Assembly: GCF_000689395.1 (NCBI RefSeq)
Contig: NZ_HG966617.1
Coordinates: 1,064,753 to 1,128,752, forward strand
Origin: Candidatus Phaeomarinobacter ectocarpi
GTDB taxonomy: Bacteria; Pseudomonadota; Alphaproteobacteria; CGMCC-115125
DNA: 64,000 bases
Direction of reading: 5' to 3'
Within the stretch, counting starts at the first letter, position 1, and each line of letters starts with the position of its first letter. Position numbers and translations under genes: made by a program. The notes below the pieces were generated by a model, which was not told the DNA's origin, did not search any database, and worked only from the letters and a program-made list of their open reading frames with translations. Below are positions 1 through 64,000 of the stretch, one piece after another.

Positions 1-3
1 CCA

Positions 4-459
4 TCAGAACGTGTCCTTGATGCTGATGGCGATATCGTCATCGCCAAGCACATGAGCCATGTGGCGGAAATCGATGTCGCGAACGCGTACACACCCGAAC
101 GTGGGAACCAGGCGCTCGTTCCCGCGTCCACCATGGATGGCAAGACCGGTTCGACCGTTGTCCTTTGCTAGATGGGCGTCACCTGAGATGCCCTCCATGG
201 GTATCCAGCCAATGCCAAAGCGCTCGATCTCTTCTCGAAAAACAACACATTTGGTCGGCGCGTATTCGCCTGACGGTGTGTCCCCGTAGGGATATGTCGA
301 GTGCCGCAATGGGTTTCCCCTTTTTGCGGCGCGTTGGTTGTCGGCTTTGCCACGACACTCGATATCGGCCAAGAGCTGGTTGCCGTCCTCATCTAATACC
401 TTCAAGGTGCCGATGTTGAGGCGGTTCTCGGGCAGGCTGATTTCAATGCGTTTGGCCAT
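4..459 (-). CDS. L,D-transpeptidase-fold (YkuD-like) phage protein, probable lysis function
   Basis: This 151-residue protein carries a YkuD-type catalytic signature: His109 in AIHGG and Cys123 in FGCVRVRD, with the usual spacing. YkuD enzymes act on peptidoglycan stem peptides, cross-linking or exchanging them through the Cys nucleophile. No signal peptide is visible, so it would need a holin or similar release. It lies just downstream of the Mor-like activator, where Mu carries its lysis genes, so a role in host lysis or wall modification is inferred. The ATG at 459 was chosen because the upstream TTG extension (to 501) has no domain support. The ribosome site is weak. Confidence 0.72.
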   Translation of the reverse strand: MAKRIEISLPENRLNIGTLKVLDEDGNQLLADIECRGKADNQRAAKRGNPLRHSTYPYGDTPSGEYAPTKCVVFREEIERFGIGWIPMEGISGDAHLAKDNGRTGLAIHGGRGNERLVPTFGCVRVRDIDFRHMAHVLGDDDIAISIKDTF

Positions 460-552
460 GGTGGGTGATGCCCTGATCCGAAGGTGTGTTGACCCGCACA
501 ATCAATCGCAATCCCGCATTTTTACATGCCGACAGTTGTCGGGGGTTGCAGG

Positions 553-945
553 TCAGAACAGCGAAATTTGATCCCGGTCTTTGGTTTCAGACCTCATGGA
601 CTTAGCGATGCGCTCCACGGTGCGCACGTGGACATGGGCCCGCCGTGCGGCAGTGCTCTGGGATACGCCTTCCAAAAGCAGCTTTCGGATTTCCTGACGC
701 TTTGCTGCGTCATCGGCCATGGGTCCCAGCGGGACAAGCACCTGGCCATATCCAAGTTCGTCTAAGACCGCTTGAGCACGGGTGCGCCCAAGCAGCTGAA
801 CCAGGCGATGGTTTGTCCTCAGGGTCTGAGGCAGATACATCCGCTGACCACCCCATTCTTTGGCCACAAGCAATGCCGCATCCTTGCCCGCCGCGTCTGC
901 GACGCGAGCCAGAAGATCAGGCAGGTGCTCGTGGGTTTCAGCCAT
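553..945 (-). CDS. mor: Mor-family transcription activator (middle/late switch)
   Basis: The protein has 130 residues. The central WGGQRMYLP stretch (residues 31-39) and the C-terminal helix-turn-helix (about 88-112, with GVSQSTAARRAHVHVRTVERI split across the two helices) match the Mor/C family. In Mu, Mor activates the middle promoter and so leads to C and late genes. Its place between GemA and the lysis gene is exactly that of Mu mor. The ATG at 945 is preceded by GGTGG; a longer in-frame reading upstream runs through the + strand cassette and has no coding character. Its start faces the divergent + strand cassette at 1025 across a 79-bp region with an inverted repeat. Confidence 0.85.
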   Translation of the reverse strand: MAETHEHLPDLLARVADAAGKDAALLVAKEWGGQRMYLPQTLRTNHRLVQLLGRTRAQAVLDELGYGQVLVPLGPMADDAAKRQEIRKLLLEGVSQSTAARRAHVHVRTVERIAKSMRSETKDRDQISLF

Positions 946-978
946 GGTGCGGTTGCCACCTGGTAGACTGAAGAATCG

Positions 979-1009
979 AGTACAATGTGGGATTGTTTTT
1001 AGTTGTACT
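979..1009. promoter_or_regulatory. Inverted repeat in divergent mor/cassette promoter region
   Basis: Perfect 7-bp arms AGTACAA (979-985) and TTGTACT (1003-1009) are separated by 17 nt, between the start of the leftward mor-like gene (945) and the rightward cassette gene (1025). The first arm overlaps a TACAAT hexamer resembling a -10 box. An operator for a dimeric regulator controlling one or both divergent genes is the likely reading, but no binding protein is identified. Confidence 0.4.
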
Positions 1010-1024
1010 GAACGGAGCTTGCCG

Positions 1025-1882
1025 ATGGGAGAAAATGACATCGTCACGCAATGGTGGATTAACCGTCGAAGCACCATTTTTGATTTGCAGGAACCTTTGC
1101 AATTCTCGGCGGCAGAGACCCGGATCGCGTTGGTTATTCTCGTTCCTTTCATCCTTGCTGCTTTCGTGTATCTGGGAGTGACTGTGACCGCCGCACTCGC
1201 GGGCTCCAATCTTGACGCAGCTGGAGTCTTTCTTGGTGTGTGCGCCGTCTTTGCCGCATTCTGTGCTATAGCAATTGACCGACATCGGATCACGGTGAGG
1301 ACGGCAGCGGAGGCTAAAGTCGTGCGACTGGGGCTCGGCCCCGAGCTTATTGAGCAGATGCTCGTTTTCACCCGTGCGTGTACTCGAGCTGAGAGCAATT
1401 CTGAAAGTGCCAGTCGGCACGGAAGCCCGTCGGTGTTTGTTCACTCCGCATATAGCTATCTTCAACTCGAGGCCCCAAGTGACAGAGCCTACAGGTCGAT
1501 ATTGCCACTTATCGGCTCGCTTCCTGAACGGGACGTTGATCGTGTAACGACATGCGTTTCTGATCGAATGCGGTTCGAGCAAGAGGGTTTTCAAGGCCGG
1601 TGGCTGGATACAGTAGAAATCTGCAATGTTCTGACCAGCGCAGCATCTGCGGCTGCTGTTTCCACGCTCAGGGCAGGCGAGGCTCTTGCTGACGAATTTG
1701 ACTTTGAACAGGGCTGCATGCGTGCGCTTCAGATTATTAGAGATGCTGAGCTCGAAATGGAACTTCAGATGGGAACGCGGCACGTACATGAGTGTATAGA
1801 AACTGCGCTCGCAGGCATCGCGCGCAGACGGAGCAGTTGGGCCGAGGATGTGGTTGCCCGTTATGTAGAAGCCAATTCCTGA
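1025..1882 (+). CDS. Unrecognised two-TM membrane protein, prophage cassette gene 1
   Basis: The family of this 285-residue protein is not recognised. After about 30 polar residues there are two hydrophobic helices (about 33-57 and 64-84), then a cytosolic, mostly helical domain of about 195 residues rich in Arg and Glu (for example the stretch around EFDFEQGCMRALQIIRDAELE). The ATG at 1025 has a GGAG 8 bases upstream. It is transcribed against the phage early operon and is followed 39 bp later by a second protein of the same architecture, so the two probably form one operon. Position in a phage accessory slot suggests a moron: lysogenic conversion, superinfection exclusion or anti-phage defence. 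That is inference only. Confidence 0.75.
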   Translation: MGENDIVTQWWINRRSTIFDLQEPLQFSAAETRIALVILVPFILAAFVYLGVTVTAALAGSNLDAAGVFLGVCAVFAAFCAIAIDRHRITVRTAAEAKVVRLGLGPELIEQMLVFTRACTRAESNSESASRHGSPSVFVHSAYSYLQLEAPSDRAYRSILPLIGSLPERDVDRVTTCVSDRMRFEQEGFQGRWLDTVEICNVLTSAASAAAVSTLRAGEALADEFDFEQGCMRALQIIRDAELEMELQMGTRHVHECIETALAGIARRRSSWAEDVVARYVEANS

Positions 1883-1921
1883 AGAGAGTTCACAGCTTTG
1901 ATTGACAAAGGTAGGGGCTGA

Positions 1922-2677
1922 ATGAGGAAGCCAAATTGGCCGGAGCTTTCTATAGGGGGGCTTGCCGGGTTCTTTTTTGCCGTATTCGTTACGGGTGCCA
2001 TGTTCCCACCTGGTTGGACCGGCACGCTGGAAACTGCGGCTCCGCTGTTGGCCCCTGCTGCAGCAATCTTTATCGCGGCTTTTGCAGTCTGGCACAGTGA
2101 GATAAGCCGCCGCCGCGATCGAGATGAGGAACGAGAGGCTTTTCTCCCATTCGTGGCGCGCGAGATTGACTCGACCGTTACGAGCGCAATCAATTTTTCC
2201 AAAGGTGTCCCCACTACCAAGAATCCTTGGACGGACGCTGAAGATGTCCAGCTCGCGAGGCTCGAGATGCGTGTATTGATGCTCTTTGGCACGGATGATC
2301 GACCGAGCATCGCCCATGCTGATCGGATCGGCGTACTTGGGAAAGACGCCGCAGACCTGACTTTTCGAATACACTCCATGATCCACGGTGCTGCAGTAGC
2401 CTCGATGCGACTCTGCCTTGCGCGGGGAGCGATGCCGAGCGTTGAGACGTTCGATGTTTTCCGCCATGCGGTCGGTAGCGCGGTAGTTATGCGTTGCTGC
2501 CTTGCTGGCGCGATATTTGGACGAGTCAATTTTGATTCTGCTAGTCGGGATGACATTCGCGACACTCTGCTGGTACTTGGCATTGCTGGCACAGGAGAAC
2601 CCCGCGCAGACCTCAAAGCCATCGCAGAACACTGCGATGCAATGCACTGGTATGATACGTGGAGTTCGACATTTTAG
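1922..2677 (+). CDS. Unrecognised two-TM membrane protein, prophage cassette gene 2
   Basis: This 251-residue protein is not recognised. Two hydrophobic helices (about 10-30 and 36-57) are followed by a strongly charged segment (EISRRRDRDEEREAF, about 59-73) that probably marks the cytosolic side, then about 175 residues with no known motif. The ATG at 1922 is preceded by GGTAGGGG. It shares layout (two N-terminal helices, cytosolic tail of similar size) with the gene just upstream but no obvious sequence identity. This suggests two partner proteins of a membrane complex. The next gene, gemA, converges from the other strand 59 bp away. Confidence 0.75.
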   Translation: MRKPNWPELSIGGLAGFFFAVFVTGAMFPPGWTGTLETAAPLLAPAAAIFIAAFAVWHSEISRRRDRDEEREAFLPFVAREIDSTVTSAINFSKGVPTTKNPWTDAEDVQLARLEMRVLMLFGTDDRPSIAHADRIGVLGKDAADLTFRIHSMIHGAAVASMRLCLARGAMPSVETFDVFRHAVGSAVVMRCCLAGAIFGRVNFDSASRDDIRDTLLVLGIAGTGEPRADLKAIAEHCDAMHWYDTWSSTF

Positions 2678-2736
2678 TTTCGATGCCGCGCTAGCGTTCC
2701 ATGAAGTGGGCGTGGCAGGAGAGCCGGTGCAGTGAG

Positions 2737-3339
2737 TCATTCGGCATGATCCTCTCCAGCTGGTCCAGCAGGCCCGTCGCCAAGCAGCTGCCGCATATTC
2801 ACGCTCGCCGCATCCAGTTCCTTGTCAGTCATCTGGTTCAGCTCGTCTCGGGTCGGCGGCGTGTCGTACCCTTCGTCTCGCAGTTCCTGAGCCAGCCAGA
2901 TTGCAAGGTGGTGCTTCGCGTCATGTCCATTGCTGGGCACGTCGAAGCCCGCCTTGGCGCACATGTCCTTGAGGGCTTCAATGACCTTGTTGGCGTCGTC
3001 CGGTGTGACCCAGCTCAGATCGCCGACAGGTTTACCGGTCTGCCGGGCTGTGAAGGCAAGCAACGCGCGGTCCTGTGGATTGCGCACAACACGCAGGCAC
3101 CAAAGCGTAATCCAAAGCGCACGCATCTTCGGCAGCTGCGCCGGGTACTTTTTCTTTTGCTTCACGTGAAACCCTTTGGCCTTCATTTCATCGACGACCA
3201 GGGCAAGTTGTTTGTCGTTGCAGTCTGCAGCGGACCGGTGACCGGTCACGCGCTCAAGCAGGCCGCGATAGGTTTCGTCGTCCAGGCCGAGCTCGCGCTT
3301 TCCTACATGGACTTTCTTTATGAGGTTACTCCGGGTCAT
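2737..3339 (-). CDS. gemA: GemA/gp16-family phage protein (DUF1018)
   Basis: The protein has 200 residues. The opening segment (MTRSNLIKKVHVGKRELGLDD) and the DETYRGLLERVTGH stretch are typical of Mu gp16/GemA. In Mu, GemA modulates host gene expression and DNA supercoiling; its exact mechanism is not settled. The start overlaps the stop of the methyltransferase gene (ATGA), so translation is probably coupled. It is the last gene of the early operon before the opposite-strand cassette and Mor, matching the Mu order gemA-mor. Confidence 0.85.
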   Translation of the reverse strand: MTRSNLIKKVHVGKRELGLDDETYRGLLERVTGHRSAADCNDKQLALVVDEMKAKGFHVKQKKKYPAQLPKMRALWITLWCLRVVRNPQDRALLAFTARQTGKPVGDLSWVTPDDANKVIEALKDMCAKAGFDVPSNGHDAKHHLAIWLAQELRDEGYDTPPTRDELNQMTDKELDAASVNMRQLLGDGPAGPAGEDHAE

Positions 3340-3998
3340 AGGATCATCTCCGGCTTCGTATCGCGGTAGAGCCGCCCCATGACGGTGCCGGCCGGCTGGC
3401 CAGCTTCCCAGACGAACCAGCCGTGTGCGGTGGCGGACCCCGTCTTCCTGTCTGCAGGTGGAATATCAAACCGCCAGCAGGTGGCTCGCTCGCCGCAGAT
3501 GTAGACGCGTTGTGGCGGGTGCTCGTCCCACCAGGTACGGCGGACATCGCTTTCCCAAAATGCCCATCTTTGGAAGCAGACAATCTTGCGGGCACCAAGT
3601 TGGATGGCCTTCTCAACGAACTCGCAGGCCTTGGAAAATGGTGGGTTCATGAAAACAGTGAAGTCGCCGGGAACGTCCAACGCCTCGGCCGACAGAAAGT
3701 CCCGCTGCGCTGCCTGGCCTTTGAAGCCCCAATGGGCGATGTCCCAGGCCACAGTCCAATACCCGACATCACGCGCGGCGTTTGTCAGAACGCCAGTTCC
3801 GCAACACGGGTCTAGAACATTGGTGGTCAGCAGCTCGGCATTGAGAATGGCCTTGGCTGCCCATGGGTCGGTTTCAAAGCATTCGAGCTTGCGGGCCTGG
3901 TCTTCGAGATCTTCGAAGCCATCAGACAGAAGCGCACCTGGGAGGTGGTCACCGGCAGGCTTGCGGGAATTCGGCAGGTTGTTGAACAGGGGTTCCAT
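3336..3998 (-). CDS. Phage SAM-dependent DNA methyltransferase
   Basis: The protein has 220 residues, with SAM-binding motif I at 63-69 (DPCCGTG) and catalytic motif IV at 118-121 (NPPF), as in N6-adenine/N4-cytosine DNA methyltransferases. An FETDPWAAKAIL segment just before motif I is common in phage-encoded members. No target-recognition domain of any size is visible, so specificity cannot be read. It probably protects phage DNA from host restriction, a role Mu fills with the unrelated Mom. The gene overlaps its neighbours at both ends, so it is expressed early. Confidence 0.8.
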   Translation of the reverse strand: MEPLFNNLPNSRKPAGDHLPGALLSDGFEDLEDQARKLECFETDPWAAKAILNAELLTTNVLDPCCGTGVLTNAARDVGYWTVAWDIAHWGFKGQAAQRDFLSAEALDVPGDFTVFMNPPFSKACEFVEKAIQLGARKIVCFQRWAFWESDVRRTWWDEHPPQRVYICGERATCWRFDIPPADRKTGSATAHGWFVWEAGQPAGTVMGRLYRDTKPEMIL

Positions 3999-4378
3999 CA
4001 GCGGACATCCTTTTCTGCATCAAGGTGATGCACAGCGGTGAGGGTGAGCGCGCAGCGCAGCTGCTCCATGGCTTGCTCTGGCGACAGCGATCCACCGCCT
4101 GCTTCCATGCGATTGTTAAAGTGAGGTGTGAGTTGGTTGCCGGGAACGCCGAGCGACAGGGCCAGCTCCAGAGCGGCCTTGTGGACGGCTATGGCGCAGA
4201 CCTGACGAGGTGTGCCGCGTCCTGCCGGCGTGTCGGAGACGCGGCCTGCTAGAGCCCGTGTGGCGCTTTGAAGGACATCCATCAAATGCTGGCGCTTGTC
4301 GCCGCGCAGGCAGGCGCGCAACGGCATCACTGCGAAGCAGAGTTCTTCAAGCGCGCTATGGAGCGGACCGCGCGTCAT
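3998..4378 (-). CDS. Hypothetical Mu-like early protein
   Basis: This 126-residue protein has no recognised family. It is soluble, largely helical and without Cys clusters or membrane segments. Its stop overlaps the start of the methyltransferase gene by one base (TGATG) and its start lies one base from the stop of the zinc-finger gene upstream. It is therefore clearly part of the translationally coupled early operon. Confidence 0.65.
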   Translation of the reverse strand: MTRGPLHSALEELCFAVMPLRACLRGDKRQHLMDVLQSATRALAGRVSDTPAGRGTPRQVCAIAVHKAALELALSLGVPGNQLTPHFNNRMEAGGGSLSPEQAMEQLRCALTLTAVHHLDAEKDVR

Positions 4379-4379
4379 T

Positions 4380-4871
4380 TCAGTGGCCTACCGAGAGAGG
4401 GTCATCGAAGGGCGTGTAGCTTTCGGCAGCAAGGTCGCGGCAGTCGTTGCACATCCGATGGTGATGGCCACTCGATATGAAGGGCGTCTTGCAGGTCATG
4501 CACTTTTTCGGGCCCGCGCCGTCGTGGCCGCGCGTCACATTGACCGCCTTGCTGGTGCCATGTGGGCTATGGCGCCAGGGCAGTGACCAGGCATCATGCT
4601 GCTTGGAGTAAAACCGCGACGGCAGGGGACGGCCGGATTTGCTCTTGCGGTTGCGCTCGATGCGAATGTGGCCAAGCGCGGCGAGCCGGTCGAGCGAACC
4701 TTCCGCCTGGGCAAACTCACAGCCGCATTGCGCAGCCAACTCTGAAATCGACGGCGCTGTCGCTGACGCGCGGCACAGATCATTAATCAACGTGAGCAGC
4801 GCGCCGTCATATCCGCGAAGGGCAACGCGGCTCGGATTGTGCCGTGTGAATGAAGCTTGTGCGATGGGCAT
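4380..4871 (-). CDS. Winged-helix protein with C-terminal CxxC zinc finger
   Basis: In this 163-residue protein, residues about 20-85 read as a winged-helix domain (ISELAAQCGCEFAQAEGSL helix pair, then GHIRIERN as the wing). The C-terminus holds two pairs of cysteines, C124/C127 (CMTC) and C141/C144 (CNDC), with intervening histidines, a likely Zn ribbon. A DNA-binding role in phage early regulation or replication is inferred. A GGAGGG lies upstream of the ATG at 4871. Confidence 0.65.
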   Translation of the reverse strand: MPIAQASFTRHNPSRVALRGYDGALLTLINDLCRASATAPSISELAAQCGCEFAQAEGSLDRLAALGHIRIERNRKSKSGRPLPSRFYSKQHDAWSLPWRHSPHGTSKAVNVTRGHDGAGPKKCMTCKTPFISSGHHHRMCNDCRDLAAESYTPFDDPLSVGH

Positions 4872-4873
4872 GG

Positions 4874-5152
4874 CTATTCAGTCCCTCCGCAAACAAGTTC
4901 GCGGAGCCAGCGGCCTGCTTCAGTCGCGTTGCCAACCTTGCGGCGGGGCGTGCCGTCCGAGGCTAGACGGGCTTCGAGGACCTTGGTTGCTTGCAGTCGG
5001 ATGGCGTGCTTGTTGAGGTCGCGTGCCTTCGCTTCACGGAAGAGGGTCGACTTTTCCGCATCCAGCGCTACCTTCTCGTAGTCGATCGACGCGATGCGAA
5101 CCGCAAAGGCGTGGCCGGAGTTGGGGAGCGGACTATTGGGGCGATCGGTCAT
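4874..5152 (-). CDS. Small coiled-coil protein, divergent relative of the adjacent GapR-like protein
   Basis: This 92-residue protein has no assigned family. Residues 19-52 align without gaps to residues 21-54 of the neighbouring GapR-like protein, with 11 of 34 identical (pattern RI..I..E...L.A.K....REA) and many conservative changes. It overlaps that gene by ATGA. A duplicated and diverged GapR-type dimerisation helix is the simplest explanation. A heteromer with the neighbour is possible but unproven. Confidence 0.6.
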   Translation of the reverse strand: MTDRPNSPLPNSGHAFAVRIASIDYEKVALDAEKSTLFREAKARDLNKHAIRLQATKVLEARLASDGTPRRKVGNATEAGRWLRELVCGGTE

Positions 5153-5454
5153 GTGTCGCCGCCCTCACGTGTACGTACGCGCGTAGCAACTGCCGTGCCA
5201 GATTTGCCCCGCAAAATGCTGTGGTACAAATCCACAATACTGCGACGTTCGTGGAACGCCTCCGGGTCTTGCTTGCGCTCCGACATGCACTGGCGCAGCG
5301 CCTTTACATCAAAACCCATTCCTCGCGCTTCGCGATACACGTCTGCTTTGTCCGCATTCAGCCCGGTGATTTCTTCCTCTATGCGTTCAACACGCGAGAC
5401 GAGTGCGCGGAGTTGACCTTCAGCGCCGGAGTTATGTCCTTGCTTGGCCACCAT
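5149..5454 (-). CDS. GapR-like (DUF2312/UPF0335) nucleoid-associated protein, phage-borne
   Basis: The protein has 101 residues. After GHNSGAEGQLRALVSRVERI comes the family's long helix and the REARGMGFDVKALRQ segment, then the helix ending IVDLYHSIL. Host GapR of Caulobacter binds overtwisted, AT-rich DNA and is needed for chromosome replication and transcription. Here the gene sits in the early operon of a transposing phage, with TAATG coupling to the DUF3164 gene upstream. It may assist replicative transposition or alter host DNA topology. Confidence 0.82.
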   Translation of the reverse strand: MVAKQGHNSGAEGQLRALVSRVERIEEEITGLNADKADVYREARGMGFDVKALRQCMSERKQDPEAFHERRSIVDLYHSILRGKSGTAVATRVRTREGGDT

Positions 5455-6068
5455 TACGCACCTGCCATATCGAGAGAGATTTGGCGGTACTTGTCGGTCT
5501 CGCCAATCCGTTCATAAATGCGGATGTAGCTCCGCGTCCCATGGACCGTGACTGCATCCGAGATCGCCTCCATGGCGCGTTTCCATTTCGGGTCGTCGAT
5601 CTCCAGCTTGCGCAGGCCGAGGACGCGCTGAGTATCTATGCGCCCCTTGTTGACCTGAAACGCATCGTTGACGAGCACCTTGATCTTGTCGTCCGCACCG
5701 CCTGACCATTCGGCGATGCATTCATCGATCAGCGCCTTGGCAGCCTGCAGACCCTCGTCGAAGGTGATCAGTTCTGAGATGGCGCGGAGCACGCGGTACT
5801 TGCCATCGAAAGACGTCAGCTGGACATTGCCCTTACGACCGCCAAGCTTCACGTCATAGCGCTCTGCCGACAGGTCGAGGAATGCTTGGATTTCATCAAA
5901 GATTTGCGATTTGAACGCTGCGATCGCCCGGTTGAGGTCCGCTGCCTCTTCCACAACAGCGAGTACAAGTGCGTCGCGTTCTTTGTCGATAGGTTTGACC
6001 AGACTTTCAGGCACCAACTTGCCAGTAGAGTCCTGCATGTAGCCATCTGGAATTTGCTTCTGTGTCAT
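5454..6068 (-). CDS. DUF3164 family phage protein
   Basis: This 204-residue protein matches the DUF3164 family of Mu-like phages (opening MTQKQIPDGYMQDSTGKLVP, later DPKWKRAMEAISDAV and GTRSYIRIYER). Its function is unknown. The ATG at 6068 has GGAG eight bases upstream and overlaps the stop of the upstream gene (ATGA). The same frame stays open to a TTG at 6170 and the added 34 residues look coding, so the true start is slightly open to question. Confidence 0.8.
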   Translation of the reverse strand: MTQKQIPDGYMQDSTGKLVPESLVKPIDKERDALVLAVVEEAADLNRAIAAFKSQIFDEIQAFLDLSAERYDVKLGGRKGNVQLTSFDGKYRVLRAISELITFDEGLQAAKALIDECIAEWSGGADDKIKVLVNDAFQVNKGRIDTQRVLGLRKLEIDDPKWKRAMEAISDAVTVHGTRSYIRIYERIGETDKYRQISLDMAGA

Positions 6069-6451
6069 GACGAGCTCCGAAGTGTCTGTCGCTGTGAAAA
6101 CATTGTTCGCCACCACCGGGTCAGCTGCCGTAGCGGCCGGGCACGTCTGTCCGGTGAAGACGTCGACCAACGTGGCGCGGCTTTGAGGGCGGCGGCGGTT
6201 GCATCGACAGTGTCGAGCTGAGTGCGCAGGGCCTCGTAGCTGACCTGCACATCACGCGACGTGTCGCCACTGCCATTCAGAGCATTGGCCAGCTCAACGG
6301 CTTCGCAGTGGCGGCGAGACGCCGAGCAGAGGCCTTCGAGGACAAGGACCCGAATTGCCAGGGCGCGCTCTTCGTGAGGCATCAGCATCACGCGGCCGTT
6401 GTCGCGAATGGACACAGCAAGCGCAGCGGGATCAACGTAATGAGAGCTCAT
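6065..6451 (-). CDS. Hypothetical Mu-like early protein
   Basis: This 128-residue protein has no recognised family. The first ~92 residues (MSSHYVDPAALAVSIRDNG, then helical segments) look like normal coding sequence. The last ~35 residues are Arg/Ser/Trp-rich and overlap a different open frame that reads better. It starts four bases inside the upstream gene and ends overlapping the DUF3164 start. Confidence 0.55.
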   Translation of the reverse strand: MSSHYVDPAALAVSIRDNGRVMLMPHEERALAIRVLVLEGLCSASRRHCEAVELANALNGSGDTSRDVQVSYEALRTQLDTVDATAAALKAAPRWSTSSPDRRARPLRQLTRWWRTMFSQRQTLRSSS

Positions 6452-6666
6452 GCGGCACCTCCATTCCACGGGTCGTGAGGGCGCTGCTTGCGTGCTTGGA
6501 AGGTCACAACATTGTCGGATGGCGGCCGCGCTTCGAGGGCGCGCACTTCCTGCACCAGGCCGCGCAGCTCTCGCATCTCAGCCCGAAAGTCGCGCTCCTG
6601 CAGGTTGCTGTCGTCCTGGGCGCTCACCAGCCTGTCGATGGCTGCACTCATGCGATCACTGATCAT
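6448..6666 (-). CDS. Small hypothetical early phage protein
   Basis: The protein has 72 residues from the ATG at 6666 (MISDRMSAAIDRL). It contains one amphipathic helix of coiled-coil type (NLQERDFRAEMRELRGLVQ) and a basic, unstructured C-terminus. It overlaps the HTH gene upstream by 11 bp and the next gene by ATGA. The longer reading to 6819 falls inside the upstream gene and was rejected. Confidence 0.55.
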   Translation of the reverse strand: MISDRMSAAIDRLVSAQDDSNLQERDFRAEMRELRGLVQEVRALEARPPSDNVVTFQARKQRPHDPWNGGAA

Positions 6667-7045
6667 TGTCAGAGCCTTTCGTTTTGATACGGCTGTGGGG
6701 ACATCCCGACCGGCACGCGCGATGGAGGCGGGGCCGGATCGGGCTTTCGAAGGTGAGGTCTTTTTTCTGCTCACGCGCGCATTGATCGCGCCCGATTTCA
6801 CCAAGCACTGGGCATTCAAGTTTTTCGCCCATGAACTTGCCGCGCACCCGCTGCTCGATACGGTCCATCCGGCCTTTGTAGGTGTTGGACAGAACTTGGC
6901 TGACGATGCCTGCTGACAGGTCCAGCGCCTTGGCGATCTGGTTTTGGCTTGGGCCGGCGTCTACCTGCTCAGCGAGAGCCTCCACCCAATCTGGCGCATC
7001 GCCACCCCACGCCTTGCGTGCTTTGTTGAGCTTTGTTTCGGTCAT
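6656..7045 (-). CDS. HTH protein with four-cysteine C-terminal motif
   Basis: In this 129-residue protein, residues 34-56 (SQNQIAKALDLSAGIVSQVL) form a helix-turn-helix. Downstream the CPVLGEIGRDQC and CRSGCPH segments place Cys78, Cys89, Cys111 and Cys115 as a possible Zn or Fe-S site. This layout occurs in other alphaproteobacterial Mu-like phages. It is probably a DNA-binding early regulator. The start overlaps the stop of the winged-helix gene upstream by ATGA. Confidence 0.68.
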   Translation of the reverse strand: MTETKLNKARKAWGGDAPDWVEALAEQVDAGPSQNQIAKALDLSAGIVSQVLSNTYKGRMDRIEQRVRGKFMGEKLECPVLGEIGRDQCAREQKKDLTFESPIRPRLHRACRSGCPHSRIKTKGSDNDQ

Positions 7046-7647
7046 GAAGGCGCTCCTTCTATGACGCGCCGCTCACGGGTGTTGTGGTCATAAACAGAGC
7101 GAGTTGTGGGGTTCCAGGACGGTGCAATGCGCCCGGTGTCATTGAGCAAAAGCCAGCGCGTTTCACCCGGCTCATTCGACGGGAACTTTTTCAGGTATCC
7201 GACATTTGCCAGGGCATTGAGGTAGCGGCGGGCGGCATCGATGTCCGTCTTCTTGCCCGAACTCGAAGCGGCAATGACGAGCGCATTCGTCGATGATTTC
7301 TTCGTGATGCGCAGCGCGTGCCATACCCGGTGCCGGAAGGATTTGGCACGTGGCTTGGGAGGTGCTGTGAAGGGGCGCACGATGCCGGGCCTGAAGCCGT
7401 CGCGCAGGCGCTTGTGGCCTTGGGACGTGGCCATGTAAACGCCTTTTGAAAGGCGTTTGACACTCTTCGCAGTGATCAGCCTGGACACTGCAGCCGTCAC
7501 ATCCGTGCCGCGCTTTGGTTTGGTCAGGTCGACCAGCTGCTTGTACGTCAGTGACCCTTCAGCAGCGCACAGCGCTTTGAGGATGCGCTCGCCGAGGCCA
7601 GGCTTTTTGTCTGCCTTCGGAGTGTTAAGGTTAACCGATTGGGTCAT
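7042..7647 (-). CDS. Winged-helix phage early protein
   Basis: The protein has 201 residues. An N-terminal winged-helix-like segment (about 18-75: ERILKALCAAEGSLTYKQLV, then VTAAVSRLITAKSVKRL and a GVYMAT wing) is followed by a basic linker and a second similar unit (about 105-170) including DIDAARRYLNALANVGYLKKF. Two HTH-type repeats suggest DNA binding. The gene follows muB with TGATG coupling, where Mu carries small replication-related early genes. Confidence 0.65.
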   Translation of the reverse strand: MTQSVNLNTPKADKKPGLGERILKALCAAEGSLTYKQLVDLTKPKRGTDVTAAVSRLITAKSVKRLSKGVYMATSQGHKRLRDGFRPGIVRPFTAPPKPRAKSFRHRVWHALRITKKSSTNALVIAASSSGKKTDIDAARRYLNALANVGYLKKFPSNEPGETRWLLLNDTGRIAPSWNPTTRSVYDHNTRERRVIEGAPS

Positions 7648-8291
7648 CAGGCAACCCTCCGGCGTTCGGCTTGTTCAAGCCGGGCGATGCCGTTGAGGAG
7701 ACGTCGCATGCTGCCGCCTGTTTCGCGGTGCAGCTGCTCAACCTGATCGTTTGAGACCTTAACTTCAGCCAGCTCGTCGCAGATCAATCGGACATCAGCC
7801 ACGGTGTTGGCATTGAACTGCGCCGTGTAGGCAATGCGACTGCTGATCTGCTCAAATCGTTTGAGGGTTGCACCGACGCCGTTGTGTCCGCCGATGATGA
7901 TGGGCGTCTCTGTGTAGTCGGAGATATCCCGCAGCACTTCGATGATGCCGCCATGCATGGCGTGCTGGATTTCGTCCACCATGATGGGCTGCTCGGATTG
8001 GGAGATGGCCCGCACAGCGCTGTTGAACATGACCTCAGTAGACCGGGCATGGGCTTCACCCAGATGGGTCATGAGATCGCGCAAGGCCCAGTTGACCGTC
8101 CAGCCTTTCTTCGCGCGTATCAGGATCGAGTCTTTCTGGGTCGACCACCAAACGAGCGTTGCAGTCTTGCCAAGGCCGGGGGTGCCTTCAGCCAGCAGCC
8201 ACGACGCTTCGGGTGCGCCGCGCGTTTTGACGACCTCAACGCCGGCCATGAAGGCTTTGACGTTGGATGTCTTTACAAATTTCTTCCGCAT
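7647..8291 (-). CDS. MuB-type AAA ATPase, transposition target selector
   Basis: The protein has 214 residues, with Walker A at 35-43 (EGTPGLGKT) and Walker B around 102-110 (PIMVDEIQH). A C-terminal sensor region contains REXGGSMRRLLN-like residues. In Mu, MuB forms ATP-dependent filaments on target DNA, stimulates MuA and provides target immunity. The ATG at 8291 has GAGG seven bases upstream; the longer reading to 8351 lacks support. Placement directly after the transposase is as in Mu. Mu's own MuB is longer (about 312 residues), so this is the short form found in many relatives. Confidence 0.9.
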   Translation of the reverse strand: MRKKFVKTSNVKAFMAGVEVVKTRGAPEASWLLAEGTPGLGKTATLVWWSTQKDSILIRAKKGWTVNWALRDLMTHLGEAHARSTEVMFNSAVRAISQSEQPIMVDEIQHAMHGGIIEVLRDISDYTETPIIIGGHNGVGATLKRFEQISSRIAYTAQFNANTVADVRLICDELAEVKVSNDQVEQLHRETGGSMRRLLNGIARLEQAERRRVA

Positions 8292-8356
8292 CTTTTGTCC
8301 TCTACGTGGGCCTGCTGTTTGAAAACCGCCCGCAGGCGTGCGGCTCTTCAACCGGG

Positions 8357-10504
8357 TTAGTCTTCAGGCGGCTTCTCGTCCGTCATGGCGTGGACCATCA
8401 CCATCATGTCGACGTCCATTTCAGCGGCGCACAGGTCGCCTTCCTGCTGATCATTGAGTTCGTGGCGGTGGCGGCGGGCCCAGATCACCCACTCGTATCC
8501 AAACTTGGCGGGAGGCGGATCATCGCCCCACCGCTTGTTCTCAAGCTTGACGACCTCGGGTTTCGACTGCTCTTCGAGTTCCGCCAGAGCGCGGTCCGCC
8601 ATCTCTTCTTCTTCGGGTGTCAGCTCATGACGCTTGTGGGTGCCTTCGATGGCACTCAGATTGTCGGCGGCTGCGCGGGTCGCTGGTGTTTCGTGCGGGG
8701 TGGTGGCATTGGGGAAGGCCAGGACTGTTTCCGCCTTGTCGGCGGCTTCCTTGGCAATCTGATCCGCGAGTAGATGGGGCCTGTATTGCTTGGCCCGGCG
8801 TCGGGCAGTCTCGCGGGCACCGTTAATGACGCGTTGTTGCAGGATGCGCGCCATTCGCGCGATCTCCCTGCGGTCAGCGCCCGTGCGTTCCGGTGCTTCG
8901 GCAACGCAGATGAATTCACCTTCAAGCGTGTAGACGTGGATCCGCCCCATGTCGCAGGGATCGACGCGGACATGCACCCGCTTGCCAATACGCGGCCCTA
9001 GTTCCGGAGCGATGAAGGCGGTTGCCTCGACGTGGATGCCCTTCTTGCCAACGACGCGGATGCCGTCCTTGTCGGGGGCTTCCATGAGCATGAGGTCGAG
9101 AATGCGGTCGTTGGGCACCCTGCGGACACCGCCTGTCCAGAAATACGCCATCTGCATGGGCGTCTTGCCTTTTAGGCTGCTGTGCTGGCTGCGCTGGTAG
9201 TGGTTCTCTATCCACTCGTCACATAGCTCCTGCAGCCCGGCCGCTGAGAGCTTGATGTCAATGACTTCGTTGGCCGAGCCGAACCGTTGCGAGAAAGAAC
9301 GCTGTGCCTCAATCGCCTTGCGATCAGAAACGTTGTGACCGACAAAACCGGGCAGAAGGGAAAGCAGGTCGCGCGCCATCGTTCCGAAGAAACGCTCGAT
9401 GTGAGGCTTACCTTCCGGTGTGAACGGCGGACACAAGTGATGGCCGATACGAAGGTCCTGCAGAGCGCGCTTGAAGTGTGTCGATACGAAGTCTTTGCCG
9501 TTATCGGTCTTGATCGTGTCCGGCACTCCCCAGTCGAGGATGGCCTTGCGCAAGACAGCAGTAGCAGCAACGGCCTTTGGCGTTGCTGTCACAAGGATCT
9601 TCGCGCGGCGAGAGTAGACATCAATGATGCCGGTGATGTTCATACGCTTGCGCGTGCCATCCGCCTCGATGGTCATGACATCGGCTGGCGTTGCGTCGAT
9701 TTCCCAGACCTGGTTGAGCGCCACAACGTTTTCACTCGATGAACCGAAGGCAGCCTGGTACTTGGACTTGGCGCGGTCGGGGTCCTGCATCGATAAGAGT
9801 TCTGCAGCGTGCTTCTTTTTGAACGCCGACATCCAGCGCTGCATGGTGCGCTTTGGAATGGTGACGCCGAACTGCGCGTTGACCCCACGTATTAGTTGGT
9901 TGGCTGTTAGCTGGGCGCGGGTTTCGATCTGGGTGGCACAGAAGTCACGCAGCTTTGGGTCATTGTCGATCGTGCCTTTGCCCTCGCGGTGGCCGTAGTT
10001 GCCCTTTAGAGCTTCTATGCCTTGGCGGTTGGCCTTTCTGATCCATGCCTCGAAAGTGCGGTGATTGAGCCGGTAGACATAGTCCCGGACCCATTCGGGT
10101 ATCTGCAGGTCGTAGGCCTTAGTAGGGTTGTTGTAGAGGTGGCAGAAGGCAGCGCGCGCGTGGCCTCCCTGCAGACCGGAATGAGCTACAAAGACCTTGA
10201 ACATGTTCACGGCATAGAGGCGCGCCTGGCCACGGTTGCGTTCACCTCGAACACAAGGCGTGTACGTGGCGTCATCGTCCCGCTTCTCATACGGTGCATC
10301 CGGATCAAACGCGCGGCGTGCGAGGGCTATCCGGGCAACTTCCGGCAAGGATGAGATGTGGTATTCTCTACCGCCGCCGCGTGCTTCTCGTGGCCGGCTT
10401 ACCCACTCTTCGCGTTTGGCAAGAGCCAGGATGTTCCGAGCAGTGCCGGGAAGTCCCGGAATGCTGAAGCCCGCAAGTTCTTTGGTTGTGAACCACTCAC
10501 TCAT
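8357..10504 (-). CDS. MuA-type DDE transposase
   Basis: The protein has 715 residues. An N-terminal winged-helix domain (about 1-60, WFTTKELAGFSIPG) precedes the Ibeta/gamma-type end-binding region, an RNase H-like catalytic core, and the Mu-type C-terminal beta barrel with an Arg-rich tail (PERTGADRREIARMARILQ). The catalytic triad is read as D270 (WEIDATPADV), D334 (KTDNGKDF) and E370 (GKPHIERFFG). It catalyses replicative transposition of the phage ends. The long acidic/helical C-terminus would contact MuB and ClpX. The start overlaps the ner-like gene by ATGA. Confidence 0.95.
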   Translation of the reverse strand: MSEWFTTKELAGFSIPGLPGTARNILALAKREEWVSRPREARGGGREYHISSLPEVARIALARRAFDPDAPYEKRDDDATYTPCVRGERNRGQARLYAVNMFKVFVAHSGLQGGHARAAFCHLYNNPTKAYDLQIPEWVRDYVYRLNHRTFEAWIRKANRQGIEALKGNYGHREGKGTIDNDPKLRDFCATQIETRAQLTANQLIRGVNAQFGVTIPKRTMQRWMSAFKKKHAAELLSMQDPDRAKSKYQAAFGSSSENVVALNQVWEIDATPADVMTIEADGTRKRMNITGIIDVYSRRAKILVTATPKAVAATAVLRKAILDWGVPDTIKTDNGKDFVSTHFKRALQDLRIGHHLCPPFTPEGKPHIERFFGTMARDLLSLLPGFVGHNVSDRKAIEAQRSFSQRFGSANEVIDIKLSAAGLQELCDEWIENHYQRSQHSSLKGKTPMQMAYFWTGGVRRVPNDRILDLMLMEAPDKDGIRVVGKKGIHVEATAFIAPELGPRIGKRVHVRVDPCDMGRIHVYTLEGEFICVAEAPERTGADRREIARMARILQQRVINGARETARRRAKQYRPHLLADQIAKEAADKAETVLAFPNATTPHETPATRAAADNLSAIEGTHKRHELTPEEEEMADRALAELEEQSKPEVVKLENKRWGDDPPPAKFGYEWVIWARRHRHELNDQQEGDLCAAEMDVDMMVMVHAMTDEKPPED

Positions 10505-10785
10505 GCGGCTTCATCTCCGCTAAGAGTGGTAGGCGACGAACGCTTCGTGCGCCGATCGATAGGTTCGCCGTCTTGGTCATATCGATCCGGCCACAAGGCC
10601 GAAGGGTGGCAACCGAGGGCTTCCGCAATCAATCGCTGCGGGCGCTCGGCGCGTTGTTTCTTGACCCTTGTGAACGAAACGATCGTCACATTGTATTTGC
10701 GCGCCAACGCCGCAAAAGATAGGCCGCGCTTTCCCAATGCAGCTTTGATATCGTGCCATGTCACCTGATCAGGGGCGGGAAGCAT
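10501..10785 (-). CDS. ner: Ner/Nlp-family HTH regulator
   Basis: The protein has 94 residues. WHDIKAALGKRGLSFAALARKYNV followed by a second helix and LIAEALGCHPSALWPDRY is typical of the Mu Ner/Nlp family. Ner binds the early promoter region and turns down transposase and repressor transcription. It is the first gene of the early operon and faces the divergent repressor across a 145-bp AT-rich control region. Confidence 0.9.
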   Translation of the reverse strand: MLPAPDQVTWHDIKAALGKRGLSFAALARKYNVTIVSFTRVKKQRAERPQRLIAEALGCHPSALWPDRYDQDGEPIDRRTKRSSPTTLSGDEAA

Positions 10786-10930
10786 CGGAAGATTCTCCGT
10801 CTATGCCTAGAATGCTAAGTAAACACGTTTATTTCTAAGCATGTGGCTAGAAAAACCAGTACATGTCAACAAGACGTGCACTTAAAGCAGAGAAAAAATT
10901 GGAAGGTGCTGATTTTTCAGCCGTATTTGC
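10786..10930. promoter_or_regulatory. Divergent early-promoter/operator region (ner versus repressor)
   Basis: This 145-bp stretch is AT-rich relative to its surroundings. It holds four CTA-containing elements: CCTAGAAT (10806), GCTAAGTA (10814), TCTAAGCA (10834) and GCTAGAAA (10846), spaced near multiples of 10 bp. Mu has its repressor/Ner operators at the same place. No convincing ribosome site precedes the repressor ATG at 10931. Confidence 0.6.
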
Positions 10931-11689
10931 ATGTCGACAGAACGTACAAAATCAGGCTTAGGCCGAGGAAAAGCCGTCGAAAATGCAAGTGAGGTTGAGG
11001 AATCGGGCTTGGGAGACCGCATTTCCAAGGTGGTCGCGCTCTATCCGACAAAGAAAAAAGCTGCTTCAACCGCCGGTGTTTCGTCTGATCAACTGACCAA
11101 CTACGAAAGAGGGAAGCATCGCGCTCCCTTCGAGGCACTAGGCAAGTTGGCTACCGAGCAGGATGTGCGATTGGAGTGGCTTCTTAGCGGCGAAGGACCG
11201 ATGCATCGAGCAGACCCATATCAGCTTGCTGGTGGTGGTGAAGCGATCGGGGTGAGGGGTGCACTAGCGTCAGAAGCTTTTGTTCTCGTGCCCAGATACT
11301 CGGTGCAAGCGTCGGCTGGACCAGGCGCTGTGGCGCCCGATGAGGACGTTCTAGAGTACTTGGCATTTAGGAGAGACTGGCTCTCAACGATCGGCGTCCA
11401 GCCCCAGAATGCGAAACTGCTCCAGGCAGTTGGCGACTCGATGGCTGACACGATTCTGGATGGTGATATTCTTTTGCTTGATACCGGTGTCGATAGGATC
11501 GTTGACAACGCGGTCTATGTCATAATCTTGCACGGGGCCGTCATGGTGAAGCGGGTGCAGTTGATGGTTGATGGGTCAGTTACCGTACGAAGTGATAACC
11601 CGAAATATGAAGCAGAAAGACTAGCAGCGGATGATGCTGCAGGACTTCAAATTGCCGGCCGGATTCGGTGGCACGGGAGGACAATGTGA
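10931..11689 (+). CDS. Phage repressor, HTH plus S24 (LexA-like) peptidase
   Basis: The protein has 252 residues. The N-terminal HTH is at about 41-75 (KKKAASTAGVSSDQLTNYER). The C-terminal S24 domain has the catalytic pair Ser170 (VGDSMADTILDGD) and Lys207 (VMVKRVQL). This cI/LexA-like design implies RecA-stimulated self-cleavage and SOS induction, unlike the classical Mu c repressor, which is not an S24 protein. It is transcribed away from ner and overlaps the following membrane-protein gene by four bases, so that gene should be expressed in the lysogen. Confidence 0.88.
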   Translation: MSTERTKSGLGRGKAVENASEVEESGLGDRISKVVALYPTKKKAASTAGVSSDQLTNYERGKHRAPFEALGKLATEQDVRLEWLLSGEGPMHRADPYQLAGGGEAIGVRGALASEAFVLVPRYSVQASAGPGAVAPDEDVLEYLAFRRDWLSTIGVQPQNAKLLQAVGDSMADTILDGDILLLDTGVDRIVDNAVYVIILHGAVMVKRVQLMVDGSVTVRSDNPKYEAERLAADDAAGLQIAGRIRWHGRTM

Positions 11690-12117
11690 CAACTTCAGAT
11701 CAGGATCGTGCAATGGCTACTGGCAAATGGATTGCCGCCGGGAGCGTTGGTCTTGCTGTCGTTGGTTTCATGCTATGGGCAATGGGCGCTTTCACACCTG
11801 CTGTTCCGGTTGAGGAAACACAGCAACAAGCGTTCGAGCGACAATGCCGTAACAAGATCGAAGCGCTAGTGAATGCAGAGTTTATGGGCACTTCAGATTT
11901 GGGTGTTCGAGACGAAGCTATCACTAATCGGGGCACCCTTGGATATGACGGTGTATCAGTGCAATTTCTGGACAACTGTAGCTACAAAGTGACCTCTTTT
12001 GTGGAGGCACCAAATGGCTTCGGTGTAACCGTGCGCCACAATTATACTGCCGTCCTGATCAATGACCGGGAACGCAACGAGTGGCGCTTAGAAAGCTTCG
12101 AGGCGCTTCCTCGATAG
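11686..12117 (+). CDS. Single-TM exported protein co-transcribed with repressor
   Basis: The protein has 143 residues from the GTG at 11686, chosen because GGGAGG ends five bases upstream and the start overlaps the repressor stop. One hydrophobic helix (about 15-37) anchors a presumed periplasmic domain with two cysteines (QCRNK and DNCSYKV) that could form a disulfide. The domain ends with FVEAPNGFGVTVRHNY and EWRLESFEALPR. No named family is recognised. Expression with the repressor and membrane location suggest a lysogenic-conversion or superinfection-exclusion role, by inference. Confidence 0.68.
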   Translation: MTTSDQDRAMATGKWIAAGSVGLAVVGFMLWAMGAFTPAVPVEETQQQAFERQCRNKIEALVNAEFMGTSDLGVRDEAITNRGTLGYDGVSVQFLDNCSYKVTSFVEAPNGFGVTVRHNYTAVLINDRERNEWRLESFEALPR

Positions 12118-12331
12118 GCCGAAGTAGAACATCATTCCAACGCCGTTTTAGTCGTCCAACTTCTTTTCCTGGCATGCCTGGTCTGCGCCCGGAGTTTTCC
12201 GCCATTTAATTGCTGACGCCCTTTGTTCTGAAAGATGGACGTCTGGCATCCATGTTGGCGGGTAGCATCTACCACCTGAACCCAAGAACCCAAGGGATGG
12301 CGCGTGGTGCCGCAAGTTGCCTCTGCGCAAA

Positions 12332-12479
12332 CTATGTGGCGCGTCATGCTTTTTTCTTCACGCAATATCGTCGCGCAAATTTTTGGGTGTCCCCACCTAA
12401 GCCGTTGATTTACCGGATGTTCCCGGCATATCCCGCACAATCCCGGGTAACTCAGCACACACCGTATCTATGTGGCGCG
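12332..12479. repeat. Pair of 12-bp direct repeats (CTATGTGGCGCG)
   Basis: Exact copies lie at 12332-12343 and 12468-12479, 136 bp apart, next to tRNA-Gln. They could be a remnant of an older integration event; nothing between them codes for a recombinase. Confidence 0.5.
12411..12450. repeat. Four tandem 10-bp units, T(A/C)CCG at helical period
   Basis: Units start at 12411 (TACCG), 12421 (TCCCG), 12431 (TCCCG) and 12441 (TCCCG); the rest of each unit varies. One-helical-turn spacing puts the motif on one DNA face, as expected for cooperative protein binding. Confidence 0.5.
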
Positions 12480-12507
12480 GTACAGTTTTGCAATTGGAAA
12501 GTGGTGT

Positions 12508-12581
12508 TGGCTGGGGGACTAGGATTCGAACCTAGACTGGCGGAGTCAGAGTCCGCTGTCCTACCATTAGACGATCCCCCA
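12508..12581 (-). tRNA. tRNA-Gln (anticodon CUG)
   Basis: The 74-nt minus-strand gene folds as a full cloverleaf: acceptor stem TGGGGGA/TCCCCCA, anticodon stem GCGGA/TCCGC with loop CTCTGAC giving CUG, T stem CTAGG/CCTAG with TTCGAAT loop, discriminator G and an encoded CCA (12508-12510). It reads CAG codons. Confidence 0.97.
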
Positions 12582-12595
12582 ACGAGGAAGCGGCG

Positions 12596-12624
12596 GTTTA
12601 CCTTGAAGGCTCATCGCCTGTCAA
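12596..12624 (-). promoter_or_regulatory. Putative sigma-70 promoter of tRNA-Gln
   Basis: On the minus strand a perfect -35 TTGACA (12624-12619) is followed after 17 bp by GTAAAC (12601-12596), a weak -10. The predicted start would be a few bases before the tRNA 5' end at 12581. Confidence 0.55.
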
Positions 12625-12759
12625 ACCTCTTTCTCGTCTTGTAGATTAACACTTGCCGGTTAAGGCCACATTTACCCGTCCACAGCGATACTTCTTAACG
12701 ATTGTCCGCCGTCATGAATGGTGCGTGCGAGACATCAAGATTGGGCTGGAGGTGGTCAA

Positions 12760-13305
12760 ATGTCAGATATGTCGGCGCACGCGAAGCGTGACCTGTCCAA
12801 GCGTCACATCGTGATGGTTGAGGAATCGTCCTATCTGCGCTCGATCCTGACCCAGCTCGTTAAGTCGTTTGAGCCGCGAACCTTCGACATGTTCCCGGAT
12901 GAAGAACAAGCAATTGCCCGCATGGCGTTTGCGCCCACGGACTGCGTTCTGATCGACTGGCGTCCGGAAGAGGGCATAGGCCCCAAGCTGCTGAAATACA
13001 TCCGACGCAACACGGCCTGCCAGTCTCCTGAGACTGGTGTGGTCTGCATGGCGGCCACGCCGTCTCGTGAGTCCGTTGAGCTTGCACGTGACAATGGGTC
13101 AAATGTGTATGTGACCAAGCCGTTCTCGGCCACGGAATTGCGCAAGAAGATCGAAGCATCGATTTATGCCCCTCGGAATTTTGTGGTGGCAGAAGGCTTC
13201 GTGGGACCCGACCGCCGTCACCGCAAAGCATCCTTCGATGGCGGGGACCGGCGTGGTGCAGGTCCGCTGACCCAGAATGAAATCGATTCCATGATGGCCG
13301 ATTAG
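12760..13305 (+). CDS. Response-regulator receiver-domain protein
   Basis: In this 181-residue protein, residues 15-140 form a CheY-like receiver: acidic pair E21/E22 (HIVMVEES, Glu where Asp is usual), phosphoacceptor D66 (CVLIDWRP), and the Lys of YVTKPFS. No output domain follows; the tail has two GxDRRH/R-type repeats (GPDRRHRK and GDRRGAG) and ends in LTQNEIDSMMAD. It is a single-domain regulator, target unknown. ATG 12760 has GGAGG seven bases upstream. Confidence 0.85.
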   Translation: MSDMSAHAKRDLSKRHIVMVEESSYLRSILTQLVKSFEPRTFDMFPDEEQAIARMAFAPTDCVLIDWRPEEGIGPKLLKYIRRNTACQSPETGVVCMAATPSRESVELARDNGSNVYVTKPFSATELRKKIEASIYAPRNFVVAEGFVGPDRRHRKASFDGGDRRGAGPLTQNEIDSMMAD

Positions 13306-13451
13306 GCCAGTCCACCTCCCGTCCGGCGATTGCCGCCTTGCGCCCTGTTTGGGGTGTATGAGGCCCTCTGGCTTGCAGCCAAGAGGGGTGCTAGGCTTTT
13401 GCCAAGTTCAACATAAATCCGCGCTGCATCCAGCTTTTTCAGGGCGTAGCA

Positions 13452-14783
13452 GTGCGAGGAGTGGGACGGGTGGACGACTCGCACGAGACCGTGCGGGTGG
13501 CCCCGGCTTCCCCTGGCGACACCGGGCAACGCGCCCGGACTGACGCCGGAGTGCCTGGCGCCACACGTGTGGAAAAGCAGCACTCTTTGCCGGACGGCGA
13601 AGTGACACCGCGGGTGCGCCAGCCCGACGGTAGCAGCAACGCGTCTTCTGCCCAGCGGACCCAATCAGACAAGTCAGATAAACCCCGCAACAAGAACCGG
13701 CCCCGTCGCGGCAAAAACCGCGGTGCGCAACAGCGCTGTCACGCCGCCATTGATCTTGGTACCAATAATTGCCGTCTCCTGATCGCCAAGCCCTCAAGCT
13801 CAGGGTTTGAGGTGGTCGATGCGTTTTCCCGCATCGTGCGCCTGGGGGAGGGGCTGGGCACCCATAACATGCTCACTGAAGGCGCGATGGACAGGGCCAT
13901 TTCGGCGCTGCGCATCTGTGCGTCCAAAATGCGCCGCCGCAATGTGGTCAGTGCCCGTGTGGTGACAACCCAGGCGTGCCGCCATGCGGACAACGCGGAT
14001 GTCTTCATGGAGCGTGTGTCCCGCGAAACAGGCCTGGAGCTGGAAGTGCTCAGTCCGGAGGACGAAGCCCGTCTGGCGGTTCTGGGTTGCGCACCATTGC
14101 TGGACCGCAAGGCAAAGCGGGCTCTGGTCTTTGACATTGGTGGCGGATCGACCGAGCTCGTATGGCTTGATCTGTCGGACAAGAGCGCAAACGGCGAGCC
14201 TGAGTTGCTGGCCTGGGCATCCCTCCCGGTCGGCGTGGTCACCCTTGCGGACAGATATGATGGCCGCACGGTCAATCGATCCGGCTACGAAGCCATGGTC
14301 AGGGAGGTCAAGGCCTTGCTGGATGACCGGCCATGGTCTGAGGAACTGGACACGGAGCTGTCGCAGGCTGTGGCCAATGGCGATATTCACCTGCTTGGCA
14401 CATCCGGGACAGTCACGACCATCGCCGGCATCCACCTGGGGCTCAAGCGGTACGACCGCTCGAAAGTGGATGGCATCTGGGTGGACTTTGCTGATGTTGC
14501 CGCTGTAACAGACGGCCTGAGCATCATGAACTTTGAGGAGCGGGCGAGCGTGCCGTGCATCGGTAAGGAGCGCGCAGATCTGGTTCTGGCCGGGTGTGCC
14601 ATCCTCGAAGCCATACAGACCTCATGGCCATGTGAGCGCCTGCGCGTGGCGGACAGGGGGTTGCGTGAGGGCATCCTCATCACCTTGATGCGTGAAGAGC
14701 GCCGCAATCAGAAGCGCAAACGCCGCCGCCGCAGGGGCGGCCGTAACCGCCGTCCACCGGGTGCCAAGCCCGCAAACAAGTAA
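13452..14783 (+). CDS. ppx: Ppx/GppA family exopolyphosphatase
   Basis: The protein has 443 residues. The actin-like ATPase fold shows CHAAIDLGTNNCRLLIA as phosphate loop 1 and LVFDIGGGSTELVWLD as loop 2. The family hydrolyses polyphosphate or pppGpp. The N-terminal ~95 residues before the first motif are low-complexity and polar, and the C-terminus ends in a basic tail (RKRRRRRGGRNRR). The GTG at 13452 is the first plausible start; a later one is possible. rlmE follows after 15 bp, as in many Alphaproteobacteria. Confidence 0.88.
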   Translation: MRGVGRVDDSHETVRVAPASPGDTGQRARTDAGVPGATRVEKQHSLPDGEVTPRVRQPDGSSNASSAQRTQSDKSDKPRNKNRPRRGKNRGAQQRCHAAIDLGTNNCRLLIAKPSSSGFEVVDAFSRIVRLGEGLGTHNMLTEGAMDRAISALRICASKMRRRNVVSARVVTTQACRHADNADVFMERVSRETGLELEVLSPEDEARLAVLGCAPLLDRKAKRALVFDIGGGSTELVWLDLSDKSANGEPELLAWASLPVGVVTLADRYDGRTVNRSGYEAMVREVKALLDDRPWSEELDTELSQAVANGDIHLLGTSGTVTTIAGIHLGLKRYDRSKVDGIWVDFADVAAVTDGLSIMNFEERASVPCIGKERADLVLAGCAILEAIQTSWPCERLRVADRGLREGILITLMREERRNQKRKRRRRRGGRNRRPPGAKPANK

Positions 14784-14798
14784 GCAGTAGTTGATCGA

Positions 14799-15539
14799 AT
14801 GGCCCGGAAAAAGAAAAGCGGCGGTGACTCTGGCAGCATGGCCAGTTCGCGCGAACTCAAGCAGCGCGTGAAAACCGCACGCGGTCGCAAGAACTCGTCC
14901 ACATTGTGGCTGCAGCGCCAGCTCAATGATCCATACGTAGCCGCAGCCCGCCGAGACGGATTTCGCAGCCGGGCGACCTACAAGCTCATTGAGATCGACG
15001 ACAAGTATCACCTGCTCAAACCCGGATACCGCGTACTGGATCTTGGTGCAGCCCCCGGCGGTTGGACGCAGATTGCCGTGAAACGCACAGGTGCTGCCAA
15101 CGGACGCGGCGGGGAGGTCGTCGGGATCGACCTCTTGCCGATTGAGCCCATCGCCGGGTCCACGCTGCTTGAAATGGATTTCATGGCTGACGAGGCACCG
15201 GATGAACTGAAACGCCAGATGGGCGGTCCTGCTGATGTTGTTCTGTCCGATATGGCAGCGTCCGCCACCGGCCATAAGCCGACCGATCATCTGCGCATTA
15301 TGAGCCTGTGCGAGCTAGCACTTGATTTCGCGATGGAAGTGTTGAAACCGGGAGGCAGCTTTCTGGCCAAGGTGCTGCAGGGCGGTGCCGAGCGTGACCT
15401 GATGAAGACCCTCAAAACCAACTTCAAAGTCGTTCGCCACGTGAAACCAAAAGCCAGTCGCTCCGATTCGGCGGAAATGTACGTCCTGGCAACCGGCTTC
15501 AGGGGCACAGCGGCCGCCAAGGACGCGGACAACGCCTGA
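14799..15539 (+). CDS. rlmE: 23S rRNA (uridine-2'-O)-methyltransferase RlmE/FtsJ
   Basis: The protein has 246 residues. SRATYKLIEIDDKYHLL (substrate/start motif), the SAM motif VLDLGAAPGGWTQIA, the VVLSDMA acidic motif and the catalytic Lys in FLAKVLQGG identify RlmE, which methylates U2552 of 23S rRNA in the 50S subunit. A basic, disordered N-terminal extension of about 45 residues precedes the domain, usual for this class. It forms an operon with ppx. Confidence 0.95.
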   Translation: MARKKKSGGDSGSMASSRELKQRVKTARGRKNSSTLWLQRQLNDPYVAAARRDGFRSRATYKLIEIDDKYHLLKPGYRVLDLGAAPGGWTQIAVKRTGAANGRGGEVVGIDLLPIEPIAGSTLLEMDFMADEAPDELKRQMGGPADVVLSDMAASATGHKPTDHLRIMSLCELALDFAMEVLKPGGSFLAKVLQGGAERDLMKTLKTNFKVVRHVKPKASRSDSAEMYVLATGFRGTAAAKDADNA

Positions 15540-15698
15540 TTTTCCGGCCTAATCGTGTCATTCACGGCACTTTGATGGCTCACGCATGGCTTGTTTGCGT
15601 TTGTGCAGCGCAAAACGGTTTGCTGTTGGGCTGCATCATGGTAATTACCCCCGCCAACAACGAGACCCTGCGTCCTACCTGCCACCCGGCAGCCCTGA

Positions 15699-18445
<2,747 letters not shown>

Positions 18446-18460
18446 CCTGACGAGCCCGAT

Positions 18461-20044
18461 ATGACGCACTCACCCGACTTGGACATCCCCGCAGGCGCCG
18501 ATGACCGCGTGCTGATCATCGACTTTGGCAGTCAGGTCACACAGCTGATCGCACGGCGTGTGCGTGAGACAGGCGTCTACTCGGAGATTGTGCCCTACAA
18601 CAAGGCGGACGAGGCCATCGACCGGCTGGCGCCCAAGGCGATCATCCTGTCGGGTGGTCCAGCCAGCGTCACCGGCATGGGCACGCCGCGGGCACCCGAA
18701 CGCGTCTTTGACCTGGGCATTCCGGTTCTTGGCATTTGCTACGGACAGCAGACCATGGTGGCGCAGCTTGGCGGCCGCGTTGAGACAGCCGACGAGCGCG
18801 AGTTTGGCCGTGCTGAAATGACAGCCGGCGAACAATCAGCGTTGTTTGACGGTATCTGGGAAACCGGCGAAAGCGATCAGGTGTGGATGAGCCATGGCGA
18901 CCGCGTGATTGAAATTCCTGAAGGCTTCAAGGTCATTGGAACAAGCGACAACGCGCCTTTTGCTGCGATTGCTGACGAACGCCGCCACTTCTACGGCGTC
19001 CAGTTCCACCCCGAGGTCGTGCACACGCTGCGCGGGGCGAAGCTGCTTGAAAACTTTACCCACAAGATCGCCGGCTGCGGCGGCAACTGGTCCATGGCCG
19101 CCTTCCGCGAAACGGAAATCAAGCGCGTGCGCGAGCAGGTAGGCAAGGGCAGGGTGATCTGCGGCCTGTCGGGCGGCGTCGATTCATCCGTGGTCGCCGT
19201 ATTGCTGCACGAAGCCATCGGCGAACAACTCACCTGTGTGTTTGTTGACACGGGCATGATGCGCATGGGCGAAGCTGAAGAAGTCGTGACGCTCTTCCGC
19301 GATCACTACAACATCAAGCTCGTGCATGTGGATGCGCAAAAGCTCTTCCTCGACAAGCTCGAAGGCGTCACGGACCCAGAGCGCAAGCGCAAGATCATTG
19401 GCGCCACCTTCATTGACGTGTTTGACGACGAAGCCAAGAAAGTCGGCGGGGCTGATTTCCTCGCGCAAGGCACGCTCTACCCGGATGTGATCGAAAGCGT
19501 GTCTTTCGCAGGCGGGCCGTCTGTCACCATCAAGTCACACCACAATGTGGGTGGCCTGCCCGAGCGCATGAACATGAAGCTTGTCGAACCGCTTCGTGAG
19601 CTCTTCAAGGATGAGGTGCGCGTGCTGGGCCGAGATCTTGGTCTGCCTGAGCCTTTCGTGGGGCGTCATCCGTTCCCCGGGCCAGGCCTTGCTATCCGCA
19701 TTCCAGGTGAAATTACGGGCGATCGTCTCGACATCCTGCGCAAGGCGGACAAGATCTACCTCGAAGAAATCCGCAATGCGGGCCTCTATGACGATATCTG
19801 GCAGGCCTTCGCGGTGCTGCTCCCGGTCAAGACCGTGGGTGTCATGGGCGATGAACGCTCTTACGAGTTTGTGTGCGCCCTGCGTGCCGTGACCTCAACA
19901 GATGGCATGACCGCTGATTACTATGACTTTAGTCATGAGTTCCTCGGACGTACCGCAACGCGCATCATCAACGAGGTTCGCGGGATCAACCGCGTGGTGT
20001 ACGATATTACCTCAAAGCCTCCGGGCACGATTGAGTGGGAGTAA
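18461..20044 (+). CDS. guaA: GMP synthase (glutamine-hydrolysing)
   Basis: The protein has 527 residues. The class I amidotransferase domain has the Cys nucleophile in GICYGQQTM and the FHPEVVHT histidine/glutamate. Then comes the ATP pyrophosphatase P-loop [15 protein letters not shown] and the C-terminal dimerisation domain ending [11 protein letters not shown]. It converts XMP to GMP. It lies downstream of guaB in the same direction; the TPR gene starts four bases after its stop. Confidence 0.97.
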
Positions 20045-20048
20045 CGCT

Positions 20049-20804
20049 GTGCGTATCAGGTTCATGCCGGTTGCAGTTGGTCTGGGTTTTGCCTTTGTTT
20101 CAGGCGTTCTCGCCGCCAATGCACAGGATTTCGAGGCACCGCCCGTAGAGGCAGTTGTCCTCGAAGAACCAGCGCCGGCAACAGAGCCGGAAGTGGCGCC
20201 AGGGCAGGCTGAGGCGCCGGAAGCAGGTGTGACCTCAGACGACCCCTCAATATCTGAACAGGACGCATTAGCCGAGACAGGACCCGAGGCAGGACCCGAG
20301 GCAGGACTCGAGCCAGAACCCGAGAAAGTCGATGCGATTGTTGAAAATGAACTGTGCCACGCGCAGTTCTTCGGCGACGGCACGCCGGAGCAGGCCATCA
20401 TCCATTGCACCCGTGCCCTTGAAGCCGGCGACCTGCCCGAAGGCGACATGGTGACAGCCCACGTCAATCGTGGCGTGGCATACAAGTTGACGGGGCAGCT
20501 GGACGCAGCCATCGAAGACTACACCAAGGCGCTGGAGCTATCGCCTGAGAGCGGCGACATCTACACCACCCGTGCCAATGCATTTCTTGAGATGGCACAG
20601 TTGGATGCTGCAATAAACGACGCCAACAAAGCTCTGGCTTTCAACCCCAACTACGCCGCAGCCTATTTCGTCCGTGGACGGATTTTCGAAGCGCTGGGTC
20701 AGAAGGGTTTCGCAAGAGACGATTTTGTTCGTGCCTACGAACTTGCACCGGACAACAAGGACATCGAAGAAAAAGCCTGGGCCTACGGCAGCAACCAGAA
20801 CTGA
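20049..20804 (+). CDS. Secreted TPR-repeat protein
   Basis: This 251-residue protein starts at GTG 20049, just after guaA, with GGAG overlapping the guaA end. A signal peptide (MRIRFMPVAVGLGFAFVSG... cut near ANAQ) is followed by a Pro/Glu/Ala-rich spacer with PEAG repeats, and then three TPR units (about 140-240; the clearest reads AYKLTGQLDAAIEDYTKALE). It is probably a periplasmic adaptor. No enzyme motif is visible and the partner is unknown. Confidence 0.8.
   Translation: MRIRFMPVAVGLGFAFVSGVLAANAQDFEAPPVEAVVLEEPAPATEPEVAPGQAEAPEAGVTSDDPSISEQDALAETGPEAGPEAGLEPEPEKVDAIVENELCHAQFFGDGTPEQAIIHCTRALEAGDLPEGDMVTAHVNRGVAYKLTGQLDAAIEDYTKALELSPESGDIYTTRANAFLEMAQLDAAINDANKALAFNPNYAAAYFVRGRIFEALGQKGFARDDFVRAYELAPDNKDIEEKAWAYGSNQN
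20281..20328 (+). repeat. 12-bp tandem repeat inside the TPR gene
   Basis: Four 12-nt units (first two identical, GACCCGAGGCAG, then two degenerate) encode PEAG/PEPE-type residues in the spacer between signal peptide and TPR domain. It is in frame, so copy-number change would only alter linker length. Confidence 0.75.
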
Positions 20805-20899
20805 CGCTGACCCAATTGTCCCTTGAACCCGATCCCCGGGTCGGCCAAGCTGACTAAACCAACCTCAATCCTAGGTTGGGCGGCCAATTGGGGGGAATA

Positions 20900-21784
20900 A
20901 TGGTCAAACTTCCGGTTTTTGATGTTCTAGGTCGCGCTTTCACGGCACCTGCGCGCTACGGCTGGCCGTTGCTTCCCTACTTCCTCTGCGTAGCAGCAAT
21001 TGCAATTGGCTTCATGTGGCTGATTTTTGGCTTGATTCCGTCAGGCGTGTCATCGACACCGGTCAATGGAGCCACACTCGACCAAGGCGATGGCGCAAGG
21101 TTCTGGCTGAGTTTCTTCGGCATAATCTTGTTGGTTTTCCTGTTTGTTTCTGTAGCAGTTCTGGTGCACCGGCAAGCAGCCGGTGTGCCGGATATTTGGA
21201 AACTGGGCTGGCCAACCTTGAGGTATATCGGGGTGAGCATTCTGATCAGTCTGCTTGCCGGTATTGTCTCTGCCGTCGCTTTTTTCGCAGCAAGTATTCT
21301 TGGTGGCGGACCAGAAGCCCTGGTCGGGATTGCAATGGGCGCAGTAGGTGAAGGGACCCCGATTCTCGCCATTGTGATGGTGCTTCTAGCCACAATCGCT
21401 ATTTATGCCGTTTACGCACGGATCTCCCTCGCATTGCCGGCAACAGCAATAGGCGAGCATGGGACGATTTCACTTGCTTGGGAGATTTCTCGGGGCAACA
21501 CCCTGCGCCTTTTGGCTGCTTGGCTATTGTACTTCATCCTTGTTGTCGTTCTGCAGGCAATAGCCGGTTTTCTTGCTGGGGGTTCGAGTGTGTTCAGCGG
21601 TGAGGAAACCACCGTGATGTCAGTCTTTGGGACGATTGTCGCCGTTATCTTTCTCTACTATTACGTCGTCTTCGGTATCGCATTCCTCACCTATTCTTAT
21701 TTGGCGCTCGCCCCAAACAAAGACATGCTCGTCACACCTTCTTCGCAAGGCACCCCATCCGACTCCGCAGGTGGCTCATCCTGA
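20900..21784 (+). CDS. Multi-pass membrane protein, tandem paralog 1 of 3
   Basis: This 294-residue protein has about six hydrophobic helices. It opens MVKLPVFDVLGRAFTAP, nearly the same as the next gene, and contains LAWEISRGNTLRLLAAWLL before helix 5. No enzymatic or transporter motif is recognised. The ATG at 20900 has GGGGGA five to nine bases upstream. The conserved W-x(4-6)-G-N/S-T-x-R motif before a hydrophobic hairpin recalls YciC/UPF0259-type inner-membrane proteins, but that assignment is weak. Confidence 0.75.
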   Translation: MVKLPVFDVLGRAFTAPARYGWPLLPYFLCVAAIAIGFMWLIFGLIPSGVSSTPVNGATLDQGDGARFWLSFFGIILLVFLFVSVAVLVHRQAAGVPDIWKLGWPTLRYIGVSILISLLAGIVSAVAFFAASILGGGPEALVGIAMGAVGEGTPILAIVMVLLATIAIYAVYARISLALPATAIGEHGTISLAWEISRGNTLRLLAAWLLYFILVVVLQAIAGFLAGGSSVFSGEETTVMSVFGTIVAVIFLYYYVVFGIAFLTYSYLALAPNKDMLVTPSSQGTPSDSAGGSS

Positions 21785-21870
21785 CTGTGTTACTCTTCCG
21801 AATACCCGCTACGGGCGGGTACACGTCCGTGCTGTAGCTTCAGTCGATAGGTCTGAGAATGGAGGGCAGG

Positions 21871-22740
21871 TTGGTCAAACTTCCGGTTTTTGATGTGCTG
21901 GGACGGGCGTTTGCTGCGCCGTTCAAATTCGCGTGGCCGTTGCTGCCGTTCTACATCGTATCGGCGGCCATAGGCCTCAGCCTCTTTTCCCTGGTCGCAC
22001 CGCCGGGCGCGTTTTTGGGCACTGAAGAGATGGTGCCTGTCGAAGGAACCAGCGGGTACACCCTGTTTGGCGTGGCGGTCCTTGTCTATCTCATCTTCAC
22101 ATCTACAGCCGTGCTCACCCACCGCGTCGTGGCCGACGTCGATCACAAATGGCGGTTGGCCTGGCCGGTTGTCAGATATTTCCTCATTGCGATCGGGCTT
22201 CTCCTGATCGGTCTCGCCTATATGCTGCTTTGCTTCTTTTTTCTCTGGGCCACTGTCGGGTTTGAGAAAGGCTTTGAGATGGACGCAACCAACCTGGACC
22301 CTGGAATGGGCGTCGCTGTTGCTGTCTTTAGCTTGGTGGGCATCGTCATTGGTTCACGGTTGTTCCTGGCCCTGCCTGCGGCAGCGCTCCAAAGACCAGA
22401 CTCGATCTTCCTGGCTTGGGAGGTCTCCAAGGGCAGCACGCTGCGGTTGCTGGTTGCCTGGCTCCTGTACTTTTTTCTGGTGATCATCATCGGCCTCGTA
22501 GTCGGATTTGTTGTGGGGGGCTCTGAGATCCTGATGGAGAACTCTGAGCAGGCCGGTGGGGCAGGCGACGGTGCCGCTGGCGGTTTCCTGGGGGCAATGA
22601 GTGCTGGTTGGCTTATTGCAAATGTTCTCTCGAACTACTTCCTCACAGTTGTTGGCGCAGCCTTTCTCACCTACTCGCTGATCGCCCTTCTGCCGAACGC
22701 AAAAGCGTCGCCACAAGTCAAAGCCGAGGCCGCAGATTAA
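21871..22740 (+). CDS. Multi-pass membrane protein, tandem paralog 2 of 3
   Basis: The protein has 289 residues from the TTG at 21871, picked because GGAGGG lies just upstream and the sequence then begins (M)VKLPVFDVLGRAFAAP in register with paralog 1. An in-frame ATG at 21859 is the alternative. It has about six helices, with LAWEVSKGSTLRLLVAWLL matching the motif in paralog 1. The short C-terminus is cytosolic. Function is unknown; probably co-transcribed with the flanking paralogs. Confidence 0.75.
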   Translation: MVKLPVFDVLGRAFAAPFKFAWPLLPFYIVSAAIGLSLFSLVAPPGAFLGTEEMVPVEGTSGYTLFGVAVLVYLIFTSTAVLTHRVVADVDHKWRLAWPVVRYFLIAIGLLLIGLAYMLLCFFFLWATVGFEKGFEMDATNLDPGMGVAVAVFSLVGIVIGSRLFLALPAAALQRPDSIFLAWEVSKGSTLRLLVAWLLYFFLVIIIGLVVGFVVGGSEILMENSEQAGGAGDGAAGGFLGAMSAGWLIANVLSNYFLTVVGAAFLTYSLIALLPNAKASPQVKAEAAD

Positions 22741-22764
22741 TCTGACCACCCAGCCCTAAGGGAC

Positions 22765-23619
22765 ATGACCATGCAAAAACTTCCACTGCGCGCCACGTGG
22801 CTGGCTGCCCTCAAGATGCCCTGGCAACACCGGGGCACGTTTTTCAAGATCATGTGGCCATGGCTGCTCGCCGCCGGCGTGGTCTATGTTGTGGCAGTTG
22901 TGATCAGCTTTGCTGCAATGGCCGGCGCGACGCCGCCGACAGGGGTTTTCGTGGTCTCGATGATTGCCGGCGTGATTGCAATGGTGCTTGCAAGCCCGGC
23001 CATCGTTGGCGCTCTGCGCTACGTCATTGCGGACGAAGCGCAAAGGCATGGGTTCGGTGAAAGGACGAAAAGGTTTCTGCTGGCCTATCTGGTTATGCTG
23101 GCGGTTTATCTGCCCGTGATGGGTCTTTACATGTTCTCAGGTCCGCAGATTGCGCCTGACGGCACATTCGGTTTTGCACGGCCTGGCCTGGCAATAGCCG
23201 TTATTGTCATCACACTGATCATTCTGCCGATTGTGATGCGGCTGGGATTTGTGTTCCCGGCAATCGTGGACGACGAGCCCATCGACTTTGCACGGGCATG
23301 GGGGCGAACCAAGGGAAACACCTGGCGCATTCTCTTCGGCTACCTGATCCTGAGTATGGGCATCACCTTTGTCGGCTCTTTTCTTGTCGGATTTTTAGGG
23401 GCATTCCTGACCGTCTTTTCCGGGCCATTGGCGCCCGTAGTCGCGATTTTTTCCATGCTGTTGAATGTCCTGCTCATGATTTACCTGCTGGTCTGCATCC
23501 TGTCCTGGTTTGGCCTTGCCTATCTTGCTCTGGCATCCAACCGTCCTGAGCCCCAAGCCGCGGTTTCTGACACTGGCAACGGCTCGTCGGGAAGCGGCTC
23601 AACAGGCAATGGCGGATGA
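22765..23619 (+). CDS. Multi-pass membrane protein, tandem paralog 3 of 3
   Basis: This 284-residue protein has about six helices and is more diverged than the first two. It keeps QKLPLRATWLAALKMP at the N-terminus and RAWGRTKGNTWRILFGYL at the position of the shared internal motif. The C-terminus is Gly/Ser-rich and probably disordered. It starts 24 bp after paralog 2. Function is unknown. Confidence 0.75.
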   Translation: MTMQKLPLRATWLAALKMPWQHRGTFFKIMWPWLLAAGVVYVVAVVISFAAMAGATPPTGVFVVSMIAGVIAMVLASPAIVGALRYVIADEAQRHGFGERTKRFLLAYLVMLAVYLPVMGLYMFSGPQIAPDGTFGFARPGLAIAVIVITLIILPIVMRLGFVFPAIVDDEPIDFARAWGRTKGNTWRILFGYLILSMGITFVGSFLVGFLGAFLTVFSGPLAPVVAIFSMLLNVLLMIYLLVCILSWFGLAYLALASNRPEPQAAVSDTGNGSSGSGSTGNGG

Positions 23620-23702
23620 TTTGCCATTCCGGCCTCTGACAACTAGTGTGCTGCACCGCACAAAAGAAGGCTTGAGGCCTGAGTGTCAGGAGGTACATCC
23701 CC

Positions 23703-24521
23703 ATGTCCGTTCAAAACACAATTCGCCGTAAAACCGTTCCGCAGATCCGGAACTCAAAGAACAACACGCCGGTGGTGTGCCTGACGGCGTATCATGCCCA
23801 TACGGCCCGCCTGGTGGACCCGTATGTTGACCTGCTGCTGGTGGGCGACAGCCTCGGCATGGTCATGCACGGGATGGAAAACACGCTCGGCGTCTCGCTC
23901 GAGCTCATGATCCTGCACGGCAAGGCTGTGATGCGCGGGGCGGATCAGGCGGTGGTCGTCGTGGACATGCCCTTTGGTACCTATGAAGAGAGCCCTCAGA
24001 TCGCATTCCGCAATGCGTCACGGGTAATCCATGAAACCGGCTGCACGGCCATCAAGCTTGAAGGTGGGGCCCGCATGGCGGAAACCATCCATTTCCTGTC
24101 AGAGCGCGGAATTCCCGTCATGGCTCATATCGGCCTGACGCCCCAAAGTGTGCAGACCATGGGCGGGTACAAGACCCAGGGCCGGACCACCGATGAGTGG
24201 GCCGCTCTGGAAGAAGACGCCCGCGCCGTGGCAGAAGCTGGCGCATTCTCTGTGGTTCTTGAGGGTATAGCCGAGCCCCTGGCCGCGCGCATAACCGGGC
24301 AGATTGACGTGCCGACAATCGGCATCGGTGCTTCCCCCGCCTGTGATGGCCAGATTCTGGTGCTGGAAGACATGCTGGGTCTCAACCCCAGCCCGGCCAA
24401 ATTCGTCAAGGAGTTTGCCAGCCTGGGGGCTGCCATCGAGGGCGCGGCGGAGGCCTACGCAAAAGAAGTCCGCTCGCGCCATTTTCCTGCCAAGGAACAC
24501 ACCTACGCCATGAAGAAGTAG
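23703..24521 (+). CDS. panB: 3-methyl-2-oxobutanoate hydroxymethyltransferase
   Basis: The protein has 272 residues. The TIM-barrel signatures [48 protein letters not shown] and [17 protein letters not shown] are all present, including the metal-binding Asp in VGDS and the catalytic Glu in the C-terminal half. It makes ketopantoate for coenzyme A. It is preceded by AGGAGG. PanC is not in the window. Confidence 0.96.
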
Positions 24522-24710
24522 CTGCGTCGCGGCCTTGGAGCTGGACGATGACAAAGGCGTTAATTGCCTTTGCTTTCAACTACTTTATGGGTGGTATCAC
24601 CGCGCAAGCCCGGCTAGTTTCCGGTACATGTGTGTCTGTGCTGTCACAGGCAGGGCTTCGCCGCCCGATCCATCCATTTGTTTCGATATCTAGCCAGAGA
24701 GCCGTCTTCC

Positions 24711-25445
24711 TTGTCAGACATTTTCCGTGAAGTTGAAGAGGACCTGCGCCGCGACCGTGCCGAGGACCTCTGGAAGTCCTATGGCGCTTATTTGATCGCG
24801 GCCGCCGTGGGTGTCGTGGCCATCGTTGGCGGTGTCAGCTGGTGGAATGCATCCCAGCAGTCCGCATCTGAAGATGCGGCCAGCAAGTTCGTGGCCGCCA
24901 GCCAGTTGGTTGAAGAGGGCGAAACCGCCGCCGCCGCGGATGCCTTTGCCGCGATCGCGCAGTCTGCGAGTGGTGGGTATGAGGCTGTGGCCAGTATGCG
25001 AGCGGCAGGCCTACAGGCTGAGGCCGGAGACACTGAAGGTGCCATTGCCACCTATGATGCCATTTCAGCTGGCAGCGCGGACGATATTCTTAAAGGTCTG
25101 GCGTCATTGAAAGCAGCCTTGCTGATGGCAGATACGGCAAGCCCCGATGAATTGAAAATCCGGCTTACGCCGCTCGCGGGTGACAGCAGCCCCTGGCGCT
25201 TCTCTGCCCTTGAGCTGCTTGGGTATGTGTCACTGCGCGAGAACGATACGACAGCAGCTGGTGAGTATTACCAGCAGCTTGCAGATGCCGCCGCAGCGCC
25301 GCCATTGGCGCGCGAACGCGCGCGCGACATGCTGCGCGGGCTTCAGCTGGAAGCGCCAATCGCACGCCAGCTGCCTGCCGCTGAAACACCATCGCAAGAG
25401 CAGCCTGCTGACGACGTTGCAGAAGAGAGCGAAGCCGCACAATGA
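24711..25445 (+). CDS. YfgM-like tetratricopeptide membrane protein
   Basis: The protein has 244 residues from TTG 24711 (SDIFREVEEDLRRDRAEDLW is the usual N-terminus of the family). One TM helix (about 24-45) and a periplasmic TPR-like domain (about 50-210) are followed by an acidic tail. YfgM in E. coli works with PpiD at the Sec translocon. The neighbours bamB and der are the same as in E. coli (yfgM-bamB-der). The stop overlaps bamB by four bases. Confidence 0.82.
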   Translation: MSDIFREVEEDLRRDRAEDLWKSYGAYLIAAAVGVVAIVGGVSWWNASQQSASEDAASKFVAASQLVEEGETAAAADAFAAIAQSASGGYEAVASMRAAGLQAEAGDTEGAIATYDAISAGSADDILKGLASLKAALLMADTASPDELKIRLTPLAGDSSPWRFSALELLGYVSLRENDTTAAGEYYQQLADAAAAPPLARERARDMLRGLQLEAPIARQLPAAETPSQEQPADDVAEESEAAQ

Positions 25446-26800
25446 CATCTCAGTTTCATATCTTTTCCCGCACCACGTCGCGGGTGGCAGCCCTGAGCGC
25501 GCTGGCTTTCACGCTGGTCGCGTGCGACACGGTCAATGACCTGATCAGCCCGTCTGATGATCCGCCCCTTCCAGGAGAGCGCATCTCCGTCATGTCGCTG
25601 GAGCAGCAGCTCGAAGCTGATCCACGCATCGCCGGTCTGCAGGTTGTGCTGCCTGCCCCATACGTAAATACAGATTGGGCACAGCCGGGTGGATTTCCCG
25701 ACAACGTGCTGCATCATCTCGATGCGCCCGAAGCAATATCAGAAATCTGGGACGCAGATGCCGGACAGGGGTCAAGCAGCAGTGGCCGTCTTACAGCGCC
25801 ACCTATAATCGCTGACGGTCGCGCCTATGTACTGGACACCGAAGGCGGTGTGCGTGCGTTTGAGGCGGATACGGGAACACGCATCTGGGCTGTCGATCTG
25901 ACGCCCGAGGACGCGGACTCAGAGGAAGGCTTTGGCGGCGGCATCGCCTATGACGATGGCGCGATTTATGTCGCCACCGGGTTCGGCACGGTGGTTGCGA
26001 TGGACGCCGCGACCGGTGAAGAATTCTGGACCTATGAAGGCCGCACGCCGTTTCGCGCAGCGCCCTCAGCGGTCGGCGGGCGTGTCTTTGTCATCTCGTT
26101 TGACAATCAGACCTCCGCATTGGCTCAGGCCACAGGCGAAGTGCTGTGGACGCACCAGGGCATTCAGGAAACGGCGGGCATTCTTGGGTCACCAAGCCCT
26201 GCCGTATCGGGCGGCACGCTGGTGGTGCCGTACTCTTCTGGCGAAGTGTTCGCATTGCGCGTTGAAAATGGTCAGGAGGTCTGGAACGACACTCTGACAC
26301 GCACACTGTCAAACACGGCATTGGCCAACATCAGCGATATTGCAGGTCGTCCGGTGATCGACCGCGACCGTGTGTTTGCGGTGAGCCACGCAGGCCGCAT
26401 GGTCGCGATTGATATCCGTACCGGTGAGCGCGTGTGGACGCGTTCCCTATCCGGCGTTCAGACACCATGGGTGGCAGGTGATTTCATTTTCCTCGTGACA
26501 ACCAGCGCTGAAGTGATCGCGCTTTCCCGGCGTGATGGTCGTATCCGGTGGGTAACCCAGCTGCCGCGCTTTACAGATCCAGAAGACCGCGATGGCCCCA
26601 TATCATGGGCCGGACCAGTCTTGGCAGGCGACCGCCTGCTCCTAGCCTCTTCAACCGGTGAGGCATTTGCCGTCTCGCCCTACAATGGTGACGTGCTGGG
26701 AGAAGTTGAAATCCCCCGTGGCACTTTCATTTCCCCAATCGTGGCGAACAAGACGGTCTACATACTGACCGATGCCGCCGAGCTTCTGGCGTTCCGCTAG
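25442..26800 (+). CDS. bamB: Outer-membrane assembly lipoprotein BamB
   Basis: The protein has 452 residues. A lipobox FTLVAC with Cys28 gives a lipid-anchored periplasmic protein. It is followed by an eight-bladed PQQ-type propeller with recurring GxVxAxDxxTGxxxW units (for example VVAMDAATGEEFWTYEG and MVAIDIRTGERVWTRSL). It is the beta-propeller scaffold of the BAM complex that inserts outer-membrane proteins. The N-terminal region of about 60 residues after the lipobox is longer than in E. coli. Confidence 0.92.
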   Translation: MTSQFHIFSRTTSRVAALSALAFTLVACDTVNDLISPSDDPPLPGERISVMSLEQQLEADPRIAGLQVVLPAPYVNTDWAQPGGFPDNVLHHLDAPEAISEIWDADAGQGSSSSGRLTAPPIIADGRAYVLDTEGGVRAFEADTGTRIWAVDLTPEDADSEEGFGGGIAYDDGAIYVATGFGTVVAMDAATGEEFWTYEGRTPFRAAPSAVGGRVFVISFDNQTSALAQATGEVLWTHQGIQETAGILGSPSPAVSGGTLVVPYSSGEVFALRVENGQEVWNDTLTRTLSNTALANISDIAGRPVIDRDRVFAVSHAGRMVAIDIRTGERVWTRSLSGVQTPWVAGDFIFLVTTSAEVIALSRRDGRIRWVTQLPRFTDPEDRDGPISWAGPVLAGDRLLLASSTGEAFAVSPYNGDVLGEVEIPRGTFISPIVANKTVYILTDAAELLAFR

Positions 26801-26848
26801 TCGGCAAGAAAGCGCCCGTGAGGGCGACCGCGGCAGGAGCCGCAACTG

Positions 26849-28330
26849 ATGAGTTTTACACTGGCCATTGTTGGCCGACCCAATGTCGGCAAATCGACCC
26901 TGTTCAACCGTCTGGTTGGCAAACGCCTGGCCTTGGTCGATGACACGCCCGGCGTCACGCGCGACCGCCGCGAAGGCACCGCAGAACTTGGCGACATGAC
27001 GTTTACTGTCATCGACACCGCCGGGTTCGAGGATGCAGGCGGCGACGTGTTGCCAGCCCGTATGCGTCGGCAGACAGAGGCTGCCATTGAAGGCGCTGAC
27101 GTCTGCCTGTTCCTTGTGGACGCGCGCGCCGGATTGACGCCCCTGGACGAAGAAATCGGCCGCATTCTGCGCAAGGGTGAAACGCCGGTCATTCTGGCTG
27201 CCAACAAATGCGAAGGCAAAGCCGCCGAGGCGGGCCGAATGGAAGCCTTCCGCCTTGGCATGGGCGAACCGTTGGGCATTTCAGCGGAACACGGGGAGGG
27301 TACCTCTGACCTGTACCAGGCACTCCTTCCATTCGATGCCGCAGCCAGGGAAATCCTCGAAGACGCGTTTGATGCTGAAGATGCTGACATAGAAGGTGCG
27401 GATACAGAAGACGCTGACAGTTTAGAGGACGACCCTACTAAGCCGTTGCGCCTCGCCGTTGTTGGACGCCCCAATGCGGGCAAATCCACACTCATCAATG
27501 AGTTGATCGGCGAAGACCGCATGCTGACAGGGCCAGAGGCGGGTATCACGCGCGATGCGATCTCTGTTGACTGGACGGCCGAAGGTCGTGCCATCAAGCT
27601 GTGGGATACCGCCGGCCTTCGCCGCCGGTCCCGCGTTACTGAAAAACTCGAAAAGCTCTCGGTCGCCGATACCCTTCGTGCGGTTGATTTTGCGGAGGTC
27701 GTCGTACTTCTGATTGACGCCACGCAGCCATTCGAAAAGCAGGATCTTCACATCGCCGACACGGTGGTTGAAGAAGGCCGCGCGCTGGTATTGGCAGTGA
27801 GCAAATGGGACCTGGTTGAGGACCGTGGCGCTGCGCTGCGTGAGATCGATCAGCGGATTGATGAACTGTTGCCGCAGGTCAAAGGTGTCGAGGTCGTTCC
27901 AATTTCGTCGCTGACGGGGCAGGGGCTGGACAAATTGGTGCCTGCCGCTCTGCGCGCCTACAAGCGCTGGACAACGCGCATTCCCACGTCTGCGATGAAC
28001 CGCTGGCTGGAAATGGCTGTGGGGCGGCATCCGCCACCCGCTGTCCAGGGACGCCGCATCCGACTTCGGTACATGACGCAGGCCAAAGCCCGGCCGCCAA
28101 CCTTTGTGGTGTTTTCACAGCGGGCAGAAAAGCTGCCTGACAGCTATACGCGGTATCTGGTCAACAGCCTGCGCGAGCGGTTCAAGCTCGACGGTGCACC
28201 CATTCGGCTGATCATGCGTAAGGGAGACAATCCCTATGCTGAGCAGCGCAAGCGTCGTGGCACGTCGCAAAAGGCCAAGATGAAAAAGCGCTCGTCCAGC
28301 AAGCCAGCCAAAATGCCCAGGTCCGACTAG
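26849..28330 (+). CDS. der: Ribosome-assembly GTPase Der (EngA)
   Basis: The protein has 493 residues. It has tandem GTPase domains with [10 protein letters not shown] (8-17) and [10 protein letters not shown], each followed by DTAG and N/SKxD motifs (ANKCE in the first is a variant), and a C-terminal KH-like domain ([20 protein letters not shown]). It acts in 50S maturation. The linker between the domains is unusually acidic and repetitive ([16 protein letters not shown]). The basic tail ends [15 protein letters not shown]. Its stop overlaps the converging SDR gene by four bases. Confidence 0.96.
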
Positions 28331-29037
28331 GGTGTGAAGCGGCGGGTGACGCCATTCTCGGTAAAGTCAGGCCGCGACATTTCCAGAAAAAGACCCGCAA
28401 CATCGTTGGGGTGTGGAAGCGTGCCAGGGTCTTCACCCGGCATTGCCTTGGCACGCATGGCGGTGCGCACAGGCCCCGGGCTCAGAAGGTTTGCGCGCAC
28501 ATTGGTGTTTGCAGACTCTGCTGCATAGGTTTTGACCAGTGCCTCCAGCGCTGCTTTGGACACCGCATAGGGCCCCCAGAAAGGATTGCACTTTTGTGCG
28601 GCACCGGACGTCACAAACACCGCACGCCCGGCGTCAGCTGCCTGCAGCAGCGGGTCCATGGACCGCAGCAGCCGCCAGTTGGCATTCACATTGATGTCGA
28701 TGGCCTTGTGCCAGTCCTTCGGTTGCACATGACCAATCGGTGAAATCACACCTAGATCACCGGCATTGCCAATCAGGACATCGAGCTTGCCCCAGCGCTC
28801 AAAGAGTGCCGCACCCAGCCGGTCAACGCCCTCATAGTCCGTAAGGTCCAAAGGCACCAAAGTGGCAGACCCGCCTTCCGATTGGATGGCGTCATCCAGT
28901 TCCTCAAGGGCGCCTTCAGTCCGGGCGACCGCAATCACATGAGCCCCTTCGCGGGCGAAGGCGAGGGCGACCGCATAGCCAATACCCCGTGATGCCCCGG
29001 TGATGAGGACAGTCTTGTTTTCAAATTGTCCGGCCAT
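28327..29037 (-). CDS. Short-chain dehydrogenase/reductase (SDR)
   Basis: The protein has 236 residues. The Rossmann motif [12 protein letters not shown] binds NAD(P), with NAG later, and the catalytic Ser (FVTSGAAQ) and YAVSKAAL supply the Tyr/Lys. The substrate is unknown; it resembles YciK-type SDRs. In Alphaproteobacteria this SDR commonly follows purF, as it does here (2 bp apart). Confidence 0.88.
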
Positions 29038-29039
29038 TG

Positions 29040-30563
29040 TCAGGCGATCTCAGCCAGAAGCGACAACTGGCCACCGGATCTGTCGCCGTCGCGGTCCGTC
29101 AGCTTCGTGGGGTAATCCCCGGTAAAGCAATGGTCCGTCAGCTGCGGCTCTTCATCGTTGCGGGCGTCGTATCCCAGCGCCTTGTAGAGCCCGTCTACCG
29201 TGAGGAAGGCAAGGCTGTCGACACCGATGTAAGACCGCATTCCCTCCAGATCAAAGCGATGAGCCAGAAGTTTCGATTGATCAGGGGTATCAATGCCGTA
29301 AAAGTCCGAGTGTGTGATCGGCGGACTTGCGATCCGCAGATGCACTTCACGGGCACCTGCATCCCGCATCATCTGAACGATCTTGATGGATGTTGTCCCA
29401 CGCACCACGCTGTCATCCACAAGGACAATCCGCTTGCCTTCGACGATGGAGCGATTGGGGTTGTGCTTCAGCTTCACACCGAGCTGGCGAATTTGCTGGG
29501 TGGGCTCAATGAATGTCCGGCCCACATAGTGGTTGCGGATCAGGCCGAGCTCAAAAGGCAGGCCGCATTCATTTGCGTAACCAATGGCAGACGGCACACC
29601 GGAGTCCGGCACGGGAATGACCACATCAGCTTCTTCATGAGATTCAGCCGCCAACTGGGCACCGAATTTCTTGCGCACCTCATAAACGCTCTTGCCGTCA
29701 ACGATTGAATCCGGACGCGCAAAATAGATATGTTCGAAGACACACGGACGCGCAGGCTCTGGCGGAAATGGTTTGTGGCTCTCAATGCCATCTTCCGTGC
29801 ACACCACAATTTCACCCGGCTCGATCTCGCGCACGAAGTGGGCACCGATGATGTCCAGTGCACATGTCTCAGATGCCAGAACAGGCGAGCCGTTCAGGTC
29901 ACCCATCACAAGCGGCCGAATGCCGCGTGGATCGCGTGCGCCGATCATTTTCTTGGGCGTCAGGCATACAAGTCCGTAGGCCCCTTCAACCTGTGAGAGA
30001 GCATCAACCAGCCGTTCAATGATCCGAGGCTTTGTAGAACGGGCCACCAGCTGAAGAATTGTTTCTGTGTCTGATGTTGACTGAAAAATCGCGCCTTCAC
30101 GCACCAGACGGTCACGGAGGGTCAGAGCATTTGTCAGGTTGCCATTGTGACCGATGGCAAATCCACCGCCCCATAGGTCAGCAAAGAGCGGCTGCACATT
30201 CCGCAAAACAGTTTCACCGGTGGTGGAGTAGCGGTTATGGCCAATGGCTGCGGAGCCAGCCAAACGGTTGATCATCTTTTCTGATGAAAAGTGGTCGCCG
30301 ACCAGGCCCATGCGGCGTTCCGCGTTAAACCGCTGGCCGTCATAGGAAACAATGCCTGCAGCTTCCTGCCCGCGGTGTTGCAGGGCGTGGAGCCCCAGCG
30401 CGGTGAGAGCCGCCGCATCAGGATTTCCAAATACGCCGAACACGCCGCATTCCTCACGCAGCGTGTCGCCTTCCAGCTCCTCGCGCCATGTTTGGTAGTC
30501 AATTGGCGCTTCTTTGTTGGAAGAAGCAGGAGTGGTGGCCTCTTGGGGGGTGTGCGAGTTCAA
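29040..30563 (-). CDS. purF: Amidophosphoribosyltransferase
   Basis: The protein has 507 residues. The Ntn-type glutaminase has its Cys nucleophile in REECGVFGVFG after a ~38-residue propeptide to be removed. The PRPP loop RIVLVDDSVVRGTTS and the tail PQLTDHCFTGDYPT are standard. It is the first committed enzyme of purine synthesis. Initiation is TTG at 30563 with AGAGG five bases before it. It is downstream of cvpA as in many bacteria. Confidence 0.96.
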   Translation of the reverse strand: MNSHTPQEATTPASSNKEAPIDYQTWREELEGDTLREECGVFGVFGNPDAAALTALGLHALQHRGQEAAGIVSYDGQRFNAERRMGLVGDHFSSEKMINRLAGSAAIGHNRYSTTGETVLRNVQPLFADLWGGGFAIGHNGNLTNALTLRDRLVREGAIFQSTSDTETILQLVARSTKPRIIERLVDALSQVEGAYGLVCLTPKKMIGARDPRGIRPLVMGDLNGSPVLASETCALDIIGAHFVREIEPGEIVVCTEDGIESHKPFPPEPARPCVFEHIYFARPDSIVDGKSVYEVRKKFGAQLAAESHEEADVVIPVPDSGVPSAIGYANECGLPFELGLIRNHYVGRTFIEPTQQIRQLGVKLKHNPNRSIVEGKRIVLVDDSVVRGTTSIKIVQMMRDAGAREVHLRIASPPITHSDFYGIDTPDQSKLLAHRFDLEGMRSYIGVDSLAFLTVDGLYKALGYDARNDEEPQLTDHCFTGDYPTKLTDRDGDRSGGQLSLLAEIA

Positions 30564-30617
30564 GGTGACCTCTTGCGCATTGGCCAGCGCTTATCAGAAA
30601 AGCGATCAGGGGGACGG

Positions 30618-31277
30618 TTATTCTTGTCCGTTCCCGTCAACCGACTCGAACAATTGATCGAGCCGTCGGCGTTCCTCAGCGTTATACCCGTCGTCTGGCG
30701 TGCTGTCAGCGTCGCCTTTTTGCGGGTCAGGTTTGCTCCCCGATGTGGTCCCGGGTTTGTCAGCAGCACGCGGTTTGGCACTTTGAGAGCCAGCGGTCAC
30801 ATCGGCATTGGGTGCAACCAGATTCGTCAGGGTTTCAGCCGTTGCTGAGACTATGGGCAGCAGTCGGGCGTCGTCCAGCCAGGGCGGAAAGTCCTCCCGC
30901 GCCACCAGCCAGGCGATAAACATATAGGCGATGGTGGCGAGCAAAAAACCCCTCGCCAGGCCAAACAGGAACCCACCTGTACGGTCCAGCGCACCTACCT
31001 GTCCGTCCGGCACGCGCTCGCCCAGATGAAAGCTGATGTAGGACACGACGACCAACACAATGGCAAAGACGAGAAATGCCGCAATTCCGTCCGCCAGCCA
31101 TGTCGGATCGATGTATTCACGAATTCTGGGAGCAAGGTAAGGAAGCGTCAGAATTGCAGCCGCAGCGGCGGTGACCCAGGCGAGGATGGACAACATTTCG
31201 CGCACGAATCCGCGGATCATGGCCAGAAGGCCAGATATCAGCGTGATTGCAATGACAATGGCGTCAAACCCCGTCAC
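30618..31277 (-). CDS. cvpA: CvpA family membrane protein
   Basis: The protein has 219 residues: four hydrophobic helices in the first ~160 residues (FDAIVIAITLISGLLAMIRGFVREM opening), then a polar, probably disordered cytosolic tail. The family is linked to colicin V production and envelope maintenance; its molecular function is not known. It lies between radA and purF, as usual. Confidence 0.88.
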   Translation of the reverse strand: MTGFDAIVIAITLISGLLAMIRGFVREMLSILAWVTAAAAAILTLPYLAPRIREYIDPTWLADGIAAFLVFAIVLVVVSYISFHLGERVPDGQVGALDRTGGFLFGLARGFLLATIAYMFIAWLVAREDFPPWLDDARLLPIVSATAETLTNLVAPNADVTAGSQSAKPRAADKPGTTSGSKPDPQKGDADSTPDDGYNAEERRRLDQLFESVDGNGQE

Positions 31278-31321
31278 ATCATTCCCCCGTCAGATGTCCC
31301 GTTTCAGGCGAATATCTAGCA

Positions 31322-32716
31322 TCAAGCATCGCCACCGGGCACATCTGAATGACAAACGGCGTTAACAAGGCCACCGATTGTCCCGATTTCCTGCACCTTC
31401 AATCCGCCGGACAGGGCTTTGAGCCCGGCAGGTCCGATTGCTGACTTGAAGCCGAGCTTGGCGGCCTCTTTGGCGCGGTTTTCGGCCTGCGCCACCGACC
31501 GAATATCACCAGACAGGCTGATCTCACCAAAAACCACCGTCTGCGGATCAATCGCACTGTCGTCCAGTGAGGAGAGCAGGGCTGCAGCCACCGCCAGATC
31601 AGCGGCAGGTTCATTGACCCGAAGACCACCGGCGACATTGAGATAGACGTCAAAGCCGCCAAAACTGGTCCCACATCGCGCTTCAAGTACGGCGAGCACC
31701 ATGGACAGGCGACCGCCGTCCCAGCCCACGACAGCGCGTCTGGGTGTGCCCAGGGTCGACCTGACAACCAGCGCCTGAATCTCAACAAGGACCGGGCGCG
31801 TCCCTTCAATGCCGGCAAAGACGACCGACCCGGATGCACTTTCAGACCGATCATTGAGGAAGAGCGCTGACGGGTTCGCTACTTCGGAAAGCCCCGTGTC
31901 GCGCATTTCAAACACCCCGATTTCATCCGTCGGGCCAAACCGGTTTTTGACGGCGCGCAGTATGCGGAACTGGTGGCCGCGCTCGCCTTCAAAATAAAGG
32001 ACAGTATCCACCATGTGCTCCACCACGCGGGGGCCGGCTATCTGCCCTTCCTTGGTGACATGACCCACAAGAATGATCGCCATGCCCTTGGCCTTCGCCA
32101 CCTGCACCAGCGCCTGGGCACATGCACGCACCTGAGACACAGTGCCCGGTGCAGAATCCAGCGCGTCAGACCACATGGTCTGGATCGAGTCGATCACAAC
32201 CGCATCCGCGGCCGGTGCCTGCTCGAGGGTGGCCACGATGTCGGCAAGGCTCGTTGCCGCGGCCAGTTCCACCGGCGCCTTTTCCAGCCCCAGCCGCTTT
32301 GCCCGCATGCGCACCTGCGCAATGGCTTCCTCGCCTGAAATGTACAGCGCGCGCTTGCCCGCGCGTGCAACAGCAGCCATGGCTTGCAGCAAAATGGTTG
32401 ATTTGCCGATGCCCGGGTCGCCGCCCACAAGCAGGGCGGAGCCGGGAACCAGCCCGCCGCCACAAACCCGGTCAAACTCAGCAATACCCGTCACGTGTCG
32501 CGGCGCTTCCGCCGTTTCGCCTTCCAGCGGAACAAGGTCGATGAGTTTGCGGGAGCCGCGCGTCAGCTTGGCCGTTGCGGGCGATGATGCGGGACCTGTG
32601 CTGGCGGTCTCTTCAACAAGCGTGTTCCACTCATTGCAGCTGTCGCACTTGCCAGCCCATTTGGACGTGACGGCACCGCAGTTCTGACAGACAAATCGGG
32701 TGGCGATCTTGGCCAT
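31322..32716 (-). CDS. radA: DNA repair ATPase RadA (Sms)
   Basis: The protein has 464 residues. The N-terminal C4 zinc finger (CQNCGAVTSKWAGKCDSC) precedes a RecA-like core with Walker A GGDPGIGKST, the RadA-specific KNRFGPTDEIGVFEM motif and a C-terminal Lon-like domain (LRVNEPAADLAVAAALLSS). It promotes branch migration in recombination. The usual neighbours alr and dnaB are separated here by an MlaFE pair. Confidence 0.96.
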   Translation of the reverse strand: MAKIATRFVCQNCGAVTSKWAGKCDSCNEWNTLVEETASTGPASSPATAKLTRGSRKLIDLVPLEGETAEAPRHVTGIAEFDRVCGGGLVPGSALLVGGDPGIGKSTILLQAMAAVARAGKRALYISGEEAIAQVRMRAKRLGLEKAPVELAAATSLADIVATLEQAPAADAVVIDSIQTMWSDALDSAPGTVSQVRACAQALVQVAKAKGMAIILVGHVTKEGQIAGPRVVEHMVDTVLYFEGERGHQFRILRAVKNRFGPTDEIGVFEMRDTGLSEVANPSALFLNDRSESASGSVVFAGIEGTRPVLVEIQALVVRSTLGTPRRAVVGWDGGRLSMVLAVLEARCGTSFGGFDVYLNVAGGLRVNEPAADLAVAAALLSSLDDSAIDPQTVVFGEISLSGDIRSVAQAENRAKEAAKLGFKSAIGPAGLKALSGGLKVQEIGTIGGLVNAVCHSDVPGGDA

Positions 32717-32731
32717 CTTTGCGCTTCGGGC

Positions 32732-33508
32732 TTAAGCCTTCAGCACCTCCATCTGGATCGGCCCGTCAGCGCGGCCATTGATGAATTGATCCACATAAGG
32801 ATTGCCGCAGGTGTCGACCTCGGCGGCCGTACCCGTCCAGATGATCTGGCCTTTGTAGATCATCGACATGTGGTCGGCGATCTTGCGGGCGGAGGCCATG
32901 TCATGGGTGATTGAGAGCGCTGTCGCACCCATGTCCTGCACGGTATCCACGATCAACTGATTGATCACGTCTGCCATGATCGGGTCGAGCCCGGTGGTTG
33001 GCTCGTCGAAGAACACGATCTCTGGATCATGGGCAATCGCACGGGCAAGCCCTACACGCTTCTGCATGCCGCCTGACAGTTCAGACGGGTTCAAGTCTCC
33101 CACAGTCTCATCAAGGCCGACCTTGGCCAACTTCTCCATCGCAACGTCGCGCGCCTTGGCGCGGGACATTCCCTCGCCCTGGATCAATGCAAAGGCAACA
33201 TTCTCCCAGACCTTCAGGCTGTCGAAGAGGGCTGCGCTCTGAAACAGCATCCCAAACTTCTTCAGCACCTCTTCGCGGTCACGCTCTGAGATATTGGTGA
33301 CTTCTTCCCCATCGATCTTGATGGATCCTCTTGTCGGGTGTAGCAGGCCCAGTATGCACTTCAGCATCACGGACTTGCCGGTGCCCGATCCTCCGATGAC
33401 GACCATCGAGTGGCCTCTTTGGACTGTCAGGTCGATATTATCCAGCACCGTTTTGGGGCCAAATTTCTTTTGCACGTTTCGAAGCTGTATTTTTGGCGTG
33501 TCGGCCAT
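32732..33508 (-). CDS. mlaF: ABC transporter ATPase, MlaF type
   Basis: The protein has 258 residues: Walker A GGSGTGKS, Q-loop LFQSAALFDSL, signature LSGGMQKR, Walker B IVFFDEPTTGLDP and H-loop SITHD. The LFDSLKVWENVAF stretch is typical of MlaF, the ATPase of the phospholipid transport system that keeps the outer leaflet free of phospholipid. It follows the MlaE-type permease gene by 29 bp. No MlaD-like MCE gene is adjacent. Confidence 0.88.
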   Translation of the reverse strand: MADTPKIQLRNVQKKFGPKTVLDNIDLTVQRGHSMVVIGGSGTGKSVMLKCILGLLHPTRGSIKIDGEEVTNISERDREEVLKKFGMLFQSAALFDSLKVWENVAFALIQGEGMSRAKARDVAMEKLAKVGLDETVGDLNPSELSGGMQKRVGLARAIAHDPEIVFFDEPTTGLDPIMADVINQLIVDTVQDMGATALSITHDMASARKIADHMSMIYKGQIIWTGTAAEVDTCGNPYVDQFINGRADGPIQMEVLKA

Positions 33509-33537
33509 GGAAGAGATGCCTCTAAGCGGTCAGAAAA

Positions 33538-34377
33538 TCACGACGTGAAGAAAATCGATGTCATCAGGTAGTTGGCGGCGAGGATGAGAATGGATGACGT
33601 GACCACCGCATTGGTTGTCGCGCGGCCAACGCCCTGCGCGCCCCCCATGCTGCGATAGCCGGAATAGCAACCCATCAGCGCAATGATGAAGCCGAACACG
33701 GCAGACTTGATGAGGCCGGATGTGACATCACTGACCTCAATGAAATCAACCGTGTTGCCGATATAAACCAGCGGGTTGAAGCCCAGGCTCTGGGTACCCA
33801 CCACGAAGCCACCGAAAATGCCGATGATGTCGGCAATCAGGACCAGGATCGGCATTGAAATGACCGCGGCGATGATGCGCGGTGCCATCAAATATTTGAA
33901 GGGGTTGGTAGAGAGCGTCACCAGGGCATCAATCTGCTCGGTCACGCGCATGGTGCCGATTTCAGCAGCGATCGCGGCCGACACGCGCCCGGCGACCATG
34001 AGGCCAGCGATCACAGGCCCCAATTCGCGGGTAATGCCGATGGCAACGATATTCGCCACAAAACCTTCCGCGTTAAACCGAGACCCGCCGATGAAGATCT
34101 GAAGCGCCAGCACGCCACCGGTGAAGAAGGCCGTAAGGCCGACAACAGGCAGCGAAAAGTAGCCGATGCGGAGCATCTGCTGGCCGATGAGGCGCAGATA
34201 GATAGGGGGTGTAAAGCACGCCCGCACCGCCCGAAGCGTAAAACGGGAAAGGGCACCTACTTCTGCGAGGAAAGTAAGGACTGCGCGTCCAACCAGGGCA
34301 AATACGTTCACCGGTTCCAAGTGCTCCAAAGGAAGTGAATCGGGAGACCAATCACCCGGTAATATAGCGCCGCTCAT
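33538..34377 (-). CDS. mlaE: MlaE-type ABC permease
   Basis: The protein has 279 residues with about five to six helices. The family segments (FTGGVLALQIFIGG, ITRELGPVIAGLMVAGRVSAAIAAEIGTM RVTEQIDAL split here, MGCYSGYRSMGGAQGVGRAT) identify the MlaE permease of lipid ABC transporters. It acts with the MlaF-type ATPase downstream. The first 26 nt overlap the end of alr, a larger overlap than usual. Confidence 0.9.
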   Translation of the reverse strand: MSGAILPGDWSPDSLPLEHLEPVNVFALVGRAVLTFLAEVGALSRFTLRAVRACFTPPIYLRLIGQQMLRIGYFSLPVVGLTAFFTGGVLALQIFIGGSRFNAEGFVANIVAIGITRELGPVIAGLMVAGRVSAAIAAEIGTMRVTEQIDALVTLSTNPFKYLMAPRIIAAVISMPILVLIADIIGIFGGFVVGTQSLGFNPLVYIGNTVDFIEVSDVTSGLIKSAVFGFIIALMGCYSGYRSMGGAQGVGRATTNAVVTSSILILAANYLMTSIFFTS

Positions 34378-35497
34378 AGCGCGATCCCAAGCTGGTTAGC
34401 ACCTCATATCCAATGGTGCCAGTTGCCTGTGCCAGATCGTCCACACTTACCGTGGACCCTAGCAATTCGACAACGTCTCCAGCCTTCACAGATGCGCTAT
34501 CCAAGGCTGTTATATCGAGGGCAATAAGGTCCATCGATACCCGGCCCACATAGGGCACCAAAGTGCCGTTGATGGCCGCCATGGCTGAGTTTCCCGCCGT
34601 CCGGAAAATGCCATCCGCGTAGCCCGCAGCAATGGTCGCGATCCGCATGGCCCTTGAGGCCCTGTAGGTGGCGCCGTAGCCGATGGTGTCACCAGACTTC
34701 ACATCCCGAACCTGAATGATTTCAGCCGTTGCACCGATCACCGGGTCAAATGGGGCCGGCGCGGCAGCAAACGGGGATGCGCCATACAGGCAAATACCTG
34801 GCCGGGTCAGGTCGTAATGGTAGTCCGGCCCCAGGAATATGCCGGCCGAATTGGCAAGGCTTGCCGGCGCGTCGGGCAGTTTGGCTCTAAGTGTGTCAAA
34901 GGATGCTCTTTGCTGCGCATTCATGTCCGACGCCGCATCGTCAGCGCAGGCTAGATGGCTCATGACCAGTTTCAGGCTGAGATTGCCCAGCACCTCAGGA
35001 TTGCTGCCAGCAGTGCTCACCTGATCGGCATCCAATCCTAGTCGGGACATGCCGGTGTCCAGCATTAGCGCGGCGGGCAAGGAGCGACCTGCAGCGTCGC
35101 AACACCCTTTCCACAGTGAAATCTGTGTCAGGTCATTGAGGACAGGAACCAGATCAGCCTCCACCATCGCTGAGGCAGTGTCCTTCATGGTACCGTTCAG
35201 AATGTAGATGTCAGCGTCTGGTAGGGCTTTGCGAACGGCCAGTCCTTCGCTTGCCAGGGCAACAAAGAATGTCCGGCACCCTGCCAGGTAGAGGGCTTCC
35301 ACAACCGGAACCACACCAAGCCCATATCCGTCCGCCTTCACAACCGCAGATGCAGTCGCGGCGCCACTGGCCTCGTTCGCTGCTTGCCAGTTGCGGGCAA
35401 GCGCGCCGAGGTCAATCGTCAGGTGACCCGGGAAGGGAAGGGGATCAGTCAAGTGAGGAGGCCGTAATCCAAAAGGGGACAGATCACGGACCTTCAT
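34352..35497 (-). CDS. alr: Alanine racemase
   Basis: The protein has 381 residues from ATG 35497 (TTG 35527 would extend it further into dnaB). The PLP lysine lies in SAVVKADGYGLG and the second catalytic Tyr in IGYGATYRA. VGRVSMDLIALD completes the family pattern. It supplies D-alanine for peptidoglycan. The 5' end overlaps dnaB by 14 nt, and the 3' end overlaps mlaE by 26 nt. Confidence 0.94.
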   Translation of the reverse strand: MKVRDLSPFGLRPPHLTDPLPFPGHLTIDLGALARNWQAANEASGAATASAVVKADGYGLGVVPVVEALYLAGCRTFFVALASEGLAVRKALPDADIYILNGTMKDTASAMVEADLVPVLNDLTQISLWKGCCDAAGRSLPAALMLDTGMSRLGLDADQVSTAGSNPEVLGNLSLKLVMSHLACADDAASDMNAQQRASFDTLRAKLPDAPASLANSAGIFLGPDYHYDLTRPGICLYGASPFAAAPAPFDPVIGATAEIIQVRDVKSGDTIGYGATYRASRAMRIATIAAGYADGIFRTAGNSAMAAINGTLVPYVGRVSMDLIALDITALDSASVKAGDVVELLGSTVSVDDLAQATGTIGYEVLTSLGSRYERRYITG

Positions 35498-37004
35498 AGG
35501 ACTGATGGAAATGGTCAAGGTCGCCAAAGCGCGTCAGTTCCGCCTGGAATTGCAGCTCAACCCGGCCCGTAGGGCCGTGGCGCTGCTTGCCGACGATGAC
35601 TTCAGCCTTGCCAAAAACCTGATTGCACTTGTCCTGCCAGGCCAGATGTTCCGGCGAGTCTGCGCTTGGCTCCGCACGAAGGAGATAATACTCCTCGCGA
35701 TACACAAACATCACCACGTCGGCATCCTGCTCAATCGAGCCGGATTCACGCAGGTCAGAGAGTTGCGGACGTTTGTCCTCACGCTGTTCAACCTGTCGAG
35801 AGAGCTGGGACAGGGCAAGAATGGGAACGTTCAGCTCCTTGGCCAGCGCCTTGAGCCCCGTCGTAATGGCCGTCACTTCCTGTACGCGATTGTCCTGGTT
35901 CTTGCCCGACGACGTCACGAGCTGCAGATAGTCCACCACAATCAACTGCAGGCCCTGCTGGCGCTTCAGCCGCCGCGCCCGGGCCGCAAGGGTGGCGATG
36001 CCGATGCCGCCCGTATGGTCGATAAACAGGGGGATCGATTGAAGCATCTCGGTGGCTTCACGCAGCTGCCCAAATTCATCAGCTGTAATCTCACCGCGGC
36101 GGATCTTTTCAGATGAGATGCCGGAGTGTTCAGCCAGAAGACGCGTTGCCAGCTGCTCAGCCGACATTTCAAGCGAGAAGAAGGCCACGACACCGCCATC
36201 GCTGACGACTTCGCGCCCATTGTCGTCAATCTGCTTCTGGTACGCCTTGGCGGCATTGAAGGCGATGTTTGTCGCCAGCGCTGTTTTGCCCATGGAGGGG
36301 CGTCCGGCGAGAATGATCAGGTCAGAATTCTGCAGACCACCCAGTTTGCCGTCGAGATCGCGCAGGCCGGTTGAGAGGCCAGAAAGCTTGCCTTCTCGCT
36401 GGTAAGCCGCGGCTGCCATATCCAATGCCGTCGTGAGCGACGATTTGAAAGGCATGAATCCGCCTTCATAGCGGCCTTTTTCGGCGAGGTTATAGAGCGA
36501 GGACTCAGCATTCTCGATCTGCTGCGATGGCGGCAGGTCAATCGGGCTGTCTTCCGCAGTCACCTGAATATCTTCGCCAAGGCGGATCAACTCGCGCCGC
36601 ACCGCCAGATCATAGATGGCGCGGCCATAGTCCTTGGCATGGGGCGTCGCTACCGCAGCTGCAGCCAGCCGGGCGAGGTAAGCAGGGCCGCCCACATCTG
36701 CCAGCGCGCTGTCATGGTCGAAATAGGCCTTGAGGGTCACCGGTGTCGCAAGGTGACCCCCGACGACCAGTTGCGCCACAGCTTCAAAAATGCGCGCGTG
36801 CAACGGCTCATAGAAATGATCCGGCGATAGGAACTCGGAGACCCTGTCGTACGCCTCGTTGTTGACCAGGACAGCCCCCAGCAGCGCCTGTTCCGCCTCA
36901 ATAGAGTGCGGCATCTCGCGGTACTTTATGCCGTCGAAATCCGGATCGGGTGCGTCATCAGGCATTGGGCCGGATGGGGGGAAGGCGGTCGGTGCAGGTT
37001 CCAT
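35484..37004 (-). CDS. dnaB: Replicative DNA helicase DnaB
   Basis: The protein has 506 residues. The N-terminal domain (HSIEAEQALLGAVL) is followed by the RecA-fold helicase domain with Walker A GRPSMGKTALATNIAFN and FFSLEMSAEQLATRLLAEHSG-type motifs, then DYLQLV and a C-terminal QRHGPTGRVELQF. It is the hexameric helicase of the replisome. No intein is present. The 315-bp upstream gap carries a duplicated DnaA-box/GANTC module that could govern its expression. Confidence 0.97.
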   Translation of the reverse strand: MEPAPTAFPPSGPMPDDAPDPDFDGIKYREMPHSIEAEQALLGAVLVNNEAYDRVSEFLSPDHFYEPLHARIFEAVAQLVVGGHLATPVTLKAYFDHDSALADVGGPAYLARLAAAAVATPHAKDYGRAIYDLAVRRELIRLGEDIQVTAEDSPIDLPPSQQIENAESSLYNLAEKGRYEGGFMPFKSSLTTALDMAAAAYQREGKLSGLSTGLRDLDGKLGGLQNSDLIILAGRPSMGKTALATNIAFNAAKAYQKQIDDNGREVVSDGGVVAFFSLEMSAEQLATRLLAEHSGISSEKIRRGEITADEFGQLREATEMLQSIPLFIDHTGGIGIATLAARARRLKRQQGLQLIVVDYLQLVTSSGKNQDNRVQEVTAITTGLKALAKELNVPILALSQLSRQVEQREDKRPQLSDLRESGSIEQDADVVMFVYREEYYLLRAEPSADSPEHLAWQDKCNQVFGKAEVIVGKQRHGPTGRVELQFQAELTRFGDLDHFHQSYEGP

Positions 37005-37319
37005 CGACTAACTTGTAAACCATCACCAATCGACTTTCAGCCATCTCCACCCATTCCCGTGTTTTTTGCACCGAAATGATATCCACAGGCTGTGGATGAT
37101 GTGCACGACTCACTCCAAGTGATTCTTTTGACTCATGAATCTGACGGCAGCCGGTTCCTAGCCGCACGCAAAAGGAGACCAGGTCAGACGCCTGTCCCGT
37201 CATCGCCGATTCAACCTACCTATTTGAATTTGGCCTGTGGATAGTCTCCGCGATTCACTGCAACCGATTCATTTGACTCACAAATAGAGCCTGCAGCCCT
37301 CCGGCCCAGCTAGTTCATG
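37005..37319. promoter_or_regulatory. dnaB upstream region with DnaA-box and GANTC modules
   Basis: No gene is seen in these 315 bases. There are three 8-of-9 matches to the DnaA box: ATATCCACA (37079-37087), TGTGGATGA (37091-37099) and TGTGGATAG (37236-37244). The first two form a perfect inverted repeat with 8-bp arms and one central base (37081-37097). Eight GANTC sites lie at 37107, 37121, 37130, 37137, 37208, 37252, 37266 and 37275. Most of this belongs to two copies of one module. Confidence 0.8.
37090..37280. repeat. 46-bp imperfect direct repeat (DnaA box plus three GANTC)
   Basis: Copies are at 37090-37135 and 37235-37280, with about 36 of 46 positions identical and a 145-bp offset. 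Each has a TGTGGAT core, then 7 bp after the 9-mer the first of three GANTC sites, with identical internal spacing (14 and 9 bp between starts). One difference falls on the free N of GANTC. Confidence 0.85.
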
Positions 37320-38573
37320 TCACACATGCATTTGCCTGTGAGGGCCCGCCTGTGTTGTGCCCTCACGGTCGCGAAAACCCTCCTCGGCTTTGGCGATGTA
37401 GGACCGCGTCAACGGCACGGTCCCGACCTTCTTGGTCAGTTGGATCTGAAATACCATGAAACCCATGTGGCGGAATGAGGCTTCGGAGGCAGCAAGATAG
37501 AACTCCCACATCCGGCAGAAGCGTTCGTCATACACTTCTGCGGCCCGGCCTCGGTTGGCGGCAAAGCGCTCCCGCCAGTGACGCAGTGTGTCTGCGTAAT
37601 GGAGCCTGAGAATTTCGACATCGGTCACAAAAAGGCCCGCGCGTTCAATGCTCGGCAGGACCTCACTGAGAGCCGGAATATAGCCACCGGGAAATATGTA
37701 CTTCGCGATCCAGGGATTAGTTGTTCCCGGCCCGTCGATGCGTCCAATGGAGTGAACGAGCGCCACCCCATCCTCGTCAAGCAACCGCGCCACCTGCCGG
37801 AAATACTCCCCGTAGTGGCCCACACCGACATGCTCGAACATGCCCACGGAGACGATCCGGTCAAAGCAGGAATCAAGCTCGCGATAATCCTGAAGCTTGA
37901 ACCGGACGCGGTCCTTGCGATCGAGGGCATCCGCGCGGGCGTTTGACACCGTGTACTGCTCTTGGGAGAGGGTGACACCGGTCACATCCACGTCTGCCAT
38001 CTGGGCCAGATAGAGCCCAAGCCCACCCCAGCCGGACCCGATATCGAGCACGGTATGGCCGGGCGCGAGCGCCAGCTTGGCGGCAATGTGACGTTTCTTG
38101 GCCAGTTGTGCGTCGTCCAGAGACGCCAAAGGGTCCTCGAAATAGGCGCAGGAATATTGCCGGTCAGGATCAAGAAAAAGATCGTAAAGGCGTCCATCCA
38201 GGTCGTAATGATGCGCCACATTGGCCCGCGCCCGGCCGACCGGATTGTACTGCAGGATGCGCCGGTAAAATCGGCGGATCCCGGCGATCAACGCAGCCAG
38301 TGGTGTGCCATACCCGGTGCCAACATTGCGGCCCAGAAGGTCCATCAAGTCCCAGATATCACCCTCAGTGATATGAAACCGACCCTCCATATAGCCTTCG
38401 CCAAATTTGAGATGGGGGTTAAAGGCGATTGCGCGCCCGATCGAGCGGTCACGCAGGTGCAGTGTGACACGCGGTTCAGATCCGTCCCCGGCGGTCCATA
38501 ACCGTCCGTTTGCTTCGTGGACCGTCAGGTCGCCTGTTTTGACCACATATTGCAGCATCCATCTGAGGAACAT
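37320..38573 (-). CDS. cfa: Cyclopropane-fatty-acyl-phospholipid synthase
   Basis: The protein has 417 residues. The SAM motif VLDIGSGWGGLGLYLA, the ANVAHHYDLDGRLYDLFLD segment, YSCAYFEDP and a C-terminal FGMF/EHVGVGHY region mark the CFA family. It methylenates unsaturated phospholipid acyl chains at the inner membrane. The ATG at 38573 has GGAGG six bases upstream, better than the ATG-less extension to 38597. It lies between dnaB and rplI, where most relatives have nothing. Confidence 0.93.
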   Translation of the reverse strand: MFLRWMLQYVVKTGDLTVHEANGRLWTAGDGSEPRVTLHLRDRSIGRAIAFNPHLKFGEGYMEGRFHITEGDIWDLMDLLGRNVGTGYGTPLAALIAGIRRFYRRILQYNPVGRARANVAHHYDLDGRLYDLFLDPDRQYSCAYFEDPLASLDDAQLAKKRHIAAKLALAPGHTVLDIGSGWGGLGLYLAQMADVDVTGVTLSQEQYTVSNARADALDRKDRVRFKLQDYRELDSCFDRIVSVGMFEHVGVGHYGEYFRQVARLLDEDGVALVHSIGRIDGPGTTNPWIAKYIFPGGYIPALSEVLPSIERAGLFVTDVEILRLHYADTLRHWRERFAANRGRAAEVYDERFCRMWEFYLAASEASFRHMGFMVFQIQLTKKVGTVPLTRSYIAKAEEGFRDREGTTQAGPHRQMHV

Positions 38574-38665
38574 CACGCACCTCCGCTGGCCGGCCACTCA
38601 TGGTTGCCGGTCTAAAGCCCAGCCCCTACGCGAAAGTCTAAGCCCAAAAAGGCGCGACACACCAT

Positions 38666-38700
38666 GAAAAACGCCGCTACCTGAATCCAGGCAGCGGCGT
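38666..38700 (-). terminator. Rho-independent terminator after rplI
   Basis: The minus-strand hairpin has arms 38671-38683 and 38688-38700 (ACGCCGCT.CCTG and its complement, one mismatch), followed directly by a run of five T. It lies 33 bp past the rplI stop. Confidence 0.88.
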
Positions 38701-38732
38701 TGTTCTTGTCGTCGATGGTGACGGACCAGCCC

Positions 38733-39359
38733 TTAGGACTGCGTCTCGTCTTTGTCAGAGGAAGCCTCTTCGCCGGCTTCTTCATCGCCAGCTTCAAGAG
38801 CCGCAGCCTGTTCTGCATCTTCAAAGACTTCTTCAGCCAGCAGGGCTGCTTCTTCTTCTTCGTCCGTGCGATCAACAGTGACATCTTCACCGCGAGCCTG
38901 ACGCTCCGCTTCGTCCTGTGTCCGGGCCACATTGACTGTCACAGTCGCTGTTACTTCCGGGTGCAGGCGGACCGTTACGTCATGCAGGCCAAGAACCTTG
39001 ATCGGGCGCTGCAGGACAACCTGCTGACGCTCGACACTGAAGCCACCTTCGGTAAGACCTTCAGCAATGTCGCGCGTAGCAACAGAGCCATAAAGCTGAC
39101 CAGATTCAGAAGCCTGACGGATAACCGTGACGCTTTCGCCGTCCAGCTTCACCTGAACAGCTTCAGCTTCGGTACGAAGCTCAAGGTTACGGGCTTCCAG
39201 CTGTGCGCGTTCATTTTCAAAGCGTTGCCGGTTTGCTTTGTTGGCGCGAAGCGCCTTGCCGCGGGGCAGCAGGAAGTTGCGGGCATAGCCAGGCTTGACG
39301 TCTACGACATCGCCCATCTGGCCAAGTTTCTCGACCCGCTCAAGCAGAATTACGTCCAT
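38733..39359 (-). CDS. rplI: 50S ribosomal protein L9
   Basis: The protein has 208 residues from ATG 39359 ([25 protein letters not shown]...). The N-terminal beta domain, central helix and C-terminal domain are complete. A strongly acidic, Glu/Ala-rich tail of about 50 residues ([20 protein letters not shown] onward) extends beyond the bacterial core. It binds 23S rRNA domain V. It belongs to the rpsF-rpsR-rplI group. Confidence 0.96.
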
Positions 39360-39465
39360 TGATTTTAGTCCTCGTTCCAGCAAGCGCGGCCTTGTCTGCC
39401 CAGTGCAGAAAGATCAAAAGCGCCTGTCCCGCCCAAAAGTGCGGTTAGCGGTCGACTTGGATGCC

Positions 39466-40527
39466 TCAATCGGCATCCGGTGTTGGGCCCGCATAGCGGT
39501 CCCGAAGTCCCATCCATGCTTCAACCAATCCCAGTATTCCCACCAGCATCACAGGGGAGCCAACGACAATCAGGATCAGATAGAAGCCTATGAGAATGGC
39601 AGTTCTCGCCTGCCAGCGGCGCGAAATAGCATGGATTGTTGCCAATCCCAACAAAAAATACGGGACAAACAAGAGCGCTGCGAGGGATAGCCCCGCAAAC
39701 CCCAACTCGCCGGGTAGAAAGCCCAGAATGAGCGATACCGGGAAGGCCATCAAAAAGGCCTGAGGGTAGGTGATCTGCGAGAATACGGGCGTCGGGCGCA
39801 GGCTGTTGCCGGATCGATCCACAATCAACTGGGCAATCGCCATATTGGCCAATGTCATGAGCAGCCACATGCTGCCGGCCATAGCCGGCAGGAAAGTTGC
39901 CACCATTTCCAGGAATTCGCTAGGCGAAACGGCAAGCCCTTGTCCGTCCAGCATGCGGCGGAGTTCGCCGGTATCGACAATGCCGGTGTTGAGCATCTGC
40001 ACGACCGCCCCACGCAGACCCCCTTCTGTTGCAGCCATCGACAGGATAGAGACAACAAGGAGTGTCGCTGCAATGGCTGTCGTCCAGGCAACGAGCATGC
40101 CCGGGGGATACCATTCGACATCAGGCGGTGGGGCTTCTTCGGGAGGTCCATCGCGCGTGCCATCTGCGACCGCGCGATGATGCGCTTCACGTGCTTTCGC
40201 AGCGCGGGCGGCTGCAGAAGCGCCGCGTCCGCCAACCGCGCGTGAGAGCAGCGCCAGCCGCACCAGCCAGACTGGTGCAAGCGCAACCACGGCAAAATAG
40301 ACGACACCGCTTGAGAGCCCGGCAATCACCGACATGACGACAAGCCCTGTCGCACCTGCGATCAGGGCCATCACGGTGCCCCAGCCAAGGCCGGCAATGA
40401 AGATAGGAAGCGGTGCGATGTAGGCCAGAATGATGGCCGGCGTCGCGCCGCCAGACGCTGCCGCGTACAGGATCGCGCTGGCAAGGCCTGCCAGAACGCC
40501 GATCAGCCATGGCGGAAGATTACCCAT
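39466..40527 (-). CDS. DUF2232 family membrane protein
   Basis: The protein has 353 residues with about eight hydrophobic helices. The first helix begins with PWLIGVLAGLASAILYAAAS and the YPQAFLMAFPVSLILGFLPGE region is typical of DUF2232 (YybS-like). In Alphaproteobacteria the family sits between rpsR and rplI, as here. Function is unknown. A polar loop of about 40 residues (about 115-155) separates helices 4 and 5. Confidence 0.82.
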   Translation of the reverse strand: MGNLPPWLIGVLAGLASAILYAAASGGATPAIILAYIAPLPIFIAGLGWGTVMALIAGATGLVVMSVIAGLSSGVVYFAVVALAPVWLVRLALLSRAVGGRGASAAARAAKAREAHHRAVADGTRDGPPEEAPPPDVEWYPPGMLVAWTTAIAATLLVVSILSMAATEGGLRGAVVQMLNTGIVDTGELRRMLDGQGLAVSPSEFLEMVATFLPAMAGSMWLLMTLANMAIAQLIVDRSGNSLRPTPVFSQITYPQAFLMAFPVSLILGFLPGELGFAGLSLAALLFVPYFLLGLATIHAISRRWQARTAILIGFYLILIVVGSPVMLVGILGLVEAWMGLRDRYAGPTPDAD

Positions 40528-40600
40528 TCAAGCGGTCAATCACACAGCGTAGGGGGGTAAAACTTGGAGCAGGCGCAAGCGGTGGTTGCATGCCCCAAAT

Positions 40601-40633
40601 GAAAAAGGCCCGCTGTCCTTGAGACAGCGGGCC
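40601..40633 (-). terminator. Rho-independent terminator/attenuator after rpsR
   Basis: A perfect 11-bp stem (40607-40617 with 40623-40633, GGCCCGCTGTC) with a 5-nt loop is followed on the minus strand by five T. It lies between rpsR and the DUF2232 gene and would limit read-through into the latter. Confidence 0.88.
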
Positions 40634-40646
40634 GTTCTTTGCGTTC

Positions 40647-40895
40647 TTAGTCTACCACGTAGGGCAGGATCGCCATGAAGCGGGCGCGCTTGATGGCACG
40701 GGCCAGTTCACGCTGCTTCTTGGCGGACACAGCCGTGATACGGCTTGGGACGATCTTGCCGCGCTCGGAAACGTAGCGCTGCAGAAGACGTGTGTCCTTG
40801 TAGTCGATCTTCGGTGCGTTGGCGCCGGAGAACGGGCAGGTCTTGCGACGGCGGAAGAAAGGCCGACGGGATGCGTCTGTCTGGATAATCTTCAT
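40647..40895 (-). CDS. rpsR: 30S ribosomal protein S18
   Basis: The protein has 82 residues. [32 protein letters not shown] and [20 protein letters not shown] are classic S18. It binds as a pair with S6. The gene overlaps the end of rpsF (ATGA), coupling their synthesis. Confidence 0.98.
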
Positions 40896-41401
40896 GCGTC
40901 TGCTCCTTCACTAGCAGGTGCGTCTGCCGCAGGTGCAGCTGCTTCAGCAACGGGTGCCGGACGACGTTCGCCACGATCTCCGCCGCGATCTCCGCCTCTG
41001 TCACCACCACGGTCGCCACCGCGATCACCACCACGGCCACCACGGTCGCCACCACGACCGCCACGGCGATCATCGCGTCCACGTGACTGCATCATGGCTG
41101 ACGGGCCTTCTTCATGCTCATCCACGCGAAGCGTGATGAAGCGCAGGATGTCGTCATGCAGACGCATCTGGCGTTCCATTTCAGCAACCGCTGCATGCGG
41201 CGCGTCGATGTTGAGCAGGGTGTAGTGACCCTTGCGGTTTTTCTTGATCTTGTAGGCGAGGGTTTTGATGCCCCAGTACTCGTTCTTTGCGATTGAGCCG
41301 CCATTGCTTTCCAGCACGGACTTGAACTCTTCAGTCAGAGTCTCGACCTGCTGCGCCGACACATCCTGCCGGGCAATAAATACGTGTTCGTAAAGCGCCA
41401 T
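40892..41401 (-). CDS. rpsF: 30S ribosomal protein S6
   Basis: The protein has 169 residues from ATG 41401 ([20 protein letters not shown]). The S6 core spans residues 1-~95. Beyond it is a long extension with GGDRGG repeats (about 105-140) and an Ala/Pro/Glu tail. Many alphaproteobacterial S6 proteins have a basic/acidic C-terminal extension, but the Arg-Gly repeat here is long and RGG-like. It is the first gene of the ribosomal group. Confidence 0.97.
40979..41075 (-). repeat. GGDR-encoding tandem repeats in rpsF
   Basis: Short in-frame units (9 to 12 nt; GGTGGCGACCGT-like on the coding strand) repeat through the S6 C-terminal extension. The tract is prone to copy-number change by slippage. 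Confidence 0.75.
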
Positions 41402-41630
41402 ATCAAATGGGCTCCCTTGACAATCCGCTGGTCCGGGCGCGAAGCCCCATTCTTCGTCTTGGAGAGGGAGATCTCCGTGAGGACGAACCGGGCGGGAACA
41501 CTGGAAACCGTTGTGCGAAACACGCAAGCGCTAAAGCGCCGTTCCTTCAGCTCCCGGCTCCGGACCTTGAGCGATGCGGGGAGATACGCGAAATACCTCC
41601 CCGATGCAAGCCTTTGCGCCTTGTTTGGGG

Positions 41631-41903
41631 TCATCGGTTGTCAGGCCGAGCCCGAACAGCCACCAGCCCCTTTCTCGTAATCACGTACGGATTGCCGTTT
41701 GTTGACGCGATAAGCCGTCTTTTTCGCAGTTTTCCGAAGATTTCCAGGCTGCAGATGGATAGCAGCCAGCCATCCCGGGTGACACATTCAACGTGAACGA
41801 CACGCTGACGTCTGCCGGAAGGTGAAATTTTGCGGAAATGGCGAATGAATCCGCCCTGCGCGAGTGCGTGGAGCACCCGCTGTTCGTCTCTGGAGATGTT
41901 CAT
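41631..41903 (-). CDS. YjhX-family (UPF0386) protein
   Basis: This 90-residue protein (MNISRDEQRVLHALAQGGFI..., GWLLSICSLEIFGKLRKRRL, YVITRKGLVAVRAR) is a full match to the UPF0386/YjhX family. E. coli YjhX is described as a toxin acting with the YjhQ acetyltransferase antitoxin; no acetyltransferase lies nearby here. The winged-helix-like fold could equally act as a DNA-binding regulator. The ATG at 41903 was preferred over an upstream extension. Confidence 0.85.
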   Translation of the reverse strand: MNISRDEQRVLHALAQGGFIRHFRKISPSGRRQRVVHVECVTRDGWLLSICSLEIFGKLRKRRLIASTNGNPYVITRKGLVAVRARPDNR

Positions 41904-42215
41904 TGTAGTGAGCCGTCTAAAGAAGATACGGCACCGGCGGATTGGCATGCGGACGCAAATCGCCATCAGCACGCAATAGGCGCACCGGTGCGGGTTTCCT
42001 TTAACGGGGTCGGCAAGTGCTCAGGCCCCGTTAGGCAAGCACATTCTCACTGGACATAAAATCTCCGATATCACTGCGCTTTAAGTCGCAATCCTGGGCC
42101 TCGAATGCAAGGGGCAATGCCCCTGGATAACTTGACTCAGACCATGTGCCCGGTGTCTCTCCGAGTTAACGCCCGCAAGCGGCGACTCGACAATCGGCAA
42201 CGCAAAGGAAACCCC
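41904..42215. promoter_or_regulatory. Divergent yjhX/fabD upstream region with three palindromes
   Basis: No gene is seen. The region holds a perfect 12-bp palindrome CGCACCGGTGCG (41981-41992), an 8-bp inverted repeat TAACGGGG/CCCCGTTA (42002-42009 and 42026-42033), and AGGGGCA-A-TGCCCCT (42110-42124). None has a T-run, so they are more likely operators than terminators. No clear -10 box was found for fabD. Confidence 0.5.
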
Positions 42216-43178
42216 GTGAGCGATACCATGATCCGCGCATTCACATTTCCAGGCCAGGGTGCCCAGACTATAGGGATGGGCAAGGACCTGGCGGACACAT
42301 TTCCCCAAGCCAAGGCCGTCTTTGACGAGGTCGATGAAGCCCTTGGCGAAAAGCTGACGTCAATCATGTGGGATGGGCCTGAGGAAGATCTGACCCTCAC
42401 CATGAACACGCAGCCCGCTTTGATGGCAGTATCGCTGGCAGTGTTCCGTGTGCTGCAGGCTGAAGCAGGTCTTGACCTTGCAAAGCATGCAAAATTCGTC
42501 GCCGGACATTCCCTTGGCGAATACTCAGCCCTGTGTGCGGCAGGGTCGTTGGACATCACGACAACAGCCAAACTCCTGCGATTGCGCGGCGAAGCCATGC
42601 AGCGGGCTGTGCCCGCAGGCAAGGGGGCCATGGCAGCGACGCTGGGGCTTGCGAATGACAAGGTCGCTGAAGCCGCTGACGCAGCAGCAAAGGAAACCGG
42701 CGAGCCCGTCGGCGTGGCGAATGACAATGCCAATGGTCAGGTTGTGATTTCCGGCTCAAAGGCCGGCGTCGACCGCGCCTGTGAGTTGGCAAAAGAAGCG
42801 GGTGCCAAACGCGCCATGCCGCTGGCTGTATCCGCGCCGTTCCACTCCGCATTGATGCAGCCTGCAGCCGATGAGATGGCGGAAGCGCTCAAAGACGTCG
42901 CCATTGCCGCGCCCACAGTCCCTGTTGTCGCCAATGTCCGCGCAGTGGCAGTGAGCGATCCGGAATTGATCCGTACGCTGCTGGTTGAACAGGTGACCGG
43001 CAAAGTGCGGTGGCTCGAGAGCGTCGTATACATGCGCGATCAAGGTGTCGAGGAGCTTGTTGAATGTGGGTCAGGAAAGGTCCTGACCGGCCTGACCAAG
43101 TGGATTGATAAATCCATCAAGGGCCAGACAATCAACTCCGCTGATGCTGTGCGTGCGTTGGTTGAAGCCGGGCTTTAG
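42216..43178 (+). CDS. fabD: Malonyl-CoA:ACP transacylase
   Basis: The protein has 320 residues from GTG 42216 (AAGGA seven bases upstream). FTFPGQGAQTIGMG, the Ser nucleophile in GHSLGEYSALCAAG and the His in SAPFHSALMQPA are standard. It loads malonyl groups onto ACP for fatty acid synthesis. It leads the fabD-[GFA]-fabG-acpP-fabF cluster. Confidence 0.96.
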   Translation: MSDTMIRAFTFPGQGAQTIGMGKDLADTFPQAKAVFDEVDEALGEKLTSIMWDGPEEDLTLTMNTQPALMAVSLAVFRVLQAEAGLDLAKHAKFVAGHSLGEYSALCAAGSLDITTTAKLLRLRGEAMQRAVPAGKGAMAATLGLANDKVAEAADAAAKETGEPVGVANDNANGQVVISGSKAGVDRACELAKEAGAKRAMPLAVSAPFHSALMQPAADEMAEALKDVAIAAPTVPVVANVRAVAVSDPELIRTLLVEQVTGKVRWLESVVYMRDQGVEELVECGSGKVLTGLTKWIDKSIKGQTINSADAVRALVEAGL

Positions 43179-43202
43179 AAATCTCGAAGCGAGTGATTTG
43201 CG

Positions 43203-43559
43203 ATGCCGACCTTTTCCGGGTCATGCCACTGCGGTGCCATAACGTTTGCGATTGATGCAGACGACGCAGATCGTGACCTGTATCGCTGCAACTGTAGTCT
43301 GTGCACTAAAAAAGCAATCATCATGAAACCGGTCCGCCGGGAAGATTTTCAGCTGACGGGCGGCGAGGCGGCGCTCTCTAGCTACAAATGGAACCAGCAG
43401 ATTGCAGAGCATTTTTTCTGCTCTCGATGCGGCGTCTACACACACCACAAGCGGCGATCGGACCCGAGCCAGATAAGCGTGAATTTTGGTTGCCTCGACA
43501 ATGCTATCATTCCGCCGGAACACGAGGTTGGCCTCGTCGACGGCGCTAAGCTTGAATAG
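43203..43559 (+). CDS. GFA/CENP-V family zinc protein
   Basis: This 118-residue protein has Zn ligands in the family pattern: C8-H-C10, C29-N-C31-x2-C34 and C73-x2-C76. The family includes enzymes said to activate formaldehyde with glutathione, but most members have no proven reaction. It lies 24 bp after fabD and 15 bp before fabG, so it is probably co-transcribed with fatty-acid synthesis. That position is unusual. Confidence 0.88.
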   Translation: MPTFSGSCHCGAITFAIDADDADRDLYRCNCSLCTKKAIIMKPVRREDFQLTGGEAALSSYKWNQQIAEHFFCSRCGVYTHHKRRSDPSQISVNFGCLDNAIIPPEHEVGLVDGAKLE

Positions 43560-43574
43560 AAACGGAGATGTTGG

Positions 43575-44312
43575 ATGTTTGACCTCACTGGCAAGACGGC
43601 CCTGGTAACCGGTGCTACCGGCGGTATCGGCGGTGCAATTGCAAAGTCGCTCCATGCACAGGGGGCAACAGTAGGCATATCCGGTACACGCGAGAATGTA
43701 CTGAATGAAGTCGCATCAGACCTTGGCGACCGCGTCCATGTGTTGCCGTGCAATCTGGGTGATGCGGATGCTGTAGATGCTCTTCCCAAGCAGGCGGAAG
43801 GCGCGCTCGGCCAGGTCGATATCCTCGTGAACAATGCTGGCATCACCCGAGACAACATCTTTATGCGGATGAAAGATGACGAGTGGGACCAGGTCCTCGC
43901 CGTGAACTTGACGGCCAGCTTCCGCCTCTCGCGCGGCCTGATGCGCGGAATGATGAAACGCCGTTGGGGCCGTATTGTCGGCATCACGTCAGTCGTGGGC
44001 GTCACCGGAAATCCCGGACAGGCGAACTATGCCGCCGCAAAGGCCGGCATGATCGGAATGACCAAATCCATTGCCCAGGAAGTCGCAAGTCGGGGAATCA
44101 CAGCCAATTGCGTGGCGCCCGGGTTCATCCAGACCGCCATGACCGATGTGCTGGATGATGGTCAAAAAGAGGCCATTTCGACCCGCATTCCTGCAGGTCG
44201 CCTAGGCACATCTGACGAGATTGCAGCGGCCACTTTGTATCTGGCCAGCGAAGAAGCAGCCTATGTCACCGGACAGACCATTCATGTGAATGGCGGCATG
44301 GCCATGATTTAA
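43575..44312 (+). CDS. fabG: 3-oxoacyl-ACP reductase
   Basis: The protein has 245 residues. NADP motif TGATGGIGGAIA, VNNAGITRD, Ser in ITSVVGVTGNPGQANYAAAKAG with Tyr/Lys and the C-terminal ETAYVTGQTIHVNGGMAMI-type end place it in FabG proper. It performs the first reduction of each elongation round. The cluster context confirms it. Confidence 0.96.
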   Translation: MFDLTGKTALVTGATGGIGGAIAKSLHAQGATVGISGTRENVLNEVASDLGDRVHVLPCNLGDADAVDALPKQAEGALGQVDILVNNAGITRDNIFMRMKDDEWDQVLAVNLTASFRLSRGLMRGMMKRRWGRIVGITSVVGVTGNPGQANYAAAKAGMIGMTKSIAQEVASRGITANCVAPGFIQTAMTDVLDDGQKEAISTRIPAGRLGTSDEIAAATLYLASEEAAYVTGQTIHVNGGMAMI

Positions 44313-44617
44313 CCTAACTGTCAGCTAGAGTGCCCGGGGTGAATCCAAGGCTAGAGGCCCGGAATCACTTGGTTTTTAAGGCCTATTGCCCTCACGCTGA
44401 CAATCTGGTCAAAGGAATATGATTGTGTTACCAAGCGACCGCTTTTCGGGACAGAAGCAGGCGCTGTACAAAGGTAGCGCTGCAGTTTGTCCAATATCGC
44501 GTTTGCCGTATACCTGATTGGAATTGAGACATTTCGACGGGTGTGCGAGCCTAGTTTAAGCCCCAGATCAAGCCGGTTTGTCCGTCTGATCGCATACTAT
44601 GAGCTGAGAGAAGAAAC
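44313..44617. other. Gene-free stretch upstream of acpP
   Basis: No gene is seen in these 305 bases. It probably carries the acpP promoter, since ACP is made in large amounts. A direct repeat GCGCTG (44461-44466 and 44477-44482) and short complementary pieces (CCAAG/CTTGG before a T run near 44370) were seen, but no hairpin good enough to call a terminator. Confidence 0.5.
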
Positions 44618-44857
44618 ATGAGTGACATCGCAGAGAACGTCAAAAAGATCGTTGTTGAGCACCTTGGCGTTGAAGCCGACAAGGTCACCGAAAATGCCAG
44701 CTTCATTGACGACCTGGGCGCAGACAGCCTGGACACCGTTGAGCTGGTTATGGCTTTCGAAGAAGAATTCGAAGTCGAAATCCCTGATGATGCTGCTGAA
44801 ACCATCCTGACGGTTGGCGATGCAATCAAGTTCATCAAGGAAAACGCCAGCAGCTAA
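44618..44857 (+). CDS. acpP: Acyl carrier protein
   Basis: The protein has 79 residues. The phosphopantetheine site is Ser37 in [15 protein letters not shown]. Acidic helix II and overall length are standard. It carries the growing acyl chain. AGAGAAGAAAC upstream supplies the ribosome site. Confidence 0.98.
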
Positions 44858-44978
44858 GCTGATGCGGCTTGAGAACTAGACCTTTTGGCGGACGGGTGTG
44901 CATCAGCATGCCCGTCCGTATTGCTATCTGACGGGTGATCCTTACATCCGTCCCTCTATACCCATCTAGGAGACATCC

Positions 44979-46253
44979 ATGGTTGAGCTGAGACGCGCAG
45001 TGGTTACGGGCATGGGCCTTGTAACTCCCCTTGGGACCGGCGTTGAAACAACATGGTCACGGCTCCTTGATGGCCAGTCCGGTGCCGGACAGATCACCAA
45101 GTTTGATGCCTCCGGTTACCCCTGCACCATTGCCTGCGAAGTGAAGCGCGGCGATGGCACGGACGGCACGTTCAATCAGGACGACTGGGTTGAGCCCAAA
45201 GAAGCCAAGCGCATGGATGATTTCATTATCTATTCGCAGGCAGCTGCCAAGCAGGCACTCGATGACGCAAACTGGCATCCAGAAGAGTACGAAGACCAGA
45301 TCCGGTCTGGTGTGATTATTGGGTCTGGCATTGGTGGCCTTCCCGGTATTGAAGAAGGGGCACTGACGCTTCACAACAAGGGGCTGCGTCGACTGTCGCC
45401 GTTCTTTATTCCCGGTCGCCTGATCAATCTGACCTCCGGCTACGCCTCCATTCGCTGGGGCCTCAAAGGTCCAAACCACTCTGTGGTAACGGCCTGTTCA
45501 ACAGGCGCACATGCCATTGGCGACGCGGCACGCATGGTGATGTTCGGCGACGCAGACGTCATGGTCGCCGGCGGGGCTGAAGGTGCGATCTCGCCGCTGG
45601 GCATTGGCGGCTTCTGCGCATGCCGCGCCCTTTCAACCGGTTTCAATGACACGCCGGAAAAAGGGTCGCGTCCCTATGACAAGGACCGCGACGGCTTTGT
45701 CATGGGTGAGGGCGCGGGTGTTGTCGTGGTCGAGGAATACGAACACGCCAAAGCACGCGGCGCGAAGATCTACGCCGAAGTCGTGGGCTACGGCATGTCC
45801 GGTGACGCCTACCACATCACGGCGCCTGCTGAAGATGGCGATGGCGCCTACCGCTCCATGAAAATGGCAATCGAGCGCGCAGGCATTTCTCCCGAAGACA
45901 TTGACTATGTGAATGCGCACGGTACATCCACGCCTCTGGGCGATGAGATTGAGCTGCGGGCCGTAGAGCGCCTGTTCGGTTCAGAGAAGGTGGAAGTTTC
46001 AATGTCATCCACCAAGTCCGCTGTAGGTCACCTTCTGGGTGCGGCCGGTGCGATTGAAGGCATCTTCTCAATGCTCGCAATTCGCGACAATGTTGTGCCA
46101 CCCACCATCAACCTCGACAATCCGTCGGTAGAGACGTCTCTTGATCTTGTGGCAAACACTAAGCGCGAGCGGAACGTGAATATCGCGCTGTCCAATTCCT
46201 TTGGCTTTGGCGGCACAAATGCTTCACTCGTCTTTAAGGCCGTTGAGGCATAA
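44979..46253 (+). CDS. fabF: 3-oxoacyl-ACP synthase II
   Basis: The protein has 424 residues. The catalytic triad is Cys in VVTACSTGAHAI, His in NAHGTSTPLGD and His in SAVGHLLGAAGA. FGGTNASLVF ends the protein. It elongates acyl-ACP and controls chain length. AGGAG lies upstream of ATG 44979. Confidence 0.97.
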   Translation: MVELRRAVVTGMGLVTPLGTGVETTWSRLLDGQSGAGQITKFDASGYPCTIACEVKRGDGTDGTFNQDDWVEPKEAKRMDDFIIYSQAAAKQALDDANWHPEEYEDQIRSGVIIGSGIGGLPGIEEGALTLHNKGLRRLSPFFIPGRLINLTSGYASIRWGLKGPNHSVVTACSTGAHAIGDAARMVMFGDADVMVAGGAEGAISPLGIGGFCACRALSTGFNDTPEKGSRPYDKDRDGFVMGEGAGVVVVEEYEHAKARGAKIYAEVVGYGMSGDAYHITAPAEDGDGAYRSMKMAIERAGISPEDIDYVNAHGTSTPLGDEIELRAVERLFGSEKVEVSMSSTKSAVGHLLGAAGAIEGIFSMLAIRDNVVPPTINLDNPSVETSLDLVANTKRERNVNIALSNSFGFGGTNASLVFKAVEA

Positions 46254-46317
46254 GCAGGGCTGACGCTTCCCACCCGAGCTGGCTCTTGCAGGCCCGATCA
46301 AGGTAGAAATCGCCGCC

Positions 46318-47355
46318 ATGACTGAAACGTCTACTCCACCGATCAAACCGGAAAAGCCAAAGCGGCGTTTCCTGCGAGCGATTGCTTTCTTCACCATTTC
46401 ATTTCTGGTGGCGCTGCTCATTGTGGGTGCACCGATGTGGATCGCGTGGCGCGGCTTTGTCGGCCCAAGTGATATTCCAGCCCGCACCACAGTCCTGATC
46501 GAAGAAGGATCCGGTCTTGGGCGCATTGCCAATCAGCTTGAGCGTGAAGGCCTTGTGGCAGATGCCCTGATGTTTCGCGTTGGCGTAGAAGTGCATCGCA
46601 AGGCTTCATCTCTGAAAGCCGGCGAGTACGAAATTCCACGTCACGCCAGCATGCGCGAAATCATGCGCATTCTGGTTGAAGGAAAACCCATCCTTCATTC
46701 CATCACTGTCTTCGAGGGCATGACCTCATGGGAAGTCGTTGAGCATCTCAAGCTTCAGCCTGTATTGACCGGCAGCGTCCCGATCGTTCCTGCCGAAGGA
46801 TCGCTCCTGCCCGAAACCTATCTAGTGACCCGCGGCACGTCGCGTCAGGACGTCATAGACCGTATGCGCAAGGCCCAGCGAAAGGTTATCAACGACCTTT
46901 GGGACGACCGTCAGGAAGGTCTGCCGTTCAACACCATTGAAGAAGCGCTGGTACTGGCCTCCATTGTGGAGAAGGAAACCGGCAAGGGCGATGAGCGCGA
47001 CAAGGCTGCCAGCGTTTTTATCAATCGTCTGCGAAAGGGAATGCGGCTTCAGTCTGACCCAACCATTATTTATGGCATTACCAACGGCGAGGGGCCGCTT
47101 GGCCGCCGCATACGCCGCTCGGAGATAAATGCTGTCACCCCGTACAATACCTATCAGATTGACGGACTGCCCCCGACCCCGATTGCCAATCCCGGGGAAG
47201 CGGCGATTGCCGCAGTTTTGAACCCGGCTGAAACGGAATACCTGTTTTTTGTTGCGGATGGCACGGGCGGCCACGCCTTTGCAAAGACCAATCGTCAGCA
47301 CGAACAGAATGTACGCGTCTGGAGACGGATACAGCGTGAGCGCGGACTGCGCTAA
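46318..47355 (+). CDS. mltG: Endolytic transglycosylase MltG
   Basis: The protein has 345 residues. One N-terminal TM helix (about 21-44) is followed by a LysM-like region and a YceG-type catalytic domain with the key Glu in LASIVEKETGK and SDPTIIYGI, NTYQIDGLPPTPI. It cuts nascent glycan strands at the inner membrane and so ends their growth. The acpP-fabF-mltG order is normal here. Confidence 0.95.
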   Translation: MTETSTPPIKPEKPKRRFLRAIAFFTISFLVALLIVGAPMWIAWRGFVGPSDIPARTTVLIEEGSGLGRIANQLEREGLVADALMFRVGVEVHRKASSLKAGEYEIPRHASMREIMRILVEGKPILHSITVFEGMTSWEVVEHLKLQPVLTGSVPIVPAEGSLLPETYLVTRGTSRQDVIDRMRKAQRKVINDLWDDRQEGLPFNTIEEALVLASIVEKETGKGDERDKAASVFINRLRKGMRLQSDPTIIYGITNGEGPLGRRIRRSEINAVTPYNTYQIDGLPPTPIANPGEAAIAAVLNPAETEYLFFVADGTGGHAFAKTNRQHEQNVRVWRRIQRERGLR

Positions 47356-47364
47356 GGTGCGTCC

Positions 47365-48252
47365 ATGAACATACAAAGCATGACGGGATTCGGTCGCGCC
47401 GACGGATCTCGCGCTGACTGGCGCTGGCATTGGGAGCTCAAGACCGTCAACGCACGTGGTCTTGATATCCGTATGCGGATGCCCAATGGACTTGAGCCAC
47501 TCGAACAAGGTCTCAAAAAATCGCTTCAGGCAAAGCTCAAGCGCGGCGCAGTTCAGGTTTTCATCAACATTGAACGGGAAAATGCCGGCGCCGATGTGCG
47601 GGTCAATGCGGCGCTCGCCGCCAAGCTCATGGCCGATCTCAAGGAACTGGCCACCGGACTGGGCACGCAGCCACCCACACTGGATGCCGTATTGGGAATT
47701 CGCGGAGTCGTTGAAGTCGCCGAGCCGGACACTGACGAAGACGAAACGGCTGCCCGCCTTGCGGCCGTGGCTGCGACGTTCGATGAAGCGGTGGAGAGCC
47801 TCGTATCCGCCAGGACAGACGAAGGCGCCAAACTCCAGACAATCCTTGAAAGCGTGCTGACAGAAATCGCCCAGCTTGTTGCCCGTGCAGACGCACTTGC
47901 AGTGGTGGCCCCGGAGGCCATTCGCAGCAGGCTGGAAGCGCAGGTGACTGAGCTTCTGGCGGACCGCGCAGAAATGCCTGAAGAGCGGATCATTCAGGAA
48001 GTTGCCATGCTGGCCGGCAAAGCAGACATTCGCGAAGAACTGGACCGGCTGCGCGCCCACATTGCGCAAGCCAGAACGCTCTTGGCGGAAGGCATTTCAG
48101 TTGGCCGCAAGCTTGATTTTCTGGCGCAGGAATTCAACCGGGAAGCCAACACGCTGTGCTCAAAGTCATCGGACACTGAGCTCACGCGCATAGGGCTTGA
48201 TCTCAAGGCAGCCATCGAACAATTACGCGAGCAGGTGCAAAACGTTGAGTGA
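47365..48252 (+). CDS. yicC: YicC family endoribonuclease-like protein
   Basis: The protein has 295 residues. MTGFGRADG at the start, WELKTVNARGLDIRMRMP, and the DUF1732 C-terminal segment GRKLDFLAQEFNREANTLCSKS identify YicC. The E. coli protein is reported to cut or help degrade small RNAs. It overlaps gmk by eight bases, as usual. Confidence 0.93.
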   Translation: MNIQSMTGFGRADGSRADWRWHWELKTVNARGLDIRMRMPNGLEPLEQGLKKSLQAKLKRGAVQVFINIERENAGADVRVNAALAAKLMADLKELATGLGTQPPTLDAVLGIRGVVEVAEPDTDEDETAARLAAVAATFDEAVESLVSARTDEGAKLQTILESVLTEIAQLVARADALAVVAPEAIRSRLEAQVTELLADRAEMPEERIIQEVAMLAGKADIREELDRLRAHIAQARTLLAEGISVGRKLDFLAQEFNREANTLCSKSSDTELTRIGLDLKAAIEQLREQVQNVE

Positions 48253-48883
48253 GATTTCGATCAACCGACGCGGATTGATGTTCGTCATGTCCTCGCCGTC
48301 CGGCGCTGGAAAAACAACTCTGTCTCGTGGTCTGCTGGAAACGGACGCTGAAATCGTGATGTCCGTGTCCGCCACAACGCGCGCGCCGCGCCCCGGCGAA
48401 GTTGACGGTAAGGATTACTATTTCGCCTCGGTGGAAGAGTTCGGGCTGATGGTGAATCGCCGCGAATTCCTTGAACACGCCAAAGTCTTTGACAACTACT
48501 ACGGCACGCCCAAAGCACCGGTCGAAGAAGCATTGGCCAGTGGCCAGGATGTCCTGTTCGACATCGACTGGCAGGGGACGCAACAGCTCAAACAGAACGC
48601 TGGCGCCGATGTGGTGAGCATTTTCATATTGCCACCCTCAACCCAGGAACTCGAACGGCGTCTGCATTCCCGTGCACAGGACAGTGCCGAAGTCGTGGCC
48701 AGTCGCATGTCCAAGGCTGCGGACGAAATGAGCCACTGGGCAGAGTACGACTACATCATCGTCAATCAGGACATTGCGCAAAGCAGCGCGCAGATAAGAG
48801 CCATTCTGGACGCGGAACGCTTGAAGCGCCCGCGCCAGACTGGCCTTGATGGGTTCGTCAAAGGCCTCCGCGAAGGCCTTTAG
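48245..48883 (+). CDS. gmk: Guanylate kinase
   Basis: The protein has 212 residues from TTG 48245. P-loop MSSPSGAGKTTLS, the GMP-binding SATTRAPRPGEVDGKDY and FDIDWQGTQQLK are intact. It phosphorylates GMP to GDP, taking up the product of guaB/guaA found earlier in the window. An ATG at 48281 could be used but would remove conserved RRGLMFV-side residues. Confidence 0.95.
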   Translation: MSEISINRRGLMFVMSSPSGAGKTTLSRGLLETDAEIVMSVSATTRAPRPGEVDGKDYYFASVEEFGLMVNRREFLEHAKVFDNYYGTPKAPVEEALASGQDVLFDIDWQGTQQLKQNAGADVVSIFILPPSTQELERRLHSRAQDSAEVVASRMSKAADEMSHWAEYDYIIVNQDIAQSSAQIRAILDAERLKRPRQTGLDGFVKGLREGL

Positions 48884-48889
48884 CGGTCT

Positions 48890-49939
48890 CTACGGAACAA
48901 GCACCACCCGGCCCAGAACCGAGCCCTGACGCAGATCTTCAAGTGACTGCGTTGCTTTATCCATGCTGCGCTGTTCAACAGGGATTGGGTCAACCTTGCC
49001 CGCGCGAACCAGTTCCATCATGTCCGCTGCTTCCTGCGGTGAGCCCACAAATGAGCCGCCAATGGTGAGGGCGCGCATTGGGAACATGGGGATTGGCATG
49101 GCAAAGCCGCCGCCGAACAATCCAACCACGACAACTTGGCCACCCTTGCGGACAACGGACGATGCAAAGGCAAGTGATGATTCCGAGCCCACAAAATCAA
49201 TGGCGGCGTACGCGCCACCATTTGTGTCGGCGATGACCTGCTTGATCGCGTCTTCATCTTTGGGATTGTAGACGGCTGCAGCGCCTGCGCCCTGAGCCGC
49301 CTGCAGCTTGCCGGGATCAACATCAGCGGCAAGGGGTGCTGAAGAGAGCAGGGCACGGGCAAACTGAATGCCCATCATGCCAACGCCGCCGCAGCCAACG
49401 ATGACGACCTTGTCGTCCGGGCCCGGCTCGCCGATGCGCCTGAGTGCTGAATAGGCCGTAAGACCCGAGCACATATAGGTAGCGGCAAGGCCTGGGGTCA
49501 CGCCTGTGCGGTCCAGCAGATATTTCTGGTCGGGCACAAGAACATGCGTCGCAAATCCACCGGCAATGTTGATGCCGAGCTGGCGCGGCTTGCCACAATA
49601 GTGCTCATCACCACGCTCACACGTGGCGCAATCATCGCAGCCAATCCATGGATACACCACATAGTCATCGCCCGGCTTGATTCCTTCGACATCCGGCCCA
49701 ACCGCTTCCACGACGCCTTCAATCTCGTGGCCGAGCGTGAATGGCAGCTTGCGGCCACCCTTCACGTCCAACTGGTTGCCACCACCCATGTCGAAATGCC
49801 CATCGTGCAGATGAACATCTGAGTGGCATACGCCACAGTGGGAAACCTTCACCAGAACTTCACGGCCTTTGGGCTCGGGGGTATCTGATGTGGTTTCTTC
49901 CAGGGCTTCGCCATAGGCGACAATGGATTGGCTCTTCAT
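48890..49939 (-). CDS. Zinc-dependent alcohol dehydrogenase (MDR)
   Basis: This 349-residue protein has catalytic Zn ligands in CGVCHSDVHLHDG (Cys) and GHEIEGVVE (His), structural Zn cysteines in CDDCATCERGDEHYC, and NAD site VIVGCGGVGMMGIQFA. It resembles AdhP/Adh enzymes oxidising simple alcohols; the substrate cannot be read. A second, unrelated alcohol dehydrogenase lies directly upstream on the same strand (52 bp). Confidence 0.9.
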   Translation of the reverse strand: MKSQSIVAYGEALEETTSDTPEPKGREVLVKVSHCGVCHSDVHLHDGHFDMGGGNQLDVKGGRKLPFTLGHEIEGVVEAVGPDVEGIKPGDDYVVYPWIGCDDCATCERGDEHYCGKPRQLGINIAGGFATHVLVPDQKYLLDRTGVTPGLAATYMCSGLTAYSALRRIGEPGPDDKVVIVGCGGVGMMGIQFARALLSSAPLAADVDPGKLQAAQGAGAAAVYNPKDEDAIKQVIADTNGGAYAAIDFVGSESSLAFASSVVRKGGQVVVVGLFGGGFAMPIPMFPMRALTIGGSFVGSPQEAADMMELVRAGKVDPIPVEQRSMDKATQSLEDLRQGSVLGRVVLVP

Positions 49940-49991
49940 CGAGGTGTTTCCTTGTAACGGTGTGGGTATTGGAGCAGGGGCGACAGGTGGT

Positions 49992-51125
49992 CTAGCCGAT
50001 TGCCTGCTCAAACAGTTTTTCGTAGTCGCTGGCTTCCAGCGGGCGTGGATTGGTGAACGTGCTGACGTCCGTTACAGCATTCTCAACAATGCCCGGGGTG
50101 TCCATGGAGACACCCATCTCACCCAGATTTTTGGGAATGCCAATCCGTGCATTCAGGGCTTCGATCTCGTCAGCAAGATCAGCATTGGCGGGCAGACCCA
50201 TCGCTTCGCGAATACGGTCATATTTGTCACCAACAAAATCAGCGTTGTAGCGCAGAACTGCCGGAAGGATGACGGCATTCAAAGTGCCATGGTGCAACTT
50301 CAGTTCCTTGATGCGACCGCAGGCATGGCTCATGGAATGAACAGCACCCAGACCCTTGATAAATGCCATGGCGCCTTCGCTTGCTGCCATCATCATATTG
50401 TAGCGAGCATCCTTGTCTTGCCCGTCAGCAACAGCATTTTCCAGATAGCCCATCTTGAATGCCCGGCGCAGACCATCAAGGCCAACGGCTTCCGCGGGTG
50501 GATTGTCCATGGGCGAAATCACAGCCTCGATGCAGTGGGTTATTGCATCCATGCCAGTCGCAGCCGTGAGGCGTGCTGGGAGGCCCAATGTGAGTTCCGG
50601 GTCGCACAGAGCAACCTTCGGGATCAGGTTCTGGCTGGCGAAAATCAGCTTGCGGCCGTCCTTTGTAATGATAACCGTGCCAACAGACACTTCCGATCCA
50701 GTACCGGCCGTCGTCGGCATGGCGATGTGCGGCGTCGTCTCACCAATCAATGCACTGCCACCTTCAATGGCTGCGAACTGCGTCAGGTCGCCATCGTGTG
50801 TCGCAAGAAGGCCAAGACCTTTGGCCAGATCCATGGACGACCCACCGCCCAGGCTGATGATGCCGTCACATCCACTGGCCTTGTACTGAGCCAGCGCTTC
50901 AAGGGTCGCTTCTTCGGTTGGATTTTCAGGTGTGCCGTCAAAAATCTCCGGAGAGAATTCATTGCCCATTGCCTCGCGCACCTTGTCGAGGATGCCTGCG
51001 GCGACAATGCCTTTGTCGGTCACAATCATCGGGCGCTTGATGCCGAGCTGCTTCATGGTGTCAGCCACCATTGAACGCGAGCCGAAATCAATGTGTGTCG
51101 TATTGAGGTAATTGAGCGTTGCCAT
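49992..51125 (-). CDS. Iron-containing alcohol dehydrogenase (group III)
   Basis: The protein has 377 residues. GGGSSMDLAKGLGLL and TTAGTGSEVS make the NAD and substrate loops. Metal-binding residues appear in TGMDAITHCIEA, MSHACG and LHHGTLNAVILP. The family oxidises alcohols or reduces aldehydes such as ethanol, propanediols or 4-hydroxybutyrate. It is likely in an operon with the Zn-ADH. Confidence 0.92.
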   Translation of the reverse strand: MATLNYLNTTHIDFGSRSMVADTMKQLGIKRPMIVTDKGIVAAGILDKVREAMGNEFSPEIFDGTPENPTEEATLEALAQYKASGCDGIISLGGGSSMDLAKGLGLLATHDGDLTQFAAIEGGSALIGETTPHIAMPTTAGTGSEVSVGTVIITKDGRKLIFASQNLIPKVALCDPELTLGLPARLTAATGMDAITHCIEAVISPMDNPPAEAVGLDGLRRAFKMGYLENAVADGQDKDARYNMMMAASEGAMAFIKGLGAVHSMSHACGRIKELKLHHGTLNAVILPAVLRYNADFVGDKYDRIREAMGLPANADLADEIEALNARIGIPKNLGEMGVSMDTPGIVENAVTDVSTFTNPRPLEASDYEKLFEQAIG

Positions 51126-51289
51126 GTGTTGGATCCATCCTCTGTAGGTGCATGTATTGATGCACGTGCCGACATATTGTCAGTCAATTGTTGGCCGGTA
51201 CTTTGCCACCGGCTGCGTCTGCCCACAACATGGCAGGGACGCAAAATGCTGCCTTATTGATACGGGTCATTTCCAGCGCCGCGCCGTGA

Positions 51290-52120
51290 CTAGACGAGGC
51301 GTGCAAGGGCAAGGAAATTGTCCACCGTGAGGCGTTCCGCCCGCTCGGTTGGCTTGATGCCCACCTGCTCGCATATTGCTTCGGGGTCCTGAAAGACCTG
51401 TTTCAGAGAGGCCCGCAGCATTTTCCGGCGCTGGCCGAACGCCGCCGCTGTTACTTTCTCCACAGCGTGCAGTGGTGGATCGTCAGGCCCCATTACCTTC
51501 GGGGTCATATGCACGATGCTGGACATCACCTTCGGTGGCGGAGTGAATGCACGCGGGTCCACGTCAAACGCCATGTAGGCATCCGTTCGCCATTGAGAAA
51601 TGACGGACAATCGGCCGTAGGCTTTGCTTCCGGGCGCAGCGACAACCCGCTCAGCCACTTCCTTTTGAAACATCAGCGTCATCGACACGAGCCATGACGG
51701 CCAGGGGTCCAGGCTGAGCCATTTCAACAAGAGGGCCGTTGAAATATTGTAAGGCAGGTTCGCAACGATCCGAGCCGGGCCGGTTATGTGTTCCGCTTCG
51801 TTGACTGCCATTGCGTCTGCTTCAACGAGTGAGAAGCGCCCAGCATAGGCCCGCCCCACTTCAGCGAGAGCAGCTGATGCGCGCGCGTCCCGTTCAACGG
51901 CAACGACACGCTTGGCACCCTCCATCAGCAATGCGCGGGTAAGCCCTCCAGGGCCTGGACCCACCTCAATTGTGTCATGCTCGCCAAGATCACCCGCGAC
52001 GCGTGCGATGCGGCGGGTGAGGTTGAGATCCAGAAGAAAGTGCTGTCCCAGCGACTTGCGTGCGTCCAGACCATGTTCCGCGATTACATCGCGCAGAGGT
52101 GGCAGGCCATCATCGCTCAT
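51290..52120 (-). CDS. rsmA: 16S rRNA dimethyladenosine transferase RsmA (KsgA)
   Basis: The protein has 276 residues. [21 protein letters not shown] motif [15 protein letters not shown], acidic VVAVERD, and [12 protein letters not shown] are diagnostic. It dimethylates A1518/A1519 of 16S rRNA in late 30S assembly. The start overlaps the pdxA stop by ATGA. Confidence 0.96.
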
Positions 52121-53151
52121 TGTGTCTGACGCCCGCGGTTGGTCGCGCAAGACGCCGCCAGCTTGAGAGCTTCAATGAAACTTTCCGGGTTTGCGCTGCC
52201 TGAGCCCGCAATATCAAGTGCCGTTCCATGGTCAGGCGATGTTCGGACCAGTGGTAAGCCAAGCGTCATGTTGACCCCCCGATCAAAATCAAGCGTCTTC
52301 AGCGGTATGAGGGCTTGATCGTGATACATGCACAAGAACGCGTCAGCGTTCTCGCGAGCGCGGGCATGGAAGAGTGTGTCAGCCGGAAACGGGCCTGATA
52401 CGCGAATGCCTTCTGACTTCAATGCTTCAATGGCCGGGCCAATGATGGTGTCTTCCTCGGTGCCTATGGTGCCGCCTTCACCAGCATGCGGGTTGAGTCC
52501 TGCCACGGCCAGGCGTGGTGAGCGGATATGAAAGTCGTCACGCAGGCTTTGGGCGGTTACGCGCCCCGCGTGGATGATGGCCTGTGTCGTCAGTTGCTGT
52601 GCGACCTCAGCCAGCGGGATGTGGATGGTCACGGGAACCACACGCATCTGTGGTGATACCAGCATCATCACCGGCGCACCCTCAGCGCCGGTCAGGGCCG
52701 CAAGATATTCCGTGTGGCCCGGATATCTGAAGCCTGCCTCATAGAGGCTTTGCTTTTGAATGGGATTGGTCACCACCGCACTGGCCTGGCCCTCAAACAC
52801 CCATTGGGTTGCCACTTCAATTGAGCTGATAACGGTCTCGCCATGCGCGACATTTGTTGTGCCCGGCACTGCCGGCGGCGCCAGTGGTTCGTCAAGTTCC
52901 GCGACCGGCAAGGCAGCCGAGAACGCACGCACAGCTTCCGCGCCGCTGCCAACGAGTGTCAGAGGGACGACAAGGCCGAGTTTTTTGGCAATTTTCTCAA
53001 GTCTGGCAGGGTCGTCAATGGCCACAAAAGGCGGCAAACCGGATGCATCGCGATCAGCCCAGGCCTTGAGGAGTATTTCCCCACCAATGCCAGCCGGTTC
53101 ACCCATGGTGACAGCCAGCGGCAGGGAAACAGGGTCAACGGTCTTGCTCAC
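52117..53151 (-). CDS. pdxA: 4-hydroxythreonine-4-phosphate dehydrogenase
   Basis: The protein has 344 residues. [15 protein letters not shown] opens it; metal ligands lie in [19 protein letters not shown] and the [10 protein letters not shown] turn. It works in vitamin B6 synthesis. It overlaps surA upstream by ATGA and rsmA downstream, the standard surA-pdxA-rsmA order. Confidence 0.95.
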
Positions 53152-54488
53152 CGCATTTCGACAACAGCATTGCGCCGCAGGTCACGCAGATAGCGGCGAG
53201 ACATCATTGCCAGTTCCTGATTGAACAACTGGTTCTCGATATCATTCCTGCTGGGCAACTGGCGCTCGACCATGTTGCGATTGCACAGGACAACAAGTTC
53301 GATGCCGTCCGGGGTGCGCTGTGGCGCGCCCCACCTGTTGACCTCGAGTGCCATGAGCGCAGGACGGGCAGGTGCCGGAAAGGCGCGCATGGGCCGATCT
53401 TCAATCCGACTGAAGCGCGAATCTGGATTGAGTTTCATGGCGAACGATTCCAGTTCGCCACATGCCATGGGTGTTTTTAGTGCCTCGCCAATCGCGGCGC
53501 TGGTGCGTTCCAGCTTGGCGCGAGGCATGTCTTCGGTAAAGGGAATGTTGATGGCCTCAATGGTGACCGTCGCATCCATCGGATCCATCTGATCCCCACT
53601 CAGCCGACGATCCCGCAATTGGAGAATGTGATACCCGGCCACGGTGCGGATTGGATCGGAGGTTTCGCCGATTTTCAACGTACGCAGCGATGAATTGAGC
53701 GCACTTGAAAGCTGTCCATCGATGATCCACCCGGCATCGCCGCCATTGGCAGCTGTGGGCGCCTGGCTGAACTGCCCAGCAATTGCGCGGATATCACCAC
53801 CCTGCCTCAGTTGATCAACCAACTGAGCGGCTGCGGCACGGGCGCGCGTTTCATCCTCGGGAGTTTCCACTGAAACCAGGACTTCAGAGACAAGGTAAGA
53901 CGCCATCTCCGACTGATTGATGATCCGCTCGAGTACCGTATCAATTTCGGTGTCCGTGACGGTCACACGCGGTCCGAAGCGGCTCTCAACCAGCTCGTTC
54001 CAGGCAAGTTCGGCAAAGACCTGATTGCGCAACGTATCGACATTGACATTGACCGATGCCAGGAACTCCTGGATCTGCTCCAGGGACATGTTGCTCCGTC
54101 CACCTAGCCGCTCAATGGACTGATCGATATCAGCGTCATCCACATCAATGTTTTTATCGAGCGCTTCTTGGATTTGCAGACGCTCGTCGACGAGAGCTCT
54201 CAGAATCTGAGGGCGGATGCGCTCGACGTTTTCCGGTGTGCGCGGGACGCCTGCAGTCGCAAACACCAGACCAAGACGTTGCTCCAGATCGTAACCGGAA
54301 ATCACGCTGTCATTCACAATCGCGGCAATTTTTTGAACCATCTGAGCCGAAGAAGGGCCCGAGAGCAGGGCAGCCAGACCCACAGATGCGATGGCAAGGG
54401 TCAGTCCGCGAAGCGCGTTGTCTCGCGCAGCAAGAGCGCCTTGGCGCAGATTTTTAAGCAGTTTTGTGTGCATGTGAACCGATATCAT
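53148..54488 (-). CDS. surA: Periplasmic chaperone/peptidyl-prolyl isomerase SurA
   Basis: The protein has 446 residues. A signal peptide ends near SAQM, followed by a SurA_N domain (VQKIAAIVNDSVISGYDLEQRL) and one clear parvulin-type rotamase (QLRQGGDIRAIAGQFS, DAGWI, GYHILQLRDRR). It chaperones outer-membrane proteins, including LptD encoded upstream. Only one rotamase domain is seen, where E. coli has two. Confidence 0.93.
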   Translation of the reverse strand: MISVHMHTKLLKNLRQGALAARDNALRGLTLAIASVGLAALLSGPSSAQMVQKIAAIVNDSVISGYDLEQRLGLVFATAGVPRTPENVERIRPQILRALVDERLQIQEALDKNIDVDDADIDQSIERLGGRSNMSLEQIQEFLASVNVNVDTLRNQVFAELAWNELVESRFGPRVTVTDTEIDTVLERIINQSEMASYLVSEVLVSVETPEDETRARAAAAQLVDQLRQGGDIRAIAGQFSQAPTAANGGDAGWIIDGQLSSALNSSLRTLKIGETSDPIRTVAGYHILQLRDRRLSGDQMDPMDATVTIEAINIPFTEDMPRAKLERTSAAIGEALKTPMACGELESFAMKLNPDSRFSRIEDRPMRAFPAPARPALMALEVNRWGAPQRTPDGIELVVLCNRNMVERQLPSRNDIENQLFNQELAMMSRRYLRDLRRNAVVEMR

Positions 54489-54643
54489 GTCTGCTTGGCA
54501 GGCATTTCAGCCTGCGAACGAAAAATGCCGGGGATGAAAGCCCAAAAGCTTCATGCTTCCAACGGTTTAAATGTTCCCCACGCCCAAGCGGAGCATAGCG
54601 AAAGATGCGCTTCAATCAAGCGCCCCCATCCGTGAAGTTGCAG

Positions 54644-57034
54644 CTAGTTTGTCTGCGCACTGGATACTGTTGTTGAGGCGCCAAACTCGCCAAGACTCAC
54701 GAGTTGGATACGGAACGTGACAGAGTTGGTCGGCTCGATATCGCGGTCGCGGATAAAGCTCTGGTTGAAGTTCAACGAGAACAGGAAACACTCGTCCTGA
54801 TAGGTGAGGCCAACCCCATCCGACACCATTTCAGCCCGTCGCAGGTCTCGGCGAGCATGGCCGTTCATCCACCAGTTTTCTGCAAAGTTGAATGAGAAGC
54901 TGCCTGTTACTTCTTCACCCTCGCGATTGTTGACCGTATCGAGGTCAGCATCGAGGAACACGTAGTTGGCAGAAATGCCGACACCGCGGTCTTCAAACAG
55001 ATTGAAGCTGGAAGTCAAAGAAACTTCATTGCGTAGGAGCTTTCCGTCCTTCGGGTCGGCTCGGAACCGGCTTACGATATCAAGATAAGGGCCAGGGTTG
55101 ATCTGGACGCGGCCCACGACATCTGAGTCGCTGTCTTGAAGGCCGCTGCCGGCAGGAAATGTTGCACTTTCTTCCAACCGGTAGGATTGGCCAAGCAGGA
55201 TGTTTGCCTGTCCGCCATTGTCCCCAAGCAATGAGTACTGCAGCCCGTAGTTGACGCGCGCTCCGTCTTCAAAACGGTCGAGCCCCGGATAGCGATTGCG
55301 ATCAAACAGGTGCGTCGTATCAAAATCGACGCTCAGGCTGTCGTCGTTGGGAATGTCGCGCGGATTGGAGTTGCTGGGCGAGTAGATGGCCTGGACGATT
55401 GGCTCGATGATCTGTGACGATCTTTCACCAGTGCTGATCCACGGCCAGCGATACTCGACACCCACAGTCGGCATCACCCGCGTCTGCACCGATGATTTGT
55501 TCTGGCCAACGCCGTTGATCACATCTTCATCGACCAGATAGACATCGCCCCGCATGTCGGCGAATGCACCAAACTGCTCACCTGACTTTGCTGTGCGGGA
55601 AATGTCCCAGCCAATATCGCCGGAGAACCTCTGGAAACTTGTGCCTTCAGTCCGTTGCAGGTTGAGGGCATTGAACCTGCCCTTGACCTGGCCGCCCGCG
55701 ACAAGCGGCTCAAGATAATATTCCGCGTCAACCAGCGGCGTAACGAAAGGGATGCTTGCCTGGTCATCATTGGCCTGAAGCCCCTGGAAGTAGAAGGCTT
55801 CTGCGCGCGCAAAGTTTCGGTCGTCGATCGTCCGAACATATGCCGTCGAGATCAGATCATTCTCATTGAAAATGTCATACCGGCGCAGATAGGTCTCATC
55901 CGAAGTCAGTTTCAGGTCAAAGCCGGCTTGGGTTTTCTTGGTGATGTCAAACTGACCATCTGCGAACACGTGTCCACGAAATGGCTCGATGTCAGTTCCT
56001 CGAACAGTCTCTTCATCCGGCCAGGTCGCACTTGCATCAATTTTGTACTGTCCAAACCCGATATGATGGCGGAACTCACCGGCATAGACATCGCCAACTT
56101 GGGTCTGCCAGCGCGGCCGGAACGTAAAGTCCATGTTCGGCGCAATATTCCAGAAGAACGGCGTGCGAACCGTTGTTCCAAATTCCGGCGAGACTGCAAC
56201 TGTTGGTGTGAGCAGACCGGTCAGCCGTTTCACAGTCGGGTCGGGATGGCTGAAATAGGGGGTGTACATGATAGGCACACCAAAAAACTCGAGGAAGGCA
56301 TCTTCATATTCGACGCGCTTCTTCTCCTTGTCGTGTATGACGTTGAAGGATCGAATCTGCCACAGCGGCGATGAGTTTGGATCTTCTTCGCATACGTCGC
56401 AGACGGTGTAGACGGCTTTCTTGAGCTCAGTTCGGTTGCCGGCGCGGCGCGTGCCCGAATTGGCCGCGATGCGTGCATTCTCTTCAAGCAGAAGTCGAAC
56501 GGTTTCACCGACTGCGTCTGCAAAGTCATCAGACAGCACCATGGAATCGGCAAACATGACCTGGCCATCCGGTTGCAGAAGGCTCACATTGCCATTGGCC
56601 GTCACAGTTTTCGTGCCGCGGTCATAGACGATTGAGTCCGCCAGCAATACGCGGGAATCCGACGTGACTTCCACGTTGCCGCTTGCTGTTACAACATCGA
56701 CCTCGCGGTCATGCACCATCTCATCGGCCTCGATGAGGACAGTGTCTTCCGGCTGCTCGAATGTTTGAATTGGCCGAGGATCATCCAGTTCAATGTCGTC
56801 AGCGTCGTCAGCGTCGCCAGCCAGCACCCGGTCGGCCTCGCGGTCAGCATCAACCTCACTGGGGTTAGTAAGAACAATTCTTTCGGCCGGGCTGGTGGAT
56901 TGGGCGGCAGACTTCTGGGGCGCGATCGTCAGGGTTGCCAGCAGCGCACATGTGCCCGCGGCCAGCATCCGCAGATGCAGGATTGGTGTACCTTTTCCCT
57001 GACGCTGAAGAGAAATAACCCCTTCGTCCCCCAT
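54644..57034 (-). CDS. lptD: LPS-assembly protein LptD
   Basis: The protein has 796 residues. A signal sequence (MLAAGTCALLATLTIAPQKSAAQ region) precedes an OstA-like beta-jellyroll (VLIEADEMVHDREVDVVTASGNVEV), then a large beta-barrel ending FRIQLVSLGEFG. With LptE it inserts LPS into the outer leaflet. The segment VCDVCEEDP and one further Cys may supply disulfides. It lies directly after lptG. Confidence 0.95.
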   Translation of the reverse strand: MGDEGVISLQRQGKGTPILHLRMLAAGTCALLATLTIAPQKSAAQSTSPAERIVLTNPSEVDADREADRVLAGDADDADDIELDDPRPIQTFEQPEDTVLIEADEMVHDREVDVVTASGNVEVTSDSRVLLADSIVYDRGTKTVTANGNVSLLQPDGQVMFADSMVLSDDFADAVGETVRLLLEENARIAANSGTRRAGNRTELKKAVYTVCDVCEEDPNSSPLWQIRSFNVIHDKEKKRVEYEDAFLEFFGVPIMYTPYFSHPDPTVKRLTGLLTPTVAVSPEFGTTVRTPFFWNIAPNMDFTFRPRWQTQVGDVYAGEFRHHIGFGQYKIDASATWPDEETVRGTDIEPFRGHVFADGQFDITKKTQAGFDLKLTSDETYLRRYDIFNENDLISTAYVRTIDDRNFARAEAFYFQGLQANDDQASIPFVTPLVDAEYYLEPLVAGGQVKGRFNALNLQRTEGTSFQRFSGDIGWDISRTAKSGEQFGAFADMRGDVYLVDEDVINGVGQNKSSVQTRVMPTVGVEYRWPWISTGERSSQIIEPIVQAIYSPSNSNPRDIPNDDSLSVDFDTTHLFDRNRYPGLDRFEDGARVNYGLQYSLLGDNGGQANILLGQSYRLEESATFPAGSGLQDSDSDVVGRVQINPGPYLDIVSRFRADPKDGKLLRNEVSLTSSFNLFEDRGVGISANYVFLDADLDTVNNREGEEVTGSFSFNFAENWWMNGHARRDLRRAEMVSDGVGLTYQDECFLFSLNFNQSFIRDRDIEPTNSVTFRIQLVSLGEFGASTTVSSAQTN

Positions 57035-57040
57035 ACGCCC

Positions 57041-58132
57041 CTAACCGTCCTCTTGATGAAAAATCAGTGCTCCGCCGAGCATCGCACTGATGAATGCCGG
57101 TGACCATGCGGCCAGAACAACAGGCATAACCCCTCGTGCGCCCAGCGCAAGGGTCACGTCGGTGAAAAAGTACAAAAAGAAGCCACTTATGATGCCCGCA
57201 ACAATTAACTGACCAACGCCGCCCAGTCGGGTCAGTCTGAGGCTGAAACAGGCCGCAATAAGCACCATGGCCGCCATGAGGAATGGCCGCGATGCAAGTT
57301 GATGCCAGTGAAGCTCGTATCTCAGGGCAGAAAACCCGGCTTCCTGTGCCGTTTCAATGAATTCCGGTAGCTCCCAAAAGGACAGTGTATCCGGCGAAGC
57401 AAAGCTCTCCTGGACGCGCTCAAGCGTCAGGCTTGTGGGAAGCGAATAGGTTTCGTGCAGCGCGCGCCGTTCGCCTGGTGTGGCAACCTGGGCATTGCTG
57501 ATCTTCCACTGCCCATCACCAAGTTCGGCGTTGTCCGCATCGATACGGGCAATGAACTCGTCCTCATTGTTGTAGAGGAAGATGATTACGTCTCGCAGTT
57601 CGACGCCCTGATTTGTCACGCCAAGGGCATGGATCACGGATTGTCCATTGTCATCGGCCTGGCGCAGCCAAAGGCCTGACTCGGAGACTGCGAGCAGGCT
57701 GGTCCGTCCCCGGACATATTTTGATTCAAGCGCTTCAAACCGCGACACCATGGCAGCTGCCAACGGGTTGTAGACGGCAACAGCGCCGGTGCCGATGATC
57801 AACGCCAGTGCGACTGCGGGCGCCAGGAACTGCCAGGCAGAAACACCGGACGCTCGCGCGACGACAAACTCATTGGTGCGGGACAATTGCAGGAACGCCC
57901 ACATGGACCCGAACAGCACGGCGAACGGCATCATTTTTTCAGATATGCTGGGCAGCCGAAGCAGTCCCATGGACAAAACAGTCGTGAACGGAACTTCTCG
58001 TGAGCCGGTGCGACGCAGCAGCTCCACAAAATCGATCACGAAGGCAAGTGCCATACAGATGATGAAGGACGCCGCGATGGCCATGAGCGCGCGGCGGCCA
58101 AAATAGAGATACATGGTCCACGGCATCTTCAT
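57041..58132 (-). CDS. lptG: LPS export permease LptG
   Basis: The protein has 363 residues: YjgP/YjgQ fold with three N-terminal helices, a periplasmic jellyroll (~130-250) and three C-terminal helices. It pairs with LptF and LptB to extract LPS from the inner membrane. RLPSISEKMMPFAVLFGSM is the family's conserved turn. It overlaps lptF by four bases. Confidence 0.94.
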   Translation of the reverse strand: MKMPWTMYLYFGRRALMAIAASFIICMALAFVIDFVELLRRTGSREVPFTTVLSMGLLRLPSISEKMMPFAVLFGSMWAFLQLSRTNEFVVARASGVSAWQFLAPAVALALIIGTGAVAVYNPLAAAMVSRFEALESKYVRGRTSLLAVSESGLWLRQADDNGQSVIHALGVTNQGVELRDVIIFLYNNEDEFIARIDADNAELGDGQWKISNAQVATPGERRALHETYSLPTSLTLERVQESFASPDTLSFWELPEFIETAQEAGFSALRYELHWHQLASRPFLMAAMVLIAACFSLRLTRLGGVGQLIVAGIISGFFLYFFTDVTLALGARGVMPVVLAAWSPAFISAMLGGALIFHQEDG

Positions 58133-59301
58133 GAGCGTGATGCCTCCGCAGAACCGATAGACTGTGATTTACGTCGCAGCGCGGCGAGGCTTGCCGTCGG
58201 CTTCCAGCCCCCGATCATGGCGCACGCACCGGCAAATGCAGCGATGGGGATGAGGTACTGAATACCAATAAGCATGGGATATCTGGTCGCCCAGCCAACC
58301 GAGGCCAGATCCAGCAGACGTATTGCCAGCCCGAGCGCGACCGTAAGCACGATGCGTCGCCCGTAGCCCCGCCTGTTGAACTCGTTAGGCAACAGACCTG
58401 CCATGGCAAAAGCTGCAAACACCAGCGCATAAAGCGGTGACGTGATGCGTGCGTGTCCTTCGGCAATCAATTCATTTTCGTACTGATTATCATAGGCTTG
58501 CGTTGTGTCCGGCCACAGCAATTCCGGCAGGTATCGCTCATAGGCCTTGAAATACCGCTCTTCAGCCGGATTTTCGAATTGGCTAAGGTCAAATGCATAT
58601 TTGTCGAAATACAGGAAGTCCGTCTTTTTCTGAGCATCGCGACGCTGGATGTTGCCGTTCAGCATGATCAGGCGCGGGCCTTCGCGCGTATCGATCAATT
58701 GTCCCCGGTCGGCGATGTAGCTGACGGGCTTGTCCTTGTCGCGGTTGTCGTGGACCAGCAGCCCTTCGATTTCACCGCCGGGGAGACGATTCTCGACAAA
58801 CACAGTGAGACCGTCAGCAGGTGTGGTGAATTCACCGGCCTGCAGAAGCGAAGATGCAAACTCGGTGCGCATTTCCAGAAGAACAGAGCGCATGTCGCGC
58901 ATCGCCATTGGCAGCAGCAGCATGTTGACCAGATAGGCCAGCAGCATGACTGTAATGGCGCAGCCGAAGATGGGGCGCGCCACCTGCCAGCGGCTCATGC
59001 CTGCCGCATACATGACAACAAGTTCGCTGTCCGAGCGCAGCCGGTAAAGGCAATAGACAGCCGCAAAGAAAAGGCCGATTGGCAGGACAATCACAAGAAT
59101 GGACGGGACCACCAGCACGGAGAGGTAGAGGAACACGCCGATGTTCTGGCCCTGCTCGATCACATCATTGAGCAACTCAAGCGACTGCGTGAGCCAGACA
59201 ACCCCGGTGAGGATGAGCATGAAGACCAGAAACGGGCCTGTCACGAGACGGGCCACATAGGCATCGATCTTGAAAACTCGGGATTGGGTATCGCTTGCCA
59301 T
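58129..59301 (-). CDS. lptF: LPS export permease LptF
   Basis: The protein has 390 residues from ATG 59301 (in-frame alternatives at 59343/59346 add about 15 residues without domain support; no strong ribosome site at any). It has the YjgP/YjgQ fold, FKIDAYVARLVTGPFLVF in helix 1, and the VVPSILVIVLPIGLFFAAVY turn. It heads the lptF-lptG-lptD-surA-pdxA-rsmA operon. A 330-bp divergent region separates it from pepA. Confidence 0.93.
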   Translation of the reverse strand: MASDTQSRVFKIDAYVARLVTGPFLVFMLILTGVVWLTQSLELLNDVIEQGQNIGVFLYLSVLVVPSILVIVLPIGLFFAAVYCLYRLRSDSELVVMYAAGMSRWQVARPIFGCAITVMLLAYLVNMLLLPMAMRDMRSVLLEMRTEFASSLLQAGEFTTPADGLTVFVENRLPGGEIEGLLVHDNRDKDKPVSYIADRGQLIDTREGPRLIMLNGNIQRRDAQKKTDFLYFDKYAFDLSQFENPAEERYFKAYERYLPELLWPDTTQAYDNQYENELIAEGHARITSPLYALVFAAFAMAGLLPNEFNRRGYGRRIVLTVALGLAIRLLDLASVGWATRYPMLIGIQYLIPIAAFAGACAMIGGWKPTASLAALRRKSQSIGSAEASRS

Positions 59302-59633
59302 CTGGGCTTGGTCTGTCCGGTCCTGCAGGGTGCCCGTAAGCATCACAGCGAACGGGCAGTGTCGTGTTTCATATTAAGCGACAAGATGCTGTTTTTGGTT
59401 AACAGCCCGACGCCAAATCACGTAATCAATCCCCGCAGCCCTTTGGAAATACAGCACTTTGTGGATTTGGCGAACCCCTTAATGACGTGCTAATCGCCCA
59501 AAAGCGCGACTTTTCCGCGCCTTTGGATCACGATTTCGATAAAGTTAACAAATCAGGGGCCTGTGAAGCCCTAAGCCCGCACCAAACCAGACCAAAACCG
59601 GCCCTGCTTCCTGGGCCATGAAGGACAATCCCG
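59302..59633. promoter_or_regulatory. Divergent lptF/pepA upstream region
   Basis: Both flanking genes start outwards from this 332-bp stretch, so it must hold two promoters. AT-rich patches are near 59375-59400 and 59525-59550. One CtrA-like half-match (TTAA, seven bases, CTAA) sits at about 59479. No coding sequence is seen. Confidence 0.5.
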
Positions 59634-61124
59634 ATGAATGTGACGATTTCCAGCAGCACCCTGCCAAAGACAGGCGCTCTTGTTCTGATTTCTGTTGAAG
59701 GCACTAAGCTGCTGCCAACAGCGCAAGCCGTAGATGAAGCAATGGATGGCGGCCTTTCCAAAGCCATCAAGGCTGCTGAGTTCAAAGGTAAGGTAGGGCA
59801 GGTCCTGGATATCGCAGCGCCCCAGGGCATCAGCGTCAATCGGCTGTTCGTTGTTGGCCTTGGTGCGGCAAAGTCGCTCAAACCCGCAGGGCTCGAAACG
59901 GCGGCAGGTCGTATGGTCGGCCGTTTGAATGGTGCGCGCATCAAACAAGGCTCAATCGCCGGTGATGCAATCGAAGGCAGTGAGATCGCCGACGGCGATG
60001 TTGCCGCCCATCTCGCCCTTGGTGCTCAGCTCGCTTCATATCGCTTCGACGGCTACCGCACCAAGCAGAAGCCGGATCAAAAGCCAAGCCTGACCAAGGT
60101 TGGGGTCATGACCCGGGCCCAGGCCCGCGCGAAAAAAGCATGGGCTGACCTGTCAGCTGTCGGGCAAGGCGTGTACCTCGCCCGCGACCTGGTCAATGAA
60201 CCACCAAATGTTCTGTATCCGGAGAGTTTTGCCAAGAAGTGCAAGGCGCTGACATCCAAGGGCCTAAAGGTCGAGGTTCTTGGTGAAAAGCAGATGGAAA
60301 AACTCGGCATGGGATCGCTATTGGGCGTGGGGCAGGGTTCTGTGCGCGAAAGTCAGCTGGTTGTCATGCGGTGGGACGGTGGTACGGCCAAGTCCAAGCC
60401 AGTTGCCTTCGTCGGCAAGGGTGTGACGTTCGACACAGGCGGCATTTCCTTGAAACCCGGCGCGGGTATGGAAGACATGAAGGGCGACATGGGCGGCGCG
60501 GCCGCTGTCACGGGCACAATGCTGGCCCTTGCAGCGCGTAAAGCCAAGGTCAACGCCGTGGGCGTCATCGGTCTGGTCGAAAATATGCCGGATGCGGGCG
60601 CTCAGCGTCCCGGTGACATCGTCACCTCAATGTCCGGGCAGACCATCGAAATCCAGAACACCGACGCCGAAGGGCGTCTCGTTCTGGCTGATGCGCTTTG
60701 GTACACACAGGACCGGTTCAAGCCGCGCTTCATGATTGACCTGGCAACACTGACCGGTGCCATCCTTGTGGCCCTTGGTGAAGAACATGCAGGCCTTTTC
60801 TCCGACAATGACAAGCTGGCAGATCAGATCCTTGATGCTGGTAAAGCTTCCGGCGAAACCTTGTGGCGCCTGCCCATGGGACCGGCCTACGACAAGCTCA
60901 TCAAATCCAAATTTGCTGACATGCGGAACATTGGCGGCCGATTTGCCGGGTCTATTACCGCTGCCCAGTTCTTGGGACACTACACCAATGGCGTGCCCTG
61001 GGCGCATCTAGATATTGCAGGGACTGCGTGGCAGTCCGGCAGCAAACCAACGTCCCCATCATGGGGAACCGGCTGGGGCGTGCGACTGCTTGATCGTCTG
61101 GTGTCGGACAATTTCGAGAAATAG
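59634..61124 (+). CDS. pepA: Leucyl aminopeptidase (M17)
   Basis: The protein has 496 residues. The C-terminal catalytic domain shows NTDAEGRLVLADAL (the NTDAEGRL signature), with Lys/Asp metal ligands in VGKGVTFDTGGISLKP. It is a hexameric dizinc exopeptidase. AAGGA lies upstream of ATG 59634. It is followed by holC after nine bases, a common pairing (pepA-holC). Confidence 0.96.
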   Translation: MNVTISSSTLPKTGALVLISVEGTKLLPTAQAVDEAMDGGLSKAIKAAEFKGKVGQVLDIAAPQGISVNRLFVVGLGAAKSLKPAGLETAAGRMVGRLNGARIKQGSIAGDAIEGSEIADGDVAAHLALGAQLASYRFDGYRTKQKPDQKPSLTKVGVMTRAQARAKKAWADLSAVGQGVYLARDLVNEPPNVLYPESFAKKCKALTSKGLKVEVLGEKQMEKLGMGSLLGVGQGSVRESQLVVMRWDGGTAKSKPVAFVGKGVTFDTGGISLKPGAGMEDMKGDMGGAAAVTGTMLALAARKAKVNAVGVIGLVENMPDAGAQRPGDIVTSMSGQTIEIQNTDAEGRLVLADALWYTQDRFKPRFMIDLATLTGAILVALGEEHAGLFSDNDKLADQILDAGKASGETLWRLPMGPAYDKLIKSKFADMRNIGGRFAGSITAAQFLGHYTNGVPWAHLDIAGTAWQSGSKPTSPSWGTGWGVRLLDRLVSDNFEK

Positions 61125-61132
61125 TCCCGCCC

Positions 61133-61582
61133 ATGTCCGAACTACTTTTCTACCACCTCGAGCGATCCACTCTGGAAGCTGTGTTGCCGCAGCTTCTCGA
61201 GAAGACGCTTGAGCGTGGGTGGAAGGCCGTGGTGCGTGCCAGTTCCGCTGAACGTGTCAGCTCGCTGGATGCACATTTGTGGACCTATCGTGACGATGCT
61301 TTTCTGCCGCATGGCTCACAGGGTGAGGGGCATGAGGAAACACAGCAAGTGTTGCTCACAACCGGAAATGAAAATCCGGCCGCAGCCAATGTGCTGTTCG
61401 CAGTTGATGGTGCTGGCATTGACGGCGTTGATACCTATCAACGCTGCGTCTTGATGTTTGATGGCGGTGACCCGGATGCAGTGGCAGCGGCTCGCGTCCA
61501 TTGGAAAGCGGTCAAGGACGCAGGGCATGACGCCACCTACTGGCAGCAAAGCCAAGCCGGTCGGTGGGAGAAGAAAGCCTAA
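61133..61582 (+). CDS. holC: DNA polymerase III subunit chi
   Basis: The protein has 149 residues. [26 protein letters not shown] and the [16 protein letters not shown] segments are typical of HolC. It binds SSB and Psi in the clamp-loader complex. Its end overlaps the converging ABC-F gene by four bases. Confidence 0.92.
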
Positions 61583-63516
61583 GCGTCGGCGTTCTCAAGC
61601 TTGGCCAACGCGGCTTCATATTTCTGCGTCAGCTTCATCCAGTTGTCTTCGGCCTTTTCCAATCGGGTACCAAGCTCGCCGCGTGCGCGCGAAATGAGAT
61701 CTGCCTTTTTGGGGTCGCGCTCAAAGAGGCTGCCATCCGCAAGAACCGCGTCCATCTTGGCGATTTTCTCTTCCAGCTCGATGATCTTGAATTCAGCGTC
61801 ATCCGCGCTTTTCTTCAACGGCGCAATGCCCGCCCGCTGTTGTGCTGTAGCCTTGCGCACGTCCTTGGCGCGCGGCGCCTCAGGCGCACGGGCAGTTGCA
61901 TCATCGGAAAGGGAGGATGTTTTGGTCGACCCCGGTCTCCCGCGCTGACTGAGCAGCAGGCGCCGATAGTCATCCATGTCACCATCAAATGACTGCACTT
62001 TCCCATCATGAACCAGCCACAAACGATCCGCACAAGAATCAATCAGATGCTGGTCATGACTGATGAGAATGACTGCACCTGAATATTCGTTGATGGCGTT
62101 GACCAACTGGTCGCGGCCTTCCATGTCCAGATGGTTGGTTGGTTCGTCGAGCACCAGCATGTGTGGTTTATCGAAAGTCGCAATTGCAAGCAGGAGCCGT
62201 GCCTTCTCGCCGCCAGACAGGTCCGCGACCTTCACGTCGGCGCGCTGACCTGAGAATCCTATGGCGCCAACCCGCGCACGTACCTGCGCATCCGTGACTT
62301 CGCCAAACTTCTCCATGCGTTGGCGCATGTTCTGATATGGCGTAAGGCCGTCGGCCAGTTCATCCACCTGATGCTGCGCAAAGTACCCGATGCGCAGACG
62401 TGGCGAGCGCCGCAATGTGCCGCTTGCCTGTTTCAGCCGGGAGGTTACCAGCTTGGCGAATGTGGACTTGCCATTGCCGTTGGCACCCAACAGGGCAATG
62501 CGGTCGTCCTGGTCAATGCGTAGCGTCATGTTGCTGAGCACTGGCGGGTTGTCGCTATAGCCGACAGCCGCATTTTCCATGGTGATAATAGGCGGCGGCA
62601 GCAGATCTTCGGGACCCTGCAAGCTGATGCGCGCTGAGTGTTCGTCTGCAAGGATTGTTGGCAGGTCCAATTTAGACAGGGCCTTGAGGCGACTTTGGGC
62701 CTGACGTGCCTTGGAAGCCTTGGCGCGGAACCGCTCAACGAACGCCGTCATATGCTTGCGCTTGTCATCGAGCTTCTTGCGAAGAGCAAGATCATGCGCC
62801 GCCTGCTCGGACTTCAGCCTTTGAAACCGCTCGAAGTTGCCTGGATAGTAGGACAGCCGTCGGTGCTCGAGATGCAGAATGCCGCTTGCCACCTGGTCCA
62901 GCAGATCGCGGTCATGGCTCACGATCAGGAGAGTACGTGGATACTTCCGCAGGTAGTCCACAAGCCAGATGGTGCCCTCAAGGTCCAAATAGTTGGTTGG
63001 TTCATCCAGCAGCAGCAGGTCGGGCGTCGTAAAAAGCAACGCCGCAAGCGCGACGCGCATGCGCCAGCCACCGGAAAAGTCGCGGGTCGGCCGGGCCTGA
63101 TCCACCTCGTTGAAGCCAAGTCCAGCCAGGATTGAGGCCGCACGGGCAGGGGCGCTGTGAGCATCGATGTCGGCAAGTCGCGTATGAACTTCAGCAATGC
63201 GATTGGGATCGGTGACTGTTTCCGCCTCAGCCAGCAGTTCCAGCCGTTCCGTATCCGCTTCCAGTACGGTTTCCAGAAGGCTCTTGTCGGTAGCTGGTGC
63301 TTCTTGTTCGACCCCGCCAATGCGCCAGTTCTTGGGAACTGAAATTGAGCCAGCATCCGGCGGCAGATCGCCATTTATGAGGCCGAAAAGCGTGGATTTG
63401 CCCGCGCCGTTGCGACCAACAACACCCACATGCTTGCCCTCCGGCACGCCGGCGGTCGCGTTTTCCATCAAGACCCGATCGCCAATGCGGTAGGTTAGTT
63501 CGTTGATTTGCAGCAT
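61579..63516 (-). CDS. ABC-F family ATPase (YheS-like)
   Basis: The protein has 645 residues with two ABC domains: Walker [10 protein letters not shown] and GANGNGKST, signatures FSGGWRMRV and LSGGEKARL, Walker [10 protein letters not shown] and MLVLDEPTN. The linker ([27 protein letters not shown]) is the ABC-F P-site-tRNA interaction motif. The C-terminal coiled coil follows. It is soluble and ribosome-associated rather than a transporter. Close to E. coli YheS. Confidence 0.93.
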
Positions 63517-63783
63517 GGCGACGACATTTGCCCAAGCAGGGCCCTTGCAGTGTGACTTTTGGGTGCTTGCAGGAGTGCAACAGCGGCGGCTATAACCCGC
63601 CCGAATTTGCGGCTCTTAAGGCGGCAATCCCCGAGATCATATTTCCCAGAAAGACGGTACTTCTAAGCGTCCTCCAGCAGATGTCCACCGCCCGTTTTGC
63701 ATTGATGCAATGCGGTGGCCGGGATTTTTGCCAGTGACAGCAGGAATGCTACCGCGACATGCCAACCTGAAAGGCACATTCTC
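63517..63783. promoter_or_regulatory. Divergent ABC-F/ndk upstream region
   Basis: No gene is seen. A candidate rightward promoter is TTGCAG (63567-63572), 18 bp, TATAAC (63591-63596). It is about 180 bp from the ndk start, so support is only moderate. Confidence 0.4.
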
Positions 63784-64000
63784 ATGGCTCTTGAGCGCAC
63801 TTTTTCTATCGTTAAGCCCGACGCAACCAAGCGTAACATCACCGGTAAGGTCATTGACCGGCTGGAAACAGCAGGCCTGCGCGTCATCGCGTCCAAGCGG
63901 CTGCAACTAACCAAGGAAAAGGCTGAAGGCTTCTACGCTGTCCACAAAGAGCGTCCTTTCTTCAACGATCTTGTGGCTTTCATGACGTCAGGTCCTGTCA
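63784..64000 (+). CDS. ndk: Nucleoside diphosphate kinase (partial, runs off window)
   Basis: The first 72 residues are visible from ATG 63784: [20 protein letters not shown], then [18 protein letters not shown], which match Ndk. The catalytic His lies beyond the window end. It balances NTP pools. GAAAGG about nine bases upstream is the likely ribosome site. Confidence 0.95.

Follow-up and report, generated by a model that had tools for sequence, protein, structure and literature searches.

Studies of the alphaproteobacterial cell cycle usually handle DnaA and CcrM methylation as separate inputs. Hottes reportedly found in 2005 that transcription of dnaB depends on DnaA in Caulobacter crescentus (cited in PMC8203912). 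At the origin of Vibrio cholerae chromosome 2, the iterons are Dam-methylated. C. crescentus dnaB is reported to have predicted DnaA boxes upstream and to belong to the DnaA regulon (PMC8203912). GcrA-dependent promoters are crippled if GANTC is mutated (PMC3667746), and multiple GANTC lie within 50 bp at just 11 of the 96 cell-cycle start sites of Caulobacter that carry the motif (PMC4287350). The repABC-Ch2 promoter of Agrobacterium has three GANTC sites, and the effects of CcrM and GcrA on it have been studied (PMC11514494). In the literature that we searched, dnaB is not reported to be under GANTC control.

Here we describe an array of DnaA boxes and GANTC sites upstream of dnaB in Candidatus Phaeomarinobacter ectocarpi. 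The window is the whole 64,000-nt stretch that was analysed (1064753-1128752 on a single 3,415,905-bp contig that starts at dnaA); the genome was published as a circle of 3.4 Mbp with dnaA as its point of orientation (PMC4110880). The array region is the 315 bp that separate dnaB from a gene of the cyclopropane-fatty-acid-synthase type (Table 1). We compared it with G001, G002, and G003, which together with the window genome are all four available species of the marine genus Ca. Phaeomarinobacter. Their DnaB proteins are 90% (G001), 100% (G002, rounded), and 93% (G003) identical to that of the window genome. A first-pass annotation of the window had invoked CcrM methylation, and ccrM is indeed in the genome, as is gcrA: it encodes a CcrM-type RAMA protein (4e-20) and GcrA (9e-55).

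Table 1. Features of the dnaB array, its neighbors, and site B (window positions unless marked as genome)
Feature	Position	Strand	Basis
dnaB, replicative helicase, 506 aa	35484..37004	-	Pfam DnaB_C 5e-103, DnaB N-terminal domain 4e-29
Promoter-like site TGCACA-18-TATCAT	37076..37105	-	consensus match; spacer contains the head-to-head DnaA pair
Head-to-head DnaA-box pair ATCCACA-GGC-TGTGGAT	37081..37097	.	perfect inverted pair; inner 15 bp = TCCACAGSCTGTGGA
Proximal module M2, GATTC-N2-GAGTC-N4-GAATC-N9-GAGTC-N9-ATCCACA	37091..37141	-	sequence; conserved in G001, G002, G003
Isolated GATTC between modules	37208..37212	.	GANTC scan; G002 lacks this site
Distal module M1	37236..37279	-	sequence; same spacing in G002 and G003
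Cyclopropane-fatty-acyl-phospholipid synthase family gene, upstream neighbor	37320..38597	-	Pfam CMAS 9e-90
Site B	genome 2213304-2213577 (L117:2304-2577); L116, L115, L114 in relatives		pattern search, four species

Architecture of the dnaB array

The module, GANTC-N4-GANTC-N9-GANTC-N9-ATCCACA, is present in two copies upstream of dnaB. The first-pass annotation had described a duplication offset by 145 bp, and a repeat search agrees with it exactly: two 51-nt copies, 76% identical, start at 37090 and 37235. The distal module has GAGTC at 37275, GAATC at 37266, and GAATC at 37252, with its DnaA box core (TGTGGAT) at 37236-37242 on the plus strand. The proximal module has GANTC at 37137, 37130, 37121, and 37107, with its core at 37091-37097, also on the plus strand. 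With the isolated site at 37208, this gives eight GANTC sites in 173 bp, as had been counted. A single GANTC differs between the modules (GAATC versus GAGTC), and the difference does fall on the free base, as previously stated. The perfect inverted pair of DnaA boxes is also there as described, and the head-to-head arrangement (ATCCACA-GSC-TGTGGAT) is found in all four species.

The distances from GANTC to the DnaA box are fixed at 37, 28, and 14 bp in every dnaB module. The fourth proximal site (37137) is probably a module component as well, judging from its positions in relatives: GATTC occurs at the equivalent place, within one base, in both copies in G003 and in the single copy in G001. 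The distal copy in the window genome lacks it. One GANTC in the proximal module of G003 has decayed and reads GAGAC.

The only promoter-like match in 36900-37500 is the site in Table 1. TATSAT and the 18-bp spacing are found in all four species, and the -35 match is poor (4/6). In all four species, the head-to-head DnaA boxes lie inside the spacer of this putative dnaB promoter. GANTC sites adjoin the promoter-like site and are conserved beyond their flanks. The extended GcrA motif YGAKTCK fits two of the eight GANTC sites in the window genome; the promoter-adjacent GANTC reads TGAATCG in G001 and G003, so YGAKTCK is not conserved there. There was no Rfam match that would indicate a structured RNA, and neither the dnaB array nor the second array described below contains a full CtrA site.

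Conservation within the genus

In each of the four species, the array directly precedes dnaB, so the module is kept in the close relatives, where the first-pass annotation had suggested looking for it. There are two copies in the window genome, G002, and G003, and one in G001, which could be either the older state or the result of a deletion between the repeats. The 145-bp spacing is kept in all three two-copy genomes; the DNA between the modules in G003 can hardly be aligned with the window genome. At four-fold sites of dnaB, the difference from the window genome is 0.31 for G002 and 0.65 for G003, and it is 0.55-0.65 in distant species pairs.

We scored identity to the window genome column by column, pooling the dnaB array and site B. 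The fixed bases of GANTC were identical at 60/60 positions in G002, 48/60 in G003, and 36/40 in G001, and the DnaA boxes at 39/40, 39/40, and 24/24. For the free base of GANTC, the counts were 14/15, 11/15, and 6/10, and for other columns, the identity was 0.75, 0.54, and 0.52 (89/172 in G001). With the two arrays pooled, fixed GANTC columns were more conserved than other columns in G001 (p = 3e-6) and in G003 (p = 1e-4). In these alignments, it is the recognition bases of GANTC and the DnaA box that are kept, and the free base is nearer to its surroundings in conservation, clearly so in G001. This conservation supports selection on the fixed bases and on the DnaA boxes, and it bears out the earlier suggestion that the methylation site is the part being kept.

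GANTC density

GANTC is strongly depleted in the 64-kb window (88 observed versus 265 expected from dinucleotide shuffles). We drew the cluster statistics from 864 kb of stretches of the 3.4-Mb genome, in which the background is 1.2 GANTC per kb. By a Poisson estimate, about 1e-5 clusters of the density of the dnaB array are expected genome-wide, or 0.005 if the intergenic density of GANTC were tripled. The dnaB cluster is the densest in the 864 kb, and no other cluster there reaches eight. A general enrichment of GANTC-N4-GANTC can be rejected: there are 14 such places in the window genome versus 21 for the reversed control pattern. What stands out is only the combination of GANTC-N4-GANTC and a DnaA box.

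Clusters of GANTC, or DnaA boxes, are found at further places as well. Upstream of ccrM (L053:2702-2799; L052, L054-L057), there are 5-7 GANTC in about 120 bp in all six genomes viewed, and TTAA-type CtrA-like sites are interspersed in several of them. Five GANTC in about 135 bp lie upstream of a gene for a ChvI-like response regulator (genome 274847-274978; L080). Between an aminopeptidase-like gene and a gene for a large membrane protein, there are six in 157 bp, with a GTTAAC/GTTAAG pair (genome 943414-943570; L084). An intergenic TTATCCACA adjoining a thioesterase-like gene has four GANTC around it (genome 1924560-1924625; L120), with a spacing unlike that of the dnaB array and site B. Two oppositely oriented TTATCCACA boxes lie upstream of gcrA (genome 314430-314550; L002), along with a separate inverted repeat, ACCACAACATCTC...GAGATGTTGTGGT, that encloses a GTTAAC site; this arrangement is also found in G001 and G003.

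DnaA boxes at dnaB outside the genus

The first-pass annotation tied the array to dnaB. DnaA boxes also recur upstream of this gene in other families, which supports that link. Across 26 loci from other alphaproteobacterial genera, we found 17 DnaA-box cores in the 250 bp upstream of dnaB versus 1.1 expected, a contrast that is somewhat inflated because the expectation comes from the rest of the same loci, which is mostly coding. GANTC was weakly enriched at these 26 loci (20 versus 14 expected, p = 0.08). Among 289 alphaproteobacteria, the exact module turned up only within the genus. Of 385 genomes, 24 contain the 15-bp palindrome TCCACAGSCTGTGGA. These include the four species of the genus, where it lies at dnaB; of the remaining 20, three (families f42, f43, and f61) likewise carry it directly upstream of dnaB, there without GANTC arrays.

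DnaA input at dnaB thus looks ancestral, and the GANTC layer is, by this comparison, specific to the genus. Because the DnaA boxes recur across families, the simplest account would be that the DnaA input was inherited and that the genus overlaid it with a GANTC lattice. The boxes upstream of dnaB across Alphaproteobacteria also fit the DnaA boxes and DnaA dependence reported for Caulobacter dnaB (PMC8203912).

A second array, site B

We searched the four whole genomes for GANTC-N4-GANTC-N(6-34)-TCCACA. In every species, this pattern matched only the dnaB region and one other place, which we call site B; the reversed control pattern had zero matches in the same genomes. In the window genome, site B has three units of approximately GATTC-N(29-30)-GACTC-N4-GACTC-N13/14-TTATCCACA, the third with one GANTC fewer. 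The units are offset by 114 and 91 bp, and the offsets in G002 and G003 are the same within 1-2 bases. G001 has two units, 146 bp apart. There are accordingly three DnaA boxes in three of the species and two in G001, all in one orientation. Unit 1 (L117:2304-2356) also contains an inverted repeat, GCGGAT...ATCCGC, which is GCAGAT...ATCTGC in G003; the paired change suggests that the dyad is kept.

Site B is 3' of an ELM1-like gene (Pfam Mito_fiss_Elm1). In G001, G002, and G003, what we take from its translation to be a peroxiredoxin gene starts 187-279 bp after the last box, and this gene has its own palindromic upstream element, TTAGAAGAATTCTAA or near it. In the window genome only, a 1.1-kb pair of genes (L117:2600-3670), presumably TetR-like and SnoaL-like from their translations, separates site B from the peroxiredoxin gene; the pair is absent from this place in the other three species. 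The palindrome stays with the peroxiredoxin gene beyond this insertion. Both genes that flank site B in the window genome point towards the array. We rejected the idea that site B was originally a convergent intergenic region, as the next gene in the three other species is the peroxiredoxin gene, in the same direction. Site B is probably not a promoter, given this setting. In a related genome (G243), ELM1 adjoins the peroxiredoxin gene, with a similar palindrome and without an array, so site B would most simply have been gained within the genus.

With the E. coli consensus for IHF and up to one mismatch allowed, site B had no match and the dnaB array a single one-mismatch site. The two arrays are on opposite arms of the chromosome, at 0.72 (dnaB) and 0.63 (site B) of the replichore.

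Origin of replication

In Caulobacter, the gene order at the origin is hemE-oriC-DUF299. In the window genome, hemE (3293875-3294891) and a gene that we take from its translation to be of the DUF299 type flank a candidate oriC at about 3.295 Mb (3294900-3295400; L130), which contains several GANTC, ATCCACA, and a GTTAAC...TTAACC pair. Nearby, at about 3.2806 and 3.2826 Mb, are parS-like palindromes (TGTTTCACGTGAAACA). The GC skew switches near the candidate oriC and near 1.55-1.6 Mb, and the analysis found no switch at dnaB (1.10 Mb), which is 1.22 Mb from the candidate oriC. The suggestion in the first-pass annotation of an origin-like element at dnaB is therefore not supported, and we rejected the dnaB array as an origin on the basis of hemE/DUF299, the parS-like sites, and the skew switches.

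Proposed role of the arrays

Both types of site are present and conserved at dnaB, together with a promoter-like site, and the genome has ccrM and gcrA. We propose that the array may be a DnaA- and CcrM/GcrA-responsive control region of dnaB, and we put the chance of this at about one half. If so, DnaA would bind the head-to-head boxes between the -35 and -10 of the dnaB promoter as well as the distal-module box that lies 145 bp further upstream, and DnaA occupancy would gate the promoter, most simply by blocking RNA polymerase. Late in the cycle, CcrM would methylate the GANTC sites that lie directly upstream of the promoter. Passage of the fork through dnaB, at about 72% of its replichore, would leave these sites hemimethylated. 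Together with sigma70, GcrA would read the methylation state and set the strength of the promoter. Helicase synthesis would thereby be coupled to both DnaA and the methylation clock. We infer that these proteins bind; the sign of each effect and the timing in the cell cycle are likewise predicted.

The main rival to the dnaB-promoter reading comes from site B. Because the second array lies away from an evident promoter, the combination of sites need not serve transcription, and the view of the array as a putative replication-clock switch for dnaB, which the first-pass annotation had favored, is complicated by this apparently promoter-less array. Both arrays could instead be chromosome-level sites that regulate DnaA, functionally like datA, DARS, or clusters of DnaA boxes: they would titrate, inactivate, or recharge DnaA, the GANTC sites would make this methylation-dependent so that the arrays switch at fork passage, and the dnaB array would merely overlap a promoter. 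We consider this a tentative alternative, somewhat doubtful as a whole. It would account for the genome-wide search finding these two loci alone in every species and none for the reversed control, for the two or three units of site B 3' of the ELM1-like gene without an evident promoter, for the ELM1 and peroxiredoxin genes of G243 being adjacent without an array, and for the location of the arrays on opposite arms; head-to-head boxes are also typical of DARS (PMC10380432). However, the dnaB palindrome lies upstream of dnaB elsewhere without GANTC arrays, which points to a promoter function there, the boxes of site B share one orientation, unlike DARS, a good IHF consensus is missing at site B with just the one-mismatch site at the dnaB array, and both arrays are far from oriC. 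A more specific version, that the arrays are a paired, methylation-gated DnaA control system with one array per arm, in which CcrM methylation determines how well they can bind or convert DnaA, seems unlikely to us. If it were true, the paired arrays would give these Alphaproteobacteria an equivalent of datA/DARS under the reading of the CcrM clock.

DnaA might also control dnaB while the GANTC sites serve something unrelated to DnaA, such as activation by GcrA only, or the loading of CcrM/GcrA at two places. Families that lack the GANTC cluster also have DnaA boxes at dnaB, which implies that the two layers have separate histories, and ccrM, the chvI-like gene, and other genes have GANTC clusters mostly without DnaA boxes. 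On the other hand, the fixed spacing from GANTC to the box in every dnaB module suggests a joint structure, and the combination is near-absent elsewhere while the same pairing recurs at site B, so we regard this separation as quite improbable. Tandem DnaA-box modules with methylation sites do look iteron-like, but with the candidate oriC at about 3.295 Mb, parS-like palindromes near it, and skew switches that are not at 1.10 Mb, a secondary origin or origin-like element has very little in its favor. As for a chance cluster or a recent tandem duplication without function, G001 does have only one module, but the expected count of about 1e-5 and the selective conservation in four species make this scarcely credible, and the conservation pattern refutes it.

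Comparison with known systems

If the two arrays are compared with E. coli datA, DARS1, and DARS2, they are similar in being intergenic groups of DnaA boxes away from oriC (PMC10380432). The dnaB array shares the head-to-head orientation of DARS boxes I and II (PMC10380432), which the boxes of site B do not have. Against the three essential DnaA boxes of datA, site B has three boxes in three species and two in G001; against the single IHF site of datA at a set spacing, it has no match with up to one mismatch to the E. coli consensus. Unlike datA and DARS, these arrays appear to have GANTC in place of IHF/Fis sites, and the dnaB array overlaps a promoter-like site. Because the boxes of site B have one orientation and IHF-type sites are absent or weak, we do not file either array as datA or DARS. 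The iterons of V. cholerae chromosome 2 also combine initiator-binding repeats with adenine methylation sites, but the initiator and the methylase are different, and the dnaB array is not an origin.

The dnaB array resembles the CcrM/GcrA promoters of ctrA (P1), mipZ, podJ, and ftsZ in having GANTC near a sigma70-type promoter, with CcrM and GcrA encoded (PMC3667746, PMC4287350, PMC3973325). Unlike those Caulobacter promoters, it has seven or eight GANTC in a fixed lattice with DnaA boxes. The Agrobacterium repABC-Ch2 promoter and ori2 likewise have GANTC in the control region of a replication gene, but ori2 is a RepC-dependent secondary origin, and the sections of PMC11514494 that we drew on report no lattice of DnaA boxes.

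A close parallel is C. crescentus dnaB, which also has DnaA boxes directly upstream and where DnaA is a transcription factor for replication genes (PMC8203912). Control of dnaB by DnaA is thus already known in Caulobacter, and the DnaA part of the array agrees with it. Unlike Caulobacter dnaB, the array has a head-to-head pair within the spacer of a promoter-like site, and its module is duplicated, with the two copies together holding seven GANTC at set spacing. What is new is that, in all four species, the arrangement is found at just one other place, site B, which has no tie to a promoter. The pair of arrays suggests a genus-specific wiring of DNA replication to the methylation clock. It also provides a small natural system for testing whether methylation state alters DnaA binding, and whether Alphaproteobacteria possess chromosomal sites that control DnaA, as E. 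coli does with datA and DARS.
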